A stretch of 48,755 bases of DNA from assembly GCA_030532685.1 (NCBI GenBank), contig JAUNKN010000014.1, positions 1 to 48,755 of the forward strand, given 5' to 3'. The stretch is from Bacteroidales bacterium. Lineage in GTDB: Bacteria; Bacteroidota; Bacteroidia; Bacteroidales; Bacteroidaceae. Under the pieces are notes generated by a model. It was not told the DNA's origin. It did no database searches and saw nothing but the letters and a program-made list of their open reading frames with translations. A program made the translations under genes and the position numbers. Shown here one piece after another: positions 1 through 48,755 of the stretch. Position 1 is the first letter of the stretch. Every line of letters starts with the position of its first letter.

Positions 1-171
1 GCACGGAAGAGCAATTCTTTTGCAGTGAGAGAAAGCAGTTTCCTTCGCAGGGAAGTCCCATAGCGGACGGTCTACATCGTTTTCTGCGCGCCACGCGTTG
101 GAGTGGATGCTGGGAAAAGGAAGCAGGATAGCCCTATAAAAGTCGAAAACTCAAAGTATCCAAACCCAAAA

Positions 172-209
172 ACGAGCGGCTGTGTCGAAATCTCGACACA
201 GCCGCTCGT
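172..209 (-). terminator. Hairpin terminator of the lipid head-group operon
   Basis: A perfect 17-bp inverted repeat (172-188 and 193-209) with a 4-base loop. Read on the minus strand it is followed by TTTT and then a G/T-rich stretch, as expected downstream of the operon whose last stop is at 336. On the plus strand there is no T tract. Positions 1-171 and 210-335 show no convincing gene. Confidence 0.7.
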
Positions 210-335
210 GCCTATGGAGCAGTGTCCTCGAGCGAGGGAAAAAGCCATAGTGTGTAGTGGAGAGATGCTTGAAGCCTTGTTCCTCCTCCCACCTTCAAAC
301 GAGATATGCTTTCGTGCCTTGCAGGGAGAGGATTT

Positions 336-1427
336 TCATCGCTTGGTGAGCGCGATTTTTAGATTGAGTTTGAAGTAATATACATTGTTCTCTCGTTCCA
401 AATTACCATATTTATCTTTCTCCATAGCGCCTCGTTCGAGTCGAGTGTTGTGCAGGAGGAAGCCGGCCAGAGTCTCTCGGTCTTTGCCGTCGAACATCAC
501 GATTTGGCTATCGGGTTGCAACAGCAATACGTAGGGCGAAAGCGAAGTTTCACCTCGGTATATTTTGCCTGGACGCATGCCTGCCAAGCAAGCTAAGAGT
601 AGGCGTGATAGCTGGTGCTCATAGTAGCGATGTTTCTCGATGAGTTCGGTCGATACCTTCAGAGGATTGAGCACCCGCAGCGCAGCGAGGAGCTCGTCCA
701 TCCGAAGTACATTTTCTAAATAAGAGAAGCGGAGCATCTCACAAAGCAAGCGCCCCAAATGCAGGTCGATGAGAGCGAGATTGGCTCGAAACACGCGGTC
801 GGCCACATTGTGATATTTCAGACTACTTCCCATACGTTCCACCAGTAGCATGCGATCGCGCACCGTCTCTTCGCTCTCCAGATAGTTTACTTTGGCTGCC
901 ATGGGAGCGGCAAAGCGTGTGCCTGTCTGTTCGAGCTTGATATTGGCCGTGCGCCCCCCATCCAAAAGTCGAGTAGGCACGCCACCTACTCGCGAAAGCA
1001 AGGTTGCGAGTTGAGGGGCCGCACCATCGAGAGCCAGCAGCAGGTGGTGTTGCCCCTCGCCTGTTCCCCCGATGCTGAGCATCTGAATCTCGTCGAGCCA
1101 AGCCTCCATTTCGTCGCTCACCAACACAAAGTTATCGTCGTTGGCTGCTCGGAGCAATTCAAAAGCATGGGCAGTGGCCTGTTCCCACATTTCAAAATCT
1201 ACAAGAATGGGAGCATGACCTCCTTCGGCATCGGTGCTGATCACGATGCCCTCTGGGCTGCGTCGATAAGTGCGAGTTCCATTGCTCTCGAGGCGTTGCA
1301 CATAGTCGAGCGTATGGTGGGCATCGCTGGCTCGACCACGAGTATCGGCACAGGAAAGCGAGGAGGTATTCAAGAGGCGGAGCAGAGCGAGCAGTTCTGT
1401 CCATTCTTTGCGAGGAGCTTCAAACAT
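336..1427 (-). CDS. HpaII-family restriction endonuclease-like protein, probably degenerate
   Basis: 363 aa. The N-terminal KEWTELLALLRLL, the mid-protein GVPTRLLDGGRTANI, the D-x-F-x2-NL-x2-ID segment, the later LACLAGM, and the C-terminal HNTRLER...YGNL...YYFKLNLKIAL follow the layout I remember for HpaII-type endonucleases (about 350 aa). In that family the block before the PTLLN-like motif carries an IKS-type lysine thought to be catalytic. Here the matching stretch reads LLLALDGAAP, with no lysine, so cleavage activity is doubtful. No DNA methyltransferase is in the window. It is the last gene of a six-gene minus-strand operon; its ATG shares one base with the stop of the HAD gene (TGATG), so it is translationally coupled to lipid-type genes. 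The family call is from memory of the motif pattern. Confidence 0.6.
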   Translation of the reverse strand: MFEAPRKEWTELLALLRLLNTSSLSCADTRGRASDAHHTLDYVQRLESNGTRTYRRSPEGIVISTDAEGGHAPILVDFEMWEQATAHAFELLRAANDDNFVLVSDEMEAWLDEIQMLSIGGTGEGQHHLLLALDGAAPQLATLLSRVGGVPTRLLDGGRTANIKLEQTGTRFAAPMAAKVNYLESEETVRDRMLLVERMGSSLKYHNVADRVFRANLALIDLHLGRLLCEMLRFSYLENVLRMDELLAALRVLNPLKVSTELIEKHRYYEHQLSRLLLACLAGMRPGKIYRGETSLSPYVLLLQPDSQIVMFDGKDRETLAGFLLHNTRLERGAMEKDKYGNLERENNVYYFKLNLKIALTKR

Positions 1428-2158
1428 CAGGGAAAAAGTTCAAGGAGTTGTGAGAGATGGGAGATAATGTGAGTGGGCAAGGAGCGGTCGCGTTGGCGCA
1501 CTTCCCATTCTTCGCCTTCGTACCAAATGGTGCGACAGCCCAAGCTGGCAGCAGGTACAATGTCCTTGCTATAACTGTCGCCGATGGCCGTACAGGCTTC
1601 TGCCGAGCAACCTGCGGCGTCGATGCCCAATTGCCAAATCGCAGGGTCGGGCTTACGCACACCGACCACAGCACTTTCTATGACTGCAGAGAAGAGGTGG
1701 AGCAAATCGTAGCCTTGAAGCACGCTATGTAGATTGCCATAAAAATTGCTTACAATGAGCATTTTATATCCTCTTTCTTGTAGCGCTTGAAGAATCTTGC
1801 GACTTTGAGCTATGGTGCTGCGTGTGGCCGTGTCGCAATGCTGGGCAATGGCTTGGGCAGAGTGCTCTATTTGTTCGGCCGAAAGACTCAATAAGCCCTT
1901 CTCCACGAGATGTTGCAACTGGATGCGCACTTTTTTGACGAGCATGGCCAACATGTCGTCTTCGGGTTGTACGATGGGGTGGGCAGCCAGTGCACGTTCG
2001 GCATAGACATAGGCTGCGCGCCAAACTTCTCCCGATACGATATGAAGTTCGGGTGCTATTTGTTGCGTTACCTGGCGATAGCCGTCGAGCAGGATATAGT
2101 TCCAGTGGTGGGCAGCACTGTCCAAAGTTCCGCCATAATCGAAGAGTAGAGTGGACAT
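1427..2158 (-). CDS. HAD-superfamily hydrolase, DYGGT variant
   Basis: 243 aa. HAD motifs are in order: motif I FDYGGTLDS (nucleophile D7), motif II VSNF, the motif III lysine in VRKPDP, and motif IV GDSYSKDI. Most HAD phosphatases have a second aspartate two residues after the nucleophile (DxD) as general acid/base; here that position is Gly9, so catalysis may differ from a standard phosphatase. The helical cap lies between about residues 15 and 90 (C1 type). It starts 13 bp after the flippase-like gene stop and ends in TGATG with the HpaII-like gene. In a phospholipid head-group operon it could remove a phosphate from a phosphorylated head group. That role is inferred from context only. Confidence 0.8.
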   Translation of the reverse strand: MSTLLFDYGGTLDSAAHHWNYILLDGYRQVTQQIAPELHIVSGEVWRAAYVYAERALAAHPIVQPEDDMLAMLVKKVRIQLQHLVEKGLLSLSAEQIEHSAQAIAQHCDTATRSTIAQSRKILQALQERGYKMLIVSNFYGNLHSVLQGYDLLHLFSAVIESAVVGVRKPDPAIWQLGIDAAGCSAEACTAIGDSYSKDIVPAASLGCRTIWYEGEEWEVRQRDRSLPTHIISHLSQLLELFP

Positions 2159-2171
2159 AGGGAGAGAAGAG

Positions 2172-3179
2172 TTAGCGCATGAGGCGCTGGTTGCCCACCT
2201 TCACCAAAAGGAGGCCGAGGGCAATCCAAAAGATTTCGCGAATGCGCGTGAAAAACGAAACGTACAGGCCCAAAGAGCCGCTGGCCATGCGAAACAATAG
2301 TGGGACAACGATGGCTAAGCTGCCTTCTCGAGCTCCGATTTGCATGGGGAGGAAAAAGAGCAGATTGCCTACGAGCGAGGAAAAGCCTAAAATGATGAGG
2401 GCATCGCTCCAAGTGGCATCGGTAAGACCGAAAGCGAGTAGAATAAAGTAAAATTCAAAGGCGTTGAGAAGCCGTCCTGCGTATTCCATTGTGAGTGAGC
2501 CCCAAAATTGCCGTGGATGCTGGTAGAGTAGGCGAATGTTGTGGTCGATAGTGTCGAAAGAGCTGCGGCGATTTTCGTAAAAGCGACGCGCCCATTTCCC
2601 TATTCCCGGGAGAAAAAAAAGTAAGGTAAAGAGCCGAGCCATAATCCCTCGACGATAGGCGGCGCGAAAAAAGAAAAGGGCCAAAACAAAGACCAAAAGG
2701 TAGCCCAAAGCCAGTGCCCACAGGGTTGTTGTGAGTAGAGAATGGCGCACGATGAGGAAGACGACAAGAGCAGTGGTCCAAAGAAAAAAATGAGAGAACA
2801 CGTGCATCATCGAGTAGAGTGTCACGCTCGAAATGGCACGAGGCATTCCGATGAAACGGCTCAATTCCATGACGCGATAAGGAGCACCGCCCGAACCAAA
2901 AGGGGTGGTGTAGGAAAAGGCAAAGCCGGAAATGGTGAGTTTCAGAGCATGGCGAAAGGGAAGGCGGAGACGATGGTCGGAGGTGTGGACCATCAGTTGG
3001 AAAGCCCAAGCATTTAAGGCGTAGATGGGGAGCCAAATCCCGACAATCAAAGGGGCATAGCTGGCGATGCGTTCGGGATGCTCGGCTATGCTTTCCCAGC
3101 CCTCTGGCATTTGCACCACCATGACGCCCAGCGCACAAATGCCGAAAAGCAAAAAAAGATGGCGGTAAAGGGGCTTCAT
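2172..3179 (-). CDS. LPG-synthase TM-domain (UPF0104-type) membrane protein
   Basis: 335 aa, polytopic, with about seven to eight hydrophobic segments from residue 8 onward. It has the family signature FSYTTPFGSGGAPYR near residues 109-123 and a second conserved LPMQIGAREG block near the C-terminus, both typical of the lysylphosphatidylglycerol synthase transmembrane region (PF03706). It lacks a C-terminal aminoacyl-transferase domain, so it is not a full MprF. Proteins of this type are suspected lipid or glycolipid flippases or accessory proteins in the inner membrane. The start overlaps the stop of the CDP-alcohol phosphatidyltransferase gene by 4 bp (ATGA), supporting a shared lipid-related job such as moving the new phospholipid across the membrane. 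Confidence 0.8.
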   Translation of the reverse strand: MKPLYRHLFLLFGICALGVMVVQMPEGWESIAEHPERIASYAPLIVGIWLPIYALNAWAFQLMVHTSDHRLRLPFRHALKLTISGFAFSYTTPFGSGGAPYRVMELSRFIGMPRAISSVTLYSMMHVFSHFFLWTTALVVFLIVRHSLLTTTLWALALGYLLVFVLALFFFRAAYRRGIMARLFTLLFFLPGIGKWARRFYENRRSSFDTIDHNIRLLYQHPRQFWGSLTMEYAGRLLNAFEFYFILLAFGLTDATWSDALIILGFSSLVGNLLFFLPMQIGAREGSLAIVVPLLFRMASGSLGLYVSFFTRIREIFWIALGLLLVKVGNQRLMR

Positions 3180-4144
3180 GCGGTGGTTGAACTAAGGCTT
3201 TGGTGCATACGAGCACAGAGCGTCTCGTGGCGTAGACGCATGTAGAGATAAATGGTGTGGAAAATGGTGCTCTCGATGAGCGGGTAGAGGATGATGGCCC
3301 AAGGAGTTTGTACGGCGAGTAGTAGGGCGCTATAGAGCGTAATGGCTCTCCAATTGAAGCTGATGGCATTGGCCCATTTCATCAAAGGCAAACTGCCGCG
3401 GCGGAACGTCGTGACGAGCTCTTCTGGAAGTTGGCGCCCATAGCGAGCGTCAAGGCTGCGTTTGAAAGCTTGGAATTTGGGGGTGTCGCGTTCTTGCCCC
3501 GCTGTGTAGTTGATGTAGAAGTGCAAAAATAGTTTCCAAGCAAAATGTTCGTTCCAAGATAGGGACTTGTACTCCTCGCGCAATTTCATACTGTTATCCA
3601 GTTCGCTTCCGTTTTCTCCCTTGATAAAATAAAGGTGCACGTTGCGGTAATAATCGGCCAAGCGGCTTTGCACACCGTGGAGGTGAAAGCCTACGTAGTA
3701 GAGCACGGGGAAAATCCACCACGACCAAAGAGGACTATCGCTCCAAAAAGGAAAAATGGGTTGAGACATGAGGCGGTAGCCGATGGCGGCATAGATACTG
3801 ACAAACCACACATCGCCAGCAAAACCATCAAGGATGCGGCCCCAGCGAGTCTTTTTCCCGGTCATGCGTGCCAATTGCCCATCGGCCGAATCATAGAAAT
3901 TGGCCCACATCAACAAAGCGATGCCAATGAGTGTATTTTCCCAAGAGGCATAGCCCTGTGCCATGAACCAGCCAGAGGCTGCACCGATAAAGATGCTCAG
4001 AATGGTGATGACGTTGGGGTGTGTGCCAAAAAGCTGGAAGAAGCGCGCCCACAAAAGGCCGATGGGGCGAGTGAAATAGATGTCGATATTTTCTTCCGTA
4101 TCGCGACTTTTGAAAGTCGATTGAAGCGTGTTGGGAGTGGACAT
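3176..4144 (-). CDS. CDP-alcohol phosphatidyltransferase family protein
   Basis: 322 aa integral membrane enzyme. The CDP-alcohol phosphotransferase signature is clear: D85-x2-D88-G89-x2-A92-R93-x8-G102-x3-D106. The family then normally has x3-D; here the next aspartate is D111, after four residues (GFAG), one more than usual. Members move a phosphoryl head group between CDP-activated and free alcohols to make phospholipids. The protein is longer than PgsA/PssA types (about 180-240 aa) because of a soluble insertion at about 165-235. It has several hydrophobic segments. It lies 6 bp after the ATP-grasp gene and overlaps the flippase-like gene by 4 bp. A nucleotidyltransferase in the same operon suggests the polar alcohol, rather than diacylglycerol, might be the CDP-activated partner, or a phosphorylated polyol such as inositol phosphate is used. 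Substrate unknown. Confidence 0.85.
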   Translation of the reverse strand: MSTPNTLQSTFKSRDTEENIDIYFTRPIGLLWARFFQLFGTHPNVITILSIFIGAASGWFMAQGYASWENTLIGIALLMWANFYDSADGQLARMTGKKTRWGRILDGFAGDVWFVSIYAAIGYRLMSQPIFPFWSDSPLWSWWIFPVLYYVGFHLHGVQSRLADYYRNVHLYFIKGENGSELDNSMKLREEYKSLSWNEHFAWKLFLHFYINYTAGQERDTPKFQAFKRSLDARYGRQLPEELVTTFRRGSLPLMKWANAISFNWRAITLYSALLLAVQTPWAIILYPLIESTIFHTIYLYMRLRHETLCARMHQSLSSTTA

Positions 4145-4150
4145 AAGAGT

Positions 4151-4963
4151 TTAGAGTTGAAGGAGCAAACACTCGACAATGGCCGAGGCAGCAGGAGACA
4201 CACAGGAGGAAAAAGAAGGCCAGTCGTTGAAGTCGATGATGGCGAAAGAGCTATCTTCGCGCACGATAGCATCGCCCCCGTAAATGGTGAGGCCACTTTC
4301 TGCTGCCACAACTTGAGCGAGCTGTTGCAGAGCTTCTCCAGAAAAATCCAGCGAGGCAACAGGAGAGTTGTGGTGCTCTAATCCAAATTTTGAATAGGCC
4401 GGAGGAGCAACGTGAAAGAAGTGGGTGTGTGCGACACCATAAAACTTGAGCAGTTGCCCCTCAGCATGAGCTGTCAGCGTAAAGTCGGGATAGTCCGAGA
4501 AGCGTGGAAGAACTGTGAGCAAATCCTCTCGTGAATTGATATACTGCACTTCTTGTACCGATTGAGCAGCCGCATCACCCCGCTTCAACCAAAGCGGATA
4601 GCCAATCGCTTGTTCGATTTGCGCAAGGTCAGTGGTGTTAGCCAAACTTGGTAGGCGAGAGCCTCCTCGCAGAGCGATTTTGTCCAGCTTCGAGCGTGTG
4701 CAGTGCAACAGGGCTGTTGGAGAGTTGAGAATGGGAAGTCCATCGTTTTCCCACTGAGCTAGTTGTTGGAGAGCCTCGAGAGAGCGAGCCATGGACAAAG
4801 CGGCTTGCCAATGTCGTGGAGTGCTGGGCAACTTTTCCTCCTCCCAAATCGTGCAGCTGTGGCCTCTCGCCCGTAGCTCTGCAGCCACTGCATTTAGAAT
4901 CGCAGCATCTCGTGCCTCACTATTGGGCGAAAAACGAGTAACTCGTGCAATGAGAGCAATCAT
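4151..4963 (-). CDS. ATP-grasp family protein, substrate unknown
   Basis: 270 aa. The central region YPLWLKRGDA (ATP-binding lysine), the KFYGV strand, and the C-terminal GGDAIV...FAIIDFNDWPSFSSC match an ATP-grasp fold. DFNDW supplies the D-x-N pair where the family usually has E-x-N for Mg-ATP. The N-terminal domain (IARVTRFSPNSEARDAAI) is a pre-ATP-grasp domain. ATP-grasp enzymes are ligases or, in inositol polyphosphate 5/6-kinases, kinases; the sequence alone does not decide. It overlaps the upstream nucleotidyltransferase by ATGA and is followed after 6 bp by the phosphatidyltransferase, so it likely modifies the same head group. RimK-like amino-acid ligation is an alternative. Confidence 0.7.
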   Translation of the reverse strand: MIALIARVTRFSPNSEARDAAILNAVAAELRARGHSCTIWEEEKLPSTPRHWQAALSMARSLEALQQLAQWENDGLPILNSPTALLHCTRSKLDKIALRGGSRLPSLANTTDLAQIEQAIGYPLWLKRGDAAAQSVQEVQYINSREDLLTVLPRFSDYPDFTLTAHAEGQLLKFYGVAHTHFFHVAPPAYSKFGLEHHNSPVASLDFSGEALQQLAQVVAAESGLTIYGGDAIVREDSSFAIIDFNDWPSFSSCVSPAASAIVECLLLQL

Positions 4964-5682
4964 TTGGGAGCAGAATTTAGGAAAGCCTCGGCTTTTTCGA
5001 GGTCGCTCGCATGGTCTACGTCGAGAATCTTTGAAAAGCGATGGGCAGTGAGCCAGAGTCCGTCAGCAATGAGCGCGCGTTGGAAATTGCGCATGCGGCT
5101 TTGTCCCTCTCGTAGGCAACGCTGTAGGGTAGGCAAGGCCCGCGGAGTGAGTCCATAGATACCTCCCGAAATGAAGTGGCAGTTGGCAGTACGTTCATCG
5201 TGAAAGCCTAAAATTCGTTCCTGCTCATCGGTGCTGATATACAAGGGTTTTTCGTCGTCGATGTAGTCTGTCACCGCCATGACCCCATCTTTTCCTTCGG
5301 CGAGCGCTTCTTGAAAAGCTGCGATGTAGCGAGAAAAGTCGGCTTCGAGAAAAATGGTATCGACCGTTGTCAAAACGAAAGGCCCCTCAGCGAGGTAAGG
5401 CGCTAAAGCAGCAAAACTATGCATTGAAGAAGGGGTGGTAGCCACGACCAAACGTAATGGCCACGTGGGGTGTTGTTGCATTAAGCGGCGCAAGTACTGT
5501 TGAGGCTCGAGGTTCAGGTCGTTCACTACAATCACGACCTCCTCGGCGTTTTGCTTCAAAAAAAGACGCAGCAAACGCTCTATCATGGGCTGTCCACACA
5601 GAGGGACGAGCGGCTTGGGGAGAGCTATTCCTTCGTTCGACAGACGCGAACCTTCGCCTGCGGCTATGATGGCATATTTCAT
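4960..5682 (-). CDS. NTP transferase domain protein (sugar/polyol-phosphate nucleotidyltransferase)
   Basis: 240 aa. The N-terminus MKYAIIAAGEGSRL is the nucleotide-binding signature of sugar-phosphate nucleotidyltransferases, followed by LPKPLVPLCGQPMIERLL; TVDT near residue 105 is at the metal-binding position. The C-terminus KILDVDHASDLEKAEAFL is typical of MobA-like/NTP_transf_3 proteins. Such enzymes make CDP-, UDP- or GDP-activated alcohols. It is first gene of the six-gene minus-strand operon, with a Bacteroidales -7 box about 30 bp upstream. With a CDP-alcohol phosphatidyltransferase two genes downstream, a CTP:alcohol-phosphate cytidylyltransferase role is plausible by inference, as in inositol-1-phosphate cytidylyltransferases. 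Confidence 0.8.
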   Translation of the reverse strand: MKYAIIAAGEGSRLSNEGIALPKPLVPLCGQPMIERLLRLFLKQNAEEVVIVVNDLNLEPQQYLRRLMQQHPTWPLRLVVATTPSSMHSFAALAPYLAEGPFVLTTVDTIFLEADFSRYIAAFQEALAEGKDGVMAVTDYIDDEKPLYISTDEQERILGFHDERTANCHFISGGIYGLTPRALPTLQRCLREGQSRMRNFQRALIADGLWLTAHRFSKILDVDHASDLEKAEAFLNSAPK

Positions 5683-5708
5683 ACGAATGAGACGACTAAA
5701 TCAGGGAG

Positions 5709-5716
5709 CAAAGATA
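5709..5716 (-). promoter_or_regulatory. -7 box (TATCTTTG) of the lipid head-group operon
   Basis: TATCTTTG on the minus strand, 27 bp upstream of the first ATG (5682). It fits TAnnTTTG. No TTG sits at the usual 19-20 bp spacing, so the -33 element is weak. It lies in a 219-bp divergent region shared with the GH84 promoter. Confidence 0.6.
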
Positions 5717-5827
5717 CAAATTATTTGTGAGCTGTGATTTCTTCAAGGAGCTTCTCTGGACAGAATTGGAAAAAGAGAACTTCTATCCCATTTTTAATGC
5801 GTTTTTTAGGCTTTCTCGTGTTTTATC

Positions 5828-5858
5828 TTGCCTTTTTGCTATTAAAGGTTTACTTTTG
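5828..5858 (+). promoter_or_regulatory. Bacteroidales promoter of the GH84 gene
   Basis: TTG at 5828-5830, 20-bp spacer, TACTTTTG at 5851-5858. The ATG chosen for the gene is 43 bp downstream at 5902. In-frame codons further upstream (from 5734) lie before the promoter and are not expected to be translated. Confidence 0.75.
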
Positions 5859-5901
5859 CAAGCGGAAATCTACAAATATCATCAATATATCTCGTAGAAA
5901 G

Positions 5902-8900
5902 ATGAACAAACTCTCGTTTCTTTTTGCCTCCTTGCTCTTTTTCGGAGGGCTCACAGCGACGGCTGCCGATGTCTATACCATCTATCCGATTCCCCAATCT
6001 CAGGTGGCAGGGCAGGGTAGTGTCCGCTTTTCTCAACAAGTGACTCTCGTATGCGACACTCATATTGACCAGGCTACCCGTGCGCGAGCCGTTCAAGTGC
6101 TTCAAGGAGCAGGTCTCACTCCTCTCGTTGCCGAGAAGCCCTCTGCGACGGGAAGCAATCTTTATTTGGCCGTTTCGGGGCATGATGGCCTCGCCGAACA
6201 AAAGGCAACTGCACTGCGATTGAATCGTGCCGTGTTGAAAAAAGAAGGCAAGTTCGACCGCCACATCCTTCACCTCTTCAACGAAGGAGAAGCGGCACAA
6301 GTGGTCATCGTGGGCGAAACGAGCGATGCCGCTTTCTATGCCTTGGCTTCGCTCGAACAAATGTTGGAACGCGGCACGCAAAACCTGCCTTGTGTGACCC
6401 TCAATGACTATGCCGATCAGCAGAGCCGAGGTCTTGTAGAGGGCTATTACGGCTACCCCTATACGGTAGCTGTCAAGAAAGATTTGATGCGCTTTATGAT
6501 GCGCATGAAGATGAATACATATATGTATGGTGCCAAGTCCGACGTGTACCATTCTGCCGATTGGGAAAAGCCTTATCCGACACGCATCAGTGCAGAACAA
6601 CGCAAAAATGGGCTTCTCACGCAAGACGACATCAAGGATATTGCAGCCACCTCGGCAGCTACCAAAGTCAATTTCATTTGGGCCATTCATCCTGGCAACG
6701 ACTTTGTGAAACACCCCACAGTGGTGAGGCGCATCATGTCGAAGTTCGACAATATGTATAAGCTCGGTGTGCGCCAATTTGCCGTTTTTGTCGATGATGT
6801 TGGCGTGCCCGACAGCGAGCAAGAGTGCCAAACCAATGCCGATCGCCTCACGGCAGTGCAAAAGGCCATCGACAAAAAGTGGAATACCGAAGGTGCGACG
6901 CCTGAAAGTCGCGTGAAACCACTACATTTTGTGCCGCAGGTTTATACCCTGAGCTGGGTGTCCGAGCCTCGTCGCAAGCGTTTTTACAAGGCCTTGCAAA
7001 GCTGTCCCGACAAGATTACGATTTACATTACTGGGGCAGGCGTTTGGAGCGTGCCCAATAGTGGCGACCTTGCCGTGACCAAGCGCGAATTGGGACGCAA
7101 CGTAGCTTGGTGGTGGAACTATCCCTGCAATGACAATGCTGACGAGCAGGTGTATCCTTCCGATATGTACACCAATTTTATGGAGATGCGCTCGGTCGAT
7201 ACGCACGCCACGATGCCCAAAGCGCTCGAAAATGGTTTGGGCATTGTGAGCAATCCCATGCAACAGGGCGAAGTCTCTAAGACTGCTCTCTTCTCGGTGG
7301 CCGACTATGCGTGGAACAACGATGCTTTCGACAACAAAAAATCGTGGGAAGCCAGTTTTTCGCACATCTTAAACACCCCCGAGAAACGCATGGCCTACAA
7401 GACGCTCATTCCCTACATTCGTTGGAATGATCCTACGGAAATGCAAGCTGCTATCTCTGCTTTTAAGGCAGGCAATACACAACGCATGAGCTTACTGCTC
7501 GATAAGCTGGCTTCGGCCTTGCAAACTATGCTGGCTTTGAAAGATTCGCAGGTTGAGAGCGACCGCCTCCTCTATGCTGATCTCGCTCCTTGGCTGGCCA
7601 AACTCCATGCGATGGTAGGCGCTACACGAGGCATGATCGAGGTGAACAAGGCCCAGGATAGGGCAACAAAGTGGGAAAAATACGTACAGGCCAGCCACAC
7701 CATCGCCTCCTTGGACACCGACGAAGCCTTTACGGCCTATGCTCTCGAAGGTTTGGGACATGGTATTTCCGTGAGCAAACGCCAATGTGCTCCCGCAGCC
7801 AAATACTTTTTCCCCTTCATGGCCACCCTCAACAACGAGGGCCTGGGACGCAACTTCTTTGGCACCACGACCAAGGATATCGAAGTGGTGAAGAGCAGTG
7901 AACAGCTGCGTGGAGAAGTCCGCCTTTTCAAAGGCAAAGCCTATCTGACACTGAACAATAGTCCACTTCCTCCTCGCAGCTATATCGGCATGATGTTCAA
8001 AGAACCCGTACGCCCCGCTCGCATCGAAGCCCAGCCCGATTTGCTGGAGCGATACAATTTTCTGTACAGTGCCAACGGAAAAGACTGGACGCGGCTCACT
8101 CCTGCCAAGCTCTCCCAGCACGATTGGGTGAAGTATTTGGTCTGCTACAACAACACGGAAAGCGAACAGTCGCTCACGCTTTCTGCTGCTCAGTTGAGCC
8201 TCACGCTGCCCGAGCAGGTAGCTATTTCTAACATTGACGTGCCAGTAAATTCTGCTGGCAATGGGGGGAGCAATAGCTCCTTGGGGAAGAAAGCCATTAT
8301 CGATGGCGACCCTCACACGTTTTTTGCCTCCAACAAAAATCAAGCGCGGGACGATACCTATACCCTCCACCTTGCTTCGCCCACCGATGTCAAGGATGTG
8401 CGCCTTTATTTCGGTACGCTCAATGGCGACCACCTGCAAGCAGGACGCGTAGAAGCGAGTGTCGATGGAAAAACATGGATTTCTCTTCGTGTGAAAGGTC
8501 GCAACACGGTGACGGGAGGCATCAACGAAGCCACGGACTATGCTCCTAATGTGAAATATCTGGATTTTGTGGGACAGGTCAAAGCCGCCAAATTCCTCCG
8601 ATTGGTTGTGACGAATCCTCAAACCAACAAGTGGTTGCGCCTCTATGACATTCAGGTCAATCTGGAGCACTACCAGGCGCAGTTTGCCCCCAATGTGACC
8701 GACGCACGTGGCACTCGTCTCGATGCCGCTACCGACAAGAAGGGCACTACGGCCATCGACGAAGCCAAGGGAGGTAGTCTTGTGTATGAATTTCAGCAAC
8801 TTGCCCCCCTTAGCGAAGTGCAAATCTATTGGAACCAGCAAGGTGGAGAAGTAAAAGTGGAACTATGGAACGAGGCTACTCACACTTGGACCTCAGCAGG

Positions 8901-9195
8901 AACGCTCGGTCATTTCCTCTCGCTCATCGACCTTTCTGCCCAGCCCAATGTCTTGAAAATGCGTCTTTCTTGGCAAGGTACACAAGTGCCAGGCATTTAC
9001 GAGATTGTAGAAGTTGCCCAAGCTGAGGGACATTCCATTCTCTCTGGGCTCTCTTCTTTGCCCTTCGCCACAGCTCCGTCCACCTCCTTGCACATTCACG
9101 ACCTCCAAGGTCGCTTGCTGCGCACCGATGGCAACACTCAGGGACTTCCTGCCGGCATTTATATCGTTGGCGGTCGCAAGGTTCGTTTGCGATAG
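5902..9195 (+). CDS. Secreted GH84 beta-N-acetylglucosaminidase with T9SS sorting domain
   Basis: 1097 aa. Signal peptide at 1-24 (MNKLSFLFASLLFFGG...ATAA). Residues about 25-170 resemble the N-terminal alpha/beta domain of GH84/GH20 enzymes. The catalytic barrel starts near 175 (RGLVEGYYGYPY) and includes KMNTYMYGAKSD, FIWAIHPG and the paired catalytic aspartates D298-D299 in FAVFVDDVG, as in the Bacteroides thetaiotaomicron GH84 enzyme. Residues about 785-925 form a discoidin (F5/8 type C)-like domain, with a second beta-sandwich at about 930-1040. The last 35 residues (DLQGRLLRT...LPAGIYIV) match a type IX secretion C-terminal sorting domain. It likely cleaves GlcNAc from host glycans or hyaluronan-type substrates at the cell surface. 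It is transcribed alone, with a terminator 25 bp downstream. Confidence 0.9.
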   Translation: MNKLSFLFASLLFFGGLTATAADVYTIYPIPQSQVAGQGSVRFSQQVTLVCDTHIDQATRARAVQVLQGAGLTPLVAEKPSATGSNLYLAVSGHDGLAEQKATALRLNRAVLKKEGKFDRHILHLFNEGEAAQVVIVGETSDAAFYALASLEQMLERGTQNLPCVTLNDYADQQSRGLVEGYYGYPYTVAVKKDLMRFMMRMKMNTYMYGAKSDVYHSADWEKPYPTRISAEQRKNGLLTQDDIKDIAATSAATKVNFIWAIHPGNDFVKHPTVVRRIMSKFDNMYKLGVRQFAVFVDDVGVPDSEQECQTNADRLTAVQKAIDKKWNTEGATPESRVKPLHFVPQVYTLSWVSEPRRKRFYKALQSCPDKITIYITGAGVWSVPNSGDLAVTKRELGRNVAWWWNYPCNDNADEQVYPSDMYTNFMEMRSVDTHATMPKALENGLGIVSNPMQQGEVSKTALFSVADYAWNNDAFDNKKSWEASFSHILNTPEKRMAYKTLIPYIRWNDPTEMQAAISAFKAGNTQRMSLLLDKLASALQTMLALKDSQVESDRLLYADLAPWLAKLHAMVGATRGMIEVNKAQDRATKWEKYVQASHTIASLDTDEAFTAYALEGLGHGISVSKRQCAPAAKYFFPFMATLNNEGLGRNFFGTTTKDIEVVKSSEQLRGEVRLFKGKAYLTLNNSPLPPRSYIGMMFKEPVRPARIEAQPDLLERYNFLYSANGKDWTRLTPAKLSQHDWVKYLVCYNNTESEQSLTLSAAQLSLTLPEQVAISNIDVPVNSAGNGGSNSSLGKKAIIDGDPHTFFASNKNQARDDTYTLHLASPTDVKDVRLYFGTLNGDHLQAGRVEASVDGKTWISLRVKGRNTVTGGINEATDYAPNVKYLDFVGQVKAAKFLRLVVTNPQTNKWLRLYDIQVNLEHYQAQFAPNVTDARGTRLDAATDKKGTTAIDEAKGGSLVYEFQQLAPLSEVQIYWNQQGGEVKVELWNEATHTWTSAGTLGHFLSLIDLSAQPNVLKMRLSWQGTQVPGIYEIVEVAQAEGHSILSGLSSLPFATAPSTSLHIHDLQGRLLRTDGNTQGLPAGIYIVGGRKVRLR

Positions 9196-9219
9196 TCCTT
9201 TCCTTTTTTACAAGTTCTC

Positions 9220-9255
9220 ATCCCTGCTGCACACATGTTGCAGCAGGGATTTTTT
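9220..9255 (+). terminator. Rho-independent terminator after the GH84 gene
   Basis: Perfect 12-bp arms at 9220-9231 and 9239-9250, a 7-base loop and a run of six Ts (9250-9255). It lies 25 bp after the stop codon. Confidence 0.9.
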
Positions 9256-9334
9256 AGGCTTGAGCGCGAGAGGCAGAAGGGAGGAGGATTTATCTGGCGC
9301 AAGGAGATAGAAAAATGAGTGTGGGACATCGTTT

Positions 9335-9422
9335 TATTATTTCCGCGCAATTATTTAATTATTCCCGCGAGATTATGAAATTAAGTCCGCGGAAATAATT
9401 AAATAATTGCGCGGAAATAATA
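9335..9422. repeat. 88-bp inverted repeat with CGCG every 22 bp
   Basis: A perfect 29-bp inverted repeat (9335-9363 versus 9394-9422) encloses a 30-bp centre with five further pairing bases (9365-9369 with 9388-9392 shifted by a single mismatch). CGCG tetramers start at 9344, 9366, 9388 and 9410, exactly 22 bp apart, separated by A/T-only or nearly A/T-only stretches. It lies alone in the 383-bp gap between the GH84 terminator and menD, upstream of the menD promoter. No coding sequence is supported in this gap. Confidence 0.9.
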
Positions 9423-9507
9423 CGCATAGCTCTGAGTGGCGAGAAATGCCCCTTGTCGTTAGGCATTTTGTGTGCCGATTTTGCAGCGGCGAAAGGGCTA
9501 CAAAGGC

Positions 9508-9538
9508 TTGGATTAGGGCATTTTTTTATGTACTTTTG
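9508..9538 (+). promoter_or_regulatory. Bacteroidales promoter of the men operon
   Basis: TTG at 9508-9510, 20-bp spacer, TACTTTTG at 9531-9538. The menD ATG is 40 bp downstream at 9579. Upstream in-frame starts (from 9453) precede the promoter and are rejected. Confidence 0.75.
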
Positions 9539-9578
9539 CTTAGCTTTTCGACCTCGAAAGGCAGGCAAAAGGCTTTCT

Positions 9579-11117
9579 ATGTACTCTTCGCACTCCCATC
9601 TCAACATTCTCACCGCCCTCCTCCTTGCTCATGGCATCGAGGAAGCCGTGGTGTGTCCTGGTTCGCGCAATGCCGCCATCGTGCACAACCTGCACGAGGC
9701 AGGGCTGCATCTGCACCCCGTGACCGACGAGCGCAGCGCAGCCTTTGTGGCCATAGGTATTGCTCTGCGTGTGCGCCGTCCTGTGGTGGTGTGTGTCACT
9801 TCAGGCAGTGCGCTGCTCAATACTTTGCCAGCTGTGGCCGAGGCCGCTTTGCGGCACATCCCCCTCATTGTTCTTTCGGCCGATAGGCCTCCGCAATGGA
9901 TAGACCAACTGGACGGACAAACCCTGCCGCAGGTCGGAGCGTTGCAACCCTATGCCCGTACCTGGCACTTGCCCCAGCCCCACGACGAGGAAGAACGCTG
10001 GTGGGTGGAGCGTTTGGTCAACGAAGCCTTGCTGGCTACTGCCCACGAGGGCGGTAGTGTGGTGCATCTCAATGTGCCGTTGCGCGAGCCTCTCTTCGAT
10101 TATACCGAAGCCCAATTGCCCAAGGTGCGTGCTGTTTGCGAGTACCGGACTGAGGGGCAGCGTGCCATTCCCACCAATCTCCTCGCCGAAATCGAGGCCT
10201 CGCGCCTCCTTGTGGTCTATGTGGGCGAACGCACCGAAGCCCTGCCCGTGGAGTGGCTGCACTTGCAGGCCACGGGCAAAGCACTCCTTTATGCCGAATG
10301 CCTGAGCCAAGCGGACGACACCACGGTGGCGCATGCACTCGATGCCGACGATGTGCGCCCCGACATGGTGCTGCATGTGGGCGGAGCAAGTGTGAGCAAG
10401 CATTTCAAACTCTTCCTGCGCCGCTGTGCCGACTGCAAGGTGGTGCGCATCGACGAGGAGGCACAGCTACACGACACTTTCATGCACCTCTCGGCCCATC
10501 TCATCGCGCCGCTTCAAGCCGTGGCTCGCCAGCTGGACGAAATGCTCTCGCCCAAGTTGGCCGTGCAAAACTTCCTGGCACTGCACAAATTTTCCGCTCC
10601 CACACCGCTGCCCCAGGACCTTGAGGCCATCTTCGTGGGCAACAGCTCCATGGTGCGCTGGGCCAATCGTCACTTTGCGCAATGCACCCTGCCCATCTTT
10701 GGCAACCGCGGCACCAATGGCATCGAGGGCAGCCTCTCGGTGGCTGCAGGCTATTCGCTTGTGAGTCAGCACAAGGTGCTTTGCCTCTTGGGCGACCTCT
10801 CCTTTTTCTACGATGCCAATGCCCTTTGGAACGAAAGGCTCGACGGCCGCTTGCGCATCCTCATGGTCAACAATGCCGGTGGCGCCATCTTCGACCACAT
10901 TGCAGGCATCGGGCAAAGCCCAGCCTATGCCGCTTGCATCAAGGCCGAACATCGTGCCACGGCCGTGGGCATAGCCCAAAGCTATGGCTGTACCTATCGT
11001 GCGTTGCATGTGGAGCGATTTGCGGACGAAGCCACAGCACTCATCGACCAACTGCTGGCCGTGGAGAGTCAGCGTCCCGTAATCTTTGAAGTATTTATCC
11101 CTAACTCCCTACTCTAA
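9579..11117 (+). CDS. menD: 2-succinyl-5-enolpyruvyl-6-hydroxy-3-cyclohexene-1-carboxylate synthase (MenD)
   Basis: 512 aa, a little shorter than typical MenD (about 550). It is a thiamine-diphosphate enzyme that joins isochorismate and 2-oxoglutarate in menaquinone synthesis. Visible: N-terminal pyrimidine-binding domain with [10 protein letters not shown] and VTDERSAAF (ThDP-activating glutamate), [10 protein letters not shown], and LSADRPP; C-terminal pyrophosphate-binding domain with [17 protein letters not shown] and the metal-binding [13 protein letters not shown] followed by [10 protein letters not shown]. The start is set by the promoter at 9508-9538. It is the first gene of menD-menB-menCE, two bases before menB. 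menF (isochorismate synthase), which often precedes menD in Bacteroidales, is not present here. Confidence 0.95.
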
Positions 11118-11119
11118 AT

Positions 11120-11977
11120 ATGCGTACTTGGACTCCCATTCGCGAGTATCAAGAGATACTCTTCGACCAATATGAGGGCATTGCCCGCATCGCTATCAAC
11201 CGCCCCCGCTATCGCAACGCCTTCACCCCTACGACCGTTATGGAAATGAGCGATGCCCTGCGCTATTGCCGCGAGGCACAGGATATTGCCGTGGTGGTGC
11301 TCACGGGAGCCAGCGACCCCGCATGGGCTGCGCTGCCTCGTGAGGAACGCCTGCGCCAAGAAGCCTTCTGCGCAGGTGGCGACATGAACGTGAAAGGCCG
11401 TGGTGGCTATGTGGGCGGCGATGGTGTGCCCCGCTTGAACGTGCTCGAGGTGCAAAAGCAAATTCGCTCCCTCCCCAAGCCCGTCATTGCCATGGTCAAT
11501 GGTTTTGCCGTGGGCGGTGGGCACGTGCTGCACCTCATGTGTGACCTTACGATTGCCGCCGACCACGCCAAGTTTGGACAAACGGGGCCGAAGGTAGGCA
11601 GTTTCGATGCCGGCTTTGGTTCGAGCTATATGGCTCGCATCGTGGGACAAAAGAAAGCCCGCGAAATTTGGTTCTTGTGCCAACTCTATTCGGCACAGGA
11701 GGCCGAGCAAATGGGCATGGTCAATAAGGTGGTGCCCTACGAAGAACTCGAAGACACGACCGTGGCTTGGGCACAGCGCATGATGGAGCACTCGCCCCTT
11801 GCCCTGCGCATGATCAAAGCGGGACTCAATGCTGAATTGGACGGCCAAGCAGGTATCCAAGAGTTGGCAGGCGACGCCACGATGCTCTACTACCTGCTGG
11901 ACGAGGCACACGAGGGGGGACAAGCCTTCCTCGAAAAGCGCAAGCCCGACTGGTCGAAATTTCCCAAACTCCCCTAA
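11120..11977 (+). CDS. menB: 1,4-dihydroxy-2-naphthoyl-CoA synthase (MenB)
   Basis: 285 aa, normal length. A crotonase-fold enzyme that closes the second ring of the naphthoquinone nucleus from o-succinylbenzoyl-CoA. Motifs: [16 protein letters not shown] near the N-terminus, the oxyanion-hole/loop region [63 protein letters not shown], and the C-terminal [10 protein letters not shown] tail conserved in MenB. It begins two bases after the menD stop and ends 15 bases before the MenC-MenE fusion, so it is cotranscribed with both. Confidence 0.96.
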
Positions 11978-11992
11978 GGCACAACACGCGCC

Positions 11993-14041
11993 ATGCTGAA
12001 AGTCGATTTTTCCGCCCACCTACTGCACTTTCGTGCTCCTGCTGGTACTTCGCGCGGCGTCTATACGGAACGCCGTGTGTGGTATGTGCGTGTCGAGAGC
12101 CAGCATCGCGGACGCCCCATTGTGGGGCTGGGCGAATGTGCTCCGCTGCCAGGATTGAGCTGCGACGACGTGCCTCACTATGAGGAGGTGCTGCGCCAGG
12201 CCTGCACGCAGTGGCAGGAGGAAGAACGGCTGCCGCGTGCGCTGCTGCGCGATTTTCCCTCTATCCTCATGGGCTTTGAAACGGCCGAACGTTCCCTCGA
12301 AGCCTGCCGCAAAGGCGATGCTTTTGCACTGTGGGATAGCCCTTTCACGCACATGGAACGCGGCATAACCATCAATGGGCTGGTGTGGATGGGCGACTAT
12401 GAAGAGATGCTCGCCCGAATGGAGGAGAAACTGGCCTTGGGCTATCGCTGCGTGAAACTCAAAATTGGGGCTATTGACTTTGCGCAGGAAGTCAATTTGC
12501 TACGCATTTTGCGCCAGCGCTATCCGCGCGAACGTGTCGAACTGCGGCTCGATGCCAACGGCGCTTTCTCGCCCGAGGAGGCGCTGGGCGTGTTGCACAC
12601 CTTGGCGCCCTTTGATATTCACAGCATCGAGCAGCCCATAGCCGCAGGGCAGTGGGACGAAATGGCGCGCCTGTGTCGCGAAAGCCCCATTCCTATTGCG
12701 CTCGACGAGGAACTCATCGGTATCAATCGTTTGGAGCAGAAAGCCGCCTTGCTCGACACCATTTCCCCCCAATATATCATACTGAAGCCCTCCCTGCACG
12801 GAGGTTTTTCGGGCGCAGAGGAATGGCAGCATTTGGCCGATGCGAGAGGTATTGCCCATTGGGCCACTTCGGCACTCGAAAGCAACGTGGGGCTCAACGC
12901 CATTGCGCAGTGGTGCGCCGCGACCTACGATACGGCAACGGCCCCTCCGCAGGGTTTGGGCACGGGGCAGCTTTTTGTGGACAACTACGAGGGCATCGCG
13001 CTGCGCATTGAGGGCGACCAACTGTGGCGCGGGACGGAGCAGGAACGCGAGTTTCGCCAGCAGCTCGCTCGGTTTCAAACCGAATGGCAAGCGGAAAGCC
13101 CCACGATGTGGGTGCAGACGAGTGGCAGTACGGGAGCTCCTACGCGCATGGAGGTCGAAAAGACACGCATGATCGCTTCGGCGCGCGCCACGATAGCGCA
13201 TTTTGCTTTGAAAGCTGGCGATGTGGCTTTGCTTTGTTTACCCCTGGAGTTTATCGCTGGCAAGATGCAAGTGGTGCGTAGCTTTGTGGGCGATTGGCAC
13301 TTGCTGGTCGTTAGCCCGTGTGCGCAGCCCTATGCACATTTACTCGCGCCACCCACCTTTGTAGCGCTGACGCCCATGCAGGCTTTTCGGACACTGAACA
13401 CGCCAGGCCAGCGAGAGCTGCTGCGCGACACGCCGCAGGTGCTCATCGGCGGAGGAAGCATCAGCGAGGAACTGCACGCGATGCTCCAAACGTGCCGTGG
13501 AGAGGTGTGGAGCAGTTATGGCATGACCGAGACGTTGTCGCACATAGCCCTGCGTCGGCTCAATGGCGAGCGGCAGTGCGAAACCTACGAGCCGCTGCCG
13601 GGTGTGAGTGTGGAGCTGGACGAACGTGGTTGTTTGGTGGTCCATGCGCCAGCGGTGCATGAGGCTCCTCTCGTGACCAACGATTTGGCGGTGCTTGAGG
13701 CAGATGGAGGCTTTCGCATCTTAGGCCGCGTGGACAACGTGGTTTGTTCGGGCGGTCTGAAATTGCAAATAGAGGATTTGGAGCAACGGCTGTCGCACCT
13801 CCCGTTTTCCGTGCAACTTACCGCTGTGCCCGATGCCGTATTGGGCGAAGCGCTCACGCTCCTGCATACGCCTACTTCGGAGGATGTCGCAGCCTGCTTG
13901 CATCCTCATTTGCAGGGAGCTGAATGGCCACGCCACATCTTTGAAGTAGAGGCTTTGCCCACCACTGCGACAGGAAAACCTGCGCGTGCCCAAGCTCGAG
14001 AACTGGCCAAGGCGTGTCAGAGCTATGCCAAAGAAAATTAG
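11993..14041 (+). CDS. menC-menE: MenC-MenE fusion: o-succinylbenzoate synthase + o-succinylbenzoate-CoA ligase
   Basis: 682 aa in one uninterrupted frame. Residues 1 to about 345 are MenC, enolase superfamily: CVKLKIG (K-x-K), ELRLDANGAF, SIEQPI and IALDEELIG (metal ligands), ILKPSLHGG (second lysine). Residues about 360-682 are MenE, an adenylating enzyme of the short Bacteroidales type: TSGSTGAPTRMEVEK (P-loop), SSYGMTETLSHIALR, GRVDNVVCSGG, and the C-terminal LPTTATGKPAR with the catalytic lysine. The two enzymes act consecutively, dehydrating SHCHC to OSB and then activating OSB to OSB-CoA for MenB, encoded just upstream. In most bacteria they are separate proteins. menA and menH are not seen nearby. 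Confidence 0.93.
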   Translation: MLKVDFSAHLLHFRAPAGTSRGVYTERRVWYVRVESQHRGRPIVGLGECAPLPGLSCDDVPHYEEVLRQACTQWQEEERLPRALLRDFPSILMGFETAERSLEACRKGDAFALWDSPFTHMERGITINGLVWMGDYEEMLARMEEKLALGYRCVKLKIGAIDFAQEVNLLRILRQRYPRERVELRLDANGAFSPEEALGVLHTLAPFDIHSIEQPIAAGQWDEMARLCRESPIPIALDEELIGINRLEQKAALLDTISPQYIILKPSLHGGFSGAEEWQHLADARGIAHWATSALESNVGLNAIAQWCAATYDTATAPPQGLGTGQLFVDNYEGIALRIEGDQLWRGTEQEREFRQQLARFQTEWQAESPTMWVQTSGSTGAPTRMEVEKTRMIASARATIAHFALKAGDVALLCLPLEFIAGKMQVVRSFVGDWHLLVVSPCAQPYAHLLAPPTFVALTPMQAFRTLNTPGQRELLRDTPQVLIGGGSISEELHAMLQTCRGEVWSSYGMTETLSHIALRRLNGERQCETYEPLPGVSVELDERGCLVVHAPAVHEAPLVTNDLAVLEADGGFRILGRVDNVVCSGGLKLQIEDLEQRLSHLPFSVQLTAVPDAVLGEALTLLHTPTSEDVAACLHPHLQGAEWPRHIFEVEALPTTATGKPARAQARELAKACQSYAKEN

Positions 14042-14070
14042 CGAGATAGGTCGAAAAAACACACTTCTCC

Positions 14071-14101
14071 TTGGTCGAAGTCTGAGAAAAACGTATCTTT
14101 G
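14071..14101 (+). promoter_or_regulatory. Promoter of rpmE2
   Basis: TTG at 14071-14073, 20-bp spacer, TATCTTTG at 14094-14101. Transcription would start near 14108, leaving a leader of about 145 nt before the ATG. Confidence 0.75.
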
Positions 14102-14107
14102 CACCCG

Positions 14108-14251
14108 ATTTAGAACCTCGTCGCTGCCAAGTACCAGCACGGCGCGACACAAGCCGAGGGTCCGTGAAGCGCAGGCGTACCGTGTTCGCTCGGGACGCAG
14201 GCCGGCCAACGGCAATAGTATTCATAAACGAACAAAACGCTAAAATCCAAA
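14108..14251 (+). promoter_or_regulatory. Structured 5' leader of rpmE2, possible ribosomal-protein leader
   Basis: A G/C-rich leader with no ORF. Foldable elements include GTCGC/GCGAC (14120-14124 with 14144-14148) extended by GCC/GGC, CCTCG/CGAGG enclosing that hairpin, and CCGAG/CTCGG (14154-14158 with 14189-14193). Such a long structured leader before a small ribosomal gene suggests autogenous control by L31 or another signal. This is inference; no known leader family was recognised. Confidence 0.4.
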
Positions 14252-14503
14252 ATGAAAAAGGAATTGCATCCCGAAAACTACCGCCCCGTAGTTTTCAAAG
14301 ACATGTCTAATGGCGACATGTTCCTCTCTCGTTCAACCTGCAAGACTTCTGAGACCATAGAGTTCGAAGGCCAGGAATACCCCGTAGTAAAGCTCGAAAT
14401 TTCTTCGACTTCTCACCCCTTCTACACTGGTAAGTCCAAGCTCGTCGACACTGCTGGTCGCGTAGATAAGTTCATGAGCCGTTACGGTAAGAGCCGCAAG
14501 TAA
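14252..14503 (+). CDS. rpmE2: 50S ribosomal protein L31, type B
   Basis: 83 aa. It starts [17 protein letters not shown] and contains [21 protein letters not shown], the L31 signature. It has a single cysteine (RSTCKTS) and lacks the CxxC zinc pairs of type A L31, so it is the zinc-independent type B, which many bacteria express under zinc limitation; in Bacteroidales it is often the only L31. It is monocistronic, with its own promoter and a terminator starting 26 bp after the stop. Confidence 0.96.
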
Positions 14504-14528
14504 GCTCAGAACACCCTCAATCAAAAAC

Positions 14529-14569
14529 AAAGGTCGGACACTTCGCAAGGAGTGTCCGGCCTTTCTTTG
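14529..14569 (+). terminator. Terminator of rpmE2
   Basis: 14-bp arms (14529-14542 and 14551-14564, one G-T pair) and a T-rich tail CTTTCTTTG. The 180 bp between it and the next gene (convergent, ending at 14751) hold no gene. Confidence 0.85.
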
Positions 14570-14750
14570 TACATAAGAGTAAATGTTGTTTGTCTTGAGG
14601 AGTTTTCTCCTTGGAGTCCACCATTGTTTTTGAGAGATTTGAGCGGAGAAAAATCTTGGATTTTAACAACGCGTGAAGATAAGGATATACTTATTGTCTA
14701 CTCCTTGGCTTTGATTGCTGAGGAACTTGTGGAGGGGAGTTGCGACAAAA

Positions 14751-15734
14751 CTACTCGTTGATGGCGTGGCATTTGGGACACCTTCCTGCGTGTCGCATGG
14801 CTGCTCCACAGTGTCCGCAACGATAGCGTGCGGAATTGTAGGCAAAATGACGATGCAGAGCGAAAGCCCAATAGGCAGGTAGGGCCACGTAGCCCACGTA
14901 GATGTGGACAGACTGCGTGAAAAATAGATAGAGCACCATACATACGCCTGCCAAGGAACTGAGATAGGAAACGGCATCGACCACGCCAGGCTGACGGCGA
15001 AGGTCGTCGATCACGGCTATCCCTACAATGAGCATTCCCCAAAGGCTGGCCAAGAAAAGGCGTAGGGAGAGGGGATTGTCGAGAAAGGGATTGAGGGTGG
15101 GATGATAGTAGAACTCTGTCCAAACTTCAGGAGCGAACTGTTGCAAAGCACCATAAATTGTAGCCGAGGTGCTCACCACGAGACAGAGCAAGGTGGGATA
15201 GATACTTTGGATGTCTCGAAGATGAACCATTTGGAAACGTGCGTGACGCAGATTTTGTACCAAATAAAAGACGATGCCCAATCCCAACACCGAGAAGAGC
15301 ACTAAAACGCGGCTTCCAGAGAAGGTGTGGATGAAGCGTGAGATGGCAAAATCGGGAACGACCTTGCGGCGTAATTCGCTATTGCGTACCCAGCCCATGG
15401 TTTGGGCATCGTGAGCGACCATGACCCACAAGGTATCGATAGAATCGCTGGGAACACTTGTTACATCTACAACAACGATAGCGTCGCCCGATAGGAGGGC
15501 GGCGCTATCTGCGTCGTAGATGGAAGAAAATGCCCCAGGGATGCTGGTCTCAAGGCCGATACTATCGGTGGTTAGGAAGTTGTAGTGCCGCCAATAGTGG
15601 TGACGTGTACGAAATTCCGAAGAATCGACTTTGCTACTTGTATCCATGCTGATGACCTGCGGTCGATCGTGATCGCAGGCCATCAAGGTAAAAATTAGGA
15701 ACAGTAAAAAGCTAAATACTCGTGCGAGATGCAT
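14751..15734 (-). CDS. Zinc-ribbon membrane lipoprotein, function unknown
   Basis: 327 aa. A signal peptide with lipobox (FTLMAC, Cys20) is followed by a periplasmic part of about 125 residues, which may hold an SH3-like fold (GWVRNSELRRKV). Then come about five membrane segments and a C-terminal zinc ribbon YRCGHCGAAMRHAGRCPKC. A TTG codon lies just upstream at 15737, but the ATG at 15734 is preferred because it forms a TGATG junction with the TonB receptor stop. Translational coupling to the receptor suggests a shared task, for example handling a metal or cofactor imported by the receptor. No assigned function. Confidence 0.75.
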   Translation of the reverse strand: MHLARVFSFLLFLIFTLMACDHDRPQVISMDTSSKVDSSEFRTRHHYWRHYNFLTTDSIGLETSIPGAFSSIYDADSAALLSGDAIVVVDVTSVPSDSIDTLWVMVAHDAQTMGWVRNSELRRKVVPDFAISRFIHTFSGSRVLVLFSVLGLGIVFYLVQNLRHARFQMVHLRDIQSIYPTLLCLVVSTSATIYGALQQFAPEVWTEFYYHPTLNPFLDNPLSLRLFLASLWGMLIVGIAVIDDLRRQPGVVDAVSYLSSLAGVCMVLYLFFTQSVHIYVGYVALPAYWAFALHRHFAYNSARYRCGHCGAAMRHAGRCPKCHAINE

Positions 15735-18256
15735 CAATAAGTGAACTTAAATCCGCAATAGAAACTGCGGGGTGCAGTAGGCCCGTACACATAGGCTGAG
15801 TCGCGGCTGGGACCACGGTCAAAGTCGCTTTGGAAGGCATTGGTCAAGTTCTGAACACCCCCATAGAAAGCGAGTGAATAGTACTTGTAGATAGGTACGG
15901 TATATTGTACCTTCATGCCCATCTCAAAGAACGAGGGAGTCTTAAAAGTGCGAGGCCCGTAGGTGGTAGCGGTTTGCCCTTCGCCCATCATGAGGCGCGA
16001 AGCGTCGATTGTTGCAGCGGGAGCGCCATTGAACTCTGTGAGACTTCCGTTCTCCTCTGTAGGAATCTCGTGACCTGCTAACATGGAGCCCGTGAAATTA
16101 CCAGAAATGGAGATGTCCAGATTCTTGATGGGCGTGAGCGTAGATACGAAGTAGGCATAGACGTCGGGCGTGCGGTATTTACGCGTTGTCTTGTAGCTGT
16201 CGTCTTCGTGCCATTGCTGTTCTTTGTCCCACTCGCTGCGTTGGAGCGTCAGGCCTCCTTGCAAGCTCCACATGGAGCGGTAGGCGAGGCGTCCTTCAAG
16301 GTTGGCACCATATACGCGTGCTCCGTCCGAATTGCTGCGTGTCTTAATCAGGTAGGTACGTCCGTTGATGGTGCGCTCTGACTGTACGGTAGAGAAAGCA
16401 TCGCGAAGCTCCGTGTAGAAGCCTTCGGCGGTGAGATTAAGCTTCCATTCGGGCGAGAGGTTCGTGTACCAGTCGGCCGAGAAGCTGAAGCTGTTGGAGC
16501 GCTCTTCGTGCAGGTCGGGCGCGTTCTCGGAGAGAATCAAGTCGCCGCCTGCGTTGTCTACGTGGAGGTCTTCGTCAAAAATTTGTGGTGCACGGTAGCC
16601 TGCACTATAGTTGGCGCGCAAAACGAGGTCGGGCGTGGGGTTGAAGCGCACATTGGCACGAGGGGAGAAAATCCCCTTGTTGAGCAACGAGTGCTTGTCG
16701 AAGCGGCCACCGAGCAAGAAGCTCCAGCGTTCGGTTTTCCATTCGTTTTGCAGGAAAGCACTATTGGTAGATACCGTTTGGTTGATAAACTCGGGGCGGA
16801 AGCCACTCTTATCGTCCAACTCATCGCGGCTGTGTTCGAGCCCCGCAGTGAGTTGAGCAGGCATAAAGAGGCATTGCTCGAAGTCGTAGGAATACTGACC
16901 GCCGAACAGTGTGGTGAGCCCGTTTGTGCGACCATAAGAAATGAGTCGCTTTTCCATTTCGGCCGCCTCGTCAGAAGTGAGGGGGCGTTGTTTGGCCAGT
17001 GTAATCAATTCATTGACGGGAGTACCTCCACCATAGTAGCTGTCGCGATTCACCTTCATGAACGACGTGTAGGCATTGAAGCGGTGGCGTCCGTCCTCGG
17101 TGACTTGTGAGTAGGAGAGTGAACCATTGAGATTGTTGTGGCGCAACTGCTCGGCGATATTGGCGTTGTGGGGCTCTTCGCGCAGGCGGTCGCCACCACG
17201 GCGAAACTCGTTGGTTGCATGAAGTTCGGCAGTGAGTTTGGCATAGTCGGTAAACTTACCAAAGGCACGCAAACCCACGGTGCGCCCGTCAAGGAGGGGA
17301 GTTTCTGTATATCCGTCGCCATCATGGTCGTAGCCTGAGCGGTGGCGCACTTGTCCGAAGAGCGTGAGACCAAGTCGATTGTTGTCGGTGATGTAAGTCG
17401 CGTTGAGGTTGGTCGTGTTTTCAAAAGAACTCAAACCTTCCATGCCGCGTAACTCGTGGCTTGCAGAGGCCGAAGACGAGGTGGGCTCTTTAGTAATCAC
17501 GTTGATAACACCAGCGATGGCATTGCTACCAAACAGCGCACTACCTCCTCCGCGCATCACCTCTACGCGTTCGATCATATTGGTGGGCAATTGCTCCAAG
17601 CCATAAACGCCTGCCAAGGAACTAAATACGGGACGAGAGTCGATGAGGATTTGAGAGTAGGGGCCTTCCAAACCATTGATGCGAACTTGAGAGAAACCGC
17701 AGTTTTGACAGTTGTTCTCGACGCGAACACCTGGTTGGAATTTCAAAGCCTGGGAGAGGTCGTTGCTCTGCGTGCGTTCAAACACCTTGATGTCCATCAC
17801 ATTGACCAGAGAGGGTGCGAGCGTGCGTTTAGTCGCGTTGCGCGTGGCCGAAACCACAACGTCGCTGAGCTGAACATCCTCGGCTGTGAGCTCGATGTTG
17901 AGCAGCAAACTCTTGTTGGCCTGCAACTCCACTTGTTGCGTCATGGGTTGATAGCCCACGGCACGCACCTCGATTTGTTGTTTGCCCACGGGAGCGTCTT
18001 TCAAGAAGTAGTGTCCCGTGGCATCGGTCAGTGTGCTAAACTTTGTGCCCTTGATGCTGACTACCACGCCGGGCAAATGCATACCCGTGGCTTTGTCCAC
18101 AACGTGTCCCGTCACGTTGGCCTCCGTTTCGTGAGGCACGGGAGTTGTAGCAATGACATCAAGGTTCAAGAGAGGAGCATGAGAGGGAGTGGCCAAAGCG
18201 TGAGCAGCTGTAAAGGTGCAGATGCTGGCCAAAAATAGTGTAGAGGTTTTCTTCAT
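15734..18256 (-). CDS. TonB-dependent outer-membrane receptor with C-x2-C plug
   Basis: 840 aa. Signal peptide at 1-22. A carboxypeptidase-regulatory-like domain (GHVVDKATGMHLPGVVVSI... TDATGHYFLKDAPVG) at about 48-130 precedes the plug (LSDVVVSATRNATKRTL; RINGLEGPYSQILIDSRPVF; ERVEVMRGGGSALFGSNAIAG) and a 22-strand-type barrel ending in FKFTY. The plug carries NNCQNCGF with C183 and C186, which could bind a metal or heme. The class resembles BtuB/FepA/HmuR-like receptors rather than SusC: no SusD partner is nearby. The next gene, a zinc-ribbon lipoprotein, starts on the stop codon. There is no cobalamin riboswitch in the short leader. Substrate unknown; metal, heme or vitamin are all possible. 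Confidence 0.9.
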   Translation of the reverse strand: MKKTSTLFLASICTFTAAHALATPSHAPLLNLDVIATTPVPHETEANVTGHVVDKATGMHLPGVVVSIKGTKFSTLTDATGHYFLKDAPVGKQQIEVRAVGYQPMTQQVELQANKSLLLNIELTAEDVQLSDVVVSATRNATKRTLAPSLVNVMDIKVFERTQSNDLSQALKFQPGVRVENNCQNCGFSQVRINGLEGPYSQILIDSRPVFSSLAGVYGLEQLPTNMIERVEVMRGGGSALFGSNAIAGVINVITKEPTSSSASASHELRGMEGLSSFENTTNLNATYITDNNRLGLTLFGQVRHRSGYDHDGDGYTETPLLDGRTVGLRAFGKFTDYAKLTAELHATNEFRRGGDRLREEPHNANIAEQLRHNNLNGSLSYSQVTEDGRHRFNAYTSFMKVNRDSYYGGGTPVNELITLAKQRPLTSDEAAEMEKRLISYGRTNGLTTLFGGQYSYDFEQCLFMPAQLTAGLEHSRDELDDKSGFRPEFINQTVSTNSAFLQNEWKTERWSFLLGGRFDKHSLLNKGIFSPRANVRFNPTPDLVLRANYSAGYRAPQIFDEDLHVDNAGGDLILSENAPDLHEERSNSFSFSADWYTNLSPEWKLNLTAEGFYTELRDAFSTVQSERTINGRTYLIKTRSNSDGARVYGANLEGRLAYRSMWSLQGGLTLQRSEWDKEQQWHEDDSYKTTRKYRTPDVYAYFVSTLTPIKNLDISISGNFTGSMLAGHEIPTEENGSLTEFNGAPAATIDASRLMMGEGQTATTYGPRTFKTPSFFEMGMKVQYTVPIYKYYSLAFYGGVQNLTNAFQSDFDRGPSRDSAYVYGPTAPRSFYCGFKFTY

Positions 18257-18329
18257 ATAAATAGTATTGAAAGTGGCGCGCTCTTTGTGCTCTGAGGCAC
18301 TTGAGGGCAGGCCTACTTGTTTTCAGGTG

Positions 18330-18360
18330 CAAAATTACACACTTTTACAAGCCGCTCCAA
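18330..18360 (-). promoter_or_regulatory. Promoter of the TonB receptor operon
   Basis: On the minus strand TTG (18358-18360), 20-bp spacer, TAATTTTG (18330-18337), giving a leader of about 65 nt before the ATG at 18256. Confidence 0.7.
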
Positions 18361-18461
18361 TACTCAAAAAGGGGTATAAATCTCGTGAAGATAAAAAACT
18401 ATTAACGTCGCATGCGTATTTCCCTCCTCATAAGTGGGTATGTCTGCGTTTTTCGGCCTTT

Positions 18462-20285
18462 TTACTCTGCATGCACGCTCATTTCGCACTTGGCACAATC
18501 GAAGCTGAGCGGAAAACTACGCCCATCGGGCAGGCGCAGTGCGAGTGGCTCTTGCCAGGTCGGTTTTCGCCCTGTTTCCTTGGGACATTGGCCATGTGAG
18601 TAGCGCAGGCAGTGGCGGCAAGTCATGAGTGTGGCTTGTGGTACTTCGTCGAGTTCATAGGCCACTTGCACTTCGCTCGCACCGTGCTCTTTGAGAAATG
18701 AGCAGGCCAGCTGGTTGGCCACATTGGCGGTATAGTCAAACCGCTGTCCGTCAAGACGAAGTCCTGGAGAAATGGGGCGACGAGTATCGCGCACGTAGTT
18801 GGCCACGATTTTCTCGCTCAGCTCCTCGATGAGTTGGCGCCGCCATTCGCTTAGTTGAGAGGCAGGAATGAAGCGTTCGCCAGCGGTCTCAATATCGATG
18901 TTGCGCACCTCAAAGGCCGTCCCTCCCAGTTTTGAAAGGTTGCGCAAAAGGCTTTCGCGTTGAGGCTTTTGGGCCTCGACGATGGGGCTTTGAGTGAGCA
19001 GAGTGTGAGAGATGCCATTTTCGCATTGCGCCGTGAGTGCGTAGCCCAAGCCGTCGCTGCGCTCACGAAGCGCAATGTCGATGCTCAGCAAGCGTTGTGT
19101 CGACGAGCGTTTTAGGGTTTGTTCAAAGGCTCTGTCCTCGTTGCGAAACAGCTCTATGCCTGGACGTAGTCCTTTGGGCATGTGCAGTGGATGAAGTTGC
19201 TTGCCTTCGGCACGGTTCACCCGAAAGCCTTGCAGCTGCCCCTGTTCGTCAAAATAGCAAAGGCCGTCGCCATTGGAAAAACTGGCTTTCCCTTCGACCG
19301 AAAAGGCACGCCCGCCCACACGAGCTACGCGTCCTACGGGAGCACCTATGGCTTTGGGTGTGCGCATGGAGGCCACATCGGGCGTACGTTGGTGCAAAAA
19401 ATACTCGGTGTAGCCTCGATTGAAGGTTTTCTCAATGTGTGGCGTAAAATCGAAATGTGAATGTCCGTGCGAAGCTCTGCAAAACTCCTGTGGACGGCGC
19501 GCGATGATGCGATCGATGGCTTGGCGATAGTGTGCACACACGTTCTTCACATAGCTTTCGTCCTTCAAGCGTCCTTCTACCTTGAAGCTGCGCACACCAG
19601 CATCGAGCATTTGCTCAATGGAATTGCTGCGATTCATATCGCGCAAGGAGAGGTGGTGGGCCGTGGAGATTACTTTGCCCTGTGCGTCGACCAGATCGAA
19701 ACTTAGCCTACAAAAATGGCCACAGCGACCTCGATTGGCCGAGCGGTCAAAGCAGTGTTGTGACACGTAGCATCGTCCAGAATAGCTCACGCAAAGGGCG
19801 CCATGTACGAAGGCTTCGATGGGAAGAGAGGTGGCTTGGTGAATGGCGCGTATCTGCTCGAGCGAGAGCTCACGAGCCACGACGATTTGCGAAAAACCGC
19901 ATAATTCCAAAAAACGAGCTTGCTCGGGAGTGCAGTTGTCCATCTGGGTCGAAGCGTGGAGCGCAATGGGGGGAAGCTGGAGTTTGAGCAGTGCCAAATC
20001 TTGAATGATGAGGGCATCGACGCCGGCAGCATAGAGTTCGTGTATCATGGCTTCGGCTTCGGCCAGCTCGTGGTCGTAGAGAATGGTGTTGAGAGTCACG
20101 TAGACACGCACGCCAAAGAGGTGGGCGTAGCGACAGAGTTTTTCTATTTCTTCTACACTATTGCCTGCTGCGGCGCGTGCGCCAAAACCCGGGCCACCGA
20201 TATACACGGCGTCGGCACCATAGCGCACGGCAGCCATGCCTACTTCGGCATTGCGTGCTGGACAAAGGAGTTCGATGGGAGTCAT
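18462..20285 (-). CDS. Peptidase U32 family protein (RlhA/YdcP-like RNA hydroxylation type)
   Basis: 607 aa. It starts MTPIELLCPARNAEVGMAAVRYGADAVYIGGP, the U32 N-terminal signature. The mid-region has VHGALCVSYSGRC and a cysteine cluster C-V-S-Y-S-G-R-C...C...C-G-H-F-C that in this family holds an iron-sulfur cluster, then SLRDMN and FKVEGRLKDESYV. The C-terminal half (DUF3656-like) ends with CRHC...CP and CAKC, a probable extra metal site. Despite the peptidase name, E. coli relatives hydroxylate RNA: RlhA on 23S rRNA C2501 and TrhP on tRNA. The length is nearer RlhA. In-frame codons extend upstream to 20414 but run through an intergenic repeat, so the ATG at 20285 is chosen. Confidence 0.88.
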   Translation of the reverse strand: MTPIELLCPARNAEVGMAAVRYGADAVYIGGPGFGARAAAGNSVEEIEKLCRYAHLFGVRVYVTLNTILYDHELAEAEAMIHELYAAGVDALIIQDLALLKLQLPPIALHASTQMDNCTPEQARFLELCGFSQIVVARELSLEQIRAIHQATSLPIEAFVHGALCVSYSGRCYVSQHCFDRSANRGRCGHFCRLSFDLVDAQGKVISTAHHLSLRDMNRSNSIEQMLDAGVRSFKVEGRLKDESYVKNVCAHYRQAIDRIIARRPQEFCRASHGHSHFDFTPHIEKTFNRGYTEYFLHQRTPDVASMRTPKAIGAPVGRVARVGGRAFSVEGKASFSNGDGLCYFDEQGQLQGFRVNRAEGKQLHPLHMPKGLRPGIELFRNEDRAFEQTLKRSSTQRLLSIDIALRERSDGLGYALTAQCENGISHTLLTQSPIVEAQKPQRESLLRNLSKLGGTAFEVRNIDIETAGERFIPASQLSEWRRQLIEELSEKIVANYVRDTRRPISPGLRLDGQRFDYTANVANQLACSFLKEHGASEVQVAYELDEVPQATLMTCRHCLRYSHGQCPKETGRKPTWQEPLALRLPDGRSFPLSFDCAKCEMSVHAE

Positions 20286-20350
20286 GACCAATGAAACTTT
20301 CTGAGAGAATGAGGCAGAATAGCGGCCAGCGGTATGGCCTGCATGGGAAG

Positions 20351-20400
20351 CAGAAAATCCTACGTGCGTCGTAGAATTTTCTACGTGTGAAGAAGAAAAT
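20351..20400. repeat. CACGTAG intergenic repeat, copy A
   Basis: Contains CCTACGTGCGTCGTAG (20359-20374) and TTTTCTACGTGTG (20377-20389), the reverse-complement form of a repeat also at 34659-34736, 40659-40715 and 48713-48755. It lies between the U32 gene and lpxH. Confidence 0.8.
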
Positions 20401-20447
20401 AGTTGGAGCAACACCCAAGAGTTGCGCTCCTAAATGGAGGAGAAAAA

Positions 20448-21218
20448 CTAAGGTTCGGTTTCCCCCTCGATATACTCTTCGAGAAATAGATGCTCACCGT
20501 CAAACACGGCATAGGTAAACAAGTTAATCCAATCGCCCAAGAGCACCACGCGAGCTGTGCGCGATAGCATCAAATCGTAGTCGATGTGGCGATGGCCGAA
20601 GAGAAAAAAGTTGATGTCGGGATGGTCGCGCAGATAGTCTTTGGCAAAGAGTATGAGATGCTCCTTGTCTTCGCCTTGGAAGGGCAGTTCCTGCCCGTCT
20701 TCGCGTTTTAGGCGGCTGCGGCGCGCCCATTCCAACCCAAAATCGAGGGCCCAGCGAGGGTGCACAAGCGTGCGGAAAAGCCATTGGGCCACTCGGTTGT
20801 GAAAGAGGGCTCGCAAAAAACGAAAACCCTTGTCTTCGACTCCCAGTCCGTCGCCATGGGCGAGAAAAAAGAGTTTGTCGCCCAGCTCAATGGTGGTGGA
20901 AGTTTCCTTGTGCAAGATGACGCCGCATTCGGTGCTGAGATAGTCGGTCATCCACAGGTCGTGATTGCCCGTGAAATAGTGCACCTCGACGCCAAGGTCG
21001 GTCAGCTCGGAAATTTTGCCTAAAAAACGAGTAAACCCACGGGGCACGACGGTGCTGTATTCGTGCCAGAAGTCGAACATATCGCCCAGCATATAGACCG
21101 CACCGGCCTTGTGCTTGATAGAGTCGAGAAAACGCACCAAGCGTCGCTCTTGCATACGCTGGCTCTGAATGGCGCGGCTGCCAAGGTGGGCATCGGAAAG
21201 GAAATAGATGGGTTTCAT
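20448..21218 (-). CDS. lpxH: UDP-2,3-diacylglucosamine diphosphatase (LpxH-like)
   Basis: 256 aa calcineurin-like phosphoesterase. Metal-binding motifs are in order: SDAHLG (residues 8-13), GDMFDFWHE, GNHDLW, HGDGLG and FGHRHID. LpxH removes UMP from UDP-2,3-diacylglucosamine in lipid A synthesis at the inner membrane. The length fits (E. coli 240 aa). The ATG at 21218 (MKPIYFLSD) is preferred to an in-frame codon five residues upstream because it sits directly before the first metal-binding strand. A terminator separates it from the NlpE-like gene upstream; U32 follows 162 bp downstream, past repeat copy A. Confidence 0.88.
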   Translation of the reverse strand: MKPIYFLSDAHLGSRAIQSQRMQERRLVRFLDSIKHKAGAVYMLGDMFDFWHEYSTVVPRGFTRFLGKISELTDLGVEVHYFTGNHDLWMTDYLSTECGVILHKETSTTIELGDKLFFLAHGDGLGVEDKGFRFLRALFHNRVAQWLFRTLVHPRWALDFGLEWARRSRLKREDGQELPFQGEDKEHLILFAKDYLRDHPDINFFLFGHRHIDYDLMLSRTARVVLLGDWINLFTYAVFDGEHLFLEEYIEGETEP

Positions 21219-21241
21219 GGCACGAGGATACAAAGAGGTAT

Positions 21242-21273
21242 AAAAAGAGGGGCAGGTAGTGAGCCTGCCCCTC
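21242..21273 (-). terminator. Terminator between the NlpE-like gene and lpxH
   Basis: Perfect 10-bp G/C-rich arms (21247-21256 and 21264-21273) followed on the minus strand by TTTTT (21242-21246). It starts 15 bp after the NlpE-like stop. Confidence 0.88.
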
Positions 21274-21287
21274 GAGCTATAAAAGTC

Positions 21288-21719
21288 TTATTTGAGCTTC
21301 AAATCGTAGTTGAGACCAGAAGCAGCTTCTTGGAGCGAATCGTTCACAAGACGGAAAGTGCTGTCGCCTACTTGCTTGAGGTAGAGGAAACCTGCACCCT
21401 CGCCGAGGGCTACCTTCAAGCCCTTTTCTGCACCTACGGCTACGGCTTCGGCCTTGCCCGTGTAGTTTTGAGTCATATCCTTGCCATTTTCGGCTTCGAG
21501 ATAGGTCTCAACGAGCGTGTAGCTGCTGTCGGGATTGAGCGTGAATTGATACTGGATACCGGGGCCATCGGCAGCAGGAACAGTACCTTCGAATACGAGT
21601 GTATCGGTCGCAGCAGCGGTTGCAGTGCTGTCGTTAGCCATGGTCGTTGCATCGCCTGCCTTTTGTTGGCAAGACATCATCGTTGCAGCGGCAACGAGGA
21701 GAAAGAAAAGTTTTTTCAT
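21288..21719 (-). CDS. NlpE-like N-terminal domain lipoprotein
   Basis: 143 aa. Signal peptide and lipobox (ATMMSC, Cys17) are followed by a Thr/Ala-rich linker and an NlpE-type beta-barrel: VFEGTVPAADGPGIQYQFTLNPDSSYTLVETY, then G-x-W-like strands to the C-terminal LNYDLKLK. In E. coli NlpE the same place reads LPCADCxGI, a CxxC copper/redox site; here both cysteines are replaced (AADG), so it would not sense copper in that way. NlpE links envelope or surface stress to signalling; a role here is not established. It follows the OhrR-like gene by 26 bp and probably shares its transcript. Confidence 0.75.
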   Translation of the reverse strand: MKKLFFLLVAAATMMSCQQKAGDATTMANDSTATAAATDTLVFEGTVPAADGPGIQYQFTLNPDSSYTLVETYLEAENGKDMTQNYTGKAEAVAVGAEKGLKVALGEGAGFLYLKQVGDSTFRLVNDSLQEAASGLNYDLKLK

Positions 21720-21745
21720 TGTGTTGTTATTGAGTTGAGAATGGA

Positions 21746-22186
21746 TTATTTACGAAGATGTTCTATGATTTCGTCGAGTTGAGGCTGAATGTCGAACACC
21801 GTTTTCTCGCTCACACCACTGCTACACAACAAGTCGAGCATGCAGCTGGGGATATTGGCCGACTGCTGCTGCATGGCGCGCCCCATTTCGGTGAGTCGCA
21901 CGAAAGTTTGTCGTGTGTCCACTTCTCCCTTTTTGCGCGTCACGATTCCTTCGCGTTCCATGCGCTGTATGAGCGGAGTGACGGTGTTGGTCTCGAGGGC
22001 CAATCGCTTGGCGATGTCGTTCACGGGCAGATTGTCCGTTTCCCACAGTACCATGAGCACGAGATATTGAGGATAGGTCACGCCCAAGCGCTCCAAGTGT
22101 GGGCGATAGGCTTGAATGATGAGGCGGCTCGCCGCATAGAGGCGAAAGCAGAGCTGATTGTCGAGTTTGAGTTGTTCGTAGGGCAT
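21746..22186 (-). CDS. ohrR: MarR-family regulator, OhrR-like organic hydroperoxide sensor
   Basis: 146 aa. LKLDNQLCFRLYAASRLI places a cysteine exactly where OhrR proteins carry the peroxide-reactive Cys (near residue 13), followed by YPQYLVLMVLWE, the winged-helix segment LALETNTVTPLIQRMEREG and DTRQTFVRLTEMG. OhrR represses detoxification genes and is released when the cysteine is oxidised. A GTG four codons upstream (22198) is possible; the ATG at 22186 is chosen. Its neighbour upstream is a glutathione peroxidase rather than the usual ohr peroxiredoxin, which supports a peroxide-stress role. Confidence 0.82.
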   Translation of the reverse strand: MPYEQLKLDNQLCFRLYAASRLIIQAYRPHLERLGVTYPQYLVLMVLWETDNLPVNDIAKRLALETNTVTPLIQRMEREGIVTRKKGEVDTRQTFVRLTEMGRAMQQQSANIPSCMLDLLCSSGVSEKTVFDIQPQLDEIIEHLRK

Positions 22187-22224
22187 GTAGAGTTGCACTT
22201 GGTTATGATAGACACGAAATAGCA

Positions 22225-22245
22225 GTCGTGCACTTAGGGCACGAC
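22225..22245. promoter_or_regulatory. Inverted repeat upstream of ohrR, possible operator
   Basis: GTCGTGC and GCACGAC arms (22225-22231, 22239-22245) with a 7-base centre, 39 bp before the ohrR ATG and 49 bp after the peroxidase stop. There is no T tract, so it is not an obvious terminator. MarR-type autoregulation is a possibility only. Confidence 0.35.
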
Positions 22246-22293
22246 ATTCGTTTCTTCATCTGTCCTGTTTGCTCTGTGGATAGGGCTTTCTGC

Positions 22294-22842
22294 TTAGAGC
22301 AGAGCCTTGATTTGCTGTTCGACATCGGCCATGTTGTGTGTAGGCTCGAAGCGAGCTACCACTTTGCCTTCGCGGTCAATGAGGAACTTGGTGAAGTTCC
22401 ACTTGATATCGCTGCTTTCGCGCCAGCCTGGCATGTTCTTGTCAAAAATGTCGATGAGAATGGGTGTGAGATTGTGGGCGGGATCGAAACCTTCAAAACC
22501 CTTCTCGCCCTTGAGCCAAGTGTAGAGGGGAAGCTGGCCTTCGCCATTGACTTCGGCCTTGCAAAATTGGGGGAATTCAATGCCAAACTTCGTAGAGCAG
22601 AATTCTGAAATTTCTTCGTCGCTACCAGGAGCTTGACCGCCAAACTGGTTGCAAGGAATGTCCAAAATTTCGAGGCCTGCTTCCTTGTGGCGCTTGTAGA
22701 GCGCTTCAAGCTCTTCATACTGAGGCGTAAAGCCACATTCGGTAGCCGTATTGACGATGAGCACTACCTTACCTTTATACTGAGAGAGGGCTATCTCTTG
22801 CCCCTTCTTGCTCGTGAGCTGGAAATCTGAGATATTTGCCAT
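22294..22842 (-). CDS. Glutathione peroxidase-family (thioredoxin-dependent) peroxidase
   Basis: 182 aa. NTATECGFTPQYEELEALY has the peroxidatic cysteine, IPCNQFGGQAPG the conserved glutamine segment, and IKWNFTKFLIDREG the tryptophan and asparagine of the catalytic tetrad. It reduces hydroperoxides in the cytoplasm; in bacteria without glutathione these enzymes usually use thioredoxin. The ATG at 22842 (MANISDF) is chosen because upstream codons run into the promoter. It precedes ohrR in the same direction. Confidence 0.93.
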   Translation of the reverse strand: MANISDFQLTSKKGQEIALSQYKGKVVLIVNTATECGFTPQYEELEALYKRHKEAGLEILDIPCNQFGGQAPGSDEEISEFCSTKFGIEFPQFCKAEVNGEGQLPLYTWLKGEKGFEGFDPAHNLTPILIDIFDKNMPGWRESSDIKWNFTKFLIDREGKVVARFEPTHNMADVEQQIKALL

Positions 22843-22924
22843 AATGATTGTCAGAGTGAGAGGATTAATTATGTCTTGTTGATACAAAGAAACAAGGAAG
22901 TCGCTTCCAAGGTCTTGTTGCGTG

Positions 22925-22955
22925 CAAAGATAAGACAAAAGTATATTAGTCGCAA
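22925..22955 (-). promoter_or_regulatory. Promoter of the peroxidase gene
   Basis: On the minus strand TTG (22953-22955), 20-bp spacer, TATCTTTG (22925-22932); leader about 75 nt. A second TACTTTTG lies at 22936-22943 without a matching TTG. Confidence 0.75.
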
Positions 22956-23026
22956 CCGATAAAGAAGAAACTTAATGAAGATTTGCATTTACAGGGCTAA
23001 AAAGCAGAGAAACAGGCCTTGATAAC

Positions 23027-23057
23027 TTGGAAAAATGAAGGAGAAAGCGTACTTTCG
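23027..23057 (+). promoter_or_regulatory. Promoter of the acetyltransferase gene
   Basis: TTG (23027-23029), 20-bp spacer, TACTTTCG (23050-23057), one mismatch from TAnnTTTG. The ATG at 23076 is 18 bp downstream; the earlier in-frame start at 23019 is upstream of the promoter. Confidence 0.55.
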
Positions 23058-23075
23058 CCGACAAATCAGAGAATT

Positions 23076-23642
23076 ATGGAAACGTTTACTTTCCGACCCG
23101 CAACGGTCGAAGACGCATCTTTCATAGCACGTCAGGTCTTAGAAGCCTTGCACTGGGAAATGTATGTGCTCCCCTTGAAGCCTGAAAAACAAGAGGCTTG
23201 GGAGGAGCTCACACCGGTGTGCGGACAAGAGGGTACGCTCTATTCCTATCGGCACTGCACCATTGCTCAAATGGGGAAGAAGCCCGTAGGCCTCGTCGTG
23301 GCTTATGATGGAAAGGAGTATCGAGACTTGCGGTTGCGTACTTTTCGACAGCTATCGTGCTTGGCAGGAACAGACGTCGAGAACATGGAGGACGAAGCTG
23401 GATGTGGAGAGTGGTATATTGATAGTGTGGCTATCGTTCCCGAGGTGCGTGGAAGAGGCATCGGGCGATTATTATTGCAAAAGGCCATTTCTGCAGCACA
23501 AGAGCAAGGTTTGTGCGCCACACTACTTGTGGATCCTGACAATGAAAAAGCCCACCGCCTTTACGAAACGATGGGCTTTCAAATAGTGGGAAAAATAAAG
23601 GCTTTCAATCAGTGGTTTTGGCGCATGCATCATCACTCCTGA
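23076..23642 (+). CDS. GNAT-family N-acetyltransferase
   Basis: 188 aa. FRPATVEDASFIARQV is a typical GNAT beta1-alpha1 start. The acetyl-CoA-binding motif A is VAIVPEVRGRGIGRLLLQKA (R/Q-x2-G-x-G/A), followed by LLVDPDNEKAHRLYETMGFQIVG. The acyl acceptor is unknown. It faces away from the peroxidase gene, and a nitroreductase gene follows 114 bp downstream in the same direction. Small protein, peptide or metabolite acetylation are all possible. Confidence 0.88.
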   Translation: METFTFRPATVEDASFIARQVLEALHWEMYVLPLKPEKQEAWEELTPVCGQEGTLYSYRHCTIAQMGKKPVGLVVAYDGKEYRDLRLRTFRQLSCLAGTDVENMEDEAGCGEWYIDSVAIVPEVRGRGIGRLLLQKAISAAQEQGLCATLLVDPDNEKAHRLYETMGFQIVGKIKAFNQWFWRMHHHS

Positions 23643-23756
23643 CTTCTCTACCCCAAAGCAATGAATAAGGTAGAGTAGGGAAAAAGTTTATATCTCCAAG
23701 GCTCTAAAGTGGGTGGGTATAGGGATAGCCTCCTTGCTCATAAACCGAAGAATAAT

Positions 23757-24272
23757 ATGAATACTTTTCTTTCTCTTTGCGAGGCACGAAGTTCCGTGCG
23801 TCAGTTTCAAACGACCATCCCCGACGAGGAGGCGATTGCTTACATCGTCGAATGTGTGCGCTTAGCTCCCTCGGCTGTCAATCGTCAGCCCTGGAGAATT
23901 TATTATACAACGGAACCGGGATTGTTGGCACAGCTTCGTGAGAGTTATCCCAGAGAATGGATGAAAGAGGCACCTGCGGTTTTTGTACTCTGTAAAGACG
24001 AGGCTGAGGCTTGGGTGCGTCCATCCGACAGAAAGGGGCATGGCGACATAGATGTGGCCATCGCTACGGAGCACTTGTGTCTTGCTGCGACCGAACGGGG
24101 ATTGGGCACGTGCTGGGTGTGCAATTTCGACGTGGAGCTTTGTCGCAAGGCTTTGCATTTGAGCGATAGGGAAATTCCTGTGGTGATGGTGCCTATTGGT
24201 TATGCAAGCGCAGAAGCTCAGAATCCTTCTAAGAAGCGGAAGTCTTTGTCCGAAATATACTTTCGTAGATAG
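23757..24272 (+). CDS. Nitroreductase-family flavoprotein
   Basis: 171 aa. SLCEARSSVRQFQ is the FMN-phosphate-binding N-terminal motif (R-x-S-x-R), LAPSAVNRQPWRIYY the second FMN contact, and ERGLGTCWVCNFD with VPIGYASAE the C-terminal part. It has the short two-domain form common in Bacteroidales, where these enzymes reduce nitro compounds or quinones with NAD(P)H. The physiological substrate cannot be read from the sequence. The ATG at 23757 is chosen over an upstream in-frame start because the motif begins 8 residues later. It converges with mutY, stops 22 bp apart. Confidence 0.88.
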   Translation: MNTFLSLCEARSSVRQFQTTIPDEEAIAYIVECVRLAPSAVNRQPWRIYYTTEPGLLAQLRESYPREWMKEAPAVFVLCKDEAEAWVRPSDRKGHGDIDVAIATEHLCLAATERGLGTCWVCNFDVELCRKALHLSDREIPVVMVPIGYASAEAQNPSKKRKSLSEIYFRR

Positions 24273-24294
24273 GAACGTAAAGTTGCTGTGAAAC

Positions 24295-25329
24295 TTAAGG
24301 AAGCAACTCAAAAAGAAGATTGACAAGACGAGGAAAGGCATAGTCCGCACGTTGATTGAGGGCAATGCGCTGCATGCCCTGAGGAACTTGTGCGGGATTG
24401 CGTAGCACGAAAGCATTGGCATGGAGGGTGCGGTGAGTGAGCTGATGGCGCAAATCTGTGGCGAGTAGCTTCAGGCTGCTATGCTCATGGAGTAGCGGGA
24501 GGAGTAGTGGGTGTTGAAGCGCCTCCTCGGGAGCGAGTTGTTGCTCGGTTTCGATGAGAAAGGGCTCGTAGAGCCCCGCCCAAATATCTCCTACGGGACG
24601 ACGACGAATGTATAGTTCGTCTTGCTCAAAAATAAACACATAAGTGAGGTAGCGGTGTGAAACGGCTACCTTTTTACTTTTTACAGGGAGGTTTTCGATT
24701 TGACCAGAGGACAGAGCTTGGCAACTTGCTTCAAAAGGACAGATGAGGCAACGAGGAGCACGAGGCGTGCATTGCGTAGCTCCAAAATCCATAAGAGCTT
24801 GGTTGTAGTCGGCTGGGCGTTGTACATCTATTAGCGTAGAAGCTAAAGCGGCAAACTCCTTCTTCCCTGCCGTGGTATCGATGGGAGTTGTTATTCCGTA
24901 ATAGCGGGAGAGCACTCTATACACGTTGCCGTCGACTGCTGCTGTAGGCAGTCCAAAGGCAAAAGAGCAGATGGCTGCTGCCGTGTAGTCTCCAACTCCT
25001 TGGAGGGCTCTCACTCCCACATAATCCTGAGGAAATTCGCCCAAAGCTACGATTTGTTGAGCGGCTTTATGCAGGTTACGTGCGCGAGAATAATAGCCCA
25101 GTCCTTCCCATTGCTGCAACACCTCGTCCTCGCTGGCTTGAGCCAACACTTCGACCGAAGGAAAGCGTTGAATGAAGCGTAAATAGTAATCATATCCTTG
25201 TGCTACGCGAGTCTGCTGCAAGATAACTTCTGAAATCCAAATGCGGTAAGGGTCGCGTGTATCACGCCAAGGGAGTTCGCGTTTGTGTTGGGCATACCAA
25301 CGTAGAAGTATTTCGGAAAAATTAGACAT
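24295..25329 (-). CDS. mutY: A/G-specific adenine DNA glycosylase (MutY)
   Basis: 344 aa. LPWRDTRDPYRIWISEVILQQTRV has the catalytic glutamate; GVGDYTAAAI is the helix-hairpin-helix; AAVDGNVYRVLSR has the catalytic aspartate; and C-x6-C-x2-C-x5-C (CTPRAPRCLICPFEASC) binds the 4Fe-4S cluster. The C-terminal domain, about 230-344, is the NUDIX-like 8-oxoG-recognition domain. It removes adenine opposite 8-oxoguanine. The ATG at 25329 (MSNFSEILL) is preferred to a long, low-complexity N-terminal extension. A terminator upstream separates it from the guanylyltransferase. Confidence 0.95.
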   Translation of the reverse strand: MSNFSEILLRWYAQHKRELPWRDTRDPYRIWISEVILQQTRVAQGYDYYLRFIQRFPSVEVLAQASEDEVLQQWEGLGYYSRARNLHKAAQQIVALGEFPQDYVGVRALQGVGDYTAAAICSFAFGLPTAAVDGNVYRVLSRYYGITTPIDTTAGKKEFAALASTLIDVQRPADYNQALMDFGATQCTPRAPRCLICPFEASCQALSSGQIENLPVKSKKVAVSHRYLTYVFIFEQDELYIRRRPVGDIWAGLYEPFLIETEQQLAPEEALQHPLLLPLLHEHSSLKLLATDLRHQLTHRTLHANAFVLRNPAQVPQGMQRIALNQRADYAFPRLVNLLFELLP

Positions 25330-25434
25330 AGGGTGGAGTAAGAAGGTGAAGCGGACTACCTCTTGATAGGGATAAAAGAATAGACTCTGCAACGAAAAGA
25401 AGGAGCAAGCAGAAGAAGGAAAAAGAAATGGGCA

Positions 25435-25472
25435 CAAAAAACAAGCACACCGCAAACTCGCAATGTGCTTGT
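25435..25472 (-). terminator. Terminator of the DUF1573-guanylyltransferase unit
   Basis: Perfect 9-bp arms (25441-25449 and 25464-25472), then TTTTTT on the minus strand (25435-25440). It starts 18 bp after the guanylyltransferase stop. Confidence 0.82.
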
Positions 25473-25490
25473 TGGAATTGTGTGTCTGTT

Positions 25491-26546
25491 TTAGTGAAAG
25501 AGTTTGATGCGTTGTTCTTCGCTCATTTTACAAATGAGCAGAGCATCATCTTTTTCTACCACAATGTAGCCTTCGAGACCTTGAACGACGACTTTGCGAC
25601 CATTGGAGGTATGCACAATACAATCGTGCGAGTCGAAAAGTGCAACGTCATCGCCGACCACTGCATTGCCATAAGCATCATGTGGGAGCTGGGCATGCAA
25701 GGAGCTCCAAGTGCCTAAATCGCTCCATGCAAATTCAGAAGGGCGCACATAGACGCTGTCGGCCTTTTCCATAATGGCATAATCGACTGATATGTTTTCG
25801 CACAGGGGAAACATTTCATCGATTTTGGCTCGTTCTTCTGGAGTATCGTAGTAGGGGAGTAATCCTTCAAAAATGGCAGAAGTAGCTGGAGCATACAAGC
25901 GGAATGCATTGACTATCGTCGATAGGCTCCAAACGAAGATGCCTGAATTCCAAAAATAATTAGGCTGAGCTACGTATTGCTGAGCCGTGGTTAAATCGGG
26001 CTTTTCGCGGAATTCTTCGACAGCATAAATGCTTTTCATACGTGAAGAAGCATAGCTCAAGTCAGCTTTGATATACCCGTAGCCTGTGGCTGGCTGGGTG
26101 GGCTTGATACCGAGCGTTACGATGGCGTCGGTTTCTGCCGCAAACTCCATACTTTCGCTTATTGCGGTACGAAAGTCTTCTATCTGCTTCACATCGTGAT
26201 CAGAAGGAGTGACCACAACGCAGGCCCGTGGGTTGCGCTTTTTGATGCGCCACGATGCATAACAAATGCAAGTTGCAGTGCCACGCATACAGGGCTCGAG
26301 AAGGATATTGGTCGTTGGAACTTCTGGTAGCTGCTCTTTCACCATTTCTGCGTAATTGCCAGAAGTGACAACCCACACATTTTCGGCGGGAACAAGTCCT
26401 CGAAAACGATCGAGGGTGAGCTGCAACATTGTGCGTCCGCAACCTAAAATATCGAGAAACTGCTTAGGCCGTTGCTCGTTACTCATAGGCCAAAAGCGGC
26501 TGCCCACTCCTCCTGCCATTATGACGAGATGGTGGTTAGAGAACAT
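25491..26546 (-). CDS. manC: Mannose-1-phosphate guanylyltransferase
   Basis: 351 aa. IMAGGVGSRFWPMS...RPKQFLDILG is the GTP-binding signature of mannose-1-phosphate guanylyltransferases; FREKPDLTTAQQYV and NYFWNSGIFVW are the sugar-phosphate-binding blocks; SDLGTWSSLH is conserved in the class. It lacks the fused C-terminal phosphomannose isomerase domain of AlgA-type enzymes. It makes GDP-mannose for polysaccharide, glycoprotein or GDP-fucose synthesis. It follows the DUF1573 gene by 28 bp, likely in one transcript. Confidence 0.93.
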   Translation of the reverse strand: MFSNHHLVIMAGGVGSRFWPMSNEQRPKQFLDILGCGRTMLQLTLDRFRGLVPAENVWVVTSGNYAEMVKEQLPEVPTTNILLEPCMRGTATCICYASWRIKKRNPRACVVVTPSDHDVKQIEDFRTAISESMEFAAETDAIVTLGIKPTQPATGYGYIKADLSYASSRMKSIYAVEEFREKPDLTTAQQYVAQPNYFWNSGIFVWSLSTIVNAFRLYAPATSAIFEGLLPYYDTPEERAKIDEMFPLCENISVDYAIMEKADSVYVRPSEFAWSDLGTWSSLHAQLPHDAYGNAVVGDDVALFDSHDCIVHTSNGRKVVVQGLEGYIVVEKDDALLICKMSEEQRIKLFH

Positions 26547-26573
26547 ACAGTTACGGAGAAAAAAGGAAACGAC

Positions 26574-26969
26574 TTATTTTGTGGTCTTGGGATCGAGCAT
26601 ATCTCCCTCAATATAAAGGCGAACGAGAGAGTTGGAAGCATTGCTTTGTACCGAAATGCTTTTCTTAAATTTGCCGGGGAACTTCCCTTTACCGTTGTAA
26701 ACAACCTTGAGAGAACCCATTTTTCCAGGTGCAATAGGCTCTTTGGAGAAAGAAGGAACGGTGCAACCACATGAAGCTACGGCTTGCTGTACAACAAGGG
26801 GCTTGTTTCCTGTATTGGTGAAGAGGAATTCTACCGTTTGCGCATCGTCTTCTTTGAAGGTGCCAAAGTTGTGGTCGGTTTTCTTAAACGTAATTACGGC
26901 TTGTGCCGAAGCACTCATTGCCCCAAAGGCAAGCATTGTGATGAAAGTCATCAAAATCTTTTTCAGCAT
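26574..26969 (-). CDS. DUF1573 secreted protein
   Basis: 131 aa. Signal peptide (MLKKILMTFITMLAFGAMSASA). The mature part has the DUF1573 immunoglobulin-like pattern: KTDHNFGTFKEDD, VEFLFTNTGNKPLVV, ASCGCTVPSFSKEPIAPG and VQSNASNSLVRLYIEG. The SCGC cysteine pair is conserved in the family. DUF1573 proteins are common in Bacteroidota and are probably periplasmic or exported; function unknown. It is the first gene of a two-gene unit with manC and diverges from ruvC. Confidence 0.9.
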   Translation of the reverse strand: MLKKILMTFITMLAFGAMSASAQAVITFKKTDHNFGTFKEDDAQTVEFLFTNTGNKPLVVQQAVASCGCTVPSFSKEPIAPGKMGSLKVVYNGKGKFPGKFKKSISVQSNASNSLVRLYIEGDMLDPKTTK

Positions 26970-27004
26970 AGTGTTTTACTGGTTAATTGTATAGCTTATG
27001 GCTG

Positions 27005-27012
27005 CAAAAGTA
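27005..27012 (-). promoter_or_regulatory. -7 box (TACTTTTG) of the DUF1573 gene
   Basis: TACTTTTG on the minus strand, 36 bp before the ATG at 26969. The nearest TTG is 17 bp upstream, shorter than the usual 19-20. Confidence 0.55.
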
Positions 27013-27052
27013 CGCAATTTTCTTGACCACAATAATCTTTCACAGAATAATT

Positions 27053-27083
27053 TTGACCTTTCGCCCCATAAACATTACTTTTG
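27053..27083 (+). promoter_or_regulatory. Promoter abutting the ruvC start codon
   Basis: TTG (27053-27055), 20-bp spacer, TACTTTTG (27076-27083). The ATG at 27088 is only 4 bp after the -7 box, so a transcript from here would have no or almost no leader. Confidence 0.7.
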
Positions 27084-27087
27084 CCTT

Positions 27088-27708
27088 ATGAATACAACAA
27101 AAGGAGCGTTAGATGAACACATAATTCTGGGGATAGATCCTGGTACCAATGTATTGGGCTATGGATTGCTGTCTGTGCAAGGCCGAAAAGCAAAGATGTT
27201 GGCTATGGGCGTGATTGATTTGCGTCGGGTGAATGATGTTTATCTAAGGCTGGGGCGCATTTACGAGCGAGTAATGGGGATTATCGATGCTTTTCATCCC
27301 GACGAGTTGGCAATCGAGGCTCCTTTCTATGGCAAAAATGTGCAGTCCATGCTCAAATTAGGAAGAGCACAAGGGGTGGTAATAGCTGCTGCTATGGCTC
27401 GCCAAATTCCCATTTGTGAATATACTCCTATGCAAATCAAGCAAGCGGCCACCGGTAGTGGAGCCTCAAGCAAAGAACAGGTTGCTGCGCTACTTCAACG
27501 GATGCTCAATATACCGGACGACAATATGCTGCCCTATTTAGACGCGACCGATGCCTTGGGAGCGGCTTATTGTCATTATCTTTCGTATTATCGACGAGGA
27601 GTGAAAGGAGCTTTGCCTATGGGACTGGTCGAAAAGAAAGCAAGTAAGACAACTTCTCGTTCTTGGGCTGAGTTTGCACGGAGCAATGCAGGACGAGTGC
27701 GCCAATGA
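27088..27708 (+). CDS. ruvC: Crossover junction endodeoxyribonuclease RuvC
   Basis: 206 aa. Catalytic acidic residues are present: D17 in ILGIDPGTN, the glutamate in LAIEAPFYGKNVQS, and the aspartates of YLDATDALGAAYCH. It resolves Holliday junctions with RuvAB. The next possible in-frame start would remove the catalytic D17, and the only earlier ATG (26998) lies upstream of the promoter, so the ATG at 27088 is best. The C-terminal 30 residues are basic and family-variable. It diverges from the DUF1573 gene; an unknown secreted protein gene follows 85 bp downstream. Confidence 0.94.
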   Translation: MNTTKGALDEHIILGIDPGTNVLGYGLLSVQGRKAKMLAMGVIDLRRVNDVYLRLGRIYERVMGIIDAFHPDELAIEAPFYGKNVQSMLKLGRAQGVVIAAAMARQIPICEYTPMQIKQAATGSGASSKEQVAALLQRMLNIPDDNMLPYLDATDALGAAYCHYLSYYRRGVKGALPMGLVEKKASKTTSRSWAEFARSNAGRVRQ

Positions 27709-27793
27709 ACACAAAGTTAGATTCGCTCTATCTACATTCTTGTGTCGTGGCGTGCGCAAGAGGAAAAATAACTTATAAGTTTCTCATTCTATT

Positions 27794-28321
27794 ATGCGTT
27801 GGGTGATTTTAGTGATGATGACCTTGCTTTCTTGGATAGGAGTGAGGGCACAAAGTATCTTTCAATCGGAATTGGAACGTGCAGCGGCTGTTGTACAGCA
27901 TCAGCGTGGAGGCTTTGTGGTGGTACGCCTAGCTGTCTTTAAGCAAGAAGCTTTACTCTATTTACGAGAAAAGACCGATAATCAAGACGAAGAAACAAGG
28001 AAGAGATGGTTGGATAACCAGGCTTACTACTTAGCCGATTTCTTAGGGTTATATTACCATTTACTGTGCGACACTCAGCTTACGGCAAGCAACCACCAAG
28101 AAATACGAGATTGGTTCAAACAAGCCAGTTTGGGCAATCCTGCCTTTTATAATGAGGAGGACCCCAAAGCGCTACGTTTTGTGGAAGATTCCTCTCAACC
28201 ACTCACTCCTTTCTCCCTCGATTCCGATTGGGAGAAGTCTTTTGGACAGGTGCTGCGCCAAATGCAAAATAGCTCCTATGCAGATATTGTGCAAACTTTT
28301 AGCCTTTCTCCTACGCGATAG
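27794..28321 (+). CDS. Secreted protein of unknown function
   Basis: 175 aa. Signal peptide (MRWVILVMMTLLSWIGVRA, cut before QS). The mature part is mainly helical, with repeated aromatic residues (DNQAYYLADFLGLYYHLL) and no motif I recognise. It follows ruvC by 85 bp, with a 12-bp palindrome (27770-27781) between, and ends before a strong terminator. Length, signal peptide and codon use resemble the neighbours, so it is likely a real exported protein. No function is assigned. Confidence 0.7.
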   Translation: MRWVILVMMTLLSWIGVRAQSIFQSELERAAAVVQHQRGGFVVVRLAVFKQEALLYLREKTDNQDEETRKRWLDNQAYYLADFLGLYYHLLCDTQLTASNHQEIRDWFKQASLGNPAFYNEEDPKALRFVEDSSQPLTPFSLDSDWEKSFGQVLRQMQNSSYADIVQTFSLSPTR

Positions 28322-28350
28322 AAAGAGTTGGTATTGGGAAGGTGATATTC

Positions 28351-28388
28351 AAAGCTCTTGGCATAAGACATGATGCCAAGAGCTTTTG
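28351..28388 (+). terminator. Terminator after the ruvC-downstream gene
   Basis: Perfect 14-bp arms (28351-28364, 28373-28386) followed by a short T run. The remaining 28389-28630 holds only a small ATCC/GGAT palindrome (28457-28474) and nothing coding. Confidence 0.82.
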
Positions 28389-28632
28389 ATTTATATGAGG
28401 TGACGCTAAAAGCAAATAAGAAAGAGTCAAAAAGTGATGCTAAGTGTGCTCATCTTTTTTATCCGTGGATAAAAGAGCGATTTATTGTGCGTTAAGTCAC
28501 AAACCATCCGGCAAGTGTGGTTCTTGGGGCGACCTAATCGCGAGTGATATGGTGCGCTAAAATCGTGAGCTTAGAAGCATTAGAGGGAGCGTTTGAGCGA
28601 AAGAGAAACTTGCGAAAACGGAGTAAAAATCT

Positions 28633-28662
28633 TTGTTGATGGAGCCTTTATATGTACTTTTG
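28633..28662 (+). promoter_or_regulatory. Promoter of the GT2 gene
   Basis: TTG (28633-28635), 19-bp spacer, TACTTTTG (28655-28662). The ATG at 28688 follows; the in-frame ATG at 28652 lies within the promoter and is rejected. Confidence 0.72.
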
Positions 28663-28687
28663 CAAGCAAATATTTTTACGCTCCGTT

Positions 28688-29923
28688 ATGCTTCAACTCT
28701 ATTCTATTTATTGGATACCTCTGAGCCTTTGCTTGCTTTCCCTTTTGTGGCTTACTTTTACAAGATGGAGGGCTTTCCGAATGCTCAATAGCTGGCTACT
28801 TCAACAAAGCGTGGAGAAAACTATCGAATTGCATGGAACTGCTGCACAGCCCAAGTACAATGTAGAAACACCGCTTGTGAGCCTTGTCGTACCGAGTGTC
28901 GGAGAGGCGCGGTGGATAGAGCGAAATTTGGAGAAATGGCTCAATCAAACGCAGGAGCGTTATGAGGTAATCATAGCCGATGCTTCAGACGACGAAGGAG
29001 CTACCCACGACGTGGTGAAGCGCGCTCAAGTTCACGCCCCTCATCTGCGTTATACCCAACTGCCTCGTACGATGCGTAATCTTCACCCTCGCCAAGCGGC
29101 ACTCAGTTTGGGTATGAGGGCTGCACGTGCTCCTTGGGTGGTGCTTACGCAAGCCGATTGTCAACCCTCTTCTCTGCAATGGCTAAAGCACCTCAAAGCT
29201 TACTGCACTGAGGATTATGATGTCGTCGTAGGACGTGTTGATTTTGACGATTTGGGAAGCGAATGTCTGCGTACCAGCTACGAACAGCAGCGTCGTTTGG
29301 CATTCAATGCGGCTTGCACCCTGTGGGGAAAAGCCTGTGGCGGTGATGCACGTTGTATTGCTTTGCGTAAAGAGTGGTGGTGGAGCTGCGGAGGGTTTGC
29401 CGACAGTCGTGAACTGGGGTATGGAGAATGTGAATTGTTGATAGACATTCACGCCGAAGCTCATCGAATAGGTTTCGCTCTATTCCCTGAAACTGCGGTA
29501 CGGCAGGACATTCCAGAGGGAGAAATGTTGCAGCAATTGCGTAAGGAGGCCGTAGGCTTGCGTAGACGGCTTAAGGTGTCTCGCTCTTGGCCTCATGTGG
29601 CCGAGCGTCTCTCCATTTGGGCATGGGCTTTATTGGGATGGGCCATGTTTTCTTTTGTCCTCTTGCGTCTGGCTTATTTTGGAGGCGCTCTTTGCCCTGT
29701 TGCGCAAGAACTGGGATTGGCTTGCTCCGAAACAGTGAGGTATTATGCATGGAGAGATTTGTTCTATGATGTTCCAGCCTTGCTTTTCTCAATATGGGCA
29801 GTGGTAGGTGCGATTTTCTCTATGCGGCGCACGATGAGCCTACTTCTTCCCGACTATCGAGGAATCCGCACCTTATATCCGATAGTCCATGATACCTTGA
29901 TGCCTTTGCGAAGAACGCTTTGA
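28688..29923 (+). CDS. Family 2 glycosyltransferase with membrane segments
   Basis: 411 aa. An N-terminal membrane helix (about 5-27) is followed by a GT2 catalytic domain: LVSLVVPSVGEARWIERNL, VIIADASDDEGATHDV, RQAALSLGMRAARAPWVVLTQADCQP. The usual DxD/EDD motif is represented by QADC, a single aspartate. Then FAD-like GGDARCIALRKEWWWSCGGF with the acceptor-side motif, and KEAVGLRRRLKVSRSW (Q/RxxRW-like). Two or three membrane helices follow at about 310-390. It probably adds a sugar to a lipid or surface glycan at the inner membrane; donor and acceptor unknown. Monocistronic. Confidence 0.85.
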   Translation: MLQLYSIYWIPLSLCLLSLLWLTFTRWRAFRMLNSWLLQQSVEKTIELHGTAAQPKYNVETPLVSLVVPSVGEARWIERNLEKWLNQTQERYEVIIADASDDEGATHDVVKRAQVHAPHLRYTQLPRTMRNLHPRQAALSLGMRAARAPWVVLTQADCQPSSLQWLKHLKAYCTEDYDVVVGRVDFDDLGSECLRTSYEQQRRLAFNAACTLWGKACGGDARCIALRKEWWWSCGGFADSRELGYGECELLIDIHAEAHRIGFALFPETAVRQDIPEGEMLQQLRKEAVGLRRRLKVSRSWPHVAERLSIWAWALLGWAMFSFVLLRLAYFGGALCPVAQELGLACSETVRYYAWRDLFYDVPALLFSIWAVVGAIFSMRRTMSLLLPDYRGIRTLYPIVHDTLMPLRRTL

Positions 29924-29933
29924 AGATTCTGGT

Positions 29934-29985
29934 TCAAAACAAGACCGCATCCTACAAAATGTTGTAGGATGCGGTCTTGTTTTGA
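29934..29985. terminator. Bidirectional terminator between convergent genes
   Basis: A perfect 24-bp inverted repeat (29934-29957 and 29962-29985) with a 4-base loop. The A/T outer parts provide T runs in both directions, serving the GT2 gene (plus) and the C69 dipeptidase gene (minus, stop at 30000). Confidence 0.9.
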
Positions 29986-29999
29986 GCTAAAACTTCCGT

Positions 30000-31652
30000 T
30001 TATTGAGCTTGAGGCATGAGGAAGCGATCGTCAGTCGCTTTGATCAGCTCCTTGCGGTATTGTTCTGGATATCCAGGACGTTCGGGGGGGACACAAATAC
30101 CATGAGGAGTGAGTTCCCATTGTCCGTTTTTCTCCTTTTTCACCACTTGGTCATTAAACTTCATGATGAGTCGTTCGCCCAAGGCCTTCCAGTCGAGCAT
30201 CATGCGTTCGGCAGCCTGTGTCGTGTAGGTATCGAGCTCTTGTATGGCAGAGGCTGTATCGCCAGCCTTGATTTTCTCGACGACGAGTGCTTCGAGAGCG
30301 GGCTGGAGGGTGGCATACATCTTCTCTAATTGGTCACGTTTGGCCTTCAACTCGGGGAAAAGTTGTTGATAGCGAGGATAGACCATATTAGACACCCAGT
30401 TTTGCAGCCAAAAAGCCGACTTCCATGAGAAAGTGTGGTCATTGGCAGTAGCATCGGCATAGCATTCTGGAACGGTGGTTGCGCTGCAATAGATAGGAGT
30501 GAAGGGCACCATATTGGGGTCGTCATTGCCGTACCAAAGAATGCCACCTACCTCGCGAGGCAACCATGAGCGCAATTCTGCCACAACTACATAGCTGGCT
30601 TGCTGGGTCGAGATGGGACGCTCGTTGAAGTATTCTTTTCCGTCATGCTTCCACTTCAAGGGCGAAGGTTGGTAAGGAGCACAATACACTCCCGAAGCAG
30701 CGTTGCAGGAGAAGTCGAGAGCCGTCCCTTCGTAGTGGTCGCGCATACCCTCCATCACATCTGACAAGCTGAGAGGAGCTGTTGGCTTGAAGTAGAGAGG
30801 CATCACTTCGCTTTTGCCAATGTTTTTGCCAGTAACAAAGGGCAGATAGCGTTCCATACCTTCTACGTGCTTGTTGAAGAAGCTCCAAGCGCGAGCATCG
30901 CACCAGCGCTGAGAGCCGAAATCTGCAGGAGAATAAGCCGCCGAGAAGGAGAAGTCGGCATCCTTACCTTTGAAATAGCCTTTGGAGCGTGCAAACTTGA
31001 TGACGTCTTTTGAGTACATCACGTTTTTCTTGTCCTTCATGTCAAATTGGTGAATGCGGCTTTGGTTAGCGTGAGCAGCGATGCAATCGTCGGGAATGCG
31101 TACTGCTACCCATACGGCTCCTTTGGCTTCGTCGCCCTTGCCTATCATTTCGAGCACCCACACCTCGTTGGGGTCGGCAATGGAGAAGCTTTCGCCTGTA
31201 GAGGAGTAGCCGTGGCGTGCCACGAGGTCGGTCATGACTTTGATTGCCTCGCGCGCATTTTTGGCACGTTGCAGGCCCAACTGCATGAGACTCACGTAGT
31301 CGATCCCCCCCTCGAGTCGTTTAGGAGCGAGTTCTTCGCGTCCTGAGAAGGTCGTTTCGGTGATGGCCAACTGATATTCGTTGATGTTGCCCATGACATT
31401 GTAGGTCTCAGGAGCTTCGGGAATTTCTCCCAGGGGTTGATGCGTATCGCCATCGACAATCTTGCGCATGGTACCAGGAGCATGCTTTCCTGCGGGAAAA
31501 TGCAACAGACGACCATACATACCGTAAGAGTCGGCGCTATAAGAGATGTAGGTTGCCCCAGTTTTAGAGGCTTTCTTGCCCACCAGCAGGTTGGTGCAGG
31601 CCGAAGCCGTGATACCAACCAGGGCAGCGAGAAGAAGGAGGTAGCGTTTCAT
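30000..31652 (-). CDS. C69-family secreted dipeptidase
   Basis: 550 aa. Signal peptide (1-18), followed directly by CTNLLVGKKASKTGATYISYSADSY. In C69 N-terminal-nucleophile peptidases a cysteine becomes the first residue after processing; C19 here is in that place. DPNEVWVLEMIGKG, RIPDDCIAAHANQSRI and YVVVAELRSWLPREVGGILWYG are family blocks. It cleaves dipeptides, probably periplasmically or at the surface, in peptide nutrition. The sequence AC before T could look like a lipobox, but the C69 context favours the catalytic role. It follows nadC by 88 bp, with a weak hairpin (31702-31725) between. Confidence 0.93.
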   Translation of the reverse strand: MKRYLLLLAALVGITASACTNLLVGKKASKTGATYISYSADSYGMYGRLLHFPAGKHAPGTMRKIVDGDTHQPLGEIPEAPETYNVMGNINEYQLAITETTFSGREELAPKRLEGGIDYVSLMQLGLQRAKNAREAIKVMTDLVARHGYSSTGESFSIADPNEVWVLEMIGKGDEAKGAVWVAVRIPDDCIAAHANQSRIHQFDMKDKKNVMYSKDVIKFARSKGYFKGKDADFSFSAAYSPADFGSQRWCDARAWSFFNKHVEGMERYLPFVTGKNIGKSEVMPLYFKPTAPLSLSDVMEGMRDHYEGTALDFSCNAASGVYCAPYQPSPLKWKHDGKEYFNERPISTQQASYVVVAELRSWLPREVGGILWYGNDDPNMVPFTPIYCSATTVPECYADATANDHTFSWKSAFWLQNWVSNMVYPRYQQLFPELKAKRDQLEKMYATLQPALEALVVEKIKAGDTASAIQELDTYTTQAAERMMLDWKALGERLIMKFNDQVVKKEKNGQWELTPHGICVPPERPGYPEQYRKELIKATDDRFLMPQAQ

Positions 31653-31740
31653 GTGAAGAAATATGTGAGAGTTTGAAAAGCAAGAAAAAGCATTGTCCAG
31701 TCTTCCTCCTCAACGAAGGAGGAAGAGCGGTCTGTGTGGT

Positions 31741-32589
31741 TTATACGGCCTTGAAACTCATGTCCAGGCCCATCACAGAGTGGGTGAGTGCACCCACCGA
31801 AATGAAATCGACGCCACACTCTGCATAGTCGCGCAGTGTCTCGTAGGTGATGCCTCCTGAGCTTTCGGTCTCGAAGCGTCCGTCAATGAGTTCTACGGCT
31901 TTGCGCGTGTCTTCGACGCTGAAATTGTCGAGCATGATGCGGTCGGCTCCTCCGTGTGCCATGACGGCACGAATATCGTCGAAGGTGCGGCATTCGATTT
32001 CGACTTTCAAGTTCAGCCCCTTGTCCTTTTGATATTGTGCGCAACGATCCAAGGTTTTGGCTATTCCTCCACAAAAGTCAATGTGGTTGTCCTTGAGCAA
32101 AATCATATCGAACAGCCCGATGCGATGATTGCAACCTCCACCTATTTTCACGGCCTCTTTTTCGAGCATGCGCATGCCTGGGGTGGTTTTGCGCGTATCG
32201 AGGATGCGCGTTTTGGTACCTTCCAATCGAGCCACGTAGCGTGCCGTCATCGTTGCGATGCCACTCATGCGCTGCATGATGTTGAGCATAAGGCGCTCGG
32301 TCTGTAGCAGACTCTGGGTTTTTCCGCTCACGATAAAGGCGACATCTCCAGGCTTTACATGCGCTCCATCCTCAATGAATACCTCCATTGTCAGCGTGGG
32401 GTCAAACTTGCGAAACACTTCGCGAGCTATGCGCACGCCAGCGAGAATACCTTCTTCTTTGATGAGGAGCTTGCTACTTCCTGTAGCCTCTTCGGGAATG
32501 CAGCAAAGGGTGGTGTGGTCTCCATCGCCAATATCCTCAGAGAAGGAGAGAGCGATGAGTTGTTCGTTGAGCTGGTCTACGGTGTACAT
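31741..32589 (-). CDS. nadC: Nicotinate-nucleotide pyrophosphorylase (NadC)
   Basis: 282 aa, normal length. LSEDIGDGDHTT-like N-terminus (FSEDIGDGDHTTLC), TRKTTPGMRMLEKEAVKIGGG with the quinolinate-binding residues, HRIGLFDMILLKDNHID, KVEIECRTFDD, IMLDNF and SSGGITYE are all typical. It converts quinolinate and PRPP to nicotinate mononucleotide in de novo NAD synthesis. The ATG at 32589 (MYTVDQL) is chosen; the longer in-frame start overlaps the upstream Sel1 gene. Gap from that gene is 5 bp. Confidence 0.96.
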   Translation of the reverse strand: MYTVDQLNEQLIALSFSEDIGDGDHTTLCCIPEEATGSSKLLIKEEGILAGVRIAREVFRKFDPTLTMEVFIEDGAHVKPGDVAFIVSGKTQSLLQTERLMLNIMQRMSGIATMTARYVARLEGTKTRILDTRKTTPGMRMLEKEAVKIGGGCNHRIGLFDMILLKDNHIDFCGGIAKTLDRCAQYQKDKGLNLKVEIECRTFDDIRAVMAHGGADRIMLDNFSVEDTRKAVELIDGRFETESSGGITYETLRDYAECGVDFISVGALTHSVMGLDMSFKAV

Positions 32590-32594
32590 ATCAG

Positions 32595-33692
32595 TTATGG
32601 TGTATTGGTAACAGAAAAAGGGATGCCAAGTTCTCGGCAACGGCGAATGCCACGGTGGTGGCCCTGCTGCGCGGCTTGGCGATAAAATTGTGTGGCTCGT
32701 TCCAAATTGGGCGCTTCGGTCCAGCCCTCTTCGGCCGCTTGTCCGAGGCGGAATGTGGCATAAGGATCGGTGCCTAAACTGTAAGCCTCGACGGCTTGGC
32801 ACAAATCGGGTAGTAGAGGAGGACAGCCTTTGCGGTATAAATCTCCTAAATTGCTGGGAGCGAAGGTTCTATCACCCTGTGCTATCGCTTCCCTCCACCA
32901 TCGTTCAGCTTCCTTTCCATCACGCTCCACTCCTATTCCCTCTTGGAATATCGTGCCTAAATCGTTGAGCACGACTCCGTCGATTTCCCCCTCATAATGG
33001 TGAGCCAGCGAGAGGAGCATATCAACATCCTCCTGTGCAAAACTTTCCCACGTTTCGCTTCCGTCGAGCTGCCACGACCGCACGAGCCCTATGCTACGAT
33101 GTTGCGGCAGGTCTACTTCGATTTCGAGCAACTCTTCGTCATTGGTGGCAAAACCTGTGTGCAGAGCCGTCGGGACACGACCTGTACGGAGCAAGTGTTG
33201 TAGATAGCCATAAATGCGAGGAGTGGCCGAATGAACGCTCACGGCAACACTCGCGAAGAGGCTTGCATCGACATATTGGAATGGTTCGAGTGGTTGATGC
33301 AGATAGTAGCGACGTCCGAGCATCAGATGCGCTTTGAGCAGTGCAACGGCTTCGCCGATGGCGGTGGCTGCCCACTCTTCGTCGTAGTCTTGAAAAACAT
33401 GGGCAATGCCTTCCCCACGCAGTTGAGCACTGAGACAATCGGCCAAATAAGGGAAGAGCCTATAGTCTTCGTACGAGGCCAGCGCATCCATCGAAAGGCA
33501 AGTTTGATCGCGGTGAGTGCGTTCTATGACAAATACGCTGGTGGAATGTCGCGGTTGCCACAAATAGTACACGCGTTCAGCATGAACCTCAGGGGCCTGG
33601 GCCCAAGCGTATTCCAACTCTACATCGAGCGTTTGTAAAAAACGATCCATGCAAAAGGGGAGGGGAGAAGCGATAAAAACGCTATGTGTCAT
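32595..33692 (-). CDS. Sel1-repeat protein of unknown function
   Basis: 365 aa. The C-terminal third holds at least two Sel1-like repeats: DLGTIFQEGIGVERDGKEAERWWREAIAQ and DLYRKG...; also FRLGQAAEEG...ATQFYRQAAQQGHHRG. Such repeats mediate protein contacts. The N-terminal two thirds (from MTHSVFIASPLPF) match nothing I know. The ATG at 33692 is chosen because further upstream codons enter the OMP promoter region. It lies 5 bp before nadC, so the two are cotranscribed, but the sequence gives no reason tying it to NAD synthesis. Confidence 0.7.
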   Translation of the reverse strand: MTHSVFIASPLPFCMDRFLQTLDVELEYAWAQAPEVHAERVYYLWQPRHSTSVFVIERTHRDQTCLSMDALASYEDYRLFPYLADCLSAQLRGEGIAHVFQDYDEEWAATAIGEAVALLKAHLMLGRRYYLHQPLEPFQYVDASLFASVAVSVHSATPRIYGYLQHLLRTGRVPTALHTGFATNDEELLEIEVDLPQHRSIGLVRSWQLDGSETWESFAQEDVDMLLSLAHHYEGEIDGVVLNDLGTIFQEGIGVERDGKEAERWWREAIAQGDRTFAPSNLGDLYRKGCPPLLPDLCQAVEAYSLGTDPYATFRLGQAAEEGWTEAPNLERATQFYRQAAQQGHHRGIRRCRELGIPFSVTNTP

Positions 33693-33832
33693 AGAGAAGG
33701 CTTTGGGAAGCGAAATTACAAACTCTCCTCCGAATAGCCCAAAGCTCGTTGCGAAAATCGCCTCTTCTGCTACGTTTTCTGCACAAAATGAGAATAAAAC
33801 TCGCCCGAAGAGCGTGAAAAAGTGAGAAATCC

Positions 33833-33863
33833 TTGTTACCCTGCGCACAAGTCCCTACATTTG
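33833..33863 (+). promoter_or_regulatory. Promoter of the outer-membrane beta-barrel gene
   Basis: TTG (33833-33835), 20-bp spacer, TACATTTG (33856-33863). The ATG at 33896 is 32 bp downstream. Confidence 0.75.
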
Positions 33864-33895
33864 CTCTCATCACTTTATCTAAATATCAAACGATT

Positions 33896-34417
33896 ATGAA
33901 GAAAATTCTTTTGCTCACCACCTTTGCTCTTGTAGGGCTTGTGGCTCAGGCTCAGGGTTTTGTAGGTGGTAGTATGAAACTGCAAAACCAAACGACCAAG
34001 AACAACACCATCACCAAAGCATCGATCGGTGTGGAAATGGGACGTCACATCAACCATAATTGGGCGCTTTGTGCAGGTATCGGCTATGGTACGAACTCGA
34101 TGAATAGCGATTTGGCCAGCAGCGAGTTTGAAATCGCACCTTTTGCGCGCTATACAGCTGCACGCTGGGGAGCTGTGAGTTTGTATTTTGATGGAGGCGT
34201 GAAGATGAATTGGGAAACGACCTATCGTGGCAACGAAGAGACGAACTTCTCGTGGGGCATGGGTGTGAGTCCTGGTTTGGCCTTGAATTTGAGTCGTCGT
34301 GTCACTTTTGTGACCAACTTTGGTTTTGTGGGCTATAACTATGCCGAAAACAACGAGGTGATAGGCTTCAATTTCGATACAAGCAATGTGCGCTTCGGTT
34401 TTCACTTCAATTTTTAA
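33896..34417 (+). CDS. Outer-membrane beta-barrel protein
   Basis: 173 aa. Signal peptide MKKILLLTTFALVGLVAQAQ; the mature protein has alternating strands (FVGGSMKLQNQ, ASIGVEMGRHINHNWALCAGIGYG, FEIAPFARYTAARWGAVSLYFDGGVKM, VSPGLALNLSRRVTFVTNFGFVGYNY) and ends in FGFHFNF with a terminal aromatic residue, as expected for insertion by BamA. It matches the small OmpW/OmpX-like porin-family barrels (about eight strands). Function unknown. Monocistronic, with its own promoter and terminator. Confidence 0.88.
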   Translation: MKKILLLTTFALVGLVAQAQGFVGGSMKLQNQTTKNNTITKASIGVEMGRHINHNWALCAGIGYGTNSMNSDLASSEFEIAPFARYTAARWGAVSLYFDGGVKMNWETTYRGNEETNFSWGMGVSPGLALNLSRRVTFVTNFGFVGYNYAENNEVIGFNFDTSNVRFGFHFNF

Positions 34418-34439
34418 GCCACGAAACTCTTTTTTATAT

Positions 34440-34484
34440 CACCCACCGCAATGGAACATCCTCATTGCGGTGGGTGTGTTTTTG
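34440..34484 (+). terminator. Terminator of the beta-barrel gene
   Basis: Perfect 14-bp arms (34440-34453 and 34463-34476) and a T tract (34478-34484). The 34485-34655 stretch after it has a 9-bp inverted repeat ATCAGCCAT/ATGGCTGAT (34535-34543, 34584-34592) and no gene. Confidence 0.88.
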
Positions 34485-34658
34485 CGACAAGCTCTCGAGG
34501 GCTCACACAAGGCGGATGGAGCGTTTTATCTTCGATCAGCCATTATATGAAGGGAATACGCATAGCCTGCTACACGATTTTTTATGGCTGATGAACTACA
34601 TTGTTTTGCAGATGAGGCTTCCTTGCCTTCTCTGTATGAGAAGCAGGAAATCCTCCTT

Positions 34659-34736
34659 CCCACGTAAAATTTTCTACGACGCACGTAGGATTTTTTCCTT
34701 CCCACGTAGAAATGCCTGCGACGCACATAGAAAAAA
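34659..34736. repeat. CACGTAG intergenic repeat, copy B (double)
   Basis: Two tandem units: CCCACGTA...CTACGACGCACGTAGG (34659-34697) and CCCACGTAGAAATGCC...CGACGCACATAG (34700-34736), the second more diverged. Lies between convergent genes, just before the ompH terminator. Confidence 0.85.
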
Positions 34737-34768
34737 GAAACTCCCACTTAGATATTCCTAAGTGGGAG
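34729..34768 (-). terminator. Terminator of the OmpH-like gene
   Basis: Perfect 11-bp arms (34741-34751, 34758-34768), followed on the minus strand by TTTCTTTTTTC. It lies 53 bp after the stop at 34822. Confidence 0.85.
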
Positions 34769-34821
34769 CCACATACTTTTCATAAAGCCCTCTGAGAAAG
34801 TTCATGCGGGCTTAGGTAAAC

Positions 34822-35412
34822 CTACTTCTTGCCCTTGTTATAGCGCTTGTTCATCCCCTCTATCACCGCTTTAGTAATATCGAGTTTAGGATTGGCATAG
34901 AGCAGATTATCACCTTGTTTGGAGAGTATCATTTCATAGCGCATAGCTTTATTATAATCGTTCAAGAAAGAACGTACACTATCGCGCAAGGTATTGTTGA
35001 ACTTTTCTTGTTCAGCAGCCATCTTTTTGGTCAAGCTCTGCTCAAGACGAGCCGCTTCTTCTTGCATGCGCTGTACGCGTTGCTGAGCAGCTTGGGCTTG
35101 CTCTTGGCTCGTGAAACCGCCATTTTGCATTTTTTGCTGGAAATCGGCCATCGCTTTCTGGATTTGGCTCATTTTTCCTGCCAGTTGCGCCTCATATTGC
35201 TTACTCTTGGTCTCCAGCGCTGCTTTTTGCTCGATACAGAAAGTATATTGCGTGAGCAGTGAGTCGACTTCCACATAAGCCATGGCCTTGGTCTCCGTCT
35301 TTTCTACCTTGCTGGTGGTAACAGGAGTTTCTGGCTTTTCTGCCTTCTTGCAAGCAGCTAAAGAGAGCGAAAGGAGGAGAGCCGAAAACGCCCATAAAGA
35401 TTTGATGTTCAT
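34822..35412 (-). CDS. OmpH/Skp-family lipoprotein
   Basis: 196 aa. Signal peptide with lipobox (LSLAAC, Cys21). AMAYVEVDSLLTQYTFCIEQKAALETKSK is the OmpH/Skp start, followed by a long Gln/Glu-rich coiled coil (about 70-150), and a C-terminal DNLLYANPKLDITKAVIEGMNKRYNK tail. Skp-type proteins are periplasmic chaperones for outer-membrane proteins; here the lipobox suggests membrane anchoring, common for Bacteroidota homologues. It follows the small membrane protein gene by 31 bp. Confidence 0.9.
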   Translation of the reverse strand: MNIKSLWAFSALLLSLSLAACKKAEKPETPVTTSKVEKTETKAMAYVEVDSLLTQYTFCIEQKAALETKSKQYEAQLAGKMSQIQKAMADFQQKMQNGGFTSQEQAQAAQQRVQRMQEEAARLEQSLTKKMAAEQEKFNNTLRDSVRSFLNDYNKAMRYEMILSKQGDNLLYANPKLDITKAVIEGMNKRYNKGKK

Positions 35413-35443
35413 GATGTTCTAAGTTTAATTTCGAGAAAGAGGT

Positions 35444-35653
35444 TCAAGGCTTGCGATGCTCGCTTACCGCTTTGGAATTGGGGCGTCGCGCTTCTCGATC
35501 TTGAGTGGTAGCGCAGCGCACTCCTCGTTGAGCCAAAGCCTTATTGCCACTCACGTGAGTGTTGGCAAACTTCCCCTTGATTAAAACCCCAAGCGAAAGG
35601 AGGAGCATGGCCAAACCAACAATAATTATCGTAGCCAGGAGCAATTTATCCAT
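35444..35653 (-). CDS. Small membrane protein, function unknown
   Basis: 69 aa. One membrane helix (LLLATIIIVGLAMLLLSLGVLI, residues 4-25), then a basic polar tail containing FANTHVSGNKALAQRG and a single cysteine (RCATTQ). I recognise it only as a small Bacteroidota membrane protein, without a function. It has its own strong promoter and is followed by the OmpH-like lipoprotein. Confidence 0.75.
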   Translation of the reverse strand: MDKLLLATIIIVGLAMLLLSLGVLIKGKFANTHVSGNKALAQRGVRCATTQDREARRPNSKAVSEHRKP

Positions 35654-35676
35654 AAGTTTTTTCTATATTTGCGGTG

Positions 35677-35707
35677 CAAAGATACGCCCCTGCCCACGAA
35701 AGAGCAA
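35677..35707 (-). promoter_or_regulatory. Promoter of the small membrane protein/OmpH-like unit
   Basis: On the minus strand TTG (35705-35707), 20-bp spacer, TATCTTTG (35677-35684); ATG at 35653, 23 bp downstream. Confidence 0.75.
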
Positions 35708-35796
35708 GCGATTTGCAGAAATTAAGTACTCGGTGCGCATAAGATATTTTTTCTCCTTATTTATGCACCGACTCATCACTTTCCAATACTACTCCT

Positions 35797-37245
35797 ATGA
35801 CTCAACTACACCCCAAGGCCGTGTTCGACTGCTTTGCACAGCTCAACGCTGTGCCCCGTCCTTCAAAGCGTGAGGAGAAGGTGCAAGCCTTCTTGATGAA
35901 ATTTGGCCAAGATTTAGGACTCGATACGCAAATTGATGCCGCTGGCAACATCCTGATCAAAAAGCCCGCCACTCCTGGTATGGAAGATTGCAAGACTGTT
36001 GTTTTGCAAAGCCATGCCGACATGGTGTGCGAGAAGAACAAGGATGTAGAGTTTGACTTTGACAACGACGCCATTCAGACCTACGTCGATGGCGAATGGC
36101 TCAAGGCCAAAGGCACTACCCTCGGTGCTGACGATGGTATCGGTGTGGCCATGCAGATGGCCGTGCTCCAAGCCACCGACATCCAACATGGCCCCATAGA
36201 ATGCCTCTTCACGAGCGATGAAGAAACAGGTCTGACAGGCGCCATGGGCTTGCAGGCAGGCTTCTTAACGGGCAATTATCTCATCAACCTCGACTCGGAG
36301 GACGAAGGTCAGCTCTTCGTGAGTTGCGCGGGCGGTGTGCGCACCGAAGCCACCTACACCATCGAAGAGGAAGCGATGCCCGAAGGGTATTTCACGGCCA
36401 AGGTGTTCGTGAAAGGCTTGACAGGTGGGCACTCTGGCGACGACATCATCAAGAAGCGCGCCAATGCCAACAAGCTCTTGCTGCGTTTCATCTACAACAC
36501 AATGCAAAACACGGAGTTGCGCCTCGTAGACATTCAAGCAGGTGGTCTGCACAATGCCATTCCTCGTGAAGCAACTGCAGTTGTGGCTGTCCCTATGGGC
36601 TACAAGGAACAGCTGCGCATCGATCTTAATCTCTTTGCTGCTGCAGCTCGTGACGAGTTCTCCGTAACAGAACCCTCGATGCTCATCGACCTCGAAAGCC
36701 AAGAAACACCCGCTACTTGCTTAGCCGCAGCTCCTACTGTTGCGATGATCAAGAGCCTTTATGTGGTGCACAACGGCGTGTTTGCGATGAGTCAAGACCT
36801 CGAAAATTTTGTGGAAACCTCCAGCAATTTGGCCAGCATTCGCCGCCAAGGTCAGCAAATCGTGGCCACGACTTCACAACGCTCCAGCATAGCCAGCAAT
36901 CTCGAGAACATGGCCGCTATGATTCGGGCTACGCTCGAGCTCGGTGGTGCTGTTTGCGTGACCAACGATGGCTATCCTGGTTGGAAGATGAATCCCCACA
37001 GCGATATCCTTCGCGTGGCAGTGGAAAGCTATCAGCGTTTGTACGGTCGCGAACCCAAAGTTTTGGGCATCCACGCTGGCTTGGAGTGCGGCTTGTTTAG
37101 CGAAAAATATCCCCACCTCGACATGGTGAGCATGGGCCCCACGATGCGTGGTGTGCACTCGCCCGACGAACGTCTGCTCATTCCTACGGTTCAACTCGTG
37201 TGGGACCATCTGCTCGATATGCTCCGCAACATCCCCAAAGCTTAG
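35797..37245 (+). CDS. pepD: Aminoacyl-histidine dipeptidase (PepD)
   Basis: 482 aa, M20C family, normal length (E. coli 485). LQSHADMVCEKN has the first metal-binding histidine and aspartate, TTLGADDGIGVAMQMA the bridging aspartate, TSDEETGLTGA the catalytic glutamate pair, NLDSEDEGQLFVSCAGG the next metal site, and LTGGHSGDDI the dimerisation-domain start. The C-terminal IHAGLECGLF supplies the last ligand. It cleaves Xaa-His and related dipeptides in the cytoplasm. It is first of a tight set: one base separates its stop from the lipoprotein gene start. Confidence 0.96.
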   Translation: MTQLHPKAVFDCFAQLNAVPRPSKREEKVQAFLMKFGQDLGLDTQIDAAGNILIKKPATPGMEDCKTVVLQSHADMVCEKNKDVEFDFDNDAIQTYVDGEWLKAKGTTLGADDGIGVAMQMAVLQATDIQHGPIECLFTSDEETGLTGAMGLQAGFLTGNYLINLDSEDEGQLFVSCAGGVRTEATYTIEEEAMPEGYFTAKVFVKGLTGGHSGDDIIKKRANANKLLLRFIYNTMQNTELRLVDIQAGGLHNAIPREATAVVAVPMGYKEQLRIDLNLFAAAARDEFSVTEPSMLIDLESQETPATCLAAAPTVAMIKSLYVVHNGVFAMSQDLENFVETSSNLASIRRQGQQIVATTSQRSSIASNLENMAAMIRATLELGGAVCVTNDGYPGWKMNPHSDILRVAVESYQRLYGREPKVLGIHAGLECGLFSEKYPHLDMVSMGPTMRGVHSPDERLLIPTVQLVWDHLLDMLRNIPKA

Positions 37246-37246
37246 C

Positions 37247-38707
37247 ATGAAACAGCTGCTCACAGCCGCTTTCTCCTTTGTATGCATCCTCCTTGCCTCC
37301 TGTTGGGGCGAGGAGGATTATACACTTTCGCCCAGCCACCAGCTACGCTTCTCGACCGATACGCTGGCCTTCGACACCGTCATAGCAGGCGAGCCAACAA
37401 GCACGCGAATGCTCGACGTGCACAACGACGCCTCTCAGGCGCTTCGCATCAAGGCTACCTATCTCGCCAGTGGGAAGCAATCGCTTTGGCGTGTGAATCT
37501 CGACGGAGAATTTCTGAAAAATGGGTACGCCGAAGAAATCACCCTACCCGCAGGCGATAGTCTTCGGATTTTTGCAGAGATGACGGCTCCCGAAACAGGA
37601 CAGGATTTGCCGAAATCCTATGAAGAAAAACTCATTTTTGAGTTAGAAAGTGGTGTGCGGCAGCACGTGTTACTCACCGCTATGGGACAAGATGTAGAGC
37701 GCCTCAAAGCTCGAACCATCTCTGTAGCAACAAGCCTAAAGGCTCAGCGTCCTTACCAAATTTTCGACAGCCTGGTTGTCGCCCAAGGAGCCACGCTCAC
37801 ACTTCCCGCAGGCACACGGCTCTATTTTCATCCAAGGAGCTCGCTCATAGTGCGTGGCACGCTCGTCGTCGACGGGACGTTGGAACATCCCGTCGTATTG
37901 CGTGGTGATCGCTTGGGCAACATGTTCACCAAGCAAGCCTACGATCGTATTCCTAATCAGTGGGGAGGAGTCGTTTTTGCTTCGACCAGCCGAGATAATC
38001 GTTTGGAGCACTGCGACATTCATAGTGGAGCCTACGGTCTACGCTGCGAACCGAATGAACAGTCTTCTCCCGTCCTCACGCTGCGCAATAGTATCATTCA
38101 CAATACAAAAGAGCATGCACTCGAAGCCACACTCTGCTCTGTCGATGCGGCCAATACTCAAATAACCAACGCTGGTGGCGATTGCGTGCACCTCGTAGGT
38201 GGACGGCACCACTTTGTCCATTGTACCATTGCCCAATTTTATCCTTTTGTAGGCGAACGAGGAGTGGCGCTCTCTTATAGCAACGAACGCAACAACGCGG
38301 CAGCACCACTGGAAGTTCGTTTTGTCAATTGTCTAATCACAGGCAATAATGCCGACGACGTGATGGGCTTTCCTTCTCAACGACACAAGAACGCAAAGTT
38401 CCAATATGCTTTTCAGAACTGCCTACTCAATACGCCCAAAATAGCGAGTTCACCGAACATCACGGTTTGCTTGTTTGAAGAGGATGCGCCCGAATCCACA
38501 CGTCGCGCTCAGCAATTTCTCCCACTCTTTGATTGGAGTAGTTTGTTCTTTTCCTTCACACTTTCTCCTCAATCTTGGGCCGTAGGAAAAGCCGATCCCG
38601 TAGTAGCCCAACAATACCCTACCGATCGTTTAGGTCGCCCTCGTCTTGCCGATGGAAAGGCCGATATCGGGTGTTATGAAGCCCAACCTCAAAAGTCCAA
38701 AAACTGA
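37247..38707 (+). CDS. Right-handed beta-helix lipoprotein
   Basis: 486 aa. Signal peptide with lipobox (LLASC, about Cys18). The N-terminal third (about 20-160) resembles a beta-sandwich (SHQLRFSTDTLAFDTVI; STRMLDVHNDASQALRI). From about 185 there are short strands and turns typical of parallel beta-helices (VRGTLVVDGTLEHPVVLRGD; HCDIHSGAYGLRCEP; NSIIHNTKEHALEAT). The tail RLGRPRLADGKADIGCYEA matches a choice-of-anchor Q-type ending. Probably surface or outer-membrane; ligand unknown. It starts one base after pepD and its stop overlaps the dnaB start (TGATG), an unusual partner for a replicative helicase. Confidence 0.85.
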   Translation: MKQLLTAAFSFVCILLASCWGEEDYTLSPSHQLRFSTDTLAFDTVIAGEPTSTRMLDVHNDASQALRIKATYLASGKQSLWRVNLDGEFLKNGYAEEITLPAGDSLRIFAEMTAPETGQDLPKSYEEKLIFELESGVRQHVLLTAMGQDVERLKARTISVATSLKAQRPYQIFDSLVVAQGATLTLPAGTRLYFHPRSSLIVRGTLVVDGTLEHPVVLRGDRLGNMFTKQAYDRIPNQWGGVVFASTSRDNRLEHCDIHSGAYGLRCEPNEQSSPVLTLRNSIIHNTKEHALEATLCSVDAANTQITNAGGDCVHLVGGRHHFVHCTIAQFYPFVGERGVALSYSNERNNAAAPLEVRFVNCLITGNNADDVMGFPSQRHKNAKFQYAFQNCLLNTPKIASSPNITVCLFEEDAPESTRRAQQFLPLFDWSSLFFSFTLSPQSWAVGKADPVVAQQYPTDRLGRPRLADGKADIGCYEAQPQKSKN

Positions 38708-40272
38708 TGCAAACTCCCAAACGCACTCCCAAACCCAAAGCTATCCAGCCCCCCGCGCAAGATAGTTTCGGTCGTTTGCAGCCTCAAGAACTCGATTTTG
38801 AACGCGTCGTGCTTGGAGCGCTCCTCCTCGAGAAAGATGCCTACTCGCAGGTCAGCGAAATTCTCAAACCCGAAAGTTTCTACGACCCTCGACATCGCAC
38901 CATTTTCGAAGCTATTCGTCGCCTAAACATCGACCAAAAGCCTCTCGACCTTCTCACCGTGAGCGAGCAACTGCGTGCCGTAGGCAAGTTTGAAGAAGTC
39001 GGAGGCCCAGCCTATCTTGCTCAACTGAGCCAAACAGTTGTGTCGAGTGCTCACATCGAGTATCATGCCCGCATCATTGCCCAAAAGGCGACGGCCCGCG
39101 AACTCATTAGCTACACGGCCAACATTCAAGACAAGGCCTTCGATCCCACAACCGATGTGGACGAGCTCATGCAAGAGGCGGAGGGTAAGCTCTTCGAGTT
39201 GTCGCAACAAAACCTCAAAAAGGACTATACACAAATCGACCCCGTCATCAATGCCGCTTACGAACAGCTGCACCTTGCAGCTGCGCGTGCCGATGGTATG
39301 TCGGGCATACCTTCACTCTTCCACAAACTCGATAAGATGACGGCTGGCTGGCAAAACTCCGACCTCGTCATTATGGCGGCACGTCCCGCCATGGGTAAAA
39401 CCGCCTTTGCGCTTTCGATGGCCAAGAACATCGCCGTGGATCAAGATATCCCCGTGGCTTTCTTCTCGCTCGAAATGGCCAACGTGCAACTTATGACCCG
39501 TGTCATCTCCAACACCTGTGAGATCAGCAGCGAAAAACTCAAGAATGGGCAGCTCGAACCTTACGAATGGAGCCAGCTCGACAGCAAGATCAAAGAACTC
39601 TACGGCAAACCCCTTTACTTGGACGACACTCCGTCGCTCTCCGTGTTTGAATTGCGCACCAAGGCACGCCGTCTTGTGCGCGAACATGGAGTACGCCTCA
39701 TCATGATCGACTACTTGCAGCTCATGAATGCCTCCGGCATGAGTTTTGGTAGCCGTCAAGAAGAGGTTTCGACCATTTCCCGTTCGCTCAAGGGCTTGGC
39801 CAAGGAGCTGAACATCCCAATTTTGGCACTTTCGCAGCTCAATCGCGGTACAGAAAATCGTGTAGGCACCACTCCCGGAACAACTAACGAAGCCAAGCGT
39901 CCACAACTCAGCGACCTACGTGAATCGGGAGCGATTGAGCAAGATGCCGATATGGTTCTCTTCATTCACCGCCCAGAATACTATCGCATCTTCAAGGACG
40001 ACAACGGCAACGATTTACGTGGTAAGGCCGAGATCATCATTGCCAAGCACCGTAATGGTGCCGTGGGCGATGTGCTGCTCACCTTTAAGGGACAATACAC
40101 TCGTTTTGAGAACCCCGACGACAGTCTCATCGTCCCCCTTCCTGGCGAGGAAAACACATTTGGTCCCACTGCTCCTCCTCCTTTAGGCATGGCCAACGAC
40201 TTTCCGCCAGCTGATCTCCCTCCGCTGTCCGACCCTTTTGCAGGAGCTCCTGCGGGACAAGTTCCTTTCTAA
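38707..40272 (+). CDS. dnaB: Replicative DNA helicase DnaB
   Basis: 521 aa. The N-terminal domain ELDFERVVLGALLLEKDAY is followed by the linker and RecA-like ATPase domain: Walker A AARPAMGKTAFA, FFSLEMANVQLMTRVI (DnaB H1a), Walker B LIMIDYLQLM, ALSQLNRGTENR (H3), PQLSDLRESGAIEQDADM and KHRNGAVGDVLLTF. The C-terminal tail is Pro-rich, a Bacteroidota feature. No intein. It unwinds DNA at the replication fork. It starts on the last base of the lipoprotein stop and is followed by a strong terminator. Confidence 0.97.
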   Translation: MQTPKRTPKPKAIQPPAQDSFGRLQPQELDFERVVLGALLLEKDAYSQVSEILKPESFYDPRHRTIFEAIRRLNIDQKPLDLLTVSEQLRAVGKFEEVGGPAYLAQLSQTVVSSAHIEYHARIIAQKATARELISYTANIQDKAFDPTTDVDELMQEAEGKLFELSQQNLKKDYTQIDPVINAAYEQLHLAAARADGMSGIPSLFHKLDKMTAGWQNSDLVIMAARPAMGKTAFALSMAKNIAVDQDIPVAFFSLEMANVQLMTRVISNTCEISSEKLKNGQLEPYEWSQLDSKIKELYGKPLYLDDTPSLSVFELRTKARRLVREHGVRLIMIDYLQLMNASGMSFGSRQEEVSTISRSLKGLAKELNIPILALSQLNRGTENRVGTTPGTTNEAKRPQLSDLRESGAIEQDADMVLFIHRPEYYRIFKDDNGNDLRGKAEIIIAKHRNGAVGDVLLTFKGQYTRFENPDDSLIVPLPGEENTFGPTAPPPLGMANDFPPADLPPLSDPFAGAPAGQVPF

Positions 40273-40286
40273 TCTCCTCACTACTG

Positions 40287-40328
40287 AGTGCGGTTTTGAT
40301 AATCACGCCTATCAAAACCGCACTTTTT
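40287..40328 (+). terminator. Terminator of dnaB
   Basis: Perfect 15-bp arms (40287-40301, 40310-40324) followed by TTTT. Confidence 0.92.
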
Positions 40329-40360
40329 CAAAAAAAATATGCACTTTTCCTCGCATTCCC

Positions 40361-40391
40361 TTGCTCCTTCCCAAGAAAGGCCCTACCTTTG
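40361..40391 (+). promoter_or_regulatory. Promoter of the initiator tRNA
   Basis: TTG (40361-40363), 20-bp spacer, TACCTTTG (40384-40391); the tRNA begins at 40426. Confidence 0.8.
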
Positions 40392-40425
40392 CACTGCAAT
40401 CGGGAACAAAGCCTGATTGATACAT

Positions 40426-40498
40426 CGCGGAGTGGAGCAGTTGGTAGCTCGCCAGGCTCATAACCTGGAGGTCATCCGTTCGAGTCGGGTCTCCGCAA
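40426..40498 (+). tRNA. tRNA-fMet (CAT), initiator
   Basis: 73 bases without encoded CCA. The cloverleaf is complete: acceptor stem with a C1 x A72 mismatch and A73, an A11-T24 pair in the D stem, anticodon loop CTCATAA (CAT), and a T loop TTCGAGT. The 1-72 mismatch and the A11-T24 pair are initiator hallmarks. The anticodon stem beside the loop is A29-T41, G30-C40, G31-C39 instead of the usual three G-C pairs. Confidence 0.93.
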
Positions 40499-40504
40499 CT
40501 CGAT

Positions 40505-40545
40505 AAGAGGCAAGTACTAAAAGTACTTGCCTCTTTCCTTTTTTC
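40505..40545 (+). terminator. Terminator of the initiator tRNA
   Basis: Perfect 14-bp arms (40505-40518, 40522-40535), 3-base loop, T-rich tail. Confidence 0.9.
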
Positions 40546-40658
40546 GAAATCCTCGCTCGCACTGCTGCACAGCCCTGAGATAGATATCTGTTGTCCATGG
40601 CACAGCAACAGCCCAAGGAAAACAAAACGGTGCTTCTCAAGAGGGCAAAAAACTCCTC

Positions 40659-40715
40659 CCCACGTAGGATTTTCTTCTTCCCACGTAGGATTTTCTACTA
40701 CGCACGTAGGATTTT
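40659..40715. repeat. CACGTAG intergenic repeat, copy C
   Basis: Contains CCACGTAGGATTTTC (40660-40674), CCCACGTAGGATTTTCTAC (40680-40698) and CGCACGTAGGATTTT (40701-40715): three CACGTAGGATTTT cores. The 40546-40848 stretch has no gene otherwise. Confidence 0.85.
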
Positions 40716-40849
40716 AAGGTTGCGAGTTTTGTAGCACCTTCTAACGAGAGGCTACAGCAAGCAGGCCTGTATCCTCACAAAAGTAGCTCCCTCACGATTT
40801 GTACCCCAAGCCTCATTTGAAGAGAGGGGAAAAACTGCTAAATAAGTCG

Positions 40850-40857
40850 TATCTTTG
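40850..40857 (+). promoter_or_regulatory. -7 box (TATCTTTG) of mutS2
   Basis: TATCTTTG 23 bp before the mutS2 ATG at 40881. No TTG at the expected spacing. Confidence 0.6.
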
Positions 40858-40880
40858 CAGTCAGAAATAAGCATATATAT

Positions 40881-43469
40881 ATGATTTATCCCGATAATTT
40901 TGAGCGAAAAATAGGTTTTGCCGAGGTGCGAACCCTCCTCAAAGGCCGCTGTATGAGCACGCTGGGTACGGAATGGGTGGAAAGCCAAGTGCAATTCTCG
41001 ACTTCCTACGAGCAAGTGTGCGAACAGTTGGCGCAGGCTCGTGAGTTCGGCCTATTTATGGAGCAAGAAGAGGACGTGTACGAGGAGAACTTTTACGACG
41101 TACGTCAGCCCCTGATGCGCATTCGCCCCGAACGTACCTATTTGGAGGAGCTGGACCTTTTTGATCTCAAACGCTCACTACAAACCGTGCTGAGCATTGT
41201 GAGTTTCTTGCGCAAGCTCGATGACGACAAGGGAGAAAGCAATGAAAATAAGGACACGGACGAGGCCTGCAAGGAAGATGCGAGCCTGCGTGCCAAATAT
41301 CCTGCTCTCTATCGCATGACAGAGGGCATCGCCTGCTTCCCGCAAATCATCAAGCGCATAGACCTCGTACTCAACAAATATGGCAAGGTCAAGGACACGG
41401 CTACCAAGGAGTTGCTCACCATACGCCACGACATCGAGACGACTTCGCGTTCCATCAGCCACTCACTGCGCAGCATCATTGCCCAAGCGCAACAAGAGGG
41501 CTACATCGAGCGAGATGTTTCGCCCACACTACGCGACGGCCGTTTGGTCATTCCCGTGGCACCAGCTTTGAAACGTAAAATCAAGGGTATCATCCACGAC
41601 GAAAGCGCCACAGGAAAAACCGTCTTTATCGAACCTGCCGCTGTGGTCGATGCCAACAACCGCATTCGCGAATTGAAAGCGGCCGAGCGGCGCGAAATCA
41701 TTCGTATTTTGCAAATCCTTTCGAGCGAGATTCGTCCACATATCAACGATATTCTCGCTTCGATGCAGTTTTTGGCACAGGTCGATTATCTGCGTGCACT
41801 GGCCATTTTCTCGGAGCAGTTTGGGGCCATCGTGCCTCAGATGCGCCCCAAACCTCGCATTGATTGGGTCGAGGCGCGCCACCCACTCTTGCAACAAAGC
41901 CTGGAGCGTCATGGGCGAAAAATGGTACCGCTCAACGTAACGCTGCGCGACCGCGCCCGCATCCTCATTATCTCTGGTCCCAACGCAGGAGGTAAGTCGG
42001 TTTGCCTCAAGACCGTGGGGCTTTTGCAATACATGCTGCAATGTGGCATGCTTGTACCCGTGCGCGAAAATAGCATCGCGGGCATCTTCGACGATATCTT
42101 CATTGACATCGGCGACGAGCAAAGTCTTGAGAACGACCTTTCCACCTACTCCTCCCACCTACTCAATATGAAAGCCATGATGCGCCACTGCAACGAGCGT
42201 AGTTTGCTGCTCATTGACGAGTTTGGTTCGGGTACAGAACCTCAAATAGGCGGAGCGATGGCCGAAGCCATTTTGCACCAATTTGTGAAGCGTCGTGCTT
42301 GTGGCATCATCACCACGCACTATCAAAATCTGAAACACTTTGCCGAGGCCGAGCCAACAGTCATCAACGGAGCAATGCTCTACGACCGCTCACAAATGCA
42401 GCCACTCTTCATGCTCCAAATCGGCAATCCAGGTAGCTCTTTTGCCGTAGAGATTGCCCGTAAAATAGGCATTCCCGAGGAGGTCATTCGCTATGCCTCT
42501 GATATGGTGGGCAAGGACTATGTGATGAGCGACAAGTATCTCCAAGACATTGTGCGCGACAAAATGTATTGGGAGGGAAAACGGCGTAGCATTCACGACC
42601 GCGAAAAGAAATTGGAGCAGACCATCGCTCAATACGAAGAGGAACTCACGACTCTCTCAAAAGAGAAAAAGGAGGTGATGCGCGATGCACGCCATCAGGC
42701 CGAGCAACTCATACAGCAGTCGAATGCAGCCATCGAGCGTACCATTCGCACCATCAAGGAGAGCCAAGCCGACCGCGAACGCACACAAGAAGCGCGCCGT
42801 TCGCTGCAGGATTTCCGCAACGAGGTGCAGGAGCAGGGCAAGAAGGCGGGCGACGATGCCATCACGCGCAAAATGGATCAGATACGCCGTCGGCAAGAAC
42901 GCAAGAAAGATAAGAGCAAACAGCAACCCGCCTTGGCAGGATTGGTCCAAGCCTTGGCTGGCAACTCTACTCCTGCGGCTGCTCCTGCACGACAGGGCAA
43001 GCCGCAGGTGGGCAGCTACGTGCGCATCAAAGGGCAAACCACCGTGGGACGCATCGAAAGCATGCAGGGCAAAACGGCTCGTGTGCTCTTCGGCGTCATG
43101 CTCACCACAGTGCCTCTCTCGCGACTCGAAGTGACCGACAAACCCGTCGAAAAGCCCTCGATTTCGCAGGTATCGACCTTCTTGACCAAAGAAACGCGCG
43201 ATGCCATGTACGAAAAGAAACTACGCTTCCGCCCCGAAATCGATGTGCGTGGTATGTCGAGCGAGGAGGCACTCACGGCCGTACGCTATTTTGTGGACGA
43301 CGCCTTGCTGCTCGAACAGCGCCGTGTGCGCATCCTCCACGGCACTGGTACAGGTGCTCTGCGCACTACATTGCGCCAATATCTCAATACCGTAGGGGGC
43401 GTGGCCTCCTACCGCGACGAGCACGTACAGTTTGGAGGTGCAGGCATCACCGTGGTCGATTTAGCATAG
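40881..43469 (+). CDS. mutS2: MutS2 with Smr domain
   Basis: 862 aa. The N-terminal core and lever domains lead to the ATPase with Walker A ISGPNAGGKSVCLKT (about 365), Walker B-like LLLIDEFGSGTEP and ITTHYQNLK. A long coiled coil (about 570-680) and a linker follow, then a KOW-like segment (GSYVRIKGQTTVGRI), and a C-terminal Smr nuclease domain with DVRGMSSEEAL and RILHGTGTGALR. It lacks the MutS mismatch-recognition domain. Bacterial MutS2 has been linked to recombination control and to rescuing collided ribosomes through its Smr domain. It is first of four plus-strand genes. Confidence 0.96.
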   Translation: MIYPDNFERKIGFAEVRTLLKGRCMSTLGTEWVESQVQFSTSYEQVCEQLAQAREFGLFMEQEEDVYEENFYDVRQPLMRIRPERTYLEELDLFDLKRSLQTVLSIVSFLRKLDDDKGESNENKDTDEACKEDASLRAKYPALYRMTEGIACFPQIIKRIDLVLNKYGKVKDTATKELLTIRHDIETTSRSISHSLRSIIAQAQQEGYIERDVSPTLRDGRLVIPVAPALKRKIKGIIHDESATGKTVFIEPAAVVDANNRIRELKAAERREIIRILQILSSEIRPHINDILASMQFLAQVDYLRALAIFSEQFGAIVPQMRPKPRIDWVEARHPLLQQSLERHGRKMVPLNVTLRDRARILIISGPNAGGKSVCLKTVGLLQYMLQCGMLVPVRENSIAGIFDDIFIDIGDEQSLENDLSTYSSHLLNMKAMMRHCNERSLLLIDEFGSGTEPQIGGAMAEAILHQFVKRRACGIITTHYQNLKHFAEAEPTVINGAMLYDRSQMQPLFMLQIGNPGSSFAVEIARKIGIPEEVIRYASDMVGKDYVMSDKYLQDIVRDKMYWEGKRRSIHDREKKLEQTIAQYEEELTTLSKEKKEVMRDARHQAEQLIQQSNAAIERTIRTIKESQADRERTQEARRSLQDFRNEVQEQGKKAGDDAITRKMDQIRRRQERKKDKSKQQPALAGLVQALAGNSTPAAAPARQGKPQVGSYVRIKGQTTVGRIESMQGKTARVLFGVMLTTVPLSRLEVTDKPVEKPSISQVSTFLTKETRDAMYEKKLRFRPEIDVRGMSSEEALTAVRYFVDDALLLEQRRVRILHGTGTGALRTTLRQYLNTVGGVASYRDEHVQFGGAGITVVDLA

Positions 43470-43610
43470 CACGAGCTTTTCTCTATTCTCTATCCCTACC
43501 TCACGGTTGAACCGTTCCACTTGCCCGATTTTTCTTCATCTTGTGCAGGCAGACGGGAGCCGTGTAGGCCTGTCGTCTTCCTTTCCATTCCTCATTCTTT
43601 CCCTTTTCGC

Positions 43611-45380
43611 ATGCAACCTTTTCGTTTCGCTCCCCGCATTGTCAAAGATTTGCGCAATTATGACCGACGCAAATTCTCGGCCGACCTCATAGCTGGACTC
43701 GTCGTGGGTATCGTAGCCCTTCCTCTCGCCATCGCTTTTGCCATTGCCGCTTCTCCTGGTGGCGATGTGCAACACACGATTGGGCCTGCCGTGGGCATCA
43801 TCACGGCTATCGTAGCAGGTGTGTTGATTTCGGCTCTGGGAGGTAGTCGCGTGCAGATAGGTGGTCCCACGGGGGCTTTCATCGTGATTATATATGGTGT
43901 GGTTGCACAATTTGGATTGTCGGGCTTACTACTCGCGACGATTATCGCGGGTGTATTTTTGGTGTTATTGGGCTTTTTTCGGCTCGGGGCAATCATCAAG
44001 TTTATCCCTTATCCCATCGTTGTGGGCTTCACTTCGGGCATTGCCGTCACTATTTTTACCACGCAGGTCAAAGATTTGCTCGGACTGCGCATCACGGGCG
44101 GTGTTCCTGCCGATTTCTTAGAAAAATGGGTGTGCTATGCGCAACACTTCGATACTCTCTCGTGGCAATCGCTGGTTGTTAGCCTCCTCTCGCTCTTACT
44201 CATCATTTATAGTCCTCGGCTGTGGAAAAAACTCCCAGGCTCGCTCGTGGCCATCGTACTGACGACTGCGGGAGTCTATGCCAGCAATGCCGCAGGACTT
44301 ACTCACATCGAAACCATAGGCGATCGCTTTGGCGCTATCACCGCTTCGCTTCCCCCCATCACGGCTTTTGACATTGAGTGGCGCACGCTGTTTACCGATG
44401 CTGAGGGACATTTTTCGATGACGACCCTCAATGCAATTCTTCCCACGGCCTTTGTCATTGCGATGCTCGGTGCAATCGAAAGTTTGCTCTCTGCCACAGT
44501 AGCCGATGGGGTAACTGGCGATCATCACGACAGCAATCAAGAACTCGTGGGCCAAGGCATCGCCAACATTGTCGCACCTTTCTTTGGAGGAATTCCTGCC
44601 ACTGGCGCCATTGCACGCACCATGACCAACATCAACAATGGTGCCGCTTCTTCTATCGCAGGCATCGTGCACGCGGTGGTATTGCTACTCATTTTTCTCA
44701 TTGCCATGCCGCTTGCCTCCTACATCCCCATGGCCACGCTTGCAGCTGTGCTCGTCGTAGTGAGCTATAATATGAGCGGCTGGCGCACTTTCCGTCATCT
44801 CATTAGCCAGCCCAAGAGCGATGTTGCTGTGCTACTGCTCACTTTCAGTTTGACGGTGCTTTTTGATTTGACCATTGCCATCGAAGTAGGCTTGCTCTTG
44901 GCTTGTCTACTCTTTATGCGTCGCATGGCTGAGGCTACGCAACTGTCCGTTCTCACGCGTGAAATCGATTTGAGCCACGACGAAATCATCGATATGGAAG
45001 TGCGCGACGAAAAACTCCCTATTCCCAGTGGCGTGGAGGTGTACGAAATCAACGGTCCCTTCTTTTTTGGCGTGGCCAACCGATTTGAGGAAATGACCAC
45101 CGAAATGCAGGATCACCCCGCCATACGTATTATTCGCATGCGTCGCGTTCCTTTCATCGATGCTACGGGAGTGCACAACCTCGAGAACCTTTGCAAAATG
45201 AGCCAACAAGACGGTACGCAAATCATTCTGTCGGGAGTGCGACCAGAAGTGCGTGCCACGCTCGAAAAAGCGGGTTTCCCAGCCTTGATTGGACAAGACA
45301 ATATTTGTCCCAACATCAATTGCGCTTTGGAACGGGCGCAAGCCGTACAGCAAGCTCAAGACGAAGCTACGGAGGCGTAA
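43611..45380 (+). CDS. SulP-family anion transporter with STAS domain
   Basis: 589 aa. The start MQPFRFAPRIVKDLRNYDRRKFSADLIAGLVVGIVALPL is the SulP N-terminus. There are about ten to fourteen membrane segments up to about residue 445, including IGGPTGAFIVI and PFFGGIPATGAIARTMTNI. The C-terminal STAS domain has FFGVANRFEEM and MRRVPFIDATGVHNLENL. The family moves sulfate, bicarbonate or dicarboxylates by symport or exchange; which one is unknown. An in-frame start at 43521 gives a non-family extension and is rejected. Confidence 0.94.
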   Translation: MQPFRFAPRIVKDLRNYDRRKFSADLIAGLVVGIVALPLAIAFAIAASPGGDVQHTIGPAVGIITAIVAGVLISALGGSRVQIGGPTGAFIVIIYGVVAQFGLSGLLLATIIAGVFLVLLGFFRLGAIIKFIPYPIVVGFTSGIAVTIFTTQVKDLLGLRITGGVPADFLEKWVCYAQHFDTLSWQSLVVSLLSLLLIIYSPRLWKKLPGSLVAIVLTTAGVYASNAAGLTHIETIGDRFGAITASLPPITAFDIEWRTLFTDAEGHFSMTTLNAILPTAFVIAMLGAIESLLSATVADGVTGDHHDSNQELVGQGIANIVAPFFGGIPATGAIARTMTNINNGAASSIAGIVHAVVLLLIFLIAMPLASYIPMATLAAVLVVVSYNMSGWRTFRHLISQPKSDVAVLLLTFSLTVLFDLTIAIEVGLLLACLLFMRRMAEATQLSVLTREIDLSHDEIIDMEVRDEKLPIPSGVEVYEINGPFFFGVANRFEEMTTEMQDHPAIRIIRMRRVPFIDATGVHNLENLCKMSQQDGTQIILSGVRPEVRATLEKAGFPALIGQDNICPNINCALERAQAVQQAQDEATEA

Positions 45381-45426
45381 AAACGAAATATATATATTGC
45401 CCTCATAGCCCTCCTATCTTCTGACT

Positions 45427-46137
45427 ATGCTTCGCCTCGAACACCTTTCTATCGGGCATCAACACAAGGCGCTTCATCGTGACCTCTGTGCTACGCTCAC
45501 CGCAGGCACGCTTACCGCACTCATTGGGCGCAATGGAACGGGGAAAAGCACCCTTTTGCGCACCATTGCTACGCTCCTTCCTCCGCTTGCTGGAGAGCTT
45601 TACCTCAATAAGGAAAGGCTCGATGCGCTCCCTCCCGAACAGGTGGCACGTCGCCTTGCTCTCGTACTGACTTCGCGCATTGAAGCTCCCGCTTTGCGTG
45701 TGGACGAACTGGTCGCACTGGGCCGACTCCCGCATCGCCCCTTTTGGAGTGCCCCGACACAACAAGATCGCCAAGCCATAGACCAAGCCATTGCGCTCAC
45801 CCAACTCGCCCCTCTCTTGTCGAGAGAAGTGCGCACACTGAGCGATGGCGAGCGGCAACGTGTCATGATTGCACGTGCCTTGGCACAAGACACGCCTTTG
45901 CTTCTCCTCGACGAGCCGACGGCTTTCCTCGATCATCCAACGAAGCAAAGCACTTTACAGCTGCTGCGTCGCATCGCTCACGAAACGGGAAAGAGCGTGC
46001 TTCTCTCGTCCCACGACCTTGCGCTCACACTTCCGCAGGCCGACCACGTTTGGCTGCTCACCTCCCATGGGCTCCTCACAGGCACCTCCACCAGTTTGCA
46101 CGAGGAGATGGAACGTGAGTTTGCGCTCGCTCCTTGA
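45427..46137 (+). CDS. ABC transporter ATP-binding protein (iron/cobalamin-type), orphan
   Basis: 236 aa. Walker A LIGRNGTGKSTLL, Q-loop-region VLTSRIEAPALRVDELVALGRLPHR, signature LSDGERQRVMIARALAQ, Walker B LLLLDEPTAFLDH, and H-loop SSHDLALT. The VDELVALGRLPHR segment is typical of FecE/BtuD/HmuV ATPases for siderophore, heme or cobalamin importers. No permease or binding protein gene is adjacent: it lies between sulP (46 bp) and topB (60 bp), so its partners must be elsewhere. Confidence 0.9.
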   Translation: MLRLEHLSIGHQHKALHRDLCATLTAGTLTALIGRNGTGKSTLLRTIATLLPPLAGELYLNKERLDALPPEQVARRLALVLTSRIEAPALRVDELVALGRLPHRPFWSAPTQQDRQAIDQAIALTQLAPLLSREVRTLSDGERQRVMIARALAQDTPLLLLDEPTAFLDHPTKQSTLQLLRRIAHETGKSVLLSSHDLALTLPQADHVWLLTSHGLLTGTSTSLHEEMEREFALAP

Positions 46138-46197
46138 GCTTCTTTTCCCTTCTGTAAAGTCTCTTTTTCTCCTCTCCTTTCTTTCCCTTTCTCTCTC

Positions 46198-48261
46198 ATG
46201 ATTGTTTGCATTGCCGAAAAACCCTCTGTAGCTGCCGATATCGCCAAGATTATCGGTGCCAACCAGCACATACGTGTGGGGCGCAACGCAGGCTATTACG
46301 AAGGAAATGGTTATCAAGTAACTTGGACCTTTGGTCATTTGTGCGAACTCAAAAACCCCGAGCAATACAGTCCCCTTTGGCGCACTTGGTCGCTGGCTGC
46401 ACTCCCCATGATTCCCGAACGCTTTGGCATTCGCCTCAAGGAAGGAGTCGAGGAGCAATTTGGAGTCATTGAACGTTTGTTTCAAAAAGCCGAACGCATC
46501 ATCAACTGCGGCGATGCTGGGCAAGAGGGAGAACTCATACAGCGCTGGGTGATGCAAAAGGCTCAGGCCACCTGTCCCGTAGAGCGCCTGTGGATTTCCT
46601 CTATGACAGAAGAGGCCATACGCGAAGGTTTCGCAACCTTGCGTCCGCAAGCCGACTATCAAGGGCTCTACGAAGCTGGACTTTGTCGCGCCATTGGCGA
46701 CTGGCTTTTGGGCATGAATGCTACACGGCTCTACACGCTCAAATTTGGCGACAACACTCGCCAACGCGGCGCGCAACCCCTATCCATAGGTCGCGTACAG
46801 ACGCCCACTCTTGCCCTCGTCGTGCAACGACAATTGGAAATCGAACGTTTCCGCCCCGAACCCTATTGGGTGCTCTCCACCATCTATCGCGACACCACCT
46901 TTACTGCCCGCATCGACAATGAAGAGGACAACGAAGGAAACGCAGGAAAGATGAAGCGCGGCTTCACCCAACAAGAAGAGGCACAGGCCGCCTTGAAGGC
47001 CATCGAGGGGACGGAGTTTACCGTGCAGACCGTGACCAAGAAAAAAGGGAGCGAAGCTCCTCCTCGCCTTTTCGATTTGACTTCGCTACAAGTGGAATGT
47101 AACAAGAAGTTTGGCTACGGGGCCGACCTCACTCTCCAACTCATTCAGCAACTCTACGAAGCGAAACTCACCACCTATCCTCGTGTCGATACGACCTACC
47201 TGCCCGACGCCATTTACCCAAAATGCAAAGGCATCCTCAATGGTATTGCCGAACACTATGGTCCTCTTCTCCAACCGCTGCGAGGAGCACAACTGCGCAA
47301 ATCGAAAAAAGTGTTCGACTCCTCAAAGGTGACCGACCACCACGCCATTATTCCCACAGGAGTTCCGGCGCGTAGCCTCACTGATTTGCAGCGCAATGTC
47401 TACGACCTCATCGTGCGTCGCTTCATCGCCATTTTCTATCCCGACTGCCTCTTTGCGACCACGACCATCGATGGCGAAGCTGCCGCCATCCCTTTCCGTG
47501 CCACGGGCAAGGTGATACTCGATGCAGGATGGCGCACGCTGTTTCAGAAAGACAAAGCCGAGGAGGAAAAAGAGAAGGACGAAGAGCGCACCCTTCCCGA
47601 CATGCTCAAAGGCGAAAGCGGCCCGCATACCCCTACACTGACACAAAAGGAAACGACTCCCCCCAAGCCTTATACCGAAGCAACACTACTACGTGCCATG
47701 GAAACAGCGGGACGCCATGTTGAGGACGAAACACTGCGCGAAGCCCTCAAGGAAAACGGGATTGGCCGTCCCTCGACACGTGCTGCCATTATCCAAACGC
47801 TCTATCGCCGTGGCTACATTCGCCAACAGCGTCGTAGCCTTGAAGCTACGCCCACGGGGGTACAACTCATAGGCCTCATCAAGGAAGATTTGCTCAAAAG
47901 TGCCGAACTCACAGGATTGTGGGAAAACAAGCTGCGCCGCATCGAGCAACATAGCTATTCGGCTCAACAATTCATGGGCGAGCTCAAACAAATGGTCATA
48001 GAATTGGTACAGGAAGTGATGCGCGACAATAGTCATCGCCGTGTCGAGGCTCCCTCTTCCGTCCAGCCCGCTTCTTCTCCTCGAAGTGCTTCCTCCGCTC
48101 CGACGGCTACTCATCCTACAGACAAACCCAAGCGCAAAGTGGTGCGTGCAGGTTCGCCCTGTCCTTCCTGTGGCGAGGGCAAAGTCATCAAAGGGCACAG
48201 TGCTTTTGGCTGCTCACGCTGGAGAGAAGGCTGCGAATGGCGCAAACCCTTCAAGAAATAA
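46198..48261 (+). CDS. topB: DNA topoisomerase III
   Basis: 687 aa. Toprim domain at the N-terminus (MIVCIAEKPSVAADIAKIIG; NCGDAGQEGELI), central LSIGRVQTPTLALV, the active-site tyrosine Y327 in TTYPRVDTTYLP, TDHHAIIPT, and GIGRPSTRAAIIQTLYRRGY. The Ser/Pro/Thr-rich linker (about 600-640) precedes a C-terminal zinc finger CPSCGEGKVI...CSRW...CEWRKPF. It is a type IA topoisomerase that decatenates DNA. Such topB genes also occur on mobile elements; here the housekeeping neighbours argue for the chromosomal copy. Confidence 0.95.
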   Translation: MIVCIAEKPSVAADIAKIIGANQHIRVGRNAGYYEGNGYQVTWTFGHLCELKNPEQYSPLWRTWSLAALPMIPERFGIRLKEGVEEQFGVIERLFQKAERIINCGDAGQEGELIQRWVMQKAQATCPVERLWISSMTEEAIREGFATLRPQADYQGLYEAGLCRAIGDWLLGMNATRLYTLKFGDNTRQRGAQPLSIGRVQTPTLALVVQRQLEIERFRPEPYWVLSTIYRDTTFTARIDNEEDNEGNAGKMKRGFTQQEEAQAALKAIEGTEFTVQTVTKKKGSEAPPRLFDLTSLQVECNKKFGYGADLTLQLIQQLYEAKLTTYPRVDTTYLPDAIYPKCKGILNGIAEHYGPLLQPLRGAQLRKSKKVFDSSKVTDHHAIIPTGVPARSLTDLQRNVYDLIVRRFIAIFYPDCLFATTTIDGEAAAIPFRATGKVILDAGWRTLFQKDKAEEEKEKDEERTLPDMLKGESGPHTPTLTQKETTPPKPYTEATLLRAMETAGRHVEDETLREALKENGIGRPSTRAAIIQTLYRRGYIRQQRRSLEATPTGVQLIGLIKEDLLKSAELTGLWENKLRRIEQHSYSAQQFMGELKQMVIELVQEVMRDNSHRRVEAPSSVQPASSPRSASSAPTATHPTDKPKRKVVRAGSPCPSCGEGKVIKGHSAFGCSRWREGCEWRKPFKK

Positions 48262-48352
48262 GCGTCGCACACTCTGCTCCTCTTTTGCCCTATCGTAACA
48301 GGAGCCCGCTCAAAAAAATCGCGATTCAAAAACGAAAAAAACTTCGATTCTC

Positions 48353-48383
48353 TTGGTTGTTTCGCCTTAAAGCCCTACCTTTG
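48353..48383 (+). promoter_or_regulatory. Promoter of tRNA-Thr
   Basis: TTG (48353-48355), 20-bp spacer, TACCTTTG (48376-48383), the same layout as at the initiator tRNA. Confidence 0.8.
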
Positions 48384-48405
48384 CAGCCGAAAAACCAAGA
48401 GGTTT

Positions 48406-48478
<73 letters not shown>

Positions 48479-48484
48479 CACAGT

Positions 48485-48524
48485 AATTGTCCCACTCAGT
48501 AGCTACTGAGTGGGACAATTTTTT
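48485..48524 (+). terminator. Terminator of tRNA-Thr
   Basis: A perfect palindrome with 18-base arms (48485-48502, 48503-48520) and a T tract to 48524. The 48525-48712 stretch after it holds no gene I can support. Confidence 0.9.
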
Positions 48525-48712
48525 GTAGTGGCTTCATAGCGATTCCCTCCTTATGCTTCTTCCTTCCTATCCGCTCCATTTTCCTTTGTATTCCCCTCTC
48601 CCTTGTTCTTGGCAAGACAAGTTCTATTCATGCGCTGTGGCTTAGACCGATGCCTTGCAACGGTAAGCTGCTCTTCTTCGGCATCGGACAAGGCAAGCCG
48701 CTTTTTCTTCTT

Positions 48713-48755
48713 CCCACGCAGAAAATCCTACGTGCGTCGTAGAAAATCCTACGTG
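48713..48755. repeat. CACGTAG intergenic repeat, copy D (cut by window end)
   Basis: CCCACGCAGAAAATCC, TACGTGCGTCGTAGAAAA and TCCTACGTG in the reverse-complement orientation of copy C. It probably continues beyond the window. Confidence 0.85.

Follow-up and report, generated by a model that had tools for sequence, protein, structure and literature searches.

A phased palindrome upstream of menD in a Bacteroidales bacterium is best read as one copy of a species-specific dispersed repeat

Introduction

In the intergenic gap between a GH84-type gene (PF07555) and menD, a Bacteroidales bacterium carries an 88-bp near-perfect palindrome, in which four CGCG cores follow one another at 22-bp steps (9335..9422, assigned to neither strand). 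Does this element serve the menaquinone genes beside which it stands, is it one of a set of phased sites spread over the chromosome, or is it a repeat that has merely settled there? We address this question by considering the whole stretch of DNA analysed, that is, the 48,755 nucleotides of contig JAUNKN010000014.1 (assembly GCA_030532685.1; hereafter, the window), together with the genome to which it belongs (54 contigs, 1.87 Mb, 85.5% complete) and with genomes of the same genus and order.

Results

Structure of the palindrome and its neighborhood

The geometry given in a preliminary description of the locus, made from the sequence alone, holds in full: the four CGCG cores start at 9344, 9366, 9388 and 9410, and the outer 29 base pairs of the inverted repeat are perfect. 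Taken to its full extent, the repeat joins 9335-9369 to 9388-9422, its 35-nt arms showing 97% complementarity across a gap of 18 nt. It is bounded by terminal inverted repeats, the left one, TATTATTTCCGCG, at 9335..9347 on the plus strand and the right one at 9410..9422 on the minus strand, and the central module, AGATTATGAAATTAAGTC, lies between cores 2 and 3 (9370..9387, plus strand). The fold is far beyond what chance would give: as RNA, 9331-9426 reaches -50.3 kcal/mol (z -10.3) and, as DNA, the element reaches -34.5 (z -9.2), with 0 of 200 shuffles as good in either case. Judging from its symmetry, the palindrome might also extrude as a cruciform.

As had been proposed, the element is neither a terminator nor a CRISPR. 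A pattern scan of 9150-9650 returned no terminator-like match, namely, a G+C-rich stem followed by a run of T, within 9335-9422 on either strand. The AT-rich spacers between the cores are common to the copies described below and are partly inverted copies of one another, which rules out a CRISPR, where unique spacers would separate the repeats. A search of 9100-9700 against Rfam yielded 11 matches at E values up to 1, all below the gathering score; the best matches to the element itself are miRNA-precursor hairpins, all far below their gathering scores, and we attribute these to the long stem rather than to kinship.

The only terminator-like site in 9150-9650, placed by the scan at 9220-9250, is the intrinsic terminator of the upstream GH84 gene (9220..9256, plus strand), which lies outside the element, and thus the GH84 transcript has its own stop. 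Downstream, the probable menD promoter occupies 9508..9538 on the plus strand, with TTG at 9508-9510 and TACTTTTG at 9531-9538; the two boxes are 20 bp apart, an arrangement that we take to be the Bacteroidetes promoter form. The palindrome is separated from the TTG by 85 bases, in agreement with the distance described previously, and from the menD start, taken as the ATG at 9579, by 156 bp. The menD product carries thiamine-pyrophosphate enzyme domains, and its closest named relatives among the matches found are encoded at 3 loci of Prevotella MAGs (42-46% identity).

Near-identical copies at unrelated loci

A BLAST search with 9300-9460 against the own genome produced 24 matches, and the exact end TATTATTTCCGCG is found 21 times (reversed control, 0), in each case inside a copy of the same element or inside a half copy at a contig end. 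We refer to this set as family A. It comprises 7 complete copies, the one in the window included, 1 copy with a degenerate left end (on contig C53) and 6 halves at contig ends, corresponding to at least 11 loci if the halves pair up. In the given orientation, identity to the window copy is 87/88 on C29, 86/88 on C18 and 80/88 for copy C30b, with the lowest value, 62/88, on C53. Conserved inverted ends are present in 7 of the 8 located copies, and similarity among the copies mostly stops at TTTATTATTTCCGCG. Beyond this boundary, TT precedes 7 of the 9 readable left ends, that of the window copy among them, and AA follows every readable right end except that of the window copy, where CG is found instead; where the outer TT and AA are kept, the element measures about 92 bp.

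All 8 located copies are intergenic, 6 of them in tandem, 1 in a convergent and 1 in a divergent gap, which is close to the background of gaps of at least 100 bp (76 tandem, 26 convergent and 28 divergent, as delineated with an in-house gene finder). The genes beside the other copies include recG and those for a DJ-1/PfpI protein, a UvrD-like helicase, a YfiO-type lipoprotein and a 5'-nucleotidase, among others. The preliminary description had named identical copies scattered at random sites, as for a mobile repeat, as an observation that would refute its reading, and near-identical copies (86 and 87 of 88 positions) do occur at unrelated sites. Among its suggestions, that of a small palindromic element is supported, with the qualification that this element belongs to a multi-copy family and is no isolated remnant.

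The neighbors of 5 of the 6 half copies were scanned. Four of these adjoin ordinary genes, namely, those for an EPSP-synthase-family protein, superoxide dismutase (SOD), CutC and a peptidase C25, and because of this, at least these 4 are not the ends of a hidden transposon with an adjacent transposase gene; the half copy on C41 adjoins a protein without a Pfam match. The peptidase C25 (gingipain family) gene, L031:6-2840 on the minus strand, is the neighbor of the half copy in which contig C30 ends. Contigs C14, C23, C24, C30, C41 and C51 all have ends inside family A, and the right end of C39 and the left end of C41 fall inside a second family, B, described below. Since several contig ends fall inside these repeats, the true copy numbers are probably higher than those assembled.

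Outside the own genome, no DNA match to family A was found in any of 40 relatives, nor did its end pattern occur in the genome_contigs and viral_contigs collections, nor was there a match among plasmids and phages, these collections being ones that may omit the window's own or very near records. The palindrome is thus best read as one copy of a species-specific, noncoding, intergenic dispersed repeat.

Modules in register and complementary arms

The number and spacing of the cores (four, 22 bp apart) do not vary among the 8 located copies, nor does their length of 88 bp, made up of four 22-bp modules. No variation was seen in the inner two cores and very little in the outer two. Within this frame, the inner modules, with their 18-nt spacers, have been exchanged and inverted in register in some copies. 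Module 2 of the window copy (C39), when inverted, corresponds to module 3 of copy C30a (16/18), and the inverse of the window's central module is found in module 2 of the half copy on C41 (13/13 of the part present). Similarly, module 2 of the copy on C16 resembles module 3 of other copies (15/18) and only 8/18 positions of its own place.

The opposite arms have kept their complementarity: 92.7% of cells are paired, compared with 90.4% for shuffles, and both sides have changed in 8 cells, neither value being reached in 500 shuffles. Two other measures of covariation among these 11 related sequences are not beyond the shuffles, 60 of 500 being as high for pairs changed and 71 of 500 for pair types. 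The complementarity could reflect selection for pairing or symmetry, or else the copying of one arm from the other.

Traces of the mode of spread

Family A has some of the features by which MITEs are recognized, being 88 bp long and noncoding, with 13-15-bp inverted ends and several dispersed copies. The 85.5% complete assembly yielded no longer element and no autonomous transposon that shares these ends, each of the 21 end matches falling in the 88-bp element or its halves, and it gave no match to the Y1_Tnp domain of RAYT/REP-type transposases (PF01797). Across the genus, a Y1 transposase scores over the cut-off in 26 of 58 genomes, and its presence does not follow that of the arrays described below (G012, G018 and G071 have arrays and no such transposase). 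The longest direct repeats flanking the 7 complete copies agree neither in length nor in place, and their sum of 13 compares with 8.7 on average under the null (p = 0.06). Hence, we describe family A as MITE/REP-like and assign it to neither class, given that there is no Y1 transposase, no longer element with the same ends and no clear target duplication. We infer its mobility from the identity of the copies alone, and copying of the whole element would be the simplest cause of 86-87 identical positions out of 88 at unrelated loci.

A second family with the same two-turn unit

The own genome holds a second dispersed modular family, family B, of different sequence and commoner than family A, built of 21-bp modules of the form CTACG..CGTAG with A/T linkers. 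Its 14-mer CTACGTGGGAAGAA has 152 matches with at most 1 mismatch (control, 0), and its arrays consist of about 2-5 units in mixed orientation. Four of them, assigned to neither strand, lie in the window: 20339..20395 (3 units of 21 bp), 34632..34730 (4-5 units, the first one weak), 40653..40709 (3 units) and 48707..48755 (at least 2 units, cut by the contig end). When 368,509 bases of the own genome were surveyed at a strict setting, all 9 noncoding tandem arrays had a period of 21 or 22 bp, and with a lower score limit and no coding filter, the same holds for 16 of 26; the 21-bp arrays are mostly family B. A third 21-bp unit, GAATGTACATTCAGCGACTTT, unlike either family, is present in about 3 copies at L052:15338-15405 on contig C16.

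A recurrent period with changing sequence across the genus

Of 58 genomes in the genus, 10, the own one included, contain four CGCG cores at 22-bp spacing; the sequences are unrelated, and the match in G064 looks like chance by eye. A control motif, GCGC, at the same spacing also matched 10 of 58 (16 of 58 for the two motifs combined), and many of these control matches are, by eye, tandem arrays of 22-bp period. Because the control matches equally many genomes, the common trait is the period and not CGCG. At 21-bp spacing, CGCG matched 13 of 58 genomes, some of these matches perhaps lying in coding sequence, as 21 is a multiple of three; at 25 bp and 19 bp, only 1 of 58 and 0 of 58 matched, with 0 for both controls. 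In a sample of the order that leaves out the own genome, the 22-bp spacing was found in 4 of 246 genomes, compared with 9 of 57 in the genus (p = 6e-5, uncorrected for G+C content, in which the two samples differ).

A tandem-repeat survey of stretches not chosen by repeat content, conservative in its strict setting, gives weaker evidence in the same direction. In 30 congeners, 9 of 27 noncoding arrays had a 21-22-bp period (7 of 30 species), versus 1 of 15 arrays in 16 outgroup genomes, one of which (G039) consisted only of N; at p = 0.07, this excess is only suggestive. Counting 42-bp arrays as double units changes the figures to 11/27 versus 2/15. In one congener surveyed apart, G004, none of 19 arrays had this period. 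Its one-contig genome (G004:C1, L070-L089) instead contains 9-, 18- and 27-bp arrays, for example, of GAAGTTAAC, as well as longer ones of 65-83 bp. In another, G055 (L097 and L098), long 22-bp arrays exceed 10 units, and the unit drifts along them from GGCAC..GTGCC to GGGAA..TTCCC.

Dyad symmetry within the unit is significant when units are combined (p = 0.002) but individually so (p < 0.05) in only 6 of the 30, these units having been picked by hand, with 3 of the 30 coming from outside the genus. As the spacing counts and the tandem-repeat survey indicate, the two-turn habit is real in many, although not all, species of the genus.

Upstream regions of menD in relatives

The preliminary description had suggested comparing the GH84-menD gap among related genomes. 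With the own genome as a positive control, none of 29 relatives was found to carry GH84 ahead of menD. Their menD is at most 56% identical to the own one, and these relatives are therefore too distant to show an empty site. At a mismatch penalty of 7, the array finder misses the window's own element; we used a penalty of 5, which finds it, for the 29 regions. Upstream sequence is short in 4 of these, below 1,100 bp in all 4 and below 400 bp in 3 (L116, 95 bases; L125, 1,036; L135, 374; L136, 167). A 20-23-bp array of another sequence was found in 2 of the 29 same-genus regions and none in the other 27. From array density, 1.3 such cases would be expected over all bases (P = 0.36) or 0.6 over noncoding bases (P = 0.12), and the result, the only one that leans toward a link with menD, is not significant.

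The two arrays deserve description as such. That of G011 (L136 3073-3135) is perfectly palindromic, with arms of 29 bp and an internal repeat, GTGACTTTAAAGTCACACGGA, of 21 bp, and precedes the menD match by about 90 bp. In G057 (L122 1308-1378), a different, AT-rich palindromic array of 21-bp period lies about 110 bp upstream. In G004 (L126), a lone 11-base match to the family A end is present upstream of menD, with no array.

Discussion

Origin and maintenance of family A

We favor, with a probability of roughly 70%, the explanation that the palindrome is a species-specific, MITE/REP-like dispersed intergenic repeat, which is copied in trans, shuffles its modules and is mostly a passenger at menD, its 22-bp phase stemming from the family and from the habit of the genus rather than from regulation of menD. 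In such a scheme, the whole element would be duplicated in trans by a transposase or recombinase for which either the ends or the hairpin is the substrate, and recombination between copies at the CGCG joints would shuffle the modules and keep their number. The copy at menD would be mostly a passenger, lodged downstream of the GH84 terminator and ahead of the menD promoter. If it were transcribed, its RNA would fold into a hairpin whose stem of 34 pairs could affect mRNA stability. The two-turn unit itself could be set by the spreading enzyme or by a protein that wraps DNA or binds it in phase.

The last of these possibilities can be turned into an explanation of its own, in which each 22-bp module is a dimer site, an oligomeric protein of the nucleoid or of a regulatory kind wraps or bridges the four phased sites, and copies across the chromosome are kept for this function. 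Phased binding, which the preliminary description had suggested as cooperative binding on one DNA face, is a live rival because the period outlasts the sequence: 21-22 bp is retained in both families of the own genome and in many congeners while sequences differ, and spacings of 25 and 19 bp are nearly or wholly absent. The core number, always exactly four among the 8 copies, and the near invariance of these cores fit it as well. However, conservation of sites alone would not extend to the AT-rich spacers, over which three copies are nearly identical (86-87 of 88), a pattern of recent copying; family B arrays are not always of four units; the dyad symmetry of the unit is weak in many species; and no binding protein was found. 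We therefore regard a binding array maintained for its function as unlikely.

Less probable still is a transcribed RNA hairpin kept for its effect on mRNA, be it on stability, processing or bidirectional termination. The very stable fold, the retained complementarity of the arms with some double changes and the location of 6 of 8 copies between tandem genes would all be expected of such a hairpin, but the prevalence of tandem gaps follows the genomic background, the GH84 gene already has a terminator, the element contains no terminator-like match and its Rfam matches are far below the gathering scores. As for a menD-specific operator or cruciform switch, which the position 85 bp upstream of the probable promoter and the palindromic arrays before menD in 2 of 29 congeners might have suggested, we consider it very improbable, given that the same element stands beside unrelated genes at 7 other located loci, is absent at the DNA level from 40 relatives and has no counterpart array in 27 of the 29 menD upstream regions, 4 of the 29 being short, the 2 exceptions being within chance. 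A link to the menaquinone operon is accordingly not supported, since the other copies adjoin unrelated genes such as recG.

Relationship to known repeats

Among the best matches listed in a literature search for 21/22-bp or palindromic intergenic repeats in Bacteroidales, which covered few subscription papers, nothing came closer than BrickBuilt. BrickBuilt is a MITE with a 23-nt minisatellite in Porphyromonas gingivalis, with 19 intergenic copies in one strain; it is limited to P. gingivalis and P. gulae and is predicted to form long stem-loops. Its direct repeats, 1 to 22.8 in number, are accompanied by a leader, a tail and GAGACC ends of IS5-like type, and 22-nt and 41-nt tandem repeats are mentioned for strain W83 (PMC4596501). 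Family A is similar in occurring in Bacteroidales, in its intergenic copies, in its units of about two turns without spacers and in its predicted long stem-loops, and differs in having neither leader nor tail, in ending at TTTATTATTTCCGCG, in the constant number of four cores in the 8 located copies and in forming a single palindrome. With these ends, 22-bp units and no leader or tail, it is not a member of BrickBuilt.

REP, REPIN and CGTC-tagged palindromes are short, extragenic and multi-copy, with doublets that form hairpins, and the CGTC repeats have no dedicated transposase (PMC3116915, PMC3733652). Family A shares with them the short extragenic palindrome and the many copies and, as with the CGTC repeats, no dedicated transposase was found in the 85.5% complete assembly, yet it has four phased modules in place of one or two REPs. 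Membership was rejected, as 9335-9422 contains neither GTAG nor CGTC nor their complements and the own assembly no Y1/RAYT match. The MITEs ERIC, Correia and RUP are characterized as short, AT-rich and intergenic, with inverted ends and a stable predicted hairpin (PMC10969869). All of these traits recur in family A, which stands apart in that no parental IS with the same ends was found, in showing no clear target duplication and in its internal 22-bp modular phasing.

The iterons of plasmid origins are helically phased direct repeats with a unit of about 22 bp, and family A resembles them in unit length and phase; unlike iterons, it is dispersed over the chromosome and palindromic as a whole, and no replication initiator was found among the scanned neighbors of its copies.

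Implications

Beyond the own species, it is tempting to envisage a genus-wide system in which the two-turn unit of 21-22 bp and the modular, often palindromic, intergenic build of the arrays are conserved while the sequences are replaced from species to species. We regard this as rather unlikely. If it were true, one would expect a rapidly evolving protein that binds or wraps DNA, or else a recombinase, with fixed geometry and a sequence specificity replaced in each species, and the element in the window would be one four-site array within that system.

In practical terms, a number of the assembly's contigs end inside families A and B, and these repeats should be masked in promoter searches. 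For the biology of the organism, a tempting lead toward a menaquinone operator gives way to a dispersed repeat family, and behind it, a pattern of the genus comes into view, whereby short intergenic arrays in many species keep a two-turn period and differ in sequence. Should a protein with fixed geometry underlie it, this pattern would offer a natural system for studying the coevolution of DNA specificity and repeats and would represent, for Bacteroidales, a chromosome-wide architecture of a new kind.
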